Under the pieces are notes generated by a model. That model saw only the letters and a program-made list of their open reading frames with translations. It had not been told where the DNA came from and did not search any database. Position numbers and translations under genes: made by a program. Positions 1 through 64,000 of a stretch of DNA of 64,000 nt are shown one piece after another; the stretch's first letter is position 1; each line of letters starts with the position of its first letter. The stretch covers positions 1-64,000 of the forward strand of contig JADGJT010000057.1 in NCBI GenBank assembly GCA_027604005.1, in the 5' to 3' direction. This DNA comes from Dinochytrium kinnereticum. Its lineage: Eukaryota; Chytridiomycota; Chytridiomycetes; Chytridiales; Chytridiaceae.

Positions 1-14
1 AAAAAAAGGCTCAC

Positions 15-1024
15 TTCAAATCATCAATCCTCTCCCCCCTCTCCTCAATCCTCATACTCCCCGAATCATCACAAAAGAACACAACATCATACAAAGCCAA
101 AGCGCTCAAATCAAACGCAATCTCCTTCGGGATCGTCCAAAACGTCGACAAGGCCGAAAAATCCACCCTCGCAACCCTCTTCACAACCTGATCCAACCTC
201 TGCGGCGGGTAAAACCCCTGCAACCCATTCTCCTGAACAATCCTACCAAGATGACGGCTGAGTATGTCATGCTGCTGCGCATAATCCTGAGGCGTCGACT
301 GGCTTGTCGGGAGTGACTGCTGCTGCTGCTGCGGAGGAGGGTAATACTGCTGCTGCTGCTGCTGCTGCGGTAAAGCATAAGAGGTTGAAGCAACAGCACC
401 TCCTCCCCCACCGTACTGACTAGAAGGTTTTGGTTCACTCGGGTATCCAGACTTATCAAACGGGTTATACGCCCCTCCCCCATTTCCCGCATAAGGCGGT
501 GGAGGAGCATCCCCAGACGGCGGCAAGGAGGGAGGCAGAGTAGCAGCTCTGGTCACAGGTCCACCACCCCCCCCATTCCCACCACCATAATCAACCGTGT
601 TGCTTCGGTTGGGTAACGTCCCGTATTGATTTTGACCGGGAACCCCGATGCGAGCGTAGGGTTGACCCCCGGCGGTGGGTTGCTGAGGGATGAGGATGGT
701 TCCTGTTGCTTGTCGTGGTGGGGGGTGGGGTTGGGGTGGGGGGAGGTAGGGGACGGAGGCCCTTTGGGGGGGTTGGGGTTGGGGTGGGGGAAGGGATTTC
801 TTCATCTTTGATGCGAGGCCCATGACACCTGTGCTTTCGAGATGTCCTGATTCTTTTTTTTCTTTTCTGTATTTATCATTCGAGAATAAATAAATAAATT
901 CCTTGTGTTTGGTGTGGATTTTGAGCACAGCCGCATGCATGACTGAGCGTTCCCCATGTCCGTGCGTGGTGCGTGGTGGTGGTGGGGAAAAAGGGTTGAC
1001 TGCAATGATCAACGCAAAGTTCAT
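15..1024 (-). CDS. vWA-domain protein, 5' exon(s), partial
   Basis: This is the N-terminal part of a von Willebrand factor A domain protein that runs off the left edge. The first ~230 residues are Pro/Gln/Gly-rich, with two poly-Gln runs encoded by CTG/CAG-type repeats near 320-370. An alpha-helical linker follows, and then the start of the vWA fold with a MIDAS metal site (DDSGSM, pattern DxSxS). The exon ends at position 15, where a GTGAGC donor follows Asp-Asp-Leu-Lys, so the in-frame TGA just after it is intronic. The first ATG is at 1024. A second in-frame ATG at 823, giving a Met-Gly-Leu-Ala start directly before the Pro-rich tract, is at least as plausible because the stretch between them is A/T-rich and may be 5' UTR. 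Similar Pro/Gln-rich vWA proteins of unknown function are common in fungi. The precise role is unknown. Confidence 0.7.
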
Positions 1025-1168
1025 TCATCTTTCGTTCTCTGACCGTATCTATTCACGCGTGATCCCCAACCTCAAAGAAAGGTTACAGTATTGGTATTGA
1101 GTTAAATAAATCCAGCCTACATCAGCCCCCACAAGAAAAAAAAACCCCCCCCATACGCGCTCTTGACC

Positions 1169-2471
1169 TCACTTCCCCTCAACCCGATCACGGACCATGA
1201 CACATATCCGGCGTCCTCGTTCCACCCTTGCACCCCGAAACACATGCAAAGCGTCATGAGCAAACGGAATCTCATGGGTGACTTCAAACCGTGCCGAATC
1301 ACTGTCGATCCAAGTCAACGTAAACCGCATCCGTTGAAATTTAGCCAAAAACAAAAGGGGGGGGGCACAAAAAAACAAGACACGAGTTTAAGGATGCGAG
1401 AGAAAAAAGAAGAAAAAGTAACGTAAAATAGGAGGAGGGAGGGTTGCCTACCTTTGGTAGTACATGCATCGGGGAGGAAGGAAGGCTGTAAAGTAGGATG
1501 ATGGGGCTTGGAGGTGACGAAAAAGGATGACGGCTGGGGAGAGGAGGCAGAGTCCAGCTACAATTCTACCGGAGGCCTAATGTATTTTAACATGGGTTTG
1601 TGTTATAGAGATTGTTGTGGAGAGAGAAAGATGAAGAGAGGGTTGGGTAGGGGGTTTATTCAAGGGCTTCCCCGTACTGTTTTCCTTCTCCCTCTTTCAA
1701 ACGTGTCGGAATTGTCCAAAAAAAAAAAAGAAAAGAAAGAAGAAACAGCAAAAGAAGCGCACCTGCAGGTTATCTACATGCGGTCCAATCCGGCTATCCT
1801 TCCCAAACCCCCACAAAAAACACAAAAAAACAAACAAAAACAAAGGTAAAATCAAACTTTAGCACCAAACCTTTTCTTCTTGAACAACAAAGCAAAGATA
1901 TAAAATAAAAGTCAAGAGAAGAAAAGGAGAAAAAAACAAACCTATCTCCATCCCTCAACTCCAACACATGGGGATCAAGCCACCTCCCCAACTCCCCTTT
2001 GCCATGTCCCCGAAACACCTCCCGAACCGTCCCCCGAAACCGCTCCATCAATCTCACCACCTCCTTATCATCCACCCCAGCATCCCCCTCACCAACTCCC
2101 CAAGAAGAGATACTCGCCTCCCTATACCCCTACAACCCCCCGGCCAAAAAAAAAAAAAAAGTCAACACTCTCGTCTTTGATTGAAAGAAAAAGACCTTTA
2201 TGACACCATCAAAATGACCCTCTAGATAAGGACCTCTCGATAACCTTTTCAGCTTCTTGTCGATGGCGGTGACGAGGAGGTGTTCTTCGGCGGGTGTGAT
2301 GAGGTTGGGGAGGACGGTGATATCGCCTTGGGAGGGGATCAGGGTTGGGTCGCAGGTGGAGAAGTCGATGTAGGGATGGTTGGTGTTGGTGATGGGAGGG
2401 AGAGATGTTGAAAATAGGCGTGGGTGGATGGTTGGGGTGCGGATGATGCGGATGCGGTTGAGGGGATGCAT
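1169..2471 (-). CDS. ALKBH7-like mitochondrial 2-oxoglutarate/Fe(II) dioxygenase
   Basis: Five exons: 2471-2196, 2129-1942, 1793-1763, 1576-1452 and 1301-1169, giving 250 aa. Family: non-haem Fe(II), 2-oxoglutarate-dependent AlkB homologues; the order of motifs matches ALKBH7, a mitochondrial-matrix enzyme. Seen: an Arg-rich N-terminus with an RLFSTS-like presequence, then an 'ITPAEEHLL' helix. The first two iron ligands are in GPHVDN (HxD, in the tiny 31-nt third exon), followed by a VAGLCLLSP strand. The third iron ligand is in VTHEIPF, and the 2-oxoglutarate-binding arginines are in GRRICVMVR. All catalytic residues are present. It is divergent from GUT2 across an 805-bp spacer. The 2129 acceptor follows a 15-T run, so indel errors are possible there, but the frame is intact. 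The family assignment is firm; the substrate is unknown. Confidence 0.85.
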
Positions 2472-3276
2472 TTTTATTTATTTATTTTTTGTTGTACTTT
2501 TAGTTGGTCATAAAAGAAAGCGTTTTGGATGCACTAATGCTGCATGAGGATGTAAGTGAGGGGAGGATGAAGGCGCATTCTTCTTCCTTGACTGAATGGA
2601 GAACATGAGCAAGCGTCCTACGCGGATTCCTTTGAATATCCATCCGTGCAAAGGTGCAAGAATTGTTCATCAGGAATATCTTTGTTTATTACCTTATTAT
2701 TTTCATCCACTGTAGTTTGAACAGTGAGGGGGGATTGATCATTCATGAATTTAAGGTTCAATAATTGAGGTTTGAAGAATCACCATAGTGAGTGTGACCA
2801 TGTGGGGTGGAACTGAAATTCTTACGTCAGGATTACTGTATGCGTTACTTCGATCGTACTTCTTTGCATTATTTACCATGGATATCTGATTTGTTTTAGA
2901 GCTGCTGCATATTCTCAAATACTCGGCCGCACTGACACTTTGAGCAGCAGGACATTGTAATAATAGTACCCTTCCCCCAACCAGAAATGCCTGTGGTTGA
3001 TATTCTTTCTTCAGAGATATCTCACCAACAATTCAAAGAGTGAATATTTCCTGATAAATATTGAAAGAGTGAGGGAAGGGAGGAACAGAAATTTTACTTA
3101 AATATTCCCATTTCCGTGAGAAAGTAAGGAGAAGCCTCTGCCTGCCCCTGCCCGTCAACACACCTTGCACACCCACCCACCCTCACCCCACCGTCAGCAT
3201 CCGTACCTCCCCCCCCCCATCGCCTCAAGCGACACCTTCTTGATCACCACGCAGCACACGCCATCCTCAGACTGCA
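2472..3276. other. Divergent intergenic spacer ALKBH7-like / GUT2
   Basis: This 805-bp stretch has no convincing coding exon on either strand. It separates two divergently transcribed mitochondrial-protein genes, so it must hold both promoters. It is A/T-rich in the middle and becomes C-rich (CACCC/CCCCC tracts) over the last ~130 bp before the GUT2 start. I see no clear TATA box or RNA gene. Confidence 0.5.
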
Positions 3277-6200
3277 ATGTGGAGGCTCGCCCTGAGACGG
3301 CCTCTGAGGTCCACCGCCATCGTCGCTACAACAGCCACCGTCACAGCCTCCTGCTACCTTCTCCTCAACGACTCCCAAACCAACACCTCCACCACCACCA
3401 CCGCCACCTCCTCAGATCTCACCCTTCACAACCGCTCCACCTCCCTCCTCGAAAAATGCCGAGATCTCTTCGCGTCCACAGCCCTCTCAAACCTCCATGC
3501 AGATGAGGCCGCTCCCTCCTCTCCCATTCCTCCGGCGATCAAGCTGCCCTCAAGGAGAGAGATGCTTAACCTTCTCAAGGGTCTTAACAAGGATGGCTCT
3601 GCTCCTTCTTCGGCCTCTGCTGCGGACCCGAACCTTCATCATCCGGCTGCTGGAGGGGACTTTGATCTCTTGATTGTCGGTGGAGGCGCTACTGGTGTGG
3701 GATGTGCTTTGGATGCTGTCACGCGTGGGTTGAAGGTGGCTTTGGTTGAGCGTGATGATTTTGCGTCAGGTGAGTCTTTTGAGTTTGATCTTGATTAGAG
3801 TGAGGCGAGGTGCAGGGGGCTGAAGGGAGATGAAAGGCGAGCGAAGTGAGCTATTCTTGTTTTGCCTCATCGCGAAACACGTTCTAAAAACTGACCTTAT
3901 CCCCTCTTGCGAGCGGAGGAAGCCATTCTCAATCATCTTGGTTCAGCGAAATGCACCTGATTTCAATGCTTTCCCAGGCGAATCGAGCTATTCCCATCTC
4001 GCCTCTGCCTTTCTTCTATAAGCGTTCCAACAGCTCATCTAACTCAATTCCCAACTTTTCTTTTTGTTGAAAGGCACGAGTTCTCGAAGCACCAAGCTGG
4101 TTCACGGTGGAGTTCGATATCTTGAAAAGGCCTTCCTCGAGCTCGATTATGAGCAGTACAAGCTGGTCGTTGAAGCGCTTCACGAGCGAGGCGTGTTCCT
4201 CAAGATTGCGCCTTACCTTTCCTACCAGCTTCCCATCATGTTGCCCATCTACCAGTCAGTTTCCTTCTTTCCATCCAATTTTGGTGTCGGCCCTGGTTTA
4301 TCGTTTACCATCTAAAACCTTTCGGCCTTCTTTCAATTTTTGGTTTCTTTTTACTTTATCACAGGTACTGGAAGATTCCTTACTACTGGGCTGGATCTAA
4401 GGCTTATGACGTTTTGGCTGGATCGGAGGGACTTTCGAGAAGTTACTTTTTGGGAAAGAGGAAGGCGCTTGAGGCGTTTCCTATGCTTAAACCTGACAAG
4501 TTGGTGGGTGCCATGGTTTATTATGATGGTGAGTTGGGCCGTATCTCCTCTTTTTCTTTTTTTTTTCTCTTCTCGTTGTTCTTAAGCCTTTCTTTCACCC
4601 CTTATCTTGTTCCTCTTTGATCACCAAACCTCCTCTCAAAAACTCAATCATCTTTTTTCCACCCCTTACTACCGAACCCCTTAGGTGCCCACAACGACTC
4701 TCGCATGAACGTCGCTATAGCTCTCACAGCCGTTACCCACGGCGCAGTCGTAGCGAACCACGTTGAAGTGGTTGAACTCCTGAAACGCCCGCGAGTGACC
4801 AACAAAGGTACAGAAGGACTTGGAGACGAGGAGATCTATGGGGCGGTTGTGAAAGACACGTTGAGCGGAGAGACTTGGACAGTGAGAGCCAAGGGGGTTG
4901 TGAATGCCACTGGACCCTTCACGGATGGGTTGAGGAAGTTGGATGGGGGTGTTGAGACTAAGGAGATTGTTGCGCCGAGTGCTGGGGTGCATATCATTTT
5001 GCCGAATTATTATAGGTGGGTTGTTTTGTTTGGTAGTTTTTTTTTTGTTGTTGTTGTTGTTTTTTTCTCCCCCTCCCCTCTTTTATTTGGTTTGGGGGCT
5101 TGGGGTTATTAAGAGGATTCATTATTGATTTCTCTCTCTTTTGGTTGCGTTTAGCCCTCGCCGTATGGGCCTTGTCGACCCCTCCACAAGTGACGGCCGT
5201 GTTATCTTCTTCCTCCCATGGCAAGGCAACACCATCGCCGGAACCACCGGTAAGTAATTCCTTTGCTTCCCTCTCCCAGACTCCGAAAAAGAAAAAAAAA
5301 GAACCCCTTCTTAACCCAACCTACCTTCACACAGACTCCCCAACAACCGTCTCCCCAAACCCCATGCCAACTGAAGAAGACGTGTCCTGGATCTTGAAAG
5401 AGATTGAGAATTACCTCGACCCGGCGATCAAGGTTCGTCGTGGTGATGTGCTGGCAGCTTGGTCCGGCATTCGACCGCTTGTGAGGGATCCGAATGCCAA
5501 GAACACTGCGGCGCTTGTGAGAAATCATATGATCAATGTGAGTGAGTCTGGGTTGCTGACGATTGCGGGGGGCAAGTGGACAACTTACAGGAGCATGGCA
5601 CAGGAGACGGTGGATCGTGCTGTGGAGGTGTTTGGTGGGTGCCTTTTGCTGTTGTTCTTTTCTTCTTTTTTTCCTTTCTTTTTTTTTCTCTCGTTGGTTC
5701 TTTTTAAACCGTTTCTAAACCAAACCACATTCTTTCTCATCTCCTTCCCTCCGTTACCTACCCCCGAAAACCCTCCCAGACCTCCGCCCAACCGGCCCCT
5801 GCGTCACGGAGCACACCTTACTGATCGGCTCGCACAACTGGTCAACCAACATGTTTATCAAGCTCGTTCAGTCGTTTGGCATGGAGACGGAAGTGGCTCA
5901 ACACCTTGCGGATAGTTATGGGGACCGAGCGTTCAGCGTTGCCTCTTGTGCTGCTTTGACGGGGTCGAGGTGGCCTGTGTTTGGAAGGAAGTTGGTGGGG
6001 AGTTATCCTTATATTGAGGCAGAGGTTAGGTATGCGGTGCAGAGTGAGTTTGCTTGTACGGCGGTGGTGAGTAATGGTTTTGATTTCTTGTTTGGTTTGT
6101 GTTTGTTCTTGAGGCTACATGCTTTCGGGGGGAAGGGGGTGTTTTAACAGAGGGATTGGCCCTGCTGTTTAGGGTCGGAATAGTGCTTTGCTATTCTCCA

Positions 6201-7164
6201 CCCTCCGATCACCGCCCCTCGAGAAAAAGAGCACACCTTATACTATCCTCATCTTCCTAAAACACTTTTCCTGATACCGCAATATCCCCAACCCTTTCTC
6301 ACCCCTCAAATCCGCATCCTCATCTCTGTTCTTTCACACCAACTAAAAATTCAACTTCCCAATCCTCCTCCGCAAAACAAAACAATCACAACACACAGGA
6401 TGTCCTCGCTCGCCGCACCCGTCTAGCCTTCCTCAACGCCCAAGCCGCTAAAGACGCCCTTCCCCGTGTCATCGACATTATGACCGAAGAGCTCGGATGG
6501 TCCAAGGACCGTCGCACCCAAGAATACGACGACGCTATTGATTTCCTCAAAACTATGGGACTGGGTATGGTTCTCGGCGACATTGTCACCCCCGAGGACG
6601 CCACTTTCTTCTCCCGCAGTCATTTCACGCCGGAGGAGCTAGCGAGGTACCGATCAGAGTTTGAGAAGAATGCTAAGGGGAAGGGCGTTGTGGCGGAGAG
6701 GGAGTTAGGGAGGTTGTTAGGACGAATTGGGGTGCAGATCACTAAGGGGGAGCTGGAGAGTGTTGTTTCTAAGGTGGACTTTGGGGGGAGTGGGGGGGTG
6801 CAGTTTAATCAATTTTTGGAGGTGGGTTGTTATTTTGGTTTTTTGTTTTTGGTTTTGTGTTTTTAAGTTGTGTTGGGGTTATTTGTTTTGTTTTGTTTTT
6901 TTCTTCTTTTTTTTTGAGTATCGAATTGGACCACATTTCATTACCCTTTAATTTCTTCTACTTTTGTTTGAATCTCTTTTTTGATTGCCATCTGTTACAG
7001 GATTTTAATTTATTTAATTTCTCTCTTTTCCTTTTTCTTCCATCCAACAGGTCCTTGGAGCGGTGAAGGACGTGAAGATTCGAGCTCGGATCGCGAAGGG
7101 GATTGCGACCGAGTCTGAGCAACGTGAACAATTCAGCACCGTTCGAAGTGGTGGTGGAGTGTAA
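3277..7164 (+). CDS. GUT2: Mitochondrial FAD-dependent glycerol-3-phosphate dehydrogenase
   Basis: Oxidises glycerol-3-phosphate to dihydroxyacetone phosphate on the outer face of the inner mitochondrial membrane and passes electrons to ubiquinone. Nine exons: 3277-3769, 4074-4254, 4365-4528, 4685-5015, 5155-5249, 5335-5634, 5780-6066, 6399-6821 and 7051-7164, giving 795 aa. Seen: an Arg/Ala-rich presequence plus a short hydrophobic segment (first ~35 residues), then the FAD dinucleotide fold ([14 protein letters not shown]). Next come the family signature [16 protein letters not shown], a '[16 protein letters not shown]' motif, and the C-terminal helical domain with [14 protein letters not shown]. 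The last ~110 residues form an EF-hand-like pair, as in animal GPD2. The second loop ([12 protein letters not shown]) lacks the acidic residue at position 12, so calcium binding is doubtful. The start is the only ATG giving a presequence. The identification is secure. Confidence 0.95.
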
Positions 7165-8977
7165 ACGTCATAATCCCCCTTTTAACTCCAGCCCTTGTTT
7201 CGCTGAGTTTTTTATTAGTTTTCTGGTTTTTAAAGCTTTTCTTGGAATCTCTTAGGGGTTTTCTTTTTCTCCTCGCTGTGTCCGCGGAGGATTTTGTTTT
7301 ATTTCTTTGCCTTAACCAACGTTTGGTTTTTCCGTTGCTTTAATCCTTCTACCTCTTTTTCTTTTTCTTTTTTTCTTTGTTTTTTTGCAGTGCTGCTACT
7401 TTTTATTCCTTTTCACATCATGTTCCCCAGCCCCCAAAAAGAAAACAGAAAAAAAAACACTTAATTAAAAAAAAATTGAGGGGAAATGTTTGCTTCTCCC
7501 TTTCTTTCCTCTCAACCTCAAACTTCCTTGACCTCGACTTCCTCCCTCCCGCCTTCCTTCTTCCTGCTATTTAACTGACCTTTACAGTTCTTTTTGTTTG
7601 TTGCGAAATTTTCTTGGTACCAAGTATTTTTCGTGGGCTGGCCCTTTTTTTCAACAACTTTTATTCCACACACCTCGTCTTTTTTTTTACCTTACCGTCA
7701 CATTTGCTCTTTATTGGTGAGTGGTTATATGTGGTTTAAATGTTTGTTTGTCGGGTTTATGTTTCTGGTTTCTTTTTACCACTATCCGATGGTCTCGTCT
7801 CTCCTCTTCTTTTTTTTTTTCTTCCCTCGTTGTTTTAATAAAATTCTAATAGGGTCCTCATCAGTGTCGTGGTTTAGTCCTTTTTTTGTTGTTTTTCTAT
7901 TCTTTATAATTGGAGCTGAATGGCCGCCACCCTTTGGTGGATGGTCGAAAGAGGGCCGAGGTGTTTTCTTCACCGAACAGCGAGTCCGTTGATCGACCGA
8001 CCTAACCCGACCCAAAGGGACGGGACGGAGTATGGTTTGTTTGTTTGCCTTTTTTTCTCCCTCTTCCGTTGTCTTTTGGCTGTATGGGTTTCTTAAATTC
8101 CCACAGGTTGGTTGACATCAGTGTTGATGATGTCAGAAGAGTTTCATCAGTGCGTGACCACCCTATAACTGTCTAAAGGGTCAAATAGTTTTGACGGAGA
8201 CCATGAAAACCAAATCCCTGAATCCACCTCTATTGTGTGTTGTGTTGTGGAGCTCGTTGATAGCTTTCGAATGACACAGCACTTTTATCGATACAATGCT
8301 CCATCGTCGAGAAAAGGTCAAAAAAAAAAAAAAAATCAACAAAAGAGCCGTTAATTGTTGCTAATAACCTAGCTTACAACACCTATAGCCCCCCAAAAAC
8401 TTGGTCGCCCTCAATTGAGGAGAGAGAAAAAAGCATCACATAGCATAAATTGATCCGATTACTCTATTGCGCAAAATGAAACACTGGAGCAAAACTCAGG
8501 TTTTTAGGCTATTACTTTGCTTATTGATGAGATATCTTCCAACGCTTAACCTGGTGTCCCAAGGTATTTTGAGGCATTTATTTCTGCATTTTTCTCCCCT
8601 GGCGGAAGCTAACAACAAAAATAGCCCATGCCACTGCTTTTTTTAAAACGCTCTTTAAGCTTCTTTTAGGAGATGAGGGACACGTATTTTTGTCGTAACG
8701 ACCCGCAAGTGAGAGATGAACATTAGAGTAGCGGATGATTATTAGTCAGGTTTTCCTTGGAGCCGCACATCCGCTCCCATGATGGAGAAAGCCGCCAGGA
8801 TTGTTGATTTCGAAATGTCATGGTCATTGGAGCCAAAATAGTGGGTCATCATGGTTGCTTCCATGGGTTGCTTCCTCCCATCCACAATAAAAGACCACAG
8901 CACATCGCCTGGACTCGCATCAAGCAACCATCAGCAACAGAAACACACGTCAAGTGAGCCTTTACAGAAACAGCATC
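7165..8977. other. Long T-rich intergenic stretch
   Basis: There are 1.8 kb between GUT2 and the first acyltransferase gene. The first ~900 bp are strongly T/pyrimidine-rich with long homopolymers, and the open frames there encode only Phe/Ser/Leu-rich noise. From ~8200 the composition becomes normal. A perfect 12-bp palindrome CCTCAATTGAGG lies at 8409-8420. I recognise no gene, RNA or mobile element. The segment ~8230-8340 and the region to ~8740 could be an old dispersed repeat, but no second copy occurs in this window. Confidence 0.4.
8886..8893 (+). promoter_or_regulatory. TATA-like box of acyltransferase copy 1
   Basis: AATAAAAG lies 92 bp upstream of the ATG at 8978. The downstream paralogue has TATAAAG at nearly the same distance (95 bp). 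The shared spacing, rather than the motif alone, supports a core promoter element. Confidence 0.4.
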
Positions 8978-10509
8978 ATGTCCACCCCCAGCAACAAAAC
9001 ACTCGCATTATCTGGGATGGAACGCTCCATGGCCATGTCAACTGGCTGTGTTCGCATCGCCCACGCCCTCCGCGTCACAGGTCCTCTAAACCCAATTCTC
9101 GATCACGTCGTCCCAGCCTTCCGAATGACTTTCAACACTCATCCTCGTATGCGTGTAAGGATGTCAAAGGACCCGGCGACGCCTTTCACAGCGACCGTAG
9201 GAAACCTGTTGGACATTGAGGAGGTTGAGAAACTTGTTGAGGTTAACCGGGAGGCGGGGGGTTTGGATGAGGTTGAGGGGTTGGAAGTTTGTAGGAGGTT
9301 GGTGGAGGCGAGATGCAACCTTCCTACGGATCGATCCGTCGATTTGCCTTTCAGCCTCATGGTTTTAGTTCGGAGCGATGAGAAGACGACGCTCATTCTC
9401 TTTTCGGATCACTTTATGAGCGACGGATTCAGTGGTCTAATCGTTCTCAACGACATTCTTAAGCACCTCACGACCCTTATCACATCTACCCACGAAGGTG
9501 CAACCCCACCACCCCAACCAAAAGAGCTTCCCCTTCGCCCGTCGATCTACAATCAAGTCCGACCACCCAGCCTCTTTACTTCTCTTGTTGACACTATGAT
9601 CAGCACCGTTGCCATCCCCATTACCAAATCAGAATTCAACAAACACATTCCTATCCTACCCATCAACTCAAACCAGAAGGACTTCAAGATCCCCGTTCCA
9701 CTCAACTCCAGTGCTACCTTGCTACGGACTGGAAAGCCTGAGAACCTAACTTCCGCTCTCGCGAGATGTAGGGAAGAGAAGGTCACACTTAATGGGGCTA
9801 TTATGGCTGCACTCTTGATTGGGTTTGAGAGGGTTGCTGGAATTAGAGAAAAGGATGGAAAGTTCCGGATGAAGATTGACTCGAACTATAATATGCGGGG
9901 GAGGGTGAAGAAACCCTTTGAGGAGAAGACGGTTGGGTTTAATGTCATTGCTAATACTATGGACAGTTGGGCAAAGAATGGTGTGCACCTTGACGTGAAG
10001 TTTTGGGACGCAGCAAGGGATGCAAAGAAGATGACTGGTGAGTTCTTTTTTGTTCCTTGTTTTCCCCGTATTCTAACCTTTTGAATTTACTTATAGACTC
10101 TGGTCTCACTAGCTTCACCACCTCTGCTCATCTTGTCTACGCCCACAACAGGTGCAACGCGAAAACAGTTAAAGCAGACTTCAAGGCCAAGTCCTGTATT
10201 ATTTCCGACCTAAGCGTGTCAAACCTTGGCAGATACCCTTACCCCACCGCTCATAATCTCCCAAAACATCTTGGGGATATTCGCGTTGACGGACTCCATC
10301 TTTACAACTCCATGCCGCATCTCTCATATAGTGCCATCTTTTTTGTGACGAGCGTTAGGCAGATGGATTATTCGCTCATGTCAAAGTTTGAGGATGAGGT
10401 TGGGAAGAAGGTGTTTGGGTTTGCATGTGATATGATTGAAGCCATTGGGAGTGTTGGAAGTGGCGAGACTTTGAGGGAGGCTTCAACACGTGTTTTGGGG
10501 AGGTTATGA
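8978..10509 (+). CDS. HxxxDG acyltransferase-like protein, tandem copy 1
   Basis: Two exons (8978-10037 and 10097-10509), 490 aa. It belongs to the CoA-dependent acyltransferase / NRPS condensation-like superfamily. The catalytic His motif is HFMSDG (HxxxDG) in 'LFSDHFMSDGFSG', ~140 residues in. A C-terminal 'SVSNLGRYPYP' corresponds to the conserved S-N-x-G strand seen in alcohol O-acetyltransferase/PapA-like members. No carrier-protein or adenylation domain is attached, so it is a stand-alone enzyme. I infer O- or N-acyl transfer to a small alcohol or amine; the substrate cannot be read. The start is the first ATG (MSTPSNKT). An upstream in-frame GTG at 8954 is rejected because this is a eukaryotic gene. 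Its paralogue follows directly, and the 5' halves are nearly identical (see the repeat features). Confidence 0.75.
9053..9576 (+). repeat. Near-identical paralogous tract, copy 1
   Basis: This 524-bp piece inside acyltransferase copy 1 matches 11137-11660 at a constant offset of 2084 bp with only four mismatches by eye. Sequence on both sides, within the same two genes, is clearly more diverged. The sharp edges suggest recent gene conversion rather than a uniformly young duplication. Confidence 0.85.
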
Positions 10510-11040
10510 TGATGCTTTTTTTGTTCTTCCAAGTTCTTTTTGTTTTCAACGCGATTCATTGTTTAGAATCGTCCTCATTGATTAAATATATATGATGTTT
10601 TGCTATTATTCTGTATCGTTTTTGTTTGCCATAGTGTGTTCTGCATGCTTCATGAAACTGCGACTTTGGACATGTCGGCGCATCTTTCTGGCCGTCACTG
10701 AAATTTACATTGCTGATTCAGAAGGCAGTGTCGGGGCAGCTTCGAAGCATCTTGTTAGAGGGGGGCTTTAGACCGCTACTTCTTGTGTTGCGGCCCTTGA
10801 TTATCTGCCGATGTTAAGCATGATCCTGCTGACAGTGAGACGCTGTCTACTTGATTTCGCCGCCTTATGTAGCCATTCCCTAGCCTTGCAACCCCAACCT
10901 CATCGACTTGGGACGGGCGAGTTGTGGAGTTTGGCTCGTAAGCATTATAAAGGTTTGCGGAGTGTACTTTTCATGGGTGATCATGGGAGTCACACCGAGA
11001 TCAGCCATAAAAGCATGCGCTTGGCACACCATAAATCGTA
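10510..11040. other. Spacer between the tandem acyltransferases
   Basis: This 531-bp stretch holds the 3' flank of copy 1 (an A/T-rich stretch with ATTAAATATATATG near 10580) and the promoter of copy 2. It has no coding exon. It is not recognisably similar to the region upstream of copy 1 except for the TATA position. Confidence 0.45.
10946..10952 (+). promoter_or_regulatory. TATA box of acyltransferase copy 2
   Basis: TATAAAG lies 95 bp before the ATG at 11041, in a G/C-containing context. The equivalent position upstream of copy 1 carries AATAAAAG. A TATA promoter would fit an inducible accessory gene. Confidence 0.5.
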
Positions 11041-12606
11041 ATGTCCAGCTCAAGCATCGCCATGACGGTCTCCACAAACCCCACGTTCGAAATCGCAGGC
11101 ATGGAGCGCTGTATGGCCATGTCCACTGGCTGCATGCGCATCGCCCACGCCCTCCGCGTCACAGGTCCTCTAACCCCAATTCTCGATCATGTCGTCCCAG
11201 CCTTCCGAATGACTTTCAACACTCATCCTCGTATGCGTGTAAGGATGTCAAAGGACCCGGCGACGCCTTTCACAGCGACCGTAGGAAACCTGTTGGACAT
11301 TGAGGAGGTTGAGAAACTTGTTGAGGTTAACCGGGAGGCGGAGGGTTTGGATGAGGTTGAGGGGTTGGAAGTTTGTAGGAGGTTGGTGGAGGCGAGATGC
11401 AACCTTCCTACGGATCGATCCGTCGATTTGCCTTTCAGCCTCATGGTTTTAGTTCGGAGCGATGAGAAGACGACGCTCATTCTCTTTTCGGATCACTTTA
11501 TGAGCGACGGATTCAGTGGTCTAATCGTTCTCAACGACATTCTTAAGCACCTCACGACCCTTATCACATCTACCCACGAAGGTACAACCCCACCACCCCA
11601 ACCAAAAGAGCTTCCCCTTCGCCCGTCGATCTACAATCAAGTCCGACCACCCAGCCTCTTCACTCCTCTTGTTGACACTATGATCAACACCTTCGCTGTT
11701 CCCATGCTCAAATCAGAAGTGGCTGGCCACATCCCTATTCTACCCATCAACTCCAAACAGAAAGACTTCAAGATCCCAGTACCCCTCAACCCAAGCGAGG
11801 CGTTCATGCGAACAGGAAAAGCAGAGAACCTTACTTCCGCTCTTACGAGATGCAGGGAAGAGAAGGTCACCCTACATGTCGCTATTCTGGCTGCACTCTT
11901 GATTGGGTTTGAGAGAGCTGCTGGGACGAGAGAAAAGGATGGAAAGTTTCGGATGAAGATTGATTCGGATTTTAACATGAGGGGAAGGGTGAAGGTCCCA
12001 TTTGAGGAGAAAACGGTTGGGTATAACGTTGTGGCTAGCCCGATGGAAGTCTGGGCAAAGAATGGGGTTGACTTTAGTAAGAAGTTTTGGGATGTTGCGA
12101 GGTCTGCAAAGCAAATAACTGGTGAGCTCTTCTTTCTTTTTTATTTTGTGGAAAAACTCTATTCCAGTTTAACTCATGTCTTAACCTACATAGACTCCAT
12201 TGTGAATAACTTCACGACGATTGCTCAAGCAATCTACGTTCACCACAGGTCGAACGCCAAAACTGTCAAAGTAGATGTCGAAGCCAAATGGTCTATCTTT
12301 TCTGACCTCAACGTTTCGAACCTTGGCCGATATCCCTACCCCACCGTTCATAATCTCCCAAAACATCTTGGGAATATTCGCGTTGAAGGTCTTCATCTTT
12401 ACAATTCGCTGCCCCACATTGCCTATGCCGCCATATTCTTTGTGACGAGCGTTGAGCAGATGGATTTTACCATGATGTCAAAGTTTGAGGAAGAGGCAGG
12501 GAGGCAAGCGTTTGGGTATATTTGTGATATGATTGAGGCAATTGGGAGTGTAGGAGGAGACGAGACTTTAAGGGATGCTTCAACGCGTGTCTTGGGGAGG
12601 TTGTGA
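11041..12606 (+). CDS. HxxxDG acyltransferase-like protein, tandem copy 2
   Basis: Two exons (11041-12121 and 12194-12606), 497 aa. Same family as its upstream neighbour, with the HFMSDG active-site motif and the 'NVSNLGRYPYP' strand both present. The 72-nt intron has consensus GTGAGC...TACATAG ends at the same site as in copy 1. Because it is a multiple of three without stops, the unspliced message also reads through (521 aa). The aligned intron and the poor Phe/Tyr-rich readthrough show that it is an intron. The N-terminal ~20 residues and the second half differ from copy 1 at many positions, so the two enzymes may differ in acceptor or acyl donor. Substrate unknown. Confidence 0.75.
   Translation: MSSSSIAMTVSTNPTFEIAGMERCMAMSTGCMRIAHALRVTGPLTPILDHVVPAFRMTFNTHPRMRVRMSKDPATPFTATVGNLLDIEEVEKLVEVNREAEGLDEVEGLEVCRRLVEARCNLPTDRSVDLPFSLMVLVRSDEKTTLILFSDHFMSDGFSGLIVLNDILKHLTTLITSTHEGTTPPPQPKELPLRPSIYNQVRPPSLFTPLVDTMINTFAVPMLKSEVAGHIPILPINSKQKDFKIPVPLNPSEAFMRTGKAENLTSALTRCREEKVTLHVAILAALLIGFERAAGTREKDGKFRMKIDSDFNMRGRVKVPFEEKTVGYNVVASPMEVWAKNGVDFSKKFWDVARSAKQITGELFFLFYFVEKLYSSLTHVLTYIDSIVNNFTTIAQAIYVHHRSNAKTVKVDVEAKWSIFSDLNVSNLGRYPYPTVHNLPKHLGNIRVEGLHLYNSLPHIAYAAIFFVTSVEQMDFTMMSKFEEEAGRQAFGYICDMIEAIGSVGGDETLRDASTRVLGRL
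11137..11660 (+). repeat. Near-identical paralogous tract, copy 2
   Basis: Partner of 9053-9576 (offset 2084 bp, four mismatches seen by eye in 524 bp). It includes the codons for the catalytic HFMSDG motif in both genes. Confidence 0.85.
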
Positions 12607-12983
12607 TCAAGTCTTTTCTTTGTTAGACTCTTCTTCAATATATTGCCACACCGTAAGATGATGCATAATGGCATTTGACTGTGCTTAAAAGGCACGAGTG
12701 GAAAGCTAGCTCGAATGTATGAGTATTCACCTTTTACATACCTTCTGCAAATGCTATACATATGGAAAGCTGGATGACGAGACGGACACCCATTTAGAGC
12801 ATCAACCCCCAAATGGACGAACATCGCTGAAGATTGCTCTTCTTTACTATCAAAGCAAGCCTGAACTTTACCACATGGAACAAAGGCAAAAGTAATGAAA
12901 AGACAAAGACAAAGTTTTTTTGAGAGAGGAGTGTATTAAGCAGCGATGGACGTATATCCAGAGGAGCAAGCAACAAAATACGT
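12607..12983. other. Convergent 3' spacer
   Basis: These 377 bp lie between the stop of acyltransferase copy 2 (+) and the stop of RPP1 (-). I see no coding or RNA gene; presumably it is the two 3' UTRs. Confidence 0.45.
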
Positions 12984-13525
12984 TTAGTCGAAGAGACCGA
13001 AGCCCATGTCGTCGTCGGACTCCTATTGAAGAGGAAAAACAAAGCTTATTCAGCCATCTGCCCATACAACGAGGCATTCAACTCAAAAAAAAAAACTGTC
13101 AACAAACCTCCTTCTCCTCCTTCTTCTCCTCCTTCTTGGCCTCAGCCTTGCCACCAGCGGGGGCAGCGGCGGCAGCGGCAGCGGGGGCAGCACCGGCGGC
13201 GGCGGGGGCACCAGAGCCAATGTTGAAGAGGAAAGCACCAATGTCCTTTCCGGCAAGGGCCTTGGCGAAGAGGTTGGGCCAGATGGCCTCAATCTCGACA
13301 CCGGCAGCCTCGATGAGGGTGCTCAGCTTGTCAGCCTAACATTGTTGCGTTTCAGGTTAGTTGCGAGTTCTCTGCATGTGAATGTCGTCGGTCATCTCCT
13401 GTGGCAAGACAACAGAGGCATCATAGTGAAGAATCAATGGGAGCGCTTACGGTGATCTCGACACCGTCATCGTGGAGGATGAGGGCGGCGTACACAAGGG
13501 CGGCCTCGTTGGTGCTCAAGCTCAT
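12984..13525 (-). CDS. RPP1: 60S acidic ribosomal protein P1
   Basis: Component of the ribosomal stalk that recruits and stimulates translational GTPases. Three exons: 13525-13451 (25 codons), 13335-13108 (76 codons) and 13022-12984 (12 codons plus stop), 113 aa, the usual P1 length. Seen: an N-terminal dimerisation domain starting [20 protein letters not shown], then a flexible Ala/Pro/Gly-rich hinge, a Lys/Glu-rich stretch, and the invariant C-terminal tail [11 protein letters not shown]. The tail is encoded by its own 39-nt exon. Exon 2 ends immediately before a GTTTGT donor that is followed by a long T run. The identification is certain. Confidence 0.97.
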
Positions 13526-13753
13526 ATCTGCTGTTGATGGATGGGATGGATGGACCTGGGTTCAACCGATTTAACTCTGTGAGAGGAAGAACTGAAAGGT
13601 GGGACGTTTTGTCAAAATCCTGATTTCTGGGACTGCGATGCAAGCTACCATTGGTTGATCCCGACATTATCATGTGATGTGAAAAAGGCTGATTGGCTGT
13701 AGACTGTAAAATGCATTTGCTTATGTAGTTTTCAAGCCAGGTTCTGGCTCCGT

Positions 13754-15692
13754 TCACTTTTTTGCGCCCGACGTTCCCCTCTTTGCGCTCATTGGGGGTG
13801 TGGCCTTCTTTGTCCCGGCTGACTTCTTTGCTTCAGGCTTTCCCTTCTCGTCACTCTTTTTATCCTTCTTCTCCTTTGCACTCATGTTCTGTCGAGCCTT
13901 CTCGGCAGCCGCTCTCTGTACCGCGGCCTCCTCCTCCTCTTTCTCCTTCAACCTTGCCGTGACACGCTCCGTCGCTAGTCTGGAAACCCGCGAGAGTGTC
14001 TCGTTGGCTTGATGGTCCAGACTGGATTCAATATAATTATGGATGGAGGCGAGGTAAGGGACGGTGGTTTGCGATAGTACTGAGGTGATGGTGTGAGGAG
14101 TGAGCGGCCGGTTTTTGTTTTCCACGTTTGATTTGAAGGTTGGGTCCTCAGAAGTGAGGTATGGTTCGATAGGTTTTGATTCAAACGTTGAATCTTCCGC
14201 GCTTGTGCTTTTGAGAACTGGTTAACGTTTGCAGAGTGCCGAGCTTACCTCTCAGGAAGGTGAGACACAAAATCACTTGGAAAGAGGCTCTCCGATGTTG
14301 GAAATATCGGAGGAGGTCCTGTGTATGGCTCTATAGGTGGAACGTGCAGCGTAATGATACCTGCGTTTTGAAGGCATTTTAAATAATTTTTTATCATGGA
14401 ACGGATTACGTACCGTCAATCCGCCTATACGGGTCTAACGAGGCAGCCAGCGCCTCCCTTTCTTTCTTTTGTCGCTCTTCCTCTTCCCTTTTCTTTGCTT
14501 CTATCGCCTCCTTTAACGAGCCGTAAGCAAAACACAATAAAATCCGTAAGAAAATAAATAATAAAAAGGCTACAAACCAACTCTGCCTCCTTTTGCTTTC
14601 TCGCCTTCTCATTCTCAGCTGCCAAGTATTCTTCCCATTTTTCCGCTGGAATCCCAACGGCGAGAGGTTGCATAGGGAATTCAGTTTCCAAGTCCTTAAC
14701 AATCTTTATCAGCTCTAGTTTTCTTGGTCGGAGGAAGACGTGGGTAATCAATTTGATGTGGCAAAGGTAACTTTATGTTGAGGTCAGTTTCAAGGCTCAC
14801 GAAGTTGCTTCTCTTACGTTTTCGAAAAACAATCCATCATCCGTTTCATCGCGTATTCTTTTTGTTGTTGAAAACGTGTTGCAGGGAATTTTGCAAGTTT
14901 AGCTGATAAGCTTACAGAAGTTTCAGAAACAGTTTTATCAAATATCTCTTTGCATTCTTTCACATTTAGAGATATCTGCCCTCGCTTTGCATGGCCTGAA
15001 CAAGTAAGAAACTGATTATAAGTAGGGCCACATTACCAATATATGATTCATGAGTCGCCTTTATGACAGTCAACCAAAAAGAAAGATATAATTCGCTAAG
15101 TCCAATACGATATGCCTCCGATGCAAAGTTGAAAAGAATGTCAGCCAGGGCGGCGTCTCTTTCAATTCGATCCTCAATGTTAGGATCATACCGTGCCCTT
15201 TCGGTTGGTGCCGGCTGCAACTGCGTAAGAAAAGAGGAAAGGCTTTCTTTTGGCTTGAGAAGCCCAAAACAACTTCTGACCACATCTCTTTCAATAGATC
15301 TTGTAAGCTTCACAGGGTGAAAGGAGGAATACTCACAATCCAGCTTCAAAAAGCCCATGATCGATCGCTTTTGCTAGAGCTATGCTGTCATGTCTCGACA
15401 TCATTAGAATTTCAAACAGCTTTTCTTCTCTTGTCAGTTCCAGCCTTTGCATTTCCTCCTGAGCCTCAGTGAGTCGTTTGGGAGTGGCTGGCTTTCGGGG
15501 AACCAGCCATGCAGTCTTGGGCGGGGTGACGACGGAAATGATGGACGTGCCATGCGAATGGGATGTTCCTGGATGGGAGTGCTGAATGTCGTAGATCTGT
15601 CCCTGCGCAGTGGTTGCGGGACTGTCCGGACCTCGGCCCTTTGCCGAGTGCTTCTTGCCTGTGCCTCCTCGAGAGCCTACAGTCTGCACCAT
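13754..15692 (-). CDS. Probable flagellar central-pair C1a-32 / CLAMP-domain protein
   Basis: Multi-exon gene starting at the ATG at 15692 (MVQTVGSRGG) and stopping at 13754-13756. The N-terminus is basic with a His/Ser-rich stretch, then 'WLVPRKPATPKRLTEAQEE' and a helical region. The middle ('RDAALADILFNF', 'VIKATHE', then 'HVFLRPRKLELIKIV') resembles the CLAMP domain of the flagellar C1a-32 subunit (animal CCDC189/CFAP119). The C-terminus is a charged coiled coil ending in a Lys/Ala/Ser-rich tail. Clear splices: GTACGT...CGCAG inside Asp-Gly near 14413, and a GTTTGT donor near 14575. The family match comes from remembered domain pattern, not alignment, so it is moderately secure. If right, the protein sits on the C1 microtubule of the axoneme and the organism makes flagellated zoospores. 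It diverges from the ILK-like gene over 36 bp. Confidence 0.55.
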
Positions 15693-15728
15693 CCCGAAAT
15701 TTGACAATCTCAGAAGTGGAAATACTTA
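15693..15728. promoter_or_regulatory. 36-bp divergent start-to-start spacer
   Basis: Only 36 bp separate the ATG of the CLAMP-like gene (-) from the ATG of the ILK-like gene (+). There is no room for two independent promoters with non-overlapping 5' UTRs. Each core promoter must therefore lie inside the other's transcribed region, or a single bidirectional element is used. No TATA box is visible. Confidence 0.5.
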
Positions 15729-17720
15729 ATGAAAAGGACAAGATCGTTAGAGGACGTTTTTGAGCTTGTGCGTGGGAACAACTTGGATGGCCTTAAAGCC
15801 TTGCACGAGTATCACTTCCAAGAGCTAAAGAATGGAGAACTTGATCCAAAGGATTCTTTCCGGCATGGATTTGAGGATAACATGAGGTGCCCATTACACA
15901 CATTTATGATTCTCATGCATCCAGGGATGTACGCAACAACTCCTTGCTCCATGTCGCATGCAAAGGAGGTAATATGGACTTTCGGGTTTCATTAAGTAAT
16001 TATCACATAGGTTCGGAGGCTGTTGCTGAATGGGCCCTCGCAAATGGCGCCAACCCAGACCTGAGAAACTGCACAGGCGACACGCCTCTGACATTAGCTG
16101 TTCAATGTGGGCACGTTGGCGTTGCAAAAAAGGTGTTTGTTCGCTCTATATTTTAAGCACTGAACATTGTTATCAAGTTGATGCAGGCAAAAGCTGATGG
16201 TAGGATTTGCTGAGCCTTCTTCCCTTTACAACTTACGACACAAAAACAAAGTAAATCTTGCCAACGACCATGGAAACACTGCTCTTCATTATGCTTGCTT
16301 TTGGAGACGAAAAGAGCTTGCCTTGCTCTTAGTAGAAAATGGAGCTATATTGAATGTGAAAAACAAATATGGGAAGCTTCCCCTTGATAGGGCAATGATG
16401 TTTAAGCAAATATTAGAGGGTGAGGTTATTTTTAACGATGTTTTAACCATAACACCAAAAAAAGACGTGGCTATTAGTCACGGTGTCAGTGTACTTGAGA
16501 TAGACGCCAAAGGTGATTCTGAATACTATTGCAAAAGGGTCTCACGAGAAGCTAGTGCGGTCAACAAAAGAAACGGATGGCATGGCAAAACTTCGATTCC
16601 TTCAAAGCTGTATGTTCAAGTGGAAATAATCTTGCTAAACGAAGCTTTAGTAGAAACGGACATCGAGATCCCCTTTAAGGCGATGACCGTGATGAGACCT
16701 GCTTTCTTTTCTCTAAGGGCAGAGGTCATGATGGGGTCATGGAATTATCGGCAGGTGGTCGTAAAACGGGCGGTTATGCAAGCCCACAGCAACGAAGAAG
16801 TTGCCTTATTTAAAAATGAGGCATCCACTTTGAGGTATACCCCCTTAAAAATATGTCTCACGGCTTAGGAAAAAGCTACATATTAATATACTTCCTGCCA
16901 TTGGGATATGCACAATTCCACCTAACATATCAGTTGTGACCGAATTTATGAGCAATGGCAACCTGTATGATTATTTGAGAGACCCGTCTGTGGTTATGGA
17001 TGTTCCGGAAGCCATACGCATAGCGCTTGAAGTTTGCGAAGGTTAAATACCATTCAAATTCTTTCTTTTATTCTACAAGTCAATTTGCTTAACTGTTCAT
17101 CACCCAGGGTTACAATTCCTTCACACTTGCTTACCACCAATCTATCACATGAATCTCAAGACAAGGAATGTTTTGGTAACTTTCTCACAACTGAAAGATA
17201 GTGCTTAAGACTCCAAATAGTTGGACGAGAACAACACGATAAAACTTTCTGAGTATGGATATACAAACACCATATTCAACTATATCAACGCATGGCGAGA
17301 GCAAAAAAGCAAAATCTACTTTGAGCCTGAAGTGATTGCTCCCGAAGTCTTTTCCAGCATTGAGAGCCCGCTGGTGTACACCGCAGCGATGGATGTTTAT
17401 GCATTTGGTATGGTGCTGTACGAGATTATATGTAGAGAGGACCCATTCTTACCCGGCGACGCCGAGGAGTTTATTCAAGAGGTAATTGCATTTTACTTTG
17501 ATACCTTTTCTGATGTATACACTGAATAGGTTATGCAACACGACCTCGTGCCAATCATACCCGAGTATGTCCCTGAAGAGCTTGTAAGTCATACTCACGG
17601 CACTCTATTGTAACCTGCATCATTTTGTAGGCGGGAGTAATGTCCTCATGCTGGTCAAAAGACCCCTCTGCCAGACCGAGCGTAAATAAAATAACATCAG
17701 CCCTCAAGCCTTTTTCGTGA
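15729..17720 (+). CDS. Integrin-linked-kinase-like ankyrin pseudokinase
   Basis: Nine exons (15729-15886, 15925-15968, 16011-16132, 16194-16834, 16869-17041, 17108-17175, 17221-17481, 17530-17583, 17631-17720), 536 aa. Ankyrin repeats fill residues ~35-200; 'HGNTALHYACFW' and 'KNKYGKLPLDRA' are close to the corresponding ILK repeats. The ~100-residue linker is longer than in animal ILK (~450 aa). The kinase-like domain keeps an ATP-site lysine context (VVVKRAV), an APE motif (IAPEVF) and 'DVYAFGMVLYEI'. It lacks a normal Gly loop, has HMNLKTRN where HRDLKxxN is expected, and SEYGYT where DFG is expected, so it should be catalytically dead, like ILK. 'LQFLHTCLP' before the loop again mirrors ILK. 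In animals ILK scaffolds PINCH and parvin at integrins. Its partner here is unknown. Introns are as short as 34-47 nt. Confidence 0.85.
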
Positions 17721-17952
17721 GGGCTGTGGAAAACAATCATCTTTGTACAACAATTACTAGCAAGTTGGCATTTTCCTGTGGTGAATGGGACGGACTGCAC
17801 AATCAAAGCGAACGAACCGGGAAGCCTCTGAGGATCCCGATCTGCCATCTTCATCATCATCACCTGCTCCATTCCAAGTCGGAAATATCTTCTCCGATTC
17901 CCTACGCAGAGCGCTCTCTCCAAAACCCCTGACCTATTCAGCCACAGCCACA

Positions 17953-20143
17953 ATGTCACAACAGTTTTATCCCGTTGCAATCGATAACGTCTCCTCCGAA
18001 GAGATTTGGAGCCCGAGTGACGATAATCAGGCTTTGCGCGGTAACGATTTTTCCTCGGAGACGGGAGGCCTTCTTGGATCGGATCGGAAGGGAAATGGGA
18101 GGGGCCTAGCATTGCCTCAGGATGGGTATGAGGAGGACGATGACTATGGGAACGAGCAGGACTTCCACATGGCTAGGGAGAAGGTTTTATCTCTTTTAAG
18201 ACTGGGACTTCCTTTTCTGATTCGTTTCGGCTTCAGGAGTTTGAACGGCAAAGGCGATGGCTGATTGCTACAGGTGCCACTCTGGCTTTGATGATACTCG
18301 GGACAACAATTGCCTTGGCGATTCTGTTGTCCAAAAAACCTCTCCCAATTGATAACGGGCCTGTCAATAATGGGACATATCCGACCGTTATCTTGATATC
18401 TTTAGATGGATTCCGGGCTGATTATTTTGATAGGGGCCTTTCGCCGGCATTGGCTTCTTTAGGTATCTGCCTTATTTTACATGGCATAAGATCTTACATT
18501 GTTAGCCTATAGTGGCGTCCATGCTGAGTACCTTAAGCCTTCATTTCCCAGCATCACTTTCCCAAACCATTATACCCTGGTTACTGGTATGAGCTCTGAT
18601 GTTTGTGGCTTTTAAAAATTATTCTAGGTCTCTATCCTGAATCGCATGGGATCGTTGCAAACGTATTCTTTGATCCTACTTTGAACGATACTTTTGTTTA
18701 TGTTGACGGAGAAAAAAATGGGCAGTCTAAGTGGTGGGGAGGCGAGCCGGTATGCATTTTCCCTCTTCCTCAACAGTTTACATGGAGTTTAAATGATATG
18801 ATAATCTTTACTGCTGGTTTTGTCAAACTGCATAGGCTTTTAATGTTTGCAATCTAACCTTCATTTTGCTGGCGTTTCTTTTTCACTAGTTATGGGTTAC
18901 AGCAATCAAGCAGGGACGTATGTCAGCGACATGTATGTGGCCTGGGTCTGAAGCACCGATCCAGAATATTCGACCCAATTACTGGCTGAAGTACGATGGA
19001 AAAATGACTCTTGAAGCCCGTGCGAACCAGATTCTCAAATGGCTAGATCTGCCTCTTCGAGAGAGACCATCATTTCTCACTCTGTATGCACCTGATGTTG
19101 ATTCCGCTGGGCACACGTTTGGTCCCAATTCCAAGGCGGTGAATGACTCGATTGTGGCTGTTGACCGCATGGTTGGTCAAATTATGGCCGGCATCGCCAC
19201 TAGGAATATGACGAACAGTGTCAATATCGTTGTAGTCAGTGATCATGGAATGGCTGAAGGCAATACGAATTGGATTTTTTTGGATGATTACGTAAGCTAT
19301 GACAGTATTCACGTTGTAAACAACTTGGTCGTGCACATTTACCCAAAGGAAGATCAAGGTGATTTCAAACAGTCTTTTGCCTATTCAAGCCTGATCTATT
19401 TTGGCGTATTTCCCCGAACTAATGAACTTAATTTTACAGATTCCGAGAAAATATACGCTGCCCTCAAGGAGGCAAGCCTTAAATCTGGTCACTGGGACAT
19501 TTGGAAGCGCGAGGAGGTCCCCTCCTATTTCCATTACTCCAACAATAACAGGATCGCGCCTTTCGTCGCCCTTCCTCAGAAAAATTGGGGTTTGGCTATG
19601 AGGAAAGAGTACGAGTCCCGACCGCCTTCTCCGGTGCGCGGATTGCATGGTTATAACAATTCCGACGTTGAGATGCGCGCAATCTTTTTGGCCTCCGGGC
19701 CAGCCTTCCGCCAAACATTTGTAGAGCTCTTCGTGAACCATACTCTCGTAGAAAGTCACATTGGGAGTCATAACGCAAGCGCCATTCACGACTTAACGTT
19801 AGCACATGAGGCTCTCGGCGGTGCTACGGGTAGTGGGGGTCACAAGAACCTCTCCACACGATCGATTCAGCTGGCGCATGATGTGGGCGATCTTTTCCGA
19901 CGACAGCACGTGGAAGAGTTTGACGAAGCTCAGGATTCGGCAAAAGTGATCGAGACACCGAATAAGCCGCTAGAACTTGCTTCCGAACTGGCCTTGAATG
20001 AGGCAGTAAGGAACAAGGTCATGCCCCCTTTCAACAACATTGACGTTTATAACGTGGTCTCTCATATTCTGAAAATCGAGCCGGCGGCCAACAACGGCAG
20101 CGTCTCAACTGTGGAAATGCTCCGACCGTGGCTGAGATACTAG
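17953..20143 (+). CDS. Type II membrane nucleotide pyrophosphatase/phosphodiesterase (ENPP family)
   Basis: Six exons: 17953-18183, 18237-18462, 18506-18586, 18628-18749, 18890-19358 and 19440-20143, 610 aa. Seen: an acidic cytoplasmic N-terminus of ~95 residues, one membrane span (IATGATLALMILGTTIALAI), then the two-zinc alkaline-phosphatase-fold catalytic domain. Metal and nucleophile residues are present in order: LISLDGFRADY (Asp), SITFPNHY (Thr nucleophile), APDVDSAGHTFGP (Asp, His), VVVSDHGMAE (Asp-His), and the final His in RGLHGYNN. There are several N-x-S/T sites on the extracytoplasmic side. There is no nuclease-like or somatomedin domain, unlike animal ENPP1-3. Probably hydrolyses nucleotide or nucleotide-sugar phosphodiester bonds in the vacuole or at the cell surface, as yeast NPP proteins do. 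The family is secure; the substrate is not. Confidence 0.92.
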
Positions 20144-21886
20144 ATGAACAACAGTCTGCTGCATCCAGATTTTGTCCTCATCATGTCATATAATCCAATA
20201 TAATTTGTACCCCCTCTCTACATTGAATAATGACCTAATCATCCATACATACTTCTAAATGCTCCCTTCATTTAATTTCGAAAGCTTGAAACTCGGGCCT
20301 TCCTTTCAATAATATATTATTCAATAAGATTTTACGAAATATATTTCGCAATTCAGTAGAATAGGTTAGTACACAATATTAGTAGTATGAAGATTAAGGC
20401 CAAGTGGGGGGTGGTTAAGGTGGTATCAACATTGTTCTCAGGGACACTTCAAAAGGGATAACAGATCATTAAACTAATTGTGCTAGCTCCAATTTGCCTA
20501 CTACTTATCTCACGCTGGATCTCACGTCCTACCAGCCCTGTTGGGGTTCTATCAGACCGTCCCAAGGTCTGAGTTTGCCTTGGGCCTATACATCCAAGGT
20601 AAGGGAGCACATACGGACCACTTACTGGGGCTGACGAGCAGGGGGTTGGCGTGATCGAGACCCCACTCTAACGAGGGCTTGTCGACCACCCTGTGCAAGC
20701 AGATAATCACTCATGCGGAACCAGAAATTCCATGTGGACAGTACAAAAACGGATAGACTAAGGTTTGGTGGAAAGGAGAGACAGGTTGGGTCGAAGACTA
20801 TGGTGAGCAGGACAGCAAACTATGATTTTGTGGGGACAACCGGGTAAATTATACATAAGAGTACAATAATAAATAAAAGAATAACACAACTACAAATAAA
20901 CGACGAGTGTAGACAATACAAACAGAACCCCATATACACACGATGGTACACCAGCAAAACCTAAGGATAAAAACTATATACAATAACCTTAGGAAAGATA
21001 CTTAAATGGGAATCGCCTGGATGGCTCCAGGGTATGACCGTGGTCTTAGCAGAAGCCAACATATCAATGATAAGCATATTGGGGGATATCAAATCTCTCA
21101 CGGAAAGTACTTTGATATTCTCTGTAAAATATTGAGACTACTGAAATACTTCACAGGCTGACAAGTGAATTTCATAATTAAATGATGGCAATAAATAGCA
21201 AACCAATTACATCTGTACATAAACCTTTCAAAAAAAATGATGTCTCGGGTTCAAGATATAACTTTAACTTGAACCCCTGTGAGTCTTTTGACTTGTGAAA
21301 AAGCACTGTGACTGATGTCGCTTCGCTGTCAGACTTACTCCGTGGCCATCCTGAGTTGCAGAAGAGCTAGAGACAAGGATTGGCACATGTTCTTGTTTAA
21401 AGGAATGATCGTGATATATTCTTTTCATTCAACCTCTCTTCACTCACCTGTTTGAAGGTAGAATAGTAGTACCTTTGAGCATAATCCATAGATAAATCGC
21501 AGTTGTTGCTTGTCAGGTTTATCGCATTGACAATCTTTTGTCGCTGAGGCGGCATCGCTTTGAGCTGCCCAAGCGAAACCTGTCTTCCTGATCGAGTTCA
21601 CTGGAAACTTCTTTTTCAGAACTCAAAGCTCGTCCTTCTGGAGTAAGATAATCACTTGACAAAAAAGGCTTAATATATGTACAAGTAATGTTTCAGACTT
21701 TGCAAGAACCCGATTTTGAAGTAAATAGCCAAAGAAAGTCTGCTTACTCAAAGTTTTTCCAGAGCGCGAGATGAAAAGCTATAAAGCTCCCTTGGGAGTC
21801 TGCATCATATTTTTGTTGACTACGTGGTTGGGAGCTTCAGAGTCAGAATTAGAGTTCGACCCTGTACAGGAGTCCGTTTATGAATG
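20144..21886. other. Gene-poor region
   Basis: There are 1.7 kb downstream of the ENPP gene with no convincing exon on either strand. Most is A/T-rich. An island of higher G/C content lies at ~20510-20720, with many short CCAAGG/CCTTGG-type repeats and inverted pieces; it could be the remains of a transposon or LTR. I could not identify terminal repeats, a target-site duplication or a coding domain. Confidence 0.4.
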
Positions 21887-23110
21887 TTAGGTATCTGAAT
21901 AGTCCTCAAAGACTACTTTTCGTTTCTTCAGGGGGATCGTAAGATTGATGATCTCTTTTGTGCTGTTCTTCCTCTTCCGAATGTGAGAGTTTTCAAAATC
22001 CACAGTATCAGAGTCCGTGGCCTTCCTAGTTTGCTCTTGAATAAGACGCACTACCCTTCCGACAGCCTTTTTCTTCTTTTGAAAAAGCTCTTTAGATCTG
22101 GCTATAGACCTCATGAGTCCTGGTCTGTAATGCACCGCCGCTTTATGTAGGGTCTTGATCAACCAGTCTTTAATAAAGTGTTTAAAGAAAAGGCTTTTAC
22201 TGACAGGTCTAAATTGTAAGAAATGTTCCAGTAAAATGCCTCCATGATGTTACTGTGTCGACCTCAACGCCGAGATCCTCTCTGCTTGCAATGACAACAC
22301 ACTATTTCTCTCGCACTGATACTGTTTGCACTTTTGCTAAGAGTTAGAAAACTCATCACTCCAGGCCATAGTCGGGGATTTGGATTCAAGCAGCAGTTTG
22401 CACTTGCTGTTTGTGAGTTGCTGGCAGCAGGCTGGAACAGCCCTATATGTTTCATCAATCTTTGTCAGTGGTCTTTGTTGAATTGAGCGAGCAATGCGCG
22501 AAGAGTCCCAGATCTTGTTGCCTACATCGGCCCAAGCTCAAAGGCGGTCAACCAAGTTTTAAAAAACAAGGGTTGACACTGCATGTGACAAATTACTTGA
22601 GCGGGCTCATCCACATCATCACGAAGAATGTTCTTCAAAGACACTGAGATCTTGATGATGGCATGCCAAAGAACCTGCTTGAGATGCCGATAGAGCTCAG
22701 CGACAGTTTTCTGGATCCGCAATCACCATGTCCGAAGGCTTGTTGTTGAGATTGGCGTTGATTGCTTGGCGGACCTTTGAGTCGCGAGTGAGAAGAACTA
22801 CGTAGTTTGGGTGTGCCAGGTTGTCCATGTAGGTTGGCTCGCCAAGGTGAATCAACACCAGCCTGCGCCCAATTGCGCAAAGAATGGGTTTCAAACCGCC
22901 GCCGGGCATGGGAGCGACGGGGTTGGCTGACAGAGGATAGGGGTAAGCTGACGCCGGTGCCCAGGTGTGCGTGCACCCACTGCCGCGACTTACGGCTTTT
23001 CAGTTCCTGGCACGTAGTGAGGCCCGGCTGCAGCACCATTGTATGTGTGTGCGCCGCCGCTGCCGTGTACGTAGCCTGGGCTGGCCGTAGCACAGTCAAT
23101 CAGGGGGCTC
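21887..23110 (-). pseudogene. Broken minus-strand coding region of unknown family
   Basis: Several open pieces on this strand look like real protein but do not join cleanly. Near 23020-23100 is a Gly/Ala/Tyr-rich piece (HGSGGAHTYNGAAAG). At 22909-22697 one reads 'LIHLGEPTYMDNLAHPNYVV' and ends in a stop; within ~30 bp another frame takes over at 22715-22525 (VAELYRHLKQVLWHAIIKIS). At ~22220-21887 a Lys/Arg-rich segment occurs (FKHFIKDWLIKTLHKAAVHY, then basic clusters). Between them are stops with no plausible splice signals of normal length. The best reading is a degraded gene or transposon-derived ORF. It could instead be a live gene with introns I failed to see. I do not recognise the family. 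Confidence 0.4.
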
Positions 23111-23355
23111 ATCGTTAAAGGCCTTCAACGCCATCAATGACAACGCTTAGGAACGTGCACTACGCTGCTCGTGGCTTCCAGGCACGCAACCGCCCCCCTC
23201 GACATAGTCCTACCTACCAGAATTGTGCCTGGTGCGCGAAGCTGATAACGTCCAAAATGCTTAAATAGAACTACAATATACTCAAAAAACAAAAAACACT
23301 AAAAGAATAATGACTCAAGAAAAGAAGTCGCTCAGTGGGTGAATTAAACATGAGG

Positions 23356-23690
23356 CTATATTGCTGGCATGGGGAGATATCTTTGCTTTTTTTGAAGTGC
23401 GTGATCAACACTTTCCAAGGCTGAGTGGACCTGATTGAGGTCATACAAGGCCCATTCAACACTTTTCACAGTGATCCAAGCCGTACCTCCAGAGCCTCTG
23501 AGCATCGCAACTTCTCGTTGATCACCGGCTGGGATCTATTCGGTGCATATTTACATTAGCAATTGGCTCTGTTGCGACTGAGATATCTCACCGTGACTGA
23601 CTCCTGGGGACAGCTCGATCGTCGTCGTTGATTGCCACCCACCCTTCAAGGTTACAGCAAGGTCATAAGGACTTTCAGGGAATTCAGGGC
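23356..23690 (-). CDS. Partial minus-strand gene fragment, unknown
   Basis: Two exon-like pieces read smoothly. The first (~23690-23602) encodes 'YDLAVTLKGGWQSTTTIELS'. It is joined by a 66-nt intron (GTCAGT...AATAG) to 23535-23356, which encodes 'IPAGDQREVAMLRGSGGTAW', 'WALYDLNQVHSALESV' and a stop. The alternating hydrophobic/polar pattern suggests a beta-rich domain followed by a helix. No start codon or upstream exon could be found before the PKC1 start at 23764, so the fragment is either 5'-truncated or uses a short unseen first exon. It could be part of the same decayed locus as 21887-23110. Function unknown. Confidence 0.35.
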
Positions 23691-23763
23691 TGTTTCATCT
23701 TTCCTCTCACATAATCGTAGTTCGCATCCCTCCTGATCGTGCTTGAGGACAGAGGGTGAAATA

Positions 23764-27673
<3,910 letters not shown>

Positions 27674-28225
27674 GTTGTGATCTTTGTCGAGAAAGAACGA
27701 AGCGTTTGATTGCTCTTTGTTAAATTTTGCTAACATCTACTGTTCTCCACTGAGTGGGCTCAGGAGAGCCGTACCAAGCAAGCCCCAGGCACCCCACCTT
27801 CCGCGGTCCTTCCAAATGGAGTTGTCACTCGCAGCCGATGTTAAACGATACTAATCGAATTCACTTGCTGGGTGGAAGACAATTTCGAGCCCCTTCCTTC
27901 TCTCTTTTCTTTATGGTTCTTGTTTATTTGTTTTTCGAAAAATTCTTCTCTGTCATTGCTGCATGCCACGTCTCCTTTATAAACTCCTTTCTTTCTTTTC
28001 TTTACTTCTTTGCGTCGTTTTTGATCATTTCATGTTATCTCTTATAAGCCCGGTTGCTTTTCAATCGAATACTTTTCATGGAGTTTGCGCATACACCGTA
28101 CTTTTCTGATTTAAATGCGTTGGTTTCCCTTTTTGAGATATATATATTCATAGTTTATATTGAAGGATTATATACATTGATCTTAATCATCCCAGTTATG
28201 CTAGGCCAGCTATCATTTCCCATGC
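27674..28225. other. Convergent 3' spacer
   Basis: These 552 bp lie between the PKC1 stop (+) and the stop of the unknown minus-strand gene. The middle is pyrimidine-rich and looks like 3' UTR. Nothing coding or structural is recognised. Confidence 0.45.
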
Positions 28226-28858
28226 TTACATATCACCTTCATCCGCAGTCAAGTATGCATCTGACATCACTGCAACTGAGTCATCATCCGAACCGTATTC
28301 ATCGGGGCGTGTAGACTGCAGTTTCGAGTCTTTGGGAGATGTTGTAGTGGATACACACTCGACGTTAACTGAAACTTCAGCCTCTCTTCTTTGAAACTTC
28401 CAACCAAAGTGAGAACGAATTGGATAACCTTTCAATTCTACGGCATTTTGACCTTTCTCTTTTTCGAGGGGTTGATTATGAGTTCGACTGTGTTCCCTTT
28501 CTATAACGACACTCGCAGTAGCTGCGTTTTCGGAATTCGCACCATCACGCAGTCGTATCATCCGCCGCAAAAATAATCTGGTATCGGCTGACAGGTCAAG
28601 ATCTCGAAATGACTTCTTTGTTCCGTTGCCGTTTTTGTGTTTTCGGAGAGCCTTTGGAACCTCGTCAGGGAAAGCACTTGGGTGTTTCCATTCGGGGCAT
28701 CTTCTGAGGGCCACCTCACGTAAAGCGCCTTCTCCACCGAGGGGGTATCTTGAGCAGAACACGTTCTTGTCATTTGATGAATGCTTTTGCACAAAGCCCT
28801 CCTCTATCTCTGCATATTCCCATGGCCGACTGGTACTTTCGTTCTTTGCCGTCTTCAT
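28226..28858 (-). CDS. Hypothetical protein
   Basis: A single open exon of 210 aa from the ATG at 28858 (MKTAKNESTSRPWEYAEIEE). The frame stays open to another ATG at 28948 whose CATG overlaps the LUC7 start. The extra segment contains an A/T run and a good TTTATTTCAG acceptor just before 28870, so I take it as a 5' UTR intron and prefer 28858. Features: mostly charged and polar, a central helix ('LSADTRLFLRRMIRLRDG'), and an acidic Asp/Ser/Glu C-terminus ending DEGDM. There is no signal peptide, membrane span or recognisable domain. It is divergent from LUC7. It may be nuclear, judging only from composition. Function not assigned. Confidence 0.5.
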   Translation of the reverse strand: MKTAKNESTSRPWEYAEIEEGFVQKHSSNDKNVFCSRYPLGGEGALREVALRRCPEWKHPSAFPDEVPKALRKHKNGNGTKKSFRDLDLSADTRLFLRRMIRLRDGANSENAATASVVIEREHSRTHNQPLEKEKGQNAVELKGYPIRSHFGWKFQRREAEVSVNVECVSTTTSPKDSKLQSTRPDEYGSDDDSVAVMSDAYLTADEGDM

Positions 28859-28946
28859 CACCAGATACTGAAATAAAATAATTTTTTTTTTATATTTTTC
28901 TGTCCATAAAATATAGCAAGCAGTTCCGCACCGCCGATCGAAGCTC

Positions 28947-30491
28947 ATGGATTATCAACGAAAGCTCTTTGAGGAGGTGAGTTCAGCATCCAGCCTTCGC
29001 CTGTAAACCATGCATATATTTGTTATATTCAGCGCTTAACATCCTGCTTTCTAATGGTCAGCTCATGAACCCTTTGATTGGGGTTGCCAAGAGCTACAAG
29101 GACAAGGATGTTTGCAAGCATCAGATGGTAGCATTTTGCCCATATGAGCTCTTCACAAAGTAGGTTCCTTGAATTTGAGTGCAATTTGAGCCTTAAATAT
29201 TGATGAATACTCCAGCACAAAAGTGGACCTAGGGGCTTGTCCAAGCAAGGTGCATGATGACCGACTTCGTGAAGAGTAAGGATTGCAGACTTTCTTTCGC
29301 CATGGCTTTGAAGCTAACGTTTTTCTTAATAGTTATCAGGCATCAGCGGACAAAGGCCATCTTGGTTGGGAGCAGGCATTTGCGAACTTCCTCACCAAGC
29401 TCGTCAATGATATGGATAGGTCAATCAAGAGAGGCAAGGAGAGGATTAACACTACAGGGCCTGTGGGACCTGATGACCCTGCTGCCATTATGGCTGCGGC
29501 AGGTGAAGCTGAGCAGGAGGAGCGCATAGTCTTTTTGGAAGAACAAGCCAAGACCCTCACTGCGCAAATGGAGGAGTTTGGCGAAATGGGTGAAGTGGAA
29601 AAAGCCCAGAGCCTCCTTCATCAGGTCGAAGCGTTGAAGCAGAACATCTCAAGTATCAAAAATGTATGTTTCCAAGCTTTTGTTGAGGTCATTTGGTAGA
29701 CTCACTTTCTTTTTGAAGACAATTGGACGTCGACTCACCATCTGCGAAATCTGCTCTGCTTGCCTTGTTGCAAATGAAACTGCCCAGAGAATGGATGCGC
29801 ATTTGATTGGAAAACAGCATACAGGCTACTTAAAGATCAGGCAATGGCTGGATGCATGGAAAGTGAGTTGCTCAGGCTTTATGCCTAGATTAACGGCTTC
29901 CAGAAATCACCTTTTTACGCTCAACCCAGGGATAATGGTGGTAGAGAGATGGGACGTGGGCGAGACTTTGATCGCGGAGCCAGGCGCTTCGATCGAGATT
30001 CAGATAACTCTAGATACTCAGACGACCGAGGTGATAGGCGCGGTGGATATGCAAGAGGTGGGTGGCACCGTGGAGGGCCTTCCCACGATCGAGGTCAAGA
30101 TGATGATTACCGAGGAAACCAGCCACGGGGTTCTGCGCCTCCAGAGTGGCGAAATGATCGTGACGAACGTCGAGGAGGACCACCCGCGAGAAGTGAAAAT
30201 AATGGCCCATCACATGCAACTGCACCTTATCACAAAGGGAGGAACTCCAAGTGGGATGAGCGTCCAGCTGATGAGAATGGGATGAATGGTTACTTGGATG
30301 ATGACAGCGGGAGACGGTCTGGTCAAGCTTCTGGAGGTTTGAGCGGCAGCCGGGACGATGATGTTGAGTATGGAGATCGTAGTTGGGATAATCGACGCGA
30401 CGGACACGATGAAGATAGGTCGAAGCGGAGTTTCCGCGGCCAGCGGGATGCAAGAGAGTTAAGCCCCGTTGATTATAGACGCAGACGCTAG
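28947..30491 (+). CDS. LUC7: LUC7-like U1 snRNP splicing factor
   Basis: Component of U1 snRNP that helps select 5' splice sites. Six exons (28947-28976, 29062-29159, 29216-29275, 29333-29663, 29719-29862, 29904-30491), 416 aa. Seen: a CCCH zinc finger ('VCKHQMVAFCPYELF' ... 'VDLGACPSKVH'), a coiled coil from ~105 to 180, a C2H2-type finger ('ICEICSACLV' ... 'HLIGKQHTGY'), then an Arg/Asp/Gly-rich tail of ~180 residues with RGGY, RD and RS-like repeats. The tail identifies the correct frame; an overlapping open frame in the last exon is a shadow. The last intron is 41 nt. Identification secure. Confidence 0.94.
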
Positions 30492-30642
30492 AGTTGCGTA
30501 GCAGATATGTACTTCGCTGGTTTTTTCTTATCATATTTTGCTTGTTGGTGAAGCAGATAGCTCTTTCTTTTTCTGCGCGCTTCTTACTTTCACGATGCGG
30601 TAATTTATGTTCAATGGCTACATGTAATATATTGAATAGTTC

Positions 30643-31397
30643 TCAAACAACACGGCCGACAATGGGATATTTCTTCTGGTAATGGGCGTGCCACTTGTCC
30701 AAGGTTTGCATCTGAAATGATCTTTAATGGTTCGGGCAAAGCAATTTACTCACCTCCTCGGCATTGAGGGAGGAGAAGTCCGCAACGCAGTCCTCAGGCT
30801 TCAGCGAACTCTTGCCGAGCGCCTTTGTAATTCATTAATATCCGAGAAGAAGATAGAACTATGACAGCAGCCTTAATTTATACCTTCGAGGCATCTTTGC
30901 CGGCGAAGACAGAGTAACCTTGACCAGGCTCGTACATTCCCCTGTTCTGGGTAACGTCAAATACTGGAAGTCGTGTCAGTAACTGATTAAACAAGCGCAG
31001 CAATAACCTGTTCCCTTGACGGCAAGGTAGACGGGCCTGGATGGATCAGAGCCGTTAAACTGTGAGAGCTCAGAGGCGGAGAACTGCTTGTCTCCGGCGG
31101 GAGGAAGCGGATTAGGGGAGTCCGAGGTCATTGGAGGCCTGATGGAGAATACAGTGACAATGCATGCATGAGGCTTAAGTTTTCTCTTTTTTGCATCATT
31201 GCTTTCCCTTACGTGAACTTGAATTTCGAAGAGGGCGGAGCAGGTGTGGCCTGGGTGGATTGAGAAGCAGGTGCTTGAGGTTTGGCTTCAGGCTTGTTGT
31301 TTGAGCGCTTGCCGGCTGGCTTCCTGCTGCTGGCGAATGCAAAGACGGCGACGAGGGAGAAACCAAGGAGCAAGGTGAAGAAGAGTTCAGATTCCAT
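30643..31397 (-). CDS. DAP1: DAP1/PGRMC-type haem-binding membrane protein
   Basis: Cytochrome b5-like haem protein of the MAPR family; in yeast it supports Erg11/CYP51 and sterol synthesis in the ER. Five exons, beginning 31397-31213. Seen: an N-terminal membrane anchor (ESELFFTLLLGFSLVAVFAF), an Ala/Pro/Lys-rich linker, then the cytochrome-b5-like domain. Its landmarks are 'FSASELSQFNGSD', 'VYLAVKGTVFDVT', 'MYEPGQGYSVFAGKDASKAL' and a C-terminal 'WHAHYQKKYPIVGRVV'. The haem-ligand tyrosines in the Y-x-x-x-x-x-Y region are present. It is divergent from the RUD3-like golgin across 401 bp. Identification secure. Confidence 0.93.
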
Positions 31398-31798
31398 GTG
31401 ACACTTTGGTGGAATCACTTTTCGGGAATGATCGGTCAAACAGTCATCGACAAACGGTGGCGACATGGGGAACACTGGGCGATAAGAATAGCTGAATAGG
31501 CGATGGAATGCCATACGCATTCAGACGATGCTGATATTTGCCTGCCATGAAGGCGCTTTTGGTCTGTTGTTCGTTGGATCTGTACGGTGAAAAAAGATTA
31601 GTGTGCCCAATAAAGTCGCGAGCGATGCAGATATCTGATCATGCCATGAACATTGAATCAACGTTGGTTGCGCTCTCACCCGTGAGCACCGCCGATCAGT
31701 TGATGTCCTCAAGCCAAGTCAACAAATCAAATTTTCAGTCTTCTTGATGCTCCAAGAGGCCGTTTGAGGCCCAACTTACACGAGTGCAAGTCGATCCG
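31398..31798. other. Divergent spacer DAP1 / RUD3
   Basis: This 401-bp stretch must carry both promoters. It has no coding exon and no distinct TATA box or operator-like repeat that I can support. Confidence 0.4.
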
Positions 31799-34700
31799 AT
31801 GGCGTCCTCAGGAAATCCGTCAGGATCATGGTTTAACCTGGATGCGCGCAACCTGCAGAACATCAACCTTTCGTCCATCGCCTCAAAGGTTACATCCATC
31901 ATGAAGGAATCCCCATTCTCCGAATCATCATCCCACTTAGGCGACCCAGACTCCTACCGAAAGAAGCATGACGACGACCCTCTTCACATTGACAATGGAT
32001 TTGATGGAGAGATTGAAGGTCTGCTTTTATTGTTTTGAAGAAGAGATGGATGGGTTGTCTAAATCATGAATCTCCTAAGATCTAAATAGCTTTCCATCCT
32101 CAGAACCTTCATTTGAAGATCTGAAGAGAATGAACCGCGACTTAAGAATGGAGGTGGGTTACTAACAGGTATGAGTTAACTTCTGATCGATGTTCTTGAA
32201 ATGATCAGCTTCAGCGAACGCAACAGGATTTGCACGAGGAAATAAGCTCGCGGGACAACCATATCAAGGCTCTGGAAGCCCGTTTGGTGGCCATGCGCCA
32301 GTCTGCGGCCTCACCACCTCAGAGCCCATCACAGGATTCAGATCGTGCTGCTCTGCTTCAGGAAAAGCTAAATAAGGCGGTTTCTCATTTAAAACCCTTG
32401 ATTGAGGAGAATAAATCCTTGTCCGCACGGCTTGAAGACAAGGAGAAGAATGAATCAAGACTCTTTGAAGAGATTCGACGACTCAAGTCTCAGTCTGCAC
32501 CAGTTGAAAGCTCAAGCGACCTACTAGCTGTCTCCGAATGGAAAGAAAAATACGATTTCATGAAGGAGCACGTTGCAAATCTTGAGGAAACAGTCACCGA
32601 ACTCAATGAAAAGGATCTAGAGCTCAGAAAAAAATTGGATTCTGTCACAAAGGCTGATAAGGCCAAGGCCAAGGAATTGGACGAGTTGCACCGCACGATT
32701 AAAGACCTTCGCCAACAAACCGCCGATCATCCTATAGCTGCTGGTGTTGAAGAGGAGTTGAAAGAGCAGTTACAGAAGCTGATTCTTGAAAAGGCTTCTC
32801 TTGATTCGCAGCTTAAGACAGCCACGGAAGAAAGATCTGAGGCTCTTGAGGCTGTAGAGAAGCTGAGCGAGGACTTTCAGAAAAAACTAGTCAAGCTTGA
32901 GGAAGAGAAGAATGCAAGAAAACAGACTTTCCAGTCCGAGTTGGAGAAAAGGCAAGCTGAAATCGCTGCCTCTGCTGCACAAGTTTCTCAGCTTTACGTG
33001 GAAATGGAGACTCTCTCAAAAAGTCTCTCTGAGCGTGATGAGAAAATTGCTAATATGGATGAGGAGTTGGGAGCATTAATAGAGGTTCGAGAACAGACAT
33101 CGCGGAAGGAAGCCGAGATACAAAGGCTTGAAAAGGACATTCTGGCTCTCTCACAAAAGCTGAAAGACTTAAAGGTCGAGAATATTGAACTTGAAGGCCG
33201 ACTACAAGAAACCGATAAAAGCAACTCTGATGCCTCCGATTTGCAGGCTGAGAAAAAAAGATTGGGCGAGGAACTGCAATCTCTCCAATCTGCAAACGAA
33301 TTAGCCTTAGCTGAATTCGAACGCGAAAGGCAAACGCTTATTGAGGAGGCGGCTCAAATCACGATTGAGTTGGAGAATAAACACGTGGCTTTCCAGGCTG
33401 AGGCTGCCCAAGTCGCATCCCTTAGCTCTAAATTGGAAGCTAACGTGGCGTCCATTTCCGCTTTGGAGGCAGAAAACGAAGCCATCTTCCAAAAAATGGA
33501 GTCGGCTCAGAAGGAAATTCTCGCACTATCCTCTAAAGTAGAAGCCCTTTCACGCGAAAAGGCAGCTCTTCAAAGCCAACTGGATGATGCTTTTTCGAAC
33601 CAACGAGAATCGCAGTTCAATAATGATGCATTGAAGCATGATCGGGAGTCTATCATCGCCCCTTTGGCTTATCTATCTCAGCAGTTCTATGACTATATTT
33701 TGTGTCTTAATGAAAATGGTGAACCTCGTGGTATTTTATTCAGCGGCACGAATGTGCCTGACGAGGTTTCGGATTCGTTGCTATCTCTTCAAGCTCTGTG
33801 CGAAAAGTTTCAAGACGGGCTTCGCACAAAGGAGAGAACTATGGCAGAGCTTCGGGATAATGTCACTGGTGAGGATATCGTTGTTCCTACTATGTATCCG
33901 TCAGGTATTAATAATATTACCTTACAATATAGCCTTTGAACAACTTACCGCAGACTTGAATGCGGAGATTGAGGAAAGGACGGGCAACCTGAGTGCTGTT
34001 CATCAGGAACTGTCCATTTTGCGAGAAGAAAAGGACCGCATTACCTCTGAGCATGCCCTGTTAGTTGAGAAGCTCTCCACAGTAAAAAGCTCTGTTATGC
34101 CAAAACTTCAAGCCGAAATGGTATGAATCTCTTCTCCGCTCAAACCCCTTTTCTAACATTACCGCAAAATAGGACGAAAGTAATCGGCTTCGAGAAGAAG
34201 TTACCTCACTTAATTCTATAATCTCCTCCCTTCGCGAGGAACGTGCCCTTCTCAAAAGCGAGATGGCCTCCCTCGCAAACTCAGATGCCCACCTCCGCGA
34301 TATATCCACCCAAAACTCGGCCGAATCCAACCGCCTTCAATCCGAGCTGGACGCAACTGTTACCGAGCTTGAGGCGACGAAGTCAGAGCTAGAGAAGGTC
34401 CAGCGCCGGCTATCCGCTCTTCAGCATCATATGGCGGAGACGGAGGAGGCTAATACCCACGAAGCCCTCAGAATAGAATCGACGCTAGCGGAATACAAGA
34501 CTCGCGTTGAGAGCCTAGAACGAGAGAGAGAAAACTGGGAGGAGGTTGCGCAGGAATCCCAGGATGCCGTGAGAATTGCAGAGGACCGTGCTGCGGAGGC
34601 AAAGGAGGCGGCAGAAAAGGCTAGGGAGGAGCTTGAGCTAGCGCTAAGGGCTCGAGAGCGCGATCAACTCAGTATCTCTAACCTTCAGTCTGTTTTAGAG

Positions 34701-35584
34701 GAGTTTCAAGCAGGTACGTAACGGAATGTCATTTTGGGGCATTACTGTGTGTGTATGCTTATATTGTTGTTATCTTTTCTCTGTTCGAAACTTCAGCCAA
34801 AGAAGGGGAGATTGAGTTTGAGCTGGAGAGTTTGAAAAAACAGCTCCAGACTGCGACGAAATCACTTGAGGAATACCGAGAAAGGGCGTTGAAAGCGGAG
34901 GAACAGATTAGCGAGTTGGACGTAGATGCACCTAATCTGTCGGAGCTCGAGACTGAACTTCAGGAGAAGAGCGTGGAGGTTGGCAGACTTCGGGCAAGAG
35001 GTTTGTCCCTTTGATATCCTTTTTCCCGGCTTTGTTGTTCTTAATAACCCTTTGCAGTTATCTCCCTAGAGTCCTACCTGGCGGAGGCGATTCGGCGGGC
35101 TGGATCTCCTGATAACCAGGTAGATAGAAGGCTGATATCAAACCTGGTTGTCCAGTTCATGTCAACGGCTCGCGGCGATACGAAGCGATTCGAGATGTTA
35201 TCTGTTATTGCCAATGTCCTAAGGTTGACGGACGAGGATAAGGTGAAGATTGGGTTGCTACGAAAGGTCGGAGCGAATCCGCCTCCTACCAGTCCTTCTG
35301 CTGCTACGGGGGAGAGCTTTACAGATCTTTGGATATCTTTCCTTATCAGGGTACGCATTGCCTGTTTTTTCAAGCTTCTCAGCTCAATAACTTATTTGAC
35401 TTCAAATTCTTTTGATTTTCAGGAATCGGGCAATGCACATCTTAAGGAAGAAGTTGACCTTGCGAAGAAAGGGGAAGCTGCCACGACCGATCCTCCGGGT
35501 TTTAAGGAGAGTGAAAAGCAACCGCCTGCAGACTTGACGGCTAGCCGGCGCGGGAGCAACTTTTTTAGCTGGAAGAAAGACTGA
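31799..35584 (+). CDS. RUD3: GRAB-domain golgin (Rud3/GMAP-210-like)
   Basis: Cis-Golgi tether recruited by Arf1. Eight exons (31799-32018, 32104-32153, 32209-33868, 33933-34120, 34173-34713, 34797-35000, 35058-35350, 35423-35584), 1105 aa. Seen: a Ser-rich N-terminus, then nearly 900 residues of heptad-pattern coiled coil. Near residues 970-1020 lies the GRIP-related Arf-binding (GRAB) domain ('LISNLVVQFMSTARGDTKRF' followed by 'EMLSVIANVL'). A polar tail follows, ending NFFSWKKD. In a coiled coil only the GRAB motif is diagnostic, and it is very clear. The start is the first ATG; a GTG 15 bp upstream is not used. Yeast Rud3 is shorter (~480 aa) and animal GMAP-210 longer (~1980 aa). Confidence 0.88.
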
Positions 35585-35716
35585 ATTTTTCGCGTCCATC
35601 GCTTTTGTACTTTAATAATAGATGCATTGAGTGGCCAGTCATGGTCCCTTATTAACTTTTGGATTTTTTTCAAGCATCACAATGTAACATTTTCGATATT
35701 TTGGTTTTGGTCTGAA

Positions 35717-36656
35717 ATGAATTTACGGTCAGGAAAGGTCACCCGCAACCTCGCCAACCCGATCCTACTCGTCCTCGACCTCAACGGGACACTTATCGAC
35801 CGCTTAGTAACATCCACCGACAAAGCCCTTGCCCGCCAAAATCCCCTCTGCCCCCTCGTCCCCGACTTTCATCTCAATGGAGCAAGGTAAGGCCATCACC
35901 CCAAGAAAAGACGCCCATCCCACCCCACAAAGCTAAGCAAAACGCAATACCCTTTGCAAGAGTGTACCTCCGCCCTTATCTCGATCGATTTCTGGATGAC
36001 CTATTCCAGGAATTCAAGGTAGCAGTGTGGACATCGGCCACGACCAAGAACAGCGTGCCGCTTGTTCAGAACATTTTTGGAAAAAGATGCAAGCAGCTTG
36101 CTTTTCATTGGGACAGGTCGAGATGTGATCTTGTGTCGGAGATTGGGAATCCTTATGGAAGTGTAAAGAATCTTGAGAAAGTTTGGTTGGATTCTACGGT
36201 CAATGCTGGAGGTATTTGGAGTGAGGTGAGTCGTTTTGGTTTGTTTTTCTTAATCCTTGCCACAATCAAGCGATCTTCTTCCCACGAATGAAACGAAATA
36301 ATTAATGAAATCCCTTGATGTAAAAGAAAAATACCCTCCTTATCGATGACACCCCACGGAAGTCAACAGAAACTCCACAAAACCTTCTCTGGCTCCCAAC
36401 CTACGCCGCTTCAAACCTCACCATCAACTTCGACCACGACACGACCCTCCTCTGCGTCTCAGCCTATCTTCAACGTCTGGCAGCGGCGCATAAGGTGAAT
36501 CCTGTAGAAGATGTGAGAAAATGGGTGGAAGACGTGCCGTTGTTTGTTAAATCTGAGGAACACCAATTGCCCGTGCCTTACCTTGAATTTGCGGTGACGC
36601 CTGGAGAGGAGTTGATCGAGAGGAGACATCGGAAGACGAGAATGTCTGGGAATTAG
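35717..36656 (+). CDS. FCP1/NIF-type HAD phosphatase-like protein
   Basis: Three exons (35717-35886, 35961-36225, 36327-36656), 254 aa. It is a compact FCP1-homology HAD domain: motif I 'LLVLDLNGTLIDR', 'VYLRPYLDRFLDDL', motif II 'VAVWTSATTKNS', and motif III 'LLIDDTPRKS'. Motif I reads DLNGT rather than the usual DxDGT. The nucleophile Asp is kept, but the second Asp, the general acid/base, is Asn, a variant I associate with a fungal SPBC1271.03c-like subgroup. Activity may be reduced or altered. There is no transmembrane or mitochondrial signal, arguing against Tim50. It starts only 132 bp after the RUD3 stop on the same strand. A longer in-frame ATG upstream encodes a hydrophobic run over UTR-like sequence and is not chosen. 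Confidence 0.82.
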
Positions 36657-38462
36657 TTTTTTAATTTACTTTTTTTTAATCTGGGGTGTGGGCACGTAGG
36701 ACTAGGATACTAGTTTTCTTACTTGGAATCCGGGTTTCTGTATATGTATATACGTGTGTTTTTTTTACCTTCGTTCTCGCTCCCACTGAATCTTGATCTG
36801 CCATTTGCGTTAAAAAAATATTTTACCTTAATCAGTACAGGAAAAGTAAATATTACTTTAGCCGATCCTTTTTTTTCTCGGTTATAATTGCTTGCTTTGA
36901 ATCTTAAAAATCTATTTTCCCCTTATGCTTTGTAAACTACCAGTATTCTACTTGAAATTGCATATCAACAAACACAAACTATACCAACCGAAAAAAAAAA
37001 TATGTAAGCATGTATATGAATGTAGTTGGGTTGCCCTTTTTCTTGTCTTTTTCGATTGCTAATTTACTTGCGCGATTATAATTGATACCCCCCCCCAAAA
37101 AAAAAAACAAAAAAAAACAAAACCCCACCTGACATGGCAAAACTTCCAACTATCAATCTTAAATTTCATTTTTTTCATCATTAAACATTATTATCAATAA
37201 GAAAACCTCCTCGTCGTCAGCAACCATTATCAATAATGCAAAAATGTTGCTAGATAAATCTAAATGCAACAAGAAATACAATCGCAAAACAAAAAGAAAT
37301 TAATAAAATCCTTTGACACATACCGAGATTAAATTAAATGACAAAATGGGAAACAAAAAAACACCGTTCATGTATCCACCACATCGGTTTTCTCTTTTTA
37401 TTTACTTTCTTATTCTCATCAATTATATGCGAAAAAGTACTAATGGAAAGCAGAACGGGACAAAAAAGGAAGGAAAATAAAGAAAAAGCAAGAATAAAAA
37501 ACAGAGGAAAAAATGAAATCACAAAACAATCAGGATGGGGGGCTTTTAAACAATAAGGAAAAAAGAGAAGCAAAACAAAAAAAAAAGGCAAATAATAAAA
37601 ACAATTCGAAGGAAAGGACAACTTATATAAAGGGCTAAGAAAAAAAAAGAAAAAAGGAAAAAGAAAAGAAAGGCAAAGTCTTAAACTCAGTCGAAGCCAA
37701 CAGCCAAATATAGGAAGTCGGGGAAAAAAAAAAGCAACAAACAGTAAGGAGAGCGGCCGATAAAAAGACAGAGAGTACGAAAGACAATCAGCGTTAAGAA
37801 GACAAACGAAAAAACAACAACGGTGACTTTGTCGCCACGGACATAGCAAAAAACAAGAAAATAGAAAACCTAGTGACGACGGTACGATAGTAGGAGAATG
37901 GTGGGCAGCCCATATGCGTATATAAGAAAAAAAGGACGAAACATAACAGCAAATCAGCAATCCAAAAGCACTAAAAAAATCAAGATATTTTTGAGGGGGA
38001 GAGGGAAAGGGTAATGAAAGAGCAGGGGAGTAAAGGTAAATTCATAAAAAACCAAAAAGAGGGGGGGGGTGGGGGTGGGGGAGGGGATAATTGCATGGGG
38101 AATTTTAAAAAAACAAACAGGAATATATAAAAAGGTAGTAAACCAGCAACAATAAAATTCTACCTCCTCCCTCACCCCAAAGAACCCACCCTCAATCCCC
38201 CCTTTGCCCCCTCCCCCTCCCTTGTCTTACCCCCCCCAGCCGCCGCTCCAGTCAGCCCCACCCCAGTCCCGGCCCGGGCCCCCCCCCGCCCAACCCCCGC
38301 CGCCAGCGGAGACCCCCCCCCCGCGGGCCCCGCGGGGCCCCCCGGCCCCGCCCCACCCCCCCGCCCCGCGGCGGCCGCCGACGCCCCCCCGGCCGGGGCC
38401 TGGGGCAGGTATGGGGTTGTGCCCAGGGTTGGCGGGCGGGGGGGGGAGGACGGGGGAGGGGG
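36657..38462. other. Convergent intergenic region, homopolymer-rich, then GC-extreme flank of a gap
   Basis: The first ~1.5 kb are A/T-rich with long A and T runs; the open frames in it are Phe/Ser-rich noise. From ~38190 the composition switches abruptly to C-runs and GGGGCC/CGGCC-type sequence up to the N-gap. That final ~250 bp resembles sequencing or assembly artefact, or a true GC-rich tract that the assembler could not cross. The end of the TCP11 gene probably lies in or near it. Confidence 0.45.
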
Positions 38463-38472
38463 NNNNNNNNNN
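38463..38472. other. Assembly gap (10 N)
   Basis: A run of ten N, probably a place-holder of arbitrary size. It breaks the 3' end of the TCP11/SOK1 gene. Confidence 0.98.
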
Positions 38473-41400
38473 GATTCACAGCCGCAGCGGTCCCCGCAGT
38501 TCCACTCGTAACCGCCTCACCCCCCCCAACCCCACCCCCTCCAGCAACCACGGTGGCCAACCCCCTGACCTCCTCATACATTCCTGCGTAAACGTCAAAA
38601 TAAGCGGCGCGATTGAACTCTGCGAGTCGCCCGAGCCGTTCGGCGAGGTCGCGAATTTCGTCCTCGAGTTCTGTGAGACCGTGCCGCGCGATCTTAGTCT
38701 TATCGAGGGAGAGGGTGGGTCTTGGTTGAGGTAGAGGTGTTGGGTCGGTCGCACGTATTGTTGTTGCGACGATGGTTGTTCCCAAGGACGTTGAAAGAAC
38801 TCCTTTGATCCACCCGGAGAGATGTTCACCAACCCTCCCAGAGATCATGGAGTAGAGTTTCGAATCAGGACTTAAAGTTTTATCAACCATCCCAGAAAGC
38901 AACGTCGTCTCCTGCTGCGAGAACTTGGCGCCTCGAATCTCTCCAGCAGCACGAGCAAGTTCCAAGACGATGTGGTGCATGGAGGTCTCAGCATCGTTCA
39001 GAAGCACCCATAGGTTTCGCTTTGTTGTAGCCAGATGAGTCGAAGTGCACTTTGCTCCAGCAGCTTGACGAAACAGAATCAACAACGCGGACATGATGGT
39101 AATATCCTGCCAATCATTTCGATACGTCACGAGTCGCACCGAATCCATTTTAAACGTCTCTGGGACGAGTGACGAGATCTTGGTGGATTCGGCAAGGACA
39201 TGTGAATGACCAATCAGATTCAACAGAGCTTCAATGTAAACGTCGGTGAAGGTTGGGAGGGTTGTAGGGGGCGGTTGCGATGTGTTGAGACGGGTGAAGG
39301 CGTCGGTCAACCAGGCTTTAGTGAGAGACGTGCCGACTTCTTCAAAGTTGTCTTTGAACCAGTTTCGCTCATATTCGATGGCATGTTCGACGACATATGG
39401 GCGGAGACGGTGAAGCTGATGATTAGCGTAGTCCTGTAAAAGAGAAAGAAAAAGTGTTAAAACCAAAAGGTTATGCCACAAATCAAATAAAAAGAAAAAA
39501 GAAAGAAAAAAAAGGAATCAAAAACAAAAACAACACAACCACCTACCAATTTCATCATCTCCAAAACATCAAAACAAACTCTCAACCCCTCCGCAAACCT
39601 CCCCCCAAAAAACATCTCCCCCATCTCATCCAGCATCCCATCCCTAGCCGGCGCGCAATTCGCCCTTAACAAACCCCCAACATACCCCATGAGCGCCTGA
39701 ACCCCAAGCACTCCGTGTTCAATCTGCTGAGCAATCAACCGGACATCCACATTTCGTTCCACCTCCTCCCTCATCTCATCCGAATAAGGAAGGAGCTCGA
39801 CAATAATGCATCGAATCTCAAATAGGAGGAGCGGGAGACGGTAGAGATGAGAGTTGCGAATCTCAGTGTCGACTTCGGTCCAGTAGACGTTGGCGCGGTG
39901 GCGTTTTTGGTCGCCGCGTTCGCCTTCTATGTTGGGTTTAAATTGGAGGTTGGGATCAAAGTAAAGGTCGTGTCGGAGTTGGACGTTGGAGATTATCTGA
40001 CGGGTTATGATGGGGTTAAAAACACGCATTCTCTTAACCAAGGAAGGAGGAAACACAAGAAAGGCTATAAAATCGCAAAAAAAAAACCGCCGGCCCTGCT
40101 CCTCAAAAAAAAAAATGTCCACACTCTTCGAACAAACAAACAAAAAAATACAAACCTCATCCATATCCAACTCCCTTAACGTGAACCTCGTAATGGGGGG
40201 CAACAACCCTAACAACTCCAAATACTCCGTCTCATCCAACGAATCAAACAAATGCGGCGGTAAACTCTTACACCTCTTAATAGTAACCGTGAGCGGCTCA
40301 CTCAACACCCCCAATCCCGTTCTCCTCCTAACATCCTCCACCTCCCTACTACTACCTCCATCAGGCGTGCTGACAGAGCTCCCAGACGACAGCATGGAAG
40401 CAGGTGAAGTCACCACAGATGGCACCGTCAACGACAATCTTATCGACGGAACAACAGCCGTTGCCAACTCCTTCTGCGACGACCAGTCTAATGACGGCCG
40501 TGACGACGAGGTGAGCGACGGGGAGAGAATGGCGCCAACGTCGCTGATGGAGAGCTGAGGAGTAATGGTCGATGGCTGGACTAGCCGTGACGAGGTAGAG
40601 GAAGATCGGCTAGATGGTTGGTGGGTGCTGCTTCTTCTTTGACGTTGATGGCGTGGGGATGTGTTTTCATCTGTGCTGCTGACGCTTCGACTTCTTCGAC
40701 GCATTTTTTTGGTTCGTGTTGGGGTGGGTTTTCCTGTTGCAGAGGAAACGGACAGCCTTCCCCCGTGAGGTAGACAAGCAGACACGCCGTCTTCACCGAT
40801 AACGCCGAGCAACCGTCCCCCCCCTGTAACCTCCTCCTCCTCCTCTTCACCTTCCTCGTACTCGTCATCCCCGTCATCATCATCGTGATCCATGGCATCG
40901 TCAACATCCCTCAGTCTTTGCTCAAGGCCTTCAAATGCATTGGAGGAGGACGGTGGAAGTCTTGAAGATGCTGATGCGGAAGAAGAGGATGCGATCAGTG
41001 AGGCGAGGATGTGCTTTGCAGCGATCGTCACCGAGAGGGCCGGTGAAGGTGATCGTGAAGAAAGGGAATGGGGTGGAGGAGAAGACACGCGGGCCGGCTG
41101 AGCGTTGTACTCTTCCTCTTCTTCGTCAACGTCATCTTCAATCATCATGTGATGATGATAATCAGAGCTCCGTCTCCTTCTTATCTTCTTCCTCCCGAGT
41201 CTCCCCGCACCTGAACCCCGTCGCCCACCGCCACAAGAAGACTCCATCATCTCAAGATCCTCATCCACATCCGCCTCCTCCCCACCCCAATCCTCATCTT
41301 CCACTTTCCGCCCACTCCCGGGAGGTCGAAGAAGTGGGGGCGCGCCTGGATACGCCGCCACGATCGTCGACGACGGGCCGGAATCTTTAGACCAGTCTAA

Positions 41401-43383
41401 TCCTGCAATGCGAAGACGTTCTCTTGGATCTGGGTGGAGAAGACCGGCTGCACGTGAGAGCAACTCGGGGGTCTCTGTTGACACGCTTTGGCGCATGGTC
41501 CATCGCATCCCCTCCACCGTTCTCTCAGAAGTGGCGTATGACCTAGCTCTTACCGTCCCCTCGTCAACCTCATCGTCGTCATAATCATCATCGTCATCAT
41601 CACTCTCCTCCTCACACTCGAAAGCAGCCTCCCTCGAAAATCGTCCCGCAAGCGCATTCTCCGAAAACGCCCTCCTTAAAGCCAAAAACTTTCTCAGTCG
41701 CTGCAACATGGCGACCGTCTGCGCGTGCTCAACAACCGCTCCATGACGATCAACGCATTGCTTTAATATCAGCTGTCGTTTTAAGGATGCCGCTGACATC
41801 GCGTACTCTGATCGTGCTCGAAGTTTGAGTGCTGCCAACCGTTCACCTTGGCGAAGAAGAAGGACACGATATCGAATGTGTTCGGAGCGGCGTGAGAGAC
41901 GGGAAGTTTGGTCGTGGAGGCGGGTGAGGCGACGGAGGTGCGCGTCTGTGTGGCGGGTGGTCGCAAGTGAGGAGTCGATAAAGGTGGTGGCTGAGGAGAT
42001 GCGGGGAAAGGAGAAGTGACTGTGTGGTTGCATTGGGAGAAAAATGTGCAGAGACTGAGACAAGGGAAACGTGCTAGTCGGTTGCTGTTGTTGTTGGAGC
42101 TGCTGGCGACGGTGCCTACGAAGCCGAGAGATTGCTGACACAACAGCTAGTGAAGCTTTTCCACCTCTTCCATGAGAGTTCCGTCTCCAATGCCCTCGAG
42201 GGCCACCTCTTGGCGTCACATCCACTCTCCTTTGAGCGACCGACACAAACTCGACAAAGAAGGAGCAAGAGTTTGACTTTCGCGAAAGGACATGGACGTG
42301 GAACCCAGGCAAGACGGACTGACTCGGTCGACGGGTGGCGAGCGCATCAGTCGACGGTGAGGGCGAAGGCGATGGGAACGAGGAGGATAGAGTGGAAGTG
42401 TTGATGGCTGCCGAGAGCAGCGCTGCAGACGGGGTGGTGACGACATCGGTGGCGATGGTGGCGGGGTGGATGTGGACAGCCGCATCAGAGGATGCATGTT
42501 GATGGTGGAGGAGAAGGTTGAATGGGATGGTGCCCGGCCCTCCCACCCCTCCAGAATAAAACTGCTGCTGCTGCTGCTGAATCGGTGTCTTCCAGATTGC
42601 CGTACCCCCCATGTCCATCGAGAGTTTACCTCCAGCCGTCGACGCTGGTGTTTGAAGATGATGTGAATGATCAAAAGATGTCGATGATGCTGCTAACTCA
42701 ACGGCGACGCCGCCCGAAGAGGTCTCGACAACTGCACCACCGCATGCAAGACCACAGGCGGTCGACGTTAAGGTAGATTGAGTCAAGCCCCCTACAGACA
42801 TGTTGCTCCCTCCGCCGACAACACTGTAAGTACTGCTGCAGCCGTTGATGGGTGAGGTGGTGGCAGCGGCAGACGAAGTCGAGGCCGTGCGTTTCATGTC
42901 CACCATCATGGGGACACCAACACCACCACCACCTGTTGAGGTGGCAGATGACAACGTGGAAAGGTATGATGGTTGGTCATTTGATGCTGATGCTGATGAA
43001 GATGATGCGGAAAAGACCTGTTGCGCAGTGTGGAGGTGGTGGTGATGGTGATGATGGATGTGATGGTGATGATGATGATGAAAGTGAAGCTCGTCGAACG
43101 CTGAGGATGCGGGTGAGGGTGAGGCTGAGGGTGAGGGGGGTGAGAGATTGATCTTGCGGGTTGATGACGACGGGTGATGTTGGTGCACAGAGGGAGAGGA
43201 GGAGGGGGATGACTGTGCAGCGGTTGAAGCAGGCATGACTGCTGCTGCCGCTGCTGCTGCTGAAGAAGAAGAAGAAGAAGAAGTGGAAGAAGAAGAAGCC
43301 ATGGAGGTTGGTGGCGACATCATGACAGAGTCTTGAGGAGCAAGAGCAAGAGCAGGAGAGCACGGGTGGTGGTGGTGGTGCAT
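38473..43383 (-). CDS. TCP11/SOK1-family protein with long low-complexity N-terminus (3' end lost in gap)
   Basis: TCP11/Sok1 proteins act around cAMP-PKA signalling in yeast and in sperm. The ATG is at 43383. The first ~350 residues are Ser/Thr/Pro-rich with a ~17-residue His tract. A basic helical region follows ('YRVLLLRQGERLAALKLRAR', 'VAMLQRLRKFLALRRAF'), then long Ser/Asp/Glu segments. The TCP11 domain proper begins near 40050 ('ITRQIISNVQLRHDLYFDPN', 'ANVYWTEVDTEI', 'LLFEIRCIIVEL'). It continues after an intron (donor near 39541, acceptor near 39433) with 'MDSVRLVTYRNDWQDITIMS'. A further in-frame intron lies near 40020-40155 (GTTTGT...TTAAG). The reading frame enters the N-gap in a Gly/Ala-rich tail, so the true C-terminus is unknown. 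Confidence 0.83.
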
Positions 43384-44165
43384 GCAGGGTGTGGTCTTCA
43401 GCTCCGTTGAAGGTGAAGAAAGGCTCTCCTCCGCCCCTTCTCTGGACGTTGCTCCGTCTACTGTTCACCTGCGGTGGAGGTAGCTGTGCTCCGCAGCGAG
43501 CGGTAAGATGCCGGTGCGATGTGTGGATGGGATGTCGTTGGATGGGTTGGTGGTGGTGGAGGTGGGTTGTTGTTCGCCCAATAATACCACCTGTGATACT
43601 GGACGGTTGCAATCTCCCTGCCAGTCGCTGTGTGACCCTTCTTCTGGTTTGGAGGGTTCCTGCCAGTCAGACACAGACAAGTATCACGTGATCAACACGA
43701 ATGGGAAGAGTGCGACAGAAGGCATGGAAGCAGCGCCTGCAGAATTAATTCTTGCTGATGATGATCCAACGCTTGCTTTTGCTCCAATAATAATACCTGC
43801 TACAATTAATAATAATAATATTCATTATAGTAACAATGCACAACGATGTGCGGATTTCTCCAGATATCCCAACGGATCTCTCTCTTGGATATCCCGGCAG
43901 ATCTCTCTCTCTCTCTTGCATTGATGCGCACGCTTGATGCAGCTGTCTATGCAAAATCCATTAAACTGCTGGCTGCGATTATTCATTGATTTTTTTGTCC
44001 CCCCTCATGAGTCTGAGGAATCACTACCCTTGCTTATTCTTCATTTTTTGTTATTATTAATTTGAATTGATGAGCAAAAAATCATTTCTGATACAGAATT
44101 ATATTTAATAAATGGTAATAATAAATCAGACAAACCAACCAACACGCGAAGCTTCTGCCTGCAAC
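43384..44165. other. Divergent spacer TCP11-like / glucosidase I
   Basis: This 782-bp stretch has A/T-rich microsatellites ((AAT)n near 43800-43825, (TCTC)n near 43895-43915). There is an upstream in-frame ATG for the glucosidase at 44112. No supported gene; open frames here are shadows. Confidence 0.45.
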
Positions 44166-47100
44166 ATGCTCATCCCTGCAACGGGCACCCGCTCGGCGAT
44201 TCGCTTGCTCATGCTCACGCTGGTGATCTCGCTGTCCTATCTTCACGCTGTCGCCGCTGAGAGCATCCCATCGTCACCATCACCACCCGTCGTCTCGGCA
44301 AACGCTTCCCTCTTCTGGGGATCCTACCGTCCCAATCTTTACTTTGGCACTCGCACAAGGTCAAGCGACAACCCGGTCCTCTCTGGTCTCTTATGGCATG
44401 GCCTTGATGATTTTTCCGCCTTTCAGAGTGCGTTATCCGTTTCCATTGCTCATCTCTGTCCGACTGCATGTCCTTTCACCGCAAAGAATGGAGCATGCAA
44501 TGTATTCATTTTATAGTCAGCACTTTCTTAAGCATGAATGGCATCCCTTGGGAGTTATTTATATCCAGGATGCACCTTCATTCACATGGATATGTGTGAT
44601 AATTTCTTCCCTACACATCCCACCCATGCATGCAAACAATAATAATATGTTCAATCCAGAGATTCGGCACACCTGTGAGCAAGGCGAGATTGGAAGGTAC
44701 ACTTGGACCGCGCACGATGGGAGAACTTTTGGCAGTCAGACTCTCGAAGACCCTGCCAACAACGTTAAGCTAAAGACAGAGATGCTTAAAGTACCCGGAG
44801 GACAGCATGGTAGCGAATTATTCCCCATCTTTTCTTTACACAGGAACACTCATCTGCTCTTTTTTTTCACTTTTCTTTGATACCTTTTTTTTTTTATGTG
44901 TGTGTCTTTTCTGTCAAAAGGCGGTGACTGGGTCGTTCGAATTTCTGGTGAAAGTCTCACAGCAGAGGAAGGTTCGTAATTGTATTTTTAAAAAAACAAA
45001 CCATAAGTTTCTCCTTTTTTTCACGCAACTAAAGAAGAAAAAAACAACAATAATCCATTAACAACAATTAAACTAGAATCCCATGTCATGATTTACTACT
45101 ATATTGGTGTGGACGGCCAAGGGTACACGGACCTTAAGAATGATGTTGCGGATGGCGAGGTGAGTTTTTTAATTATTATTATTCGTTCGCTTCAAACCGA
45201 AGCTGAAGGGGAAAAATTCTGACGAGGAATAGGGGTTGAAGGGCCATGTCATCGTCAAAGGAAGCTCGCCCGACGTCGGAGAGTTCAAGGTGACCGTCGT
45301 TGATAGCTTTGGTTAGTCCTATGAACCTTTCTTGGTTTCCCTTTCGTTCTCATTCATTTTTCTTCACAATATCCTTATATTAACCTTTTCTTTATTGCTT
45401 TAAATAAATCATGTTTTACCATACATATTTTTAGAGAAAACCCCAAACACACCTCCACCGGGAGGCGTACCAGGCCTTAATCTCCCTAACGTCGGCAGAA
45501 CGCAATACGCTGGTTTCCAAATGGCCAAAGATGAGCTTTGGAAGATCAAAAGTAAGCTCTATTGCACGCCACCTCACCATCCTCTCTTCTCCCCGAACCT
45601 CCTTCTTTAATCAAACTCGTTCATAAAAAAAACAAACAAAAAAGATCCCCTTAGCGAATTCCTGATGAGAAGCGCTCAAGCCAATGTCCAGATCATGCAA
45701 AAGGCCTCGGTGCAGCCGAACCCTGCACAGGCTTTTATGTTTCGGAGTGAGGTTCAGGAGGATGCTAATGTTTTTGTCTTTCAGAGAGCGTTTCGGACAC
45801 CTTTTTCTGTGAGTAATGGTCTGTTTGATGTACATTCAGTTTTATTTACTTACTAATTTTTATCTATTTTCTTTCTTATTATTGCCTTCGAACATTCCCT
45901 CATTTTTTTTCTCTAGATCGATGTGATCTACAACTCCGAATCATCCGGCAACTACGACTCTCTTAGTGGTACTTATCCTTCTCCCCCCCAAGAAAATCAC
46001 TTTGCGACACCAGCCCTCCGTCTAACTAATTCTCAACATTCTTGCTTATAGAATTCACTGGTTCTACTTTATCCACGAAGATCGAAGAGGCAACCGTAAC
46101 ATTTGAGAACCGATTTGAGGCTGCTTTTGGGCTGCGAAAGAAAGGGTACAAGAGCAAAGAGGTGAAGTTTGCTGAGGCTGTCATGTCTAATCTGATTGGA
46201 GGTATTGGGTGAGTTTTGGCTTTTGTATATCTCAATGATCAGACATGAAAATGATTTCGAGGAGTTGCTGAATTCGACGTATTTTGTCCACTCCCCACGA
46301 CTTCCAAAACCACTCTAATTCCTAAAACCATCTTTATAACATAACCACCAAAAGCTACTTCCACGGGCATAACATCATCGACCGAGCCCTACAAGAACGT
46401 GCGCGCCGAGAGATTGTCGATTCGATCCAGGATCTTGTTGAGGAGGAAGAGGATGATTATTTTGGTGGGGAGGATGGAGGAGGTGATGGTGAGGGGTCAG
46501 AGAAGGTTACCCCCAATCCGCAAGTAGAGGGGCCTTGGACGCTTTTTAGTGCGGTGCCTTCGAGGCCCTTTTTTCCTAGGGGGTTTATGTGGTATGTAAG
46601 CGCGTGCGGTTTTTTTTCTATAACCTTTACTCTTTTGCGCCTCTACACTCTTTTCTTTTTCTTTTCTGACACAACTTCCATGTTGATTCTTTTTTTTGCC
46701 GCTTTGTTTATTTATTTATTAATATTATTTTTTTTTTGGAATTCTTTTGATGTCAGGGACGAAGGATTTCATCAACTTTTGATTGGCAAATGGGACAATG
46801 ATCTTAGTCTCGATGTCATTCGTCATTGGGCTCATCTCATAGATGAAAATGGGTGGGCTGCGCGTGAACAGATTCTTGGTGATGAGGCTCATAGTAAGGT
46901 AAAAACAAAAACAAACCCTGAAAATAAGAAATTGGCGTTCTCTTCTTCCCTTTTTTTTTGTGTGTGTTTTTTTTGTTTTTGTTTTGCTTCCTGCCGTTTA
47001 CTTCCGGACCTTACCTCTCTCCCTCGCAAACTCAGTTATGATTCCTTCCTTGTTCCCTAACCCCCCTTTCGTTTTTCTTTCATTGTATTTGTTACCTTTT

Positions 47101-48594
47101 ACCTGGTTTGAATCACGATGGAACCGAACTAGGTTCCGAAAGAATTTCAAGTACAGTTCTCTCACCTCGCCAACCCACCCACCCTTCTCATGCCCCTCAT
47201 CGCTTTCATAGACCGTCTTCAAAGCCCGCATCCCGTTCACAAAGGTAAGGCCACTCAATACCCATCCCCCCTGCCGTCCCCCGCCCCATCCTCTCAACGC
47301 AAAAGCTAAACTCCAAAACCGACTTCCAACTTCTCATCCTCAATAAAAAAAAAAGTCGACGCCGAATATACGTTCACCACAACCGACGCCCTCGCCCAAT
47401 CCCTCGCTAATCTCCCTAACGATATTTTGAACGACAAGGTTAAATCGGTGCTGTATTTGAAGGACGTGTATGATCGGTTTGGCAGACAGAGGGAGTGGTT
47501 TAGGGACACTCAGTGGGGAGATGTGGGGGAGTGGGTTCGGGAGGTGCCGGGGGTCGGGGAGGTGTATCGGTGGAGGGGAAGGACAGAGAGACACACATTG
47601 ACGTCGGGTGAGTTTGGGTTTTCTGTTTTAGTTGTTTTGATTTTGAGTGGCTTTGTAGGTTAATTGTTAACTATTCCACCTTTCTATCATTTTATTGTTC
47701 TACTCCCCGCTTCTTCCTACGATCAGGCTTGGACGATTACCCCCGCTCTTTCCCTCCCCATGTTGGTGAGCTCCATGTTGACTTGACGTCCTGGATGGGG
47801 TTCATGTCTAAATCGCTCGGGAGGATCGCGAAGGAGCTTGGTGAGGATCAGGATGTTGGAAAGTATGAGGAGGAGGTTGAGGCTGTTGTTGCGAACCTAA
47901 AGGGTGAGTTGGTGTGGTATCTTTTCTTTTGCTATCTTGCTTCTTGATTTAGGGAAGATTTGTTTTTTTGTGTAAATTCAGGGGAGATTGGGGGGGTGTA
48001 TGATGCGGCTAACTCTCCCCCAAACTTATTGCCTTTTACTTTTTATTAACTTTCCTGAAATAGCGCTGCACTGGGATGAGAAGAACAAATTGTTTAGTGA
48101 TCTCACTATCGGCGCGGATGGTACGTCAAACTCATTGAAGACTAAGGCAAAAAAAACAACGACCCTGATTCTTCTTTTCCCACCAAAAACAACCATTAAC
48201 AACAAACACAAAAAAACATCAAACTACCAGGCCTTCCTCAGCACGTCACCCACCCGGGCTACCTCTCTCTTTTTCCCTACATCCTCGGTTTAATCCCCCC
48301 AACTGACGCTCCCCTTATGACCCACTTCTTAAACCTGATTCGAGACCCTGACCAACTCTGGACACCCTACGGTTTGCGATCCTTGTCAAAACAGGATTCG
48401 TTCTTCGGGGCTGATGAGAATTATTGGCGAGGCCCTATTTGGATCAATTTGAATTATTTGGTGTTAGGGACTTTAAGGGGCGTTATGGAGGGTGTTGGGG
48501 TAGATGAGGAGGTTCGGAGAAGGGCTGCAGAGGTTTATGTGGAGCTAAGGGGAAATCTGGTGCGGAATATTTTTAAGGTGGGTTGCTTTTTTTT

Positions 48595-48625
<31 letters not shown>

Positions 48626-48895
48626 GGGTTGGGTAAAGGNNNNNNNNNNCGGTAGAGGAGAGGTTGAGAGTTGTGTTTTGTCTTTATTTTAACCCTTTTC
48701 TAATTCTGCTCTTTCTTCGTTTTTGCCGTCCTTGGGCTTTGGTTTCTGCGAAACGAAAAGGTTTACGAGGAGACTGGATTCGTTTGGGAGCAGTATTCTC
48801 CTGAGACTGGAGAGGGGAAACGGTCCCATCCTTTCACGGGTTGGACGTCACTTGTGGTTCTTATCATGGCTGAGCAATACCCTCGCCTGTTTTAA
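44166..48895 (+). CDS. CWH41: Mannosyl-oligosaccharide glucosidase (ER glucosidase I, GH63)
   Basis: Removes the outermost glucose from Glc3Man9GlcNAc2 on nascent glycoproteins in the ER lumen. About 17 exons, the first being 44166-44427. Seen: an N-terminal signal anchor ('[18 protein letters not shown]'), then '[18 protein letters not shown]' and the GH63 beta-sandwich. The (alpha/alpha)6 barrel carries the acid region '[16 protein letters not shown]' and '[14 protein letters not shown]'. The catalytic-base region is '[18 protein letters not shown]', followed by '[19 protein letters not shown]'. Lumenal N-glycan sites are present (e.g. NAS near residue 42). An alternative ATG at 44112 would add 18 residues before the anchor. 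The intron before the last exon contains an N-gap. All conserved blocks are present, so the gene is intact. Also known as GLS1/MOGS. Confidence 0.93.
48640..48649. other. Assembly gap (10 N) in an intron
   Basis: Ten N preceded by an 18-T run and ~28 G. It lies between the last two exons of the glucosidase I gene and does not disturb the coding sequence. Confidence 0.98.
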
Positions 48896-49503
48896 GACTG
48901 TTTTTTTTTAATGTTATGCTTTTTATTTCGGGGTGCAGAAGAACAAGATTGTTGAGTATAAGATTGGACAATGAATGTTGCTTTTTTTTTTTTTTCCCCT
49001 TCTTCCTTTTTCTCCTCGCCACCTGCAACATTTTTCTTTTAATTTCGCAGTTTCGCGAATAAGCGCCTCTTGTTTTATTCTTTTGGTTTTCAAATTTGTG
49101 GCATTTGTCTGCCGAATATAAAGCCGCGCAGTTCATTTTTGCATTCATTTGGTTGAAGCGGCTCAGTATCATTGTATTTTTTTCTTCATGAGAACAACAA
49201 AAACTTCAAAAGATGTCTAACAATCATGGTCCAAGCTTGACCAAACAAAGAGGAAAAAAGAGGACAAGAGGAGGATAGTGCAGAGAGAAGTCGGATATGA
49301 AAACATTATCCAACAGGTGATCTCATATACAGACAAAGGAAATAAAAAAGAAAGGTATGTTTGAAGGTTGTTTTCAATCCCAAGACTGGAATAACATGGA
49401 AAACCAAAAAAAAAAAAAAGAAGAAGTTACGGAAGCAACGTGTTGAAGAGTATACGAAGGAAAAGTCTCAAGGTGTCAGCTTGAAAGAGAGTCGACCCAA
49501 AAA
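48896..49503. other. Convergent 3' spacer
   Basis: This 608-bp stretch lies between the stops of glucosidase I (+) and the importin (-). It is A/T-rich with poly-T and poly-A runs, consistent with 3' UTRs. No gene seen. Confidence 0.45.
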
Positions 49504-52500
49504 TTACTCCTTCTGTGACTTCTTCGCAACGTTTGAATTAGCAACCTCAATAATCTTTGCAACAGCCGCCTGCTGATTAACATCCAACCCTTGGTGCATC
49601 AGCTGGTACGATAAGCTCGATGGAGGTAACCTCCCAAGAAGCGAGGCAAACTCGACGTAAGGATCAATGTCATCCAAAGGAGTGGTAGAAACTAAGTCCT
49701 CCTCAAAGTCGCTCAGCGCATCATCGCCAAGAAGGTGACCGTACTTCTCGCTACCCGCAAGGTACTCATCGTACTCGTCATCTTCATCACTTGCGAGGTC
49801 ACCGTCAGAGTCGGCTCCATCTAAATTGGATAGTTAGGAGGTGAATTCAAAATGGGAGGGTGAGGGGCTCTACCTGTAATTTCAACCTCCTCGGTTTCGT
49901 CTTCTTCCTCTTCCTCGTCGTCGCTCTCGTCTTCGTAGATTTTCTTAAGGGCTTCCCTCTCTGTAATCGTGTCAGGAAGGTTAGATACCATACATTTGTC
50001 CTATGGATCACTGAGTTACTCACTCTCAACGGCGGCGGGGTAGTCCTCAAATGTTCCAAGGATACCGCCCACCAAATGGTTGGCATGCTCACGAAGAATG
50101 CCAAAGTGGTCGATAGGTCCCTCCAACAAAGCACAGAGTGTGAGAATCATAAGCTTCTTATCAAACACCCTTTATGTAAAGGCTAAGTTAGAACGTGGAA
50201 AAAGAATCGTTTATGAAGCGTATTACCTAGGGAACAACTTCAGCTGGGAGAACCACAGCTGGAAGACGAATACGTGGGCGTTGAGTCGCTCAAGGATCTG
50301 AAGGGTAAGCATCGGGTTGTAGTAGATACAGCTGATGATCTATGTCTCTTAGCAAAAAGGTCTTAGAAGCGCAGCAAACCATTTCGATAAGGTGAGCCTT
50401 GATGTTGCGATCCTGTTGAGTGTCTTCTGAGCGCAATTGTTCGAGACCCATGCTGATAAACCTCTCAATGTACTTTAAAAAATCAATACAGCCATAATGA
50501 AATAAAGGAGCATACGTTATCAATAGCACCGCGAAGATACATTAAGGCCCACTCAATAATAAGGCATCCGAACTTCTGATTAGAGACATCGTACGTGCGA
50601 GTGAATATCTGCGAAACAAGTTTTAGTTACCTCAATCACCATAAAGCTTAAGAAATTACATCAGCAGCCATCGACACCAACTTGTCCACATACACGGGAT
50701 TCTGAATAAAGACATCCCTCCCAAATTGCAAGAAATTAGGCAATGGAGCGAGAGTTTCTAACGTAATTAGATTGTGAGAAGAGTTCAACAAAAGCTACCA
50801 TCAAGGAAATCCTCATCATCCCCGACATTCTGAACTATTGCGTCAAAAAACGGCCACATATTAGGCGAAATGGCCTTCATATAGAAAGTAAAAAGATCCA
50901 TCAAGTGAAAGCAACCCGACTTTAAATCTGAATGATTATTAGATGCAACGATAAACATCTGCATTACCGCTGAAGTCCGATTGAAGTATATCGGACATAA
51001 TAGGGAGCATTTCTTGCTCTAGCTGGAGAACAATCTAACAAGATAGGTAGTATTTTAGTATACGCCTCTCAACATTATAGTGTGTACATTCTTGTCCGCA
51101 TCTACGGCATCAACAAGGCCAGAAATAGTTGAAAGGATTCCTGCCGCCGCCTCAAGTGGCTGCATCGCTTCAATCATGTCAGACGGAAGCTCTGAAAGTA
51201 TATTCCTCAAGGAGGCGCTCTTAAAGAATCGTCAAATTAAAAGATAACTAAATAATCTCTTACCAATTGCTGGCAAAGACCGACGGCAAATGGTGCCAGC
51301 TCATCCGGGAATTGCTCGGTCAAGATCTCCATAACGGTCGTGATGTTATCGGTATCAATCACAGCGGTGAGATTAAGGAGAACTTAAAGATCGTAAGCAA
51401 AGCGATGATGTGGTCTATCTTACTCTCCATAATCTTAGGCACCTGGGGCTTGATGTTCTCTGCAACTAACCAAATTAAAGGTTAGGATTAATACGAAAGA
51501 AAGATAGTAGAGCAGAGTGAAGTCATACAGAAGACTTACTGGCATCGAAGGAAATAATTGCCCCAACAGCCTCAGCGGCATAAACTTGGACAGGGAATTC
51601 ACCATCAACAAGGCAATTGAGAACCCGCTCAAACATAAGGGATTGGCTCTGTATATGATAAGCAATCATCCAAATGTATTCAATACCTCCAGACTAAATG
51701 GTATTTTGTGGAACTTTTTCACCATCTCACAAGCCTAAGAAATTTAGTTTAAAGCGATCCCAAACAGGTCTTACCGCAGCCCGCATGTAGCCTTTCGGGT
51801 TAGAAAACTCTGGGAACACGTCGGCAATGAAGAAGTTTTCCATCTGCTGGTAAAGAGGGGATTTCTGCTTGATATCAGGACCCTTTACTGCTTTAAAATG
51901 AATCACCTTCTGGCAAAGATAGTACGACAACGTCACCATGACGCTCAGAGCTCCAAACTTCTCTTCACATCGTCGGGCCTCGACAGGGGTCGCGTTGTAT
52001 CTTGAAAATCAGTGACTACCTGCTTTAAAATTAAAATACCTTGCCATCACCTCATTCGTCATAGCAACAGTCTCCGCAAAGCAAACCTTCTCCCTCTTCT
52101 CTACGAGAGCTGAAAGAAGCTCCTGAGCCGCCTTGATGGGGTCTGCGTAATCATCCCAAATGCTCTCGGCTACGAAAGAGTGAGCTAATATTTGGCAAGG
52201 TAAAATTACCAAGATTCTTTCTAATATACTCTGGTGGGTCCGAAACCCACAATTCGGCATCTTCCTCTGTAAAGCATAACTGCGGAAAAATAAAGCCTCT
52301 AATAACCCCGTTGATATGTGGCTTAAGCGTTTTCCAGGGAGCTCCATGAGGAAGGCTATTTGATGTACAATCGAAACAAAGAATAAATTTTAGCAGGGGT
52401 TTCAAGCAAATTTAAAGAAGGACCTCTCTTCAATAAAGGCCGCCAAGAGTTGCCTGACTTGAGGACTCAGCCATACGCCATTCATAAACTTATTAATCTG

Positions 52501-53721
52501 CTCTAAGTACGCGTGAAGAATCTCTGGGGCGAAACGCTCCAAAAACATATCAGCGAATGCTCCATACTTATCACGCGTGCGCTTTCCGCAGTAGCTAGAA
52601 TTGAGTGAATATCAAGCCATAGCATAAAAATGCTCGTACTTTCTAATTAGGTAGAAAAAGCACCGACATGCCCATTTCTTCGCCTTCCAGACTGGGTGAA
52701 GGGCACGATCCTGAGTCCTCGCCATGACAGGCTCATCACACTTAACAACCTTAAGGAATAGCATCCCCCATGGAACTAATGAGTCGGTTTGTTGCATTTC
52801 TGGAAGCATGACGGACTAATGAAATTTAATTAATCACTGGCAGCAGAGAAGGAGAAGCGAATTGATAATAGCCAAAATGAAAACTGAAGACAGCGGAGGC
52901 AGTTTCAAAAAACTTATGAGACGATACTAACCCGAATTGAAGAAAGGTAGATCTTCAGAATGACGCGCAAAATTCCGATAGATCGTTCGGATCCATTCTC
53001 AAAGAGCTTCCCAGCAATATCTAAGAGAAGAGGGAAAAAGGCCTGTGTAATAGGACGAAGTTCGTCGCTAGCCTCCAGCCTCGAAACGTATCTGCATCCA
53101 GATTCAATCTTCTGAATGTGATTAAGGAAAGCCGTACCCCAAACGCTTGACCAGGAGATTCAAAGCAATGGCAGCCACAAAGATCTTAGATTCATCTCCG
53201 GAATGAAACATCGCCAAGACTTCATCCATGAATGTGGGCCATTCAGTAGGAACATCGTGCGCAATAATATGGCGAAGTGCTTCCGCAAATACCCTGGACA
53301 ATTCAAGGAATGAGCACACCTATAAGATAAAAAAAATTGGTGCAAGACATACTTCTGCTCAAACTGGACCTCTACCATGGTTTGGAGCAAAGTGCCCCGA
53401 ACAACCATACGATCATGCGGCTGGACAGGAACAAAACCTCCCGAAGCGGAATCCTCAGGCGTCTTCCATCCTCTCTTGATTCTATTCTTGAAGTATACGA
53501 TGGCTACCAGACGATAAAAGACGATCAATTCACAGCCCCAGCATGCAAAAGAGTACCAGAGAGCCTCGCCGTCTGATCGTACTGCGGGGTGCGGATGATG
53601 GTAAGGACAGCCTCGACAAATCCCTCATTGCCCTCCAGGGAGGCCAGCGCCCTCTCGGCGTCCAGCCGGATGGTGTTGTCTGGATGCAGCGAGGCCTGGA
53701 AGAGCGGGTAAAGATTCGCCA
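49504..53721 (-). CDS. Importin-beta family karyopherin, importin-7/Sxm1/Nmd5 type
   Basis: HEAT-repeat nuclear import receptor (RanBP7/8 class). Many short exons; the first (ATG at 53721) encodes MANLYPLFQASLHPDNTIRL and the Ran-binding importin N-terminal region. After a 65-nt intron it continues 'IVYFKNRIKRGW'. Internal landmarks match importin-7: 'WKTLKPHINGVIRGFIFPQL' and 'FTEEDAELWVSDPPEYIRKN'. The C-terminus has the typical acidic patch (DSDGDLASDEDDEYDEY) followed by 'DDIDPYVEFASLL' and a Lys-rich end. Yeast has two paralogues (SXM1, NMD5) and I cannot tell which is closer. Cargo in yeast and animals includes ribosomal proteins, histone H1 and stress MAP kinases. It diverges from PSMA6 with 107 bp between start codons. 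Confidence 0.85.
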
Positions 53722-53828
53722 TGCTGCGTGTGAATGCAGAAAAAAAAAAAGGAAACAGAGAGAGGTTTGCTGATTTGTCCAACAGGGAGCAAATATTGTA
53801 AAATTTGAATCCGACAAACAGAACAGAC
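53722..53828. promoter_or_regulatory. Compact divergent promoter importin / proteasome alpha-1
   Basis: 107 bp separate the two ATGs. The stretch has no TATA box and an A run next to the importin start. I could not identify a proteasome-associated control element (Rpn4-type GGTGGCAAA) in it. Confidence 0.5.
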
Positions 53829-54971
53829 ATGAGCAGGGACAAAGGATGTGAGTTGAGCGATGCCATCCCCGCCGCCTGCCTTCCACCTTCACCCTGAACC
53901 GTGCATGCGCGCGTATGCAGATACGGCACATGCGCTTGCCTCCCTGAACTTGCATCTCTTCTGCTGGCCTGGCTGCTGACTTTGATTTTGCTTCCTTGCC
54001 ATTTGAACGCGCGTTTGCAGACGACCGCCACATTACAATCTTCTCCCCGGAGGGTCGTCTGTATCAAGTTGGTAAGCATAAGAGCTTGAGCAAGCGAAGC
54101 AGTATGCTGACTTCACTTCCAGAATATGCATTCAAGGCAATCACCAACGCTGGATTGACCTCTGTTGGAATCCGTGGAAAGGACATTGCTGTAGTGTGCA
54201 CCCAGAAGAAAGTTCCCGTATGCATTCCTCGACATGTTACATTCTTCTGATGGCTTTTGAAGGACAAGTTGCTTGACCCCTCCACTATGACCCACATATT
54301 CCAGATTACCCCCAACATCGGTTGTGTTATGACGGGATTGATTGGTACTTTCATCGCTGTCACTTAGTCTTTTTAACATTGCAAAGCGGATGCCCGTGCT
54401 CAAGTTTCCCGTGCTCGTTTGGAAGCAAGCGAGTGGAAGTACAAGTTTGGGTACGATATTCCTCCCCATATGCTTGCCAAGCGCGTAGCCAGCATCAATC
54501 AAGTCTACACTCAGCATGCTGCAATGCGCCCACTCGGTGTTTGTAAGTTCTCAGTTTTTTTTTAAGGTATCTGACTGTGGATCATAGCGATGGTGCTCGT
54601 TGGCCTCGATGAAGAGGTTGGTCCCCAGCTTTTCAAGTGTGATCCTTCCGGCTACTTTGTCGGTTATAAGGCCACAACAGCTGGGGCCAAACACCAGGAA
54701 GCCCTTACTCACCTGGAAAAGAAGCTTAAGAAGAATCCCGAGCTTTCGAACGAAGAGGCAATTGAGGTTCACTGCCAATTTTCTTTTCCAATTGGATGAC
54801 TGATCTTTTAATATTCAGATGGCCATTACAACGCTTTCGACGGTGCTATCGATTGATTTCAAGCCATCCGACATTGAGATCGGTGTCGTCTCAACGCAGG
54901 AGCCTAAGTTCCGAACTTTGAGCGTTTCAGAGATTGATGCTCACTTGACAAGGATTGTTGAGAGGGATTGA
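53829..54971 (+). CDS. SCL1: 20S proteasome subunit alpha-1 (PSMA6/Scl1)
   Basis: Structural alpha-ring subunit of the 20S proteasome. Seven exons (53829-53847, 54021-54071, 54123-54217, 54263-54344, 54387-54542, 54588-54766, 54819-54971), 244 aa. The first exon is only 19 nt (MSRDKG + 1 nt), joined to '[20 protein letters not shown]', the proteasome alpha signature. Further hallmarks: '[17 protein letters not shown]', '[15 protein letters not shown]', '[15 protein letters not shown]', '[19 protein letters not shown]' and '[15 protein letters not shown]'. Length and all segments match alpha-1. BCP1 follows 80 bp after the stop. Confidence 0.97.
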
Positions 54972-55051
54972 GCCTCGAACTCACAAATAAAAGAACTCCT
55001 TTTCCTTATCCTGACTTGGAATCTGAAAATTCCAAAATTTCCTCCAGTCCG

Positions 55052-56149
55052 ATGAAGAGAAAAGAGCAAGAACAAGAGCTCGTTTCGCAGGACGAGGAGG
55101 AGCGAGACGAGAAGGAGGCATCTGAGAAGGAGGAAGATGAAATTATCGATGTTGACTTTGACTTCTTTGACCCACGGGAGATTGACTTCCATGGTCTAAA
55201 GTCACTTCTGCGTCAGACTTTTCTGTATGATGCCGATCGTTTTGACCTTTCCGGCATGGCCGATGCCATCATTTCACAACCACATATTGGATCAATTGTC
55301 AAAGTTGATGATTCGACAGATCCTTATGCTGTCATGACCATTCTCAGCTTTGAGACGCATTCAGTTGGGCTTAACTGCCATGGCTCCTTTCTGAACTTCT
55401 TTTGAAAGATTCTATTGAAATCTCTCGCGGATTACCTCTCAGAGAAGGCTAAGAAAAATGATCCGGCAAAGGCTGAAAAGCTTAACGGTATCCTTAAAAA
55501 CTCGCATGTGGGCTTTCTTGTAAACGAGAGACTTGTCAACATGCCCTCAGAGGTATGGCATGCAGACCTTTACAAGTCATTAACGCACACCTACTTGTGT
55601 CTAGATCGTCTCTCCCATGCTGAAGATGCTTTTAGAAGAAATGGAGTGGTCTGTTGAGGAGGTATCATACTATAAAAGTCCTTAAAACCTTCCTCTCGCT
55701 CACTTGGATTCTTTATTTCTGTCTTTTTTCCGCTCCTTTAGCGACACGCGAAGCGCTTTGAATACCTTATACTTATTTCAAAAACATTCGCGGAGGACGA
55801 CACCATTGAACCTACAGAGGAAAATGCTCCGAAGAAAAGAAAAAAGGTATCCACCTAAATTCTTGATTCCACTAAACTGGAAAAGGCAAACAAAGTCAAG
55901 CAAGAATTCTTTAACATTCATGCTGAAGATGAAGTGTTCCACGAGGTAAGTTCAAGTTTAATCGATCTGTTTGATATTCTCTAACTATATGTGTAGTTTT
56001 CAGAATTTCATTTTGATTTCTCGCTGAACAAAAAGAGTGAGGACAGCGACGATCTTTTGGGTCTGTCCCATGCTCGACGAGTGTTTATTCTTAACTGTAA
56101 AAAATTGAATGACATAAAGAAAAAACTGGAGGCTTTCTTTGCTCCATGA
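55052..56149 (+). CDS. BCP1: Bcp1/BCCIP-family nuclear chaperone
   Basis: In yeast, Bcp1 is an essential nuclear protein that chaperones ribosomal protein Rpl23 and aids nuclear export. Six exons (55052-55363, 55409-55552, 55605-55661, 55742-55846, 55886-55945, 55997-56149), 276 aa. Seen: a Lys/Glu-rich acidic N-terminus, then the family blocks 'IDVDFDFFDPREIDFHGLKS', 'DLSGMADAIISQPHIGSIVK', 'DPYAVMTIL', 'SHVGFLVNERLVNMPSE', 'FEYLILISKTF', an NLS-like PKKRKK, and a C-terminal 'EFHFDFSL' ... 'FILNCKKL'. A TTG-initiated extension overlapping the PSMA6 stop is not accepted as a start. Identification firm. Confidence 0.92.
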
Positions 56150-56263
56150 AGCTGTATATAATCCGATACTTTATCCTATCGTTCCAAATTGGTCGGCATA
56201 GAATTCATTTCCCTTCCGAAGGAGTCACGGCTAGCCTAAATGTTGGGAAAGTACAGGGATTTT

Positions 56264-59200
56264 TTATAATACCTCTATGAAGAGTTCCCGACTCTGCGCA
56301 TTCTCGACAAGGGCTCGCCAGTCTTCATTATTGCATAGTGAAGTACCTCGTCCAACAACGAACACTGATTTCTTAGCTCTCGTTAAGGCGACATTCATGC
56401 GACGCCTATCCTTTAGAAAACCTATTGCTCGACCTTTGAAATGTTAAAACGTTTAGTCAAGCTTCTTACCAAGTCCAGCACGAACGGTCGATACGATAAT
56501 GATGTCCTATACTGTCAGTTTTTCCCAGTCATTTTGGATTTTACCTTTTCTTGGCCCTGAAACGCGTCTACCTGAAAAGATATTTTTGTAAAAGCCAAAA
56601 GACCGATAATCTTACCGTATTGATATCGATCGACTGTAAAATCTGATCTCCAAAGGCTCGTTTGAACTTATCCCGTAACTTCGACATCTGCAACTTATAC
56701 GGAGTAATGACTGCAATTATTTTAGTGATGAAAAATGAGTATCGCCAACTTCCTATTTTGGCACGGAACTATTTTATGATTAGCAGGCATGCATTGTAAA
56801 TTTTTAAATACCCCAATATCCGGGAAGCGTGTGCAAAGCAGGCAGACGAGGTTGAAGCAAACAAGCACTTCGTCTGGGTTATGCAAGCTATGACCCTGGG
56901 CTCTTTGCTCCCTACCCCACTCTACGTTTAGGAATGCATATGGGGGGAACATCGGGTCCTTATGCCATTCTGCTCTACATAAAGCACTGTTGGTATCGGA
57001 GTCCAATAAACGGCCTTCGTAGAATTGAAAAGCAGGAAAAGATGATATATCTGGGTGCATTCGATATTGTATGCTTGCATTCATATTTGGTTGGATATTA
57101 ATTAAGAATTCATGGAACTTACCTAAGAAGGCTCACGCGATCTGACTTGACACCCATAAGCCTTTGAAATAGGCTCTGCTCATATCCATATCGAAGACTT
57201 ACAGGGGAAAGAACCGTTGGGGGTAATTGTTTAGGATCTATGCTTTTAATTGTAACCTTTGGCGAAAGATACCTCCGACTAGAATACACTTCTTGGCCTT
57301 GTATTTGAGTGGTATAAGGGAGCTTAATTCAACTGCTTGGCCAGCTTCATCAATAATTACCTGGAAGCCAATTAGACAAGTATAGACAAAGAGTTAGCGT
57401 ACTATTGGAAACTCAATATCAGTTTTTGCCGAGAGTATATCATGACCAGCTCCACTCAATGTTGATATTCTTAATCTCGTTATGCTTAGTCTACAAAAAT
57501 ATAATATACATTATATCTGCCTCCTGAATGAGCTTTATCCTGATACTCGTCTTTAATTTTTCCATATTCGCGGTGTTCTCTGATCTTCCAGTTTTATGAT
57601 CCTTAATTTTTTTATCTACGTCCTTAAGCTTCATGGTTGCTTCTCGTATGTCCTTGCCGATTTCCATCAAATCAGCTGGGCTATCTTTAGCCTCGACTTC
57701 TTTTTTCCGAAGCTCATTACGCTCTTTAATCAAGTTCTGCTGCTCCGCTAAAAGGGCATCCCAATCACCTGAATTCATCTGAGTTGATATTTTTGAAAAC
57801 GTGGGATCATCTTTGAGGGCTACTGCTGCAAGGTTATCCTATGCCAGTTAGTAAGCAAATCAAAAAAAAATTAATATGAATATTACTAGAGTTAATTCCC
57901 GCGCCTCCGCACTCATCGATTCATTGGTTCCAAGTCGAACGATCTTTGGCACAATCACTTCTCCCCTAACGCTTCTTACGCCAGAGCGCAATCGCCGAAG
58001 TATCTCATCACACGCCGCGTTTGATGGTGCACAAATTAGAATTCGGTTTTTCTTATTTGCAGGCTTGCCGCCCGGCACTGTTATCGATTTAGCTAACGTC
58101 GTTATCAGGGCCCCAACAAGACCGACAATCGTTTTTGTTTTTCCTTACAACTTGTTAGAATCATAAGAAGCATGCAAATTTTTTGTGCATCTAACCTGTC
58201 CCAGGAGGACCTGTTATAATAAAACTAGTTCAGAAAACGTTTACCATCCAAATGCAAATACCTTGAATAAGCACAAATCCAGACGCCTGTTCCTTAGCCC
58301 GGATAACAGCAACAGCTTGAGGCTCGTTCAACTCAAATATCGACATCGTACGCTGAACGATATCTTCCTTTGAGCTTAAATTTGATGTAACTTCATATCG
58401 CGGGTTAACAACGTCATCTTTAAGCTCGATACTGCTTAGGCGAATAAGGGCTGTATATTCACGAATCGTCGTTGTAAGCGAAAAAAGACGAGAAGCTAGC
58501 CACTTTGATCGTGAATGGAAGAGATGTTGATGTTGTTGTCTTCCTTTCATATAGAGTCGTACAACAATAGTTGTGTCGTCGCGTTTGCTAGTAATGGAGC
58601 GAGTCTCTCCAAGTAATGGTGTAAAACTGGCCTTTGGTCTCTCTGGCTCTAATTGGAACATATCATATTCGCTAAATCGATTTCTTCGGTAGTCGTCCCG
58701 AGATATAGTGAAGGAGACGTCTATTTTCGAACAGTAAGCAAAAAAATTTCAAGTATTAAACAACTGTCTGAGTGTTTAAAAAAGGGCCTTTCGATGGATT
58801 TCATACCAAAAAAATTATCGACCTGCATTGTCGAAACCACCACCATAACGCATCTATTCGATAAATTCGTCTCTTCTTTTGCCGTTTTAAAACTTTCCCA
58901 AGCCTCTAAAATAGCAAATGGCTCAAAAATGTCGATATACTCGTTAACTGACGAAAAAAACGCAGGAATTTTCCTCATTTCCTTATTGAAGTTAGGTGGA
59001 AGCTCCCCCGTAGACTTTAAATCCCACCCTAAGACAATTTTTCTTAAATCGTCTAGGCTCCTAATGACCACCTTCTCTGTTTTAGGTTCGGCAGGTGCAC
59101 CTTTTTTTTTCCGTGATACATCGATTACGTTCTGACATTCGTCAAGCACCATTATAGAACGTTTTGGTCGGTTTGGGGATACATCGGCAGCCAGAACCTT

Positions 59201-62113
59201 CAGACTAACGGGTTCGTCGTCGTCTGAAGATAAAGCTCTCGGCACTGAAGTTTTCTTCTGAGCCGTGGTTCTGCGAACTTCGCTATAATGCTCTTGGCGA
59301 AGCTGGGCCATTAATCCCGCGGATTTAGATAGCTTTTTGGGCTTCTTCACAGGTTTAAACAAAACGCCGAGATTCCTTTTTGGAGGAGGGACTACCGATA
59401 CATTTGGAGGCTCCACATCTCGTTTGATGAAGTCTGAAATGATAGGCATGGCTGGTTTGAAGATTGCGCTTGATTTTTCACTCTTTGTAGCAATGACCGA
59501 TTCTTGAGGTTTAATTTTAACAGTGGAATTCAGTGTCTTTTCATCCATTTCTAATTTATCCGACCGAGAGGCTTTGACCGGAATTTCAAGCTTAGAACTA
59601 ATTTTCCCCTCCGCATGCCTAGCAAGTGTCTTATCTTGTCCTAACAGGAGCCTAGTGCTTGTCGAACTTTTATAACGTTGCAAAAGAAGTTCTATCATAT
59701 GTTTCTGCGATGAAGAGAGATGAGATTTCAATACTCCAGAGGTATAACTGGCCAAGGACTCTATAATAGTAGGCTCTAAACGCAAAGAATGCGACACTGC
59801 GATTTGAATCATGCTGACAAGAACCGAGACTGTTTGATTTCGGAGTGACTCAGAATGAACTCTGAACCATTTTGCCCCTGCATCTATTGCGTTCGAAAAC
59901 GGAACGGACACAGCCTTCAGAAATTTCGGAGAAGGGAATATCGATATAAAATGGTTCATAACAATGGCAGATAGCTTGAAAGTCCTCTCGATAGTTTGAG
60001 TAACGAAATGTTTTAACTTCAAGTCCTGTTTTGCCCAAGTAACGCTTGACGTGAGTACTGCCGTAATAAAAGGCCAAACTTTGAGCCATACAGTTTCTTT
60101 ATCAAATTCTTGAGAGGAGTCGGAGAAGATATCATCAAATAAGGCCAAAAGCATATCCAAAATTTTGATCGCGCTTTTCAGCAATGGGGGTCCAAGAGTA
60201 CAGTAATCTCGGAAGGAATCGAGCAGGCCGGAATAAACTGCCCAGAAATCTACGTCTACAAATAGTAGATGGGAAAGAGCATCTGTTAATCTTATAAAGT
60301 ATTAGCAAAGTTTTCGATGAAGTGAAAAACGAACTTTTCCGTCGATGTGATACTAGAGATAAGTTTTCGACCAGAATTAGATATGCTCTCGTGCGGTGAA
60401 GCTACGCAATAAAGAATGGTAGGTCCGATTCGGCCAAAAACAGACGGGTCAGCACTTGCTAGAATGCATGCTATTGCTTGAAGAATGGTTTGGAGGGACT
60501 CATTGAAAGCAATATCCTGAGGTACTACGTCCACCGATGGTAGGCTAAGATGATCCAGTAGGTATAAGCGGCTGAATCTTGTCAAAATTCCAGTGCTTAG
60601 TGATCCTGGCAACTTTATGGGCTTCGCTAGGAAAGCCCATAGCTCCAGCAAAATATCAGGCTTAGAAGTACTATGTCCTTTTGAGTTATAGAAGGCCTCA
60701 TATGCATTCTCCATCTTGCTGAAATCCGATTCGATCAAGTCAAGTACATTCTGAGTCGCCGAAAATTCGGGGGTTTCCAATGTTGCGCTTATCCTTAAAT
60801 TCATGATTACAACAGTCTGCAAAAAATCGACATTCGCAGAGCCTGCACAGACTTCGGTCAGCAGAGGAATCGTGACATCATTCATGAAAACCTCTTTCGC
60901 TTCCTGGCACAAATTACCCGAATACTTCATTAAGAGGTCCAAAAAGACCGAATCTTCTGCTTTTGCCTTCAGAGATCTGATAGCAACCAAAATCCATTTG
61001 AAGCAAAATTCTGTTTTATCTTCCCCTTCTATATCATTGATCTCCGATGTAAACCCCAATTTATCCCTAGACGAGAGAGTCGAAAAGTCCTCATGTTTAA
61101 AAATAGCATGCAAAGCCTTAGCGGCAACATCCTGGTCTTCAAGCCAGCTCTTTCCATTCCCACAGAACTTGCAGAAACATTGGAGAACACGCCAAAACAC
61201 TTCTTCGTTCGAAACCAAAGTGCGGTTAAACAGCTTTTCTTCAATAGACGGGAAAATTCGACGAAAGAGCTCTAACGCATCTCCGGTTAAGGCATTTATG
61301 ACGCAAGTTAAGCCGGTCCATAATGATAATTCGTCGTCCGTTACATTGTAGGATAAGACAGATTTGCTGCGGTCGAAAACAAGATTTACCAGTATAGATA
61401 CGTATTCTGTAAGCTGCTCCAGTTCTTCTGCTCCTGTAGGATGTGTGGCATATGAAGAACTAATGCATTTAATTGCCCATACCCTGGCATCCGCTTCCTT
61501 ATGAACAGCGAGGAGGAGAAGGCCCGGCAAAAGCCCAGTCTTTAAGCGCAAAGGTTTTTTTCTTTGAATGGAGGTCAAGACACGAATAAAAAGTGAATCA
61601 ACGCCTTTGTCCGTTAGGGAATCTGGGCGTCTTAGAACTTCTGATGCAGATATCTGAAAGCTCATTAGTTTAATGACGTTGATTTAAAAGCTGACCAGGA
61701 ATAAGTTTTTATGATGAGTCTCGAAAGTGTCGGAAGTTTCGATGTAAGCCAGGAGGCTGTTAAATACTTTTGTATGCCTCTTAACATCCCTCGCATTCAA
61801 CTTTTTCCATAGATCATGATGAAATTGCGATGCGGACAGCTTTAATCTATCCTTGAACTCTTGATACTCTTTCTCTTATTAGTAGGAATAGCTTACATTT
61901 CTTACCAAGAAGGCAATCGGCACACTTCAAGTTATCATCTAAGAGGCTGGCAGCCGCGAGTGTGTCCGAATCAACCAAAGACCAGTCACTTATCCATAAT
62001 ATTGAGACCTCTATCAGGCTATCGGGATTGTTATGTATAAAGCATTCTCCGTCTGCCAGGATCCGTCTCCGGAAGCTTTCGATCGTATCCGTCGAAACAT
62101 TGGCATTCAGCAT
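56264..62113 (-). CDS. SEN1: Sen1-type superfamily 1 RNA/DNA helicase
   Basis: Nuclear helicase that terminates RNA polymerase II transcription of short non-coding RNAs and removes R-loops. The start is MLNANVSTDT at 62113 and the stop at 56264-56266; ~1,800 residues over many exons. The N-terminal ~1,000 residues are the helical (HEAT-like) Sen1 N-domain (62113-59900), followed by a disordered Lys/Ser-rich linker. The C-terminal helicase carries Walker A GPPGTGKTKT (58196-58213, interrupted by an intron between Gly and Gly-Lys), 'ILICAPSNAACDEIL', Walker B DEAGQAVEL (~57310-57365), 'QYRMHPDISSFPAFQFY', and the final 'RRMNVALTRAKKSVFVVG'. There is no zinc-ribbon or S1 domain, so it is Sen1 rather than Upf1. 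It is convergent with BCP1. Confidence 0.93.
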
Positions 62114-62188
62114 GACAATTGCCCAAAGAGGTGTTTTATTGTTTTATTTGCTTTATTATATATGAAAGAGCGATGATCATTCGCTAAT

Positions 62189-62722
62189 TTACGTGGACCG
62201 ATTGCGGCTCTTCAAGCTCTCGGGTATAGAGGTAAGGTTGTCGAAAGCTTGCTTGCTCGCGATCTCGCTTTCCACCTGGTCAATGAGGGGGCGGAGGTAT
62301 GGAAGATCCTGAAAAATAATGATTAGACAGACTCAGCGGAGTCCACACTACCTCCTCTGGCTTGGTCCATTCCGGCTTCTCCAAGGTTGTCTGGGCCATT
62401 GACAAATTGAGCGCTCTACGGTATCGGAAAATACGATCTTGGAACTCTCTGGGTGGCAGACGGCGAATAGCCTCCTGAACAATCTCGCTCTCATCGGGGA
62501 TCAGATCGTCGAAGCGGAGACCTTTAAACAAAGGCTTAGCATGGCGCCTATGGAATCGATCTTTCATTACCCATCTTCCTGTAGCCCATCTGGTTGGCGT
62601 GCCATTCTCCGAGGCCTGTATTTTTGATGAGGACCCAGAAAACACTAACATCGTTAAGGGAAATATTAACCTTGGAAGGTCTTGCTCTTGCTGAGCGCAC
62701 GCAGGGATTGAAGCAGACTCAT
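62189..62722 (-). CDS. QCR7: Cytochrome bc1 complex subunit 7 (Qcr7/UQCRB)
   Basis: Small matrix-side subunit of respiratory complex III. Four exons (62722-62671, 62615-62571, 62521-62352, 62308-62189), 128 aa, essentially the family's standard length. Seen: 'MSLLQSLRALSKSKTFQG', 'LGEWHANQMGYRKMGLRFDD', 'VQEAIRRLPPREFQDRIFRY', 'RRALNLSMAQTTLEKPEWTK', then 'DLPYLRPLIDQVESEI'. The protein has no cleavable presequence, as usual for Qcr7. It lies 75 bp upstream of the SEN1 start and 73 bp downstream of the COG2 stop, all on the minus strand. Confidence 0.95.
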
Positions 62723-62795
62723 TTCGAATAACAAGCAATGGCTGAAGATGATTTTGGTTTTCTCTTTTTCAAAAAACACAGTTACACATGCAACG

Positions 62796-64000
62796 TCATC
62801 CAATCGCGGATGCGCCAACCGCGTCTGGTCCATCTGTAACACGCACAAGGTCTTGAAGGGCGGCGAGCGAGCTCACATCGACACCAAAGGCGGTAAGCTG
62901 ATACGGAGTTAAAGAATTACAAGCAAATGCAGACCTCTTGGCGGAAGCACTCGACGTCGATCTTCAGCTGCAGACGCACTTTGTCGCTGGCTAGGAGCTC
63001 GGACGAAACACCTCCCTTCTGCCTTTTTCTATTTCTGATGTATTTTTCACTATCCTCTGCCTCCTGTAGAAGACGTGTGCATAGGAAGGCGTATCTATTA
63101 TGAAACCAGAGACAGGTTACCCAATAATTGCTATAAACTAGAATGCTATCATCTCATACCGGGTCAAAATCCCGTTAGCAGTCGTCGTTTTTAAATCCAT
63201 TATGTTCTCGCTCGACAATAATCTTCCATTGTCTAGTATGTCTCTAGCCGGTCCCAATATCGATAAGACAAAATCGGATGCGCTTTCAGGGACCTTTTTT
63301 GACATCATCAAACTCAATCAAAGAAACGCTATATATTACCGTGCTTGCGAAGCGAAACTTCGGCAAAATTTCGCCGATCTTCAGATCAATAACGAACACA
63401 GATTGCCGGACTAGGATATCGCTCATCGAACTTATCAGTTTCGGAATAAGGTCTGTAAGTCGCCCCAAAGCTTCCATGTATGCAACTATGATGATGTCAG
63501 AGCATCTTTCTAACTATTAAAAGAAAAACTGACCAGAAAACTGCTCGCTCTTTCCTATTTCAGGAAACACAGAAAGGATTCTAGAAAAATAAAACTCCTT
63601 CGCCTTAAAATAATCAGGATAGAACAAAGAGTGACTAAAAACCTCTTTTGAAACGCACTGGATATCAAAGGTAGCTTGGCGTAAATTCTCAAAGTAAAAG
63701 CTATTACTTGGGTCGCTTTCCTAATGTAACATAAAATTCGTGGTCAAGAAAAGATTTCTTCTAATGCTTCCACGCACCGAGTTTTCAACCTGGTGGCGAT
63801 TATCCTTTTTAAATGCGAACTCGTTTATCCAAATATAGTAGCGCGCAAACACCTATTTTTATCAAACAAATAGCGTTTCATTGGCATTACCTGTAATGTA
63901 AGCTTGAAGAAACGATATCCGATACAGCGCAAAAACACATCATCTTGCCAGCACCGGTTAAGAGCTGCCAAAACTGCTGCATTCACGCCAATTGCTTTCT
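62796..64000 (-). CDS. COG2: Conserved oligomeric Golgi complex subunit 2, C-terminal part
   Basis: Lobe A subunit of the COG tether for retrograde intra-Golgi traffic. Only the 3' exons are in the window; the gene continues past the right edge. Seen in order: 'NRCWQDDVFLRCIGYRFFKL', 'FARYYIWINEFAFKK', 'YMEALGRLTDLIPKLISSM', 'DNGRLLSSENIMDLKT', then the conserved C-terminal block 'DKVRLQLKIDVECFRQE'. The final exon encodes 'LTAFGVDVSSLAALQDLV' and ends at the stop at 62796-62798. These blocks match the COG2 C-terminus. The reading frame is intact through at least five introns. Confidence 0.86.

Follow-up and report, generated by a model that had tools for sequence, protein, structure and literature searches.

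An integrin-linked kinase homologue with a conserved PINCH face and an apparently decayed parvin face in the chytrid Dinochytrium kinnereticum

Introduction

Animal adhesion is built around integrin, integrin-linked kinase (ILK), PINCH and parvin, and the members of the ILK complex depend on one another in animals. Several docking contacts of ILK have been assigned to individual residues. Sections of PMC3871693 report that the substitutions H99D/F109A/W110A break binding of ILK to PINCH, with H99, F109 and W110 being the contacts of PINCH LIM1, and that M402A/K403A breaks binding to parvin; a section of PMC7949147 gives V386/T387 as the paxillin-binding pair of ILK.

Outside animals, a section of PMC5042518 describes basal fungi as invariably devoid of integrin, FAK and Src, and reports that Orpinomyces and other Neocallimastigomycota encode ILK-PINCH-parvin (IPP) proteins, all three of them. 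A section of PMC3305314 places the origin of PINCH before the split between Capsaspora and animals, and a portion of its species list contains no chytrid. A sequence-only reading of the DNA analysed here had pointed to an ILK homologue in a fungal genome; that a fungal ILK would be unheard of is not right, given the Neocallimastigomycota reported in that section of PMC5042518. A fungal ILK is thus not new in kind, as other zoosporic fungi are already reported to have IPP proteins.

Here we describe a locus in a stretch of 64,000 nucleotides from Dinochytrium kinnereticum (the window), which, judged by its sequence, contains a real, intact fungal ILK. We favour the reading, with a probability of about 0.6, that the gene encodes an orthologue of ILK in a chytrid fungus, a catalytically dead scaffold whose ankyrin face would hold a LIM adaptor, without integrin and probably without parvin. 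What is new here is an ILK family that carries no ILK label in eight chytrid genera, together with what seems to be a fungal ILK branch uncoupled from parvin.

Results

Structure of the gene

The whole gene lies on the plus strand at 15729..17720, and its spliced model comprises 13 exons encoding 483 aa, interrupted by 12 introns of 34-66 nt, all of which are GT..AG. Four of the 12 acceptors (ATCAAG, ACAAAG, AAAAAG and ACGAAG) have no pyrimidine before the AG, and therefore these junctions rest on homology. Splicing was guided by comparison with P0001, a protein from Chytridium lagenaria that is 62.8% identical to the Dinochytrium protein over 484 columns. This comparison revealed three extra short introns in the linker, so that a first model of 10 exons and 524 aa was replaced. 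The length of 536 aa proposed in the sequence-only reading is accordingly corrected to 483 aa, while its gene ends (start at 15729, stop at 17718-17720) and the motifs that it cited (HGNTALHYACFW and KNKYGKLPLDRA in exon 5, 16252-16419, and FLHT in exon 10) were found in place.

Exon 1 (15729..15886, plus strand, as are all exons) carries the start codon and the N-terminal part of the protein, exon 2 (15925..15968) the first clear ankyrin repeat, NNSLLHVACKGG, and exon 3 (16011..16132) ankyrin repeats. They are followed by the micro-exon 4 (16178..16199, acceptor ATCAAG), which encodes LMQAKAD and aligns with LLQYKAD of human ILK, and by exon 5 (16252..16419), which contains the ILK-type repeats NLANDHGNTALHYACFW and NKYGKLPLDRA. 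Codons H122 to W133 occupy 16269..16304, with H122, F132 and W133 corresponding to human H99, F109 and W110. Positions 16233-16400 match human ILK residues 87-142 at 48% identity, this match starting 19 bases within the intron before exon 5. The linker is encoded by exon 6 (16465..16512), which matches P0001, and exon 7 (16556..16609), where VRSTKETDGMAKLRFLQS is matched by VRETKDSDDMAKLRFLHA in P0001. The kinase-like domain starts in exon 8 (16645..16834), in which the VVVK lysine K246 is kept, and continues through the N-lobe and hinge (exon 9, 16869..17041), FLHT and the catalytic loop YHMNLKTRN (exon 10, 17108..17175, with N342 at the catalytic Asp position, 17152-17154) and EYG in the place of DFG (17251-17259), APE and helix F (exon 11, 17221..17481). 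Q435-E436, the counterpart of human M402-K403, forms the end of exon 11 (17476-17481); exon 12 (17530..17583) holds the remainder of the degenerate helix-G region, and exon 13 (17631..17720) the C-terminal part with Arg469 of ARPS and the stop codon.

The deposited model of P0001 lacks part of the ankyrin domain, corresponding to the last part of exon 3 together with exon 4 of the Dinochytrium gene, and this gap is probably an annotation slip.

A Pfam scan of the 524-aa model recovered Ank_2 (E 4.8e-33) and PK_Tyr_Ser-Thr (E 1.4e-45). Taken together with the open spliced frame and the identity to P0001 from a different chytrid, these matches argue that the reading frame is beyond chance. The letters of the 524-aa model, whole or in part, were the basis of the PDB, Pfam and protein-collection searches, of the alignment with human ILK and of the residue counts. 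The ankyrin stretch matched to human ILK (residues 51-165) is identical in the 524-aa and 483-aa models, and the rows of the kinase tree begin after the linker, past the model differences; the kinase-domain query used against PDB includes some linker residues now assigned to an intron.

Several other features of the window were recorded. Upstream of the gene, two neighbouring plus-strand ORFs (8891-10084 and 11035-12606) appear by eye nearly identical over much of their length and are probably a tandem duplication; the first of them is weakly similar to alcohol acetyltransferase (AATase, 18.7 bits, under the cut-off). Downstream, an exon of a Type I phosphodiesterase/nucleotide pyrophosphatase is found at 18890-20143 (plus strand), a protein kinase C-like combination of C1 domain and protein kinase at 25841-26908 (plus strand), and a SEN1 N-terminal domain at 60292-61683 (minus strand). 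Two runs of 10 N (38463-38472 and 48640-48649) are probably assembly gaps.

An ILK family in chytrid fungi

A search of a protein collection recovered as relatives of the Dinochytrium protein P0001 from Chytridium, P0002 and P0003 from Rhizophlyctis rosea (separate records), P0005 from Borealophlyctis, and P0006, which has no source name. A search with the kinase part of P0002 yielded five more, P0113-P0117, which come from Thoreauomyces, Powellomyces, Geranomyces, Fimicolochytrium and Phlyctochytrium. The family thus has 11 members including the Dinochytrium protein and covers eight named genera, the 10 relatives being of chytrid or metagenome origin. Five models (P0001, P0005, P0006, P0113 and P0114) are incomplete and were counted wherever they cover a column. 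The database names of the nine relatives with a source name, as listed, are "kinase-like", "hypothetical" or "protein kinase domain-containing", and none of them bears an ILK label. The linker is common to the Dinochytrium protein and its fungal relatives.

Kinship with ILK

The Dinochytrium protein aligns with human ILK in register over its full length, with 36.7% identity in the ankyrin domain and 27.4% in the pseudokinase domain (524-aa model). When the human ILK ankyrin domain was used as query against the collected proteins and six-frame pieces, the Dinochytrium protein was the best of 112 matched sequences, with 103.3 bits in one stretch; ranks 2-8 were taken by fungal ILKs (92.2-72.7 bits), and the best non-ILK sequence reached 67.6 bits. 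P0001, with only 52.0 bits, and P0006 and P0113, absent among the best 40 of the 112, do not lead; the ankyrin domains of all three are incomplete. If scores are totalled over all stretches, ankyrin-array proteins reach up to 242.9 bits versus 104.0 for the Dinochytrium protein. Similarly, in a PDB search with the Dinochytrium ankyrin part the ILK ankyrin chains stand at rows 35-36 with a single stretch of 104 bits, the stretch scores of the top three chains being at most 49.8 bits. The corresponding search with P0002 has no ILK among its best 60 matches, which are mostly multi-stretch designed ankyrins. By single stretch, the sequence of the Dinochytrium ankyrin domain is closer to ILK than to other ankyrin proteins.

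The kinase domain gives a mixed picture when taken as a single sequence. In a PDB search with the Dinochytrium domain, ILK (102.0 bits) falls behind CTR1 (114.2), KSR1 (113.5), a reconstructed Src-Abl ancestor (107.1) and B-Raf (104.7), whereas P0002 from Rhizophlyctis has human ILK first (154.8 bits versus 139.2 for CTR1); P0114, queried with its first four letters inexact, gives CTR1 128.0 and ILK 125.0 bits. The outcome of the best-match check proposed earlier is therefore mixed: ILK leads for the Rhizophlyctis member, CTR1 is just ahead for P0114, and best hits to non-ILK kinases, named there as refuting, are partly borne out by the Dinochytrium kinase domain. In a kinase-domain tree of 24 rows (the 11 fungal members, human ILK and 12 other kinases), the 11 fungal members group with human ILK at a support of 95/93, and they do so again at 98/96 once the VAIK stretch and the catalytic motifs are removed. 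Human ILK is the only animal ILK in the tree, because the protein collection, searched by alignment, listed 59 proteins of which none is named as an animal ILK. AU tests rejected placement of the Dinochytrium and Chytridium pair with KSR1 (p 0.008), with CTR1 (p 0.004) and with two TKL kinases of the Dinochytrium genome (p 0.0011); they did not reject human ILK beside CTR1 (p 0.133) or beside KSR1 (p 0.095). The stem of the Dinochytrium and Chytridium pair is long (1.08 changes per column), which may lie behind the weak single-sequence score to ILK.

Within the Dinochytrium genome, human ILK matched an ankyrin array on contig C40 first (53.6 bits, 35% identity) and the exon of the ILK gene next (52.8 bits, 48%); among kinase matches the best is on C274 (44.2 bits), the kinase exon of the ILK gene reaching 26.3 bits. 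P0002 gave 16 matches at E <= 1e-6, the strongest being a TKL kinase on C274 (58.4 bits), and at this threshold colinear ankyrin (60%) and kinase (43% and 34%) matches to P0002 occur only at the locus described here.

The proposal that this gene is an ILK homologue is thus upheld by the ankyrin domain, the full-length register with human ILK, the shared linker and the kinase tree, and the phylogeny that had been suggested as a check did not place it firmly with unrelated kinases. Orthology to ILK could not be proved from the kinase domain alone; the sequence evidence taken together makes it very likely.

Catalytic residues

The catalytic-loop Asp is lost in all 11 fungal members, being replaced by Asn in nine, Lys in one and His in one. 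The DFG Asp is lost in three, with Glu in the Dinochytrium protein and P0001 and Val in P0006, and is present in the other eight. The replacements noticed in the letters of this gene, YHMNLKTRN for HRDLK..N and SEYG for DFG next to an intact APE, are confirmed; as a family trait, loss of the catalytic Asp is general, and loss of the DFG Asp is confined to the three members named. The VAIK Lys is kept in seven of 11 members, the APE Glu in 11 of 11, and the ARP Arg in all 10 that cover the position. Arg stands in the place of the ATP-binding VAIK Lys in the other four, P0113-P0116 (Thoreauomyces, Powellomyces, Geranomyces and Fimicolochytrium).

Docking faces

All three PINCH contacts are kept in the Dinochytrium protein as H122, F132 and W133, and across the fungal family His is found in 11 of 11 members, Trp in nine and Phe in eight. 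The parvin pair M402/K403 is replaced by Q435/E436 in the Dinochytrium protein and by KK in P0001, and each of the nine members other than these two has M or L (eight and one, respectively) followed by K or R (six and three). The helix-G motif GMK/GMR/GLK, present in human ILK and nine of the 11 fungal members, is absent from all 12 kinases in the tree that are not ILKs. In both the Dinochytrium and the Chytridium protein, the motif surrounding the parvin pair is mostly gone. V386/T387 is replaced by IC in the Dinochytrium protein.

We counted conservation over 99 positions that human ILK shares with 75% or more of the nine other fungal ILKs. The Dinochytrium protein keeps 65 of 82 such positions outside human residues 385-430 and seven of 17 inside (Fisher p 0.0027, for a region chosen after the alignment had been inspected); it keeps 32 of 40 conserved ankyrin positions, and the ankyrin domain does not differ from the rest (p 0.25). 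From these residues, the parvin dock in the helix-G region of the Dinochytrium protein looks decayed and the PINCH dock preserved. Among the papers listed by a literature search, conducted largely outside subscription journals, none deals with docking surfaces in a fungal ILK, and as far as this search extends an ILK that retains the PINCH face but has lost the parvin face is undescribed.

Adhesion genes elsewhere in the genome

The genome searched comprises 22.4 Mb on 558 contigs. It encodes talin (C4, E 3.2e-33, with FERM-like head pieces nearby), vinculin (C271, E 1.0e-23), paxillin (C262, 106.5 bits) and an alpha-actinin-like pair of CH domains (C109, named by eye). Talin is kept with its FERM-like head pieces (C4:150000-154500) although no integrin was found. 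A Kindlin_2_N match at C4:153080-153277 was rejected as kindlin: its position is some 1.5 kb upstream of the middle domain of talin, in the same orientation and with FERM-like pieces between, and it is most likely the F0 domain of talin.

Exon-by-exon searches without a positive control gave no match in the genome to integrin beta (PF00362) or integrin alpha (PF08441), in agreement with the earlier remark that fungi lack integrins. The parvin search, likewise without a positive control, produced no candidate in the genome, and the human queries missed even its other CH proteins. A tandem CH gene on C6, in which two CH domains are followed by a charged, coiled-coil-like stretch, was judged by eye not to be parvin, and CH matches on C2, C14 and C59 were set aside by eye only. 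PINCH was not recognised by an exon-by-exon LIM family search and human PINCH1 query. The family search gave 15 matches on eight contigs, of which the readable ones resemble, partly by eye, paxillin, a LIM-RhoGAP, CRIP-like and generic LIM proteins and none resembles PINCH; the best match of human PINCH1 was paxillin. Two multi-LIM genes considered as PINCH were not accepted, that on C262 because paxillin exceeds PINCH (106.5 versus 65.0 bits), and that on C37 because its matches are not specific (ISL1 43.0, paxillin 42.6, PINCH 37.2 bits). The absence of integrin, PINCH and parvin is weak evidence, because genes were matched exon by exon and, for integrin and parvin, no positive control accompanied the search. 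The genome check that had been called for thus recognised none of the three in weak searches and did recover talin, vinculin, paxillin and the alpha-actinin-like gene.

Discussion

Could the likeness to ILK be convergent, the gene being an ankyrin-TKL kinase unrelated to ILK? The higher kinase-domain scores of CTR1, KSR1, the Src-Abl ancestor and B-Raf, and the AU tests that permit a grouping of human ILK with CTR1 or KSR1, would fit this idea. We nevertheless regard it as improbable, as the single-stretch ankyrin match is ILK-specific, the protein is in full-length register with human ILK, the Rhizophlyctis member has ILK first, the helix-G motif is confined to ILKs in the set compared, and the kinase tree rejects joining the Dinochytrium and Chytridium pair to KSR1, CTR1 or the TKL kinases of the genome. 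Given this kinship and the loss of the catalytic Asp, the sequence favours a scaffold pseudokinase, as initially proposed, over an ordinary ankyrin kinase. If the protein were instead an active kinase whose catalytic site is atypical, it could draw on its retained VAIK Lys, on E264 as a candidate alpha-C Glu and on the Lys and Asn of its catalytic loop, but with Asn for the catalytic Asp, Glu for the DFG Asp, and the catalytic Asp missing throughout the family, we consider this very improbable. Mn-dependent activity has reportedly been claimed for animal ILK in PMC2932980. That the gene is a decaying relict without a present role is harder still to credit: the long stem of the pair speaks for it, and the open frame, the full-length identity to the Chytridium protein and the exactly kept PINCH contacts speak against it.

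The most serious competitor, unlikely on our assessment, is that a complete ILK-PINCH-parvin complex is present, its PINCH and parvin genes having been missed through short introns, divergence or lack of assembly, and helix G having co-evolved with a changed parvin. The six-frame search works exon by exon, and the parvin queries were of poor sensitivity, because even the other CH proteins of the genome went unmatched; moreover, the PINCH face is fully kept, and sections of PMC5042518 report IPP proteins in gut fungi. On the other hand, no readable LIM match is PINCH-like, human PINCH1 finds paxillin best, and the parvin pair reads QE amid a surrounding motif that is mostly gone in both members of the pair.

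In the preferred reading, that of a catalytically dead ILK scaffold, the ankyrin face would hold a LIM-domain adaptor, PINCH if it exists and otherwise another LIM protein, and would link it to the talin-vinculin-paxillin-alpha-actinin actin machinery; the scaffold would act without integrin and probably without parvin. The conservation of the PINCH face sits uneasily with the fact that no PINCH gene was recognised in the genome. More tentatively, it is possible from the sequences that ILK in the Chytridium lineage has become uncoupled from integrin as well as parvin and persists solely to scaffold LIM-domain proteins. If so, the ankyrin-LIM contact would be the most ancient element that the ILK machinery cannot do without, and the lineage would represent a natural separation of function for the ILK complex.

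A fungal branch with ILK and actin-side adaptors, in which integrin was not found and the parvin dock is altered, may show which contacts are kept after loss of the receptor. With such a branch, the role of ILK before adhesion came to be based on integrin becomes a question that can be tested in culturable chytrids; the branch also leads to an ILK family that spans eight named fungal genera and is listed in databases under names without an ILK label.

Comparison with known systems

Human ILK (PDB 3F6Q for the ankyrin domain, 3KMU for the pseudokinase) has the same domain order as the Dinochytrium protein and 452 rather than 483 aa. The two share the ankyrin block NxHGNxxLHYACFW...NKYG, the loss of the catalytic Asp, the VAIK Lys, the APE Glu, the ARP Arg and H99/F109/W110. 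Unlike human ILK, the Dinochytrium protein has Q/E for M402/K403, I/C for V386/T387 and a longer N-terminus, and unlike in the human system no integrin was found in its genome. Neocallimastigomycota have all three IPP members according to a section of PMC5042518, whereas PINCH and parvin were not recognised in the Dinochytrium genome, a comparison made by description and not by ILK sequence. The ILKs of Rhizophlyctis, Borealophlyctis, Thoreauomyces, Powellomyces, Geranomyces, Fimicolochytrium and Phlyctochytrium resemble the Dinochytrium protein in the linker, the ankyrin block and the loss of the catalytic Asp, but differ from it in keeping the parvin pair as M/L plus K/R and, in Thoreauomyces, Powellomyces, Geranomyces and Fimicolochytrium, in having Arg for the VAIK Lys. 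Closest of all is P0001 from Chytridium lagenaria: it has KK rather than QE, and its deposited model is short of part of the ankyrin domain, but it is the orthologue of the Dinochytrium gene, and its helix G is decayed too.
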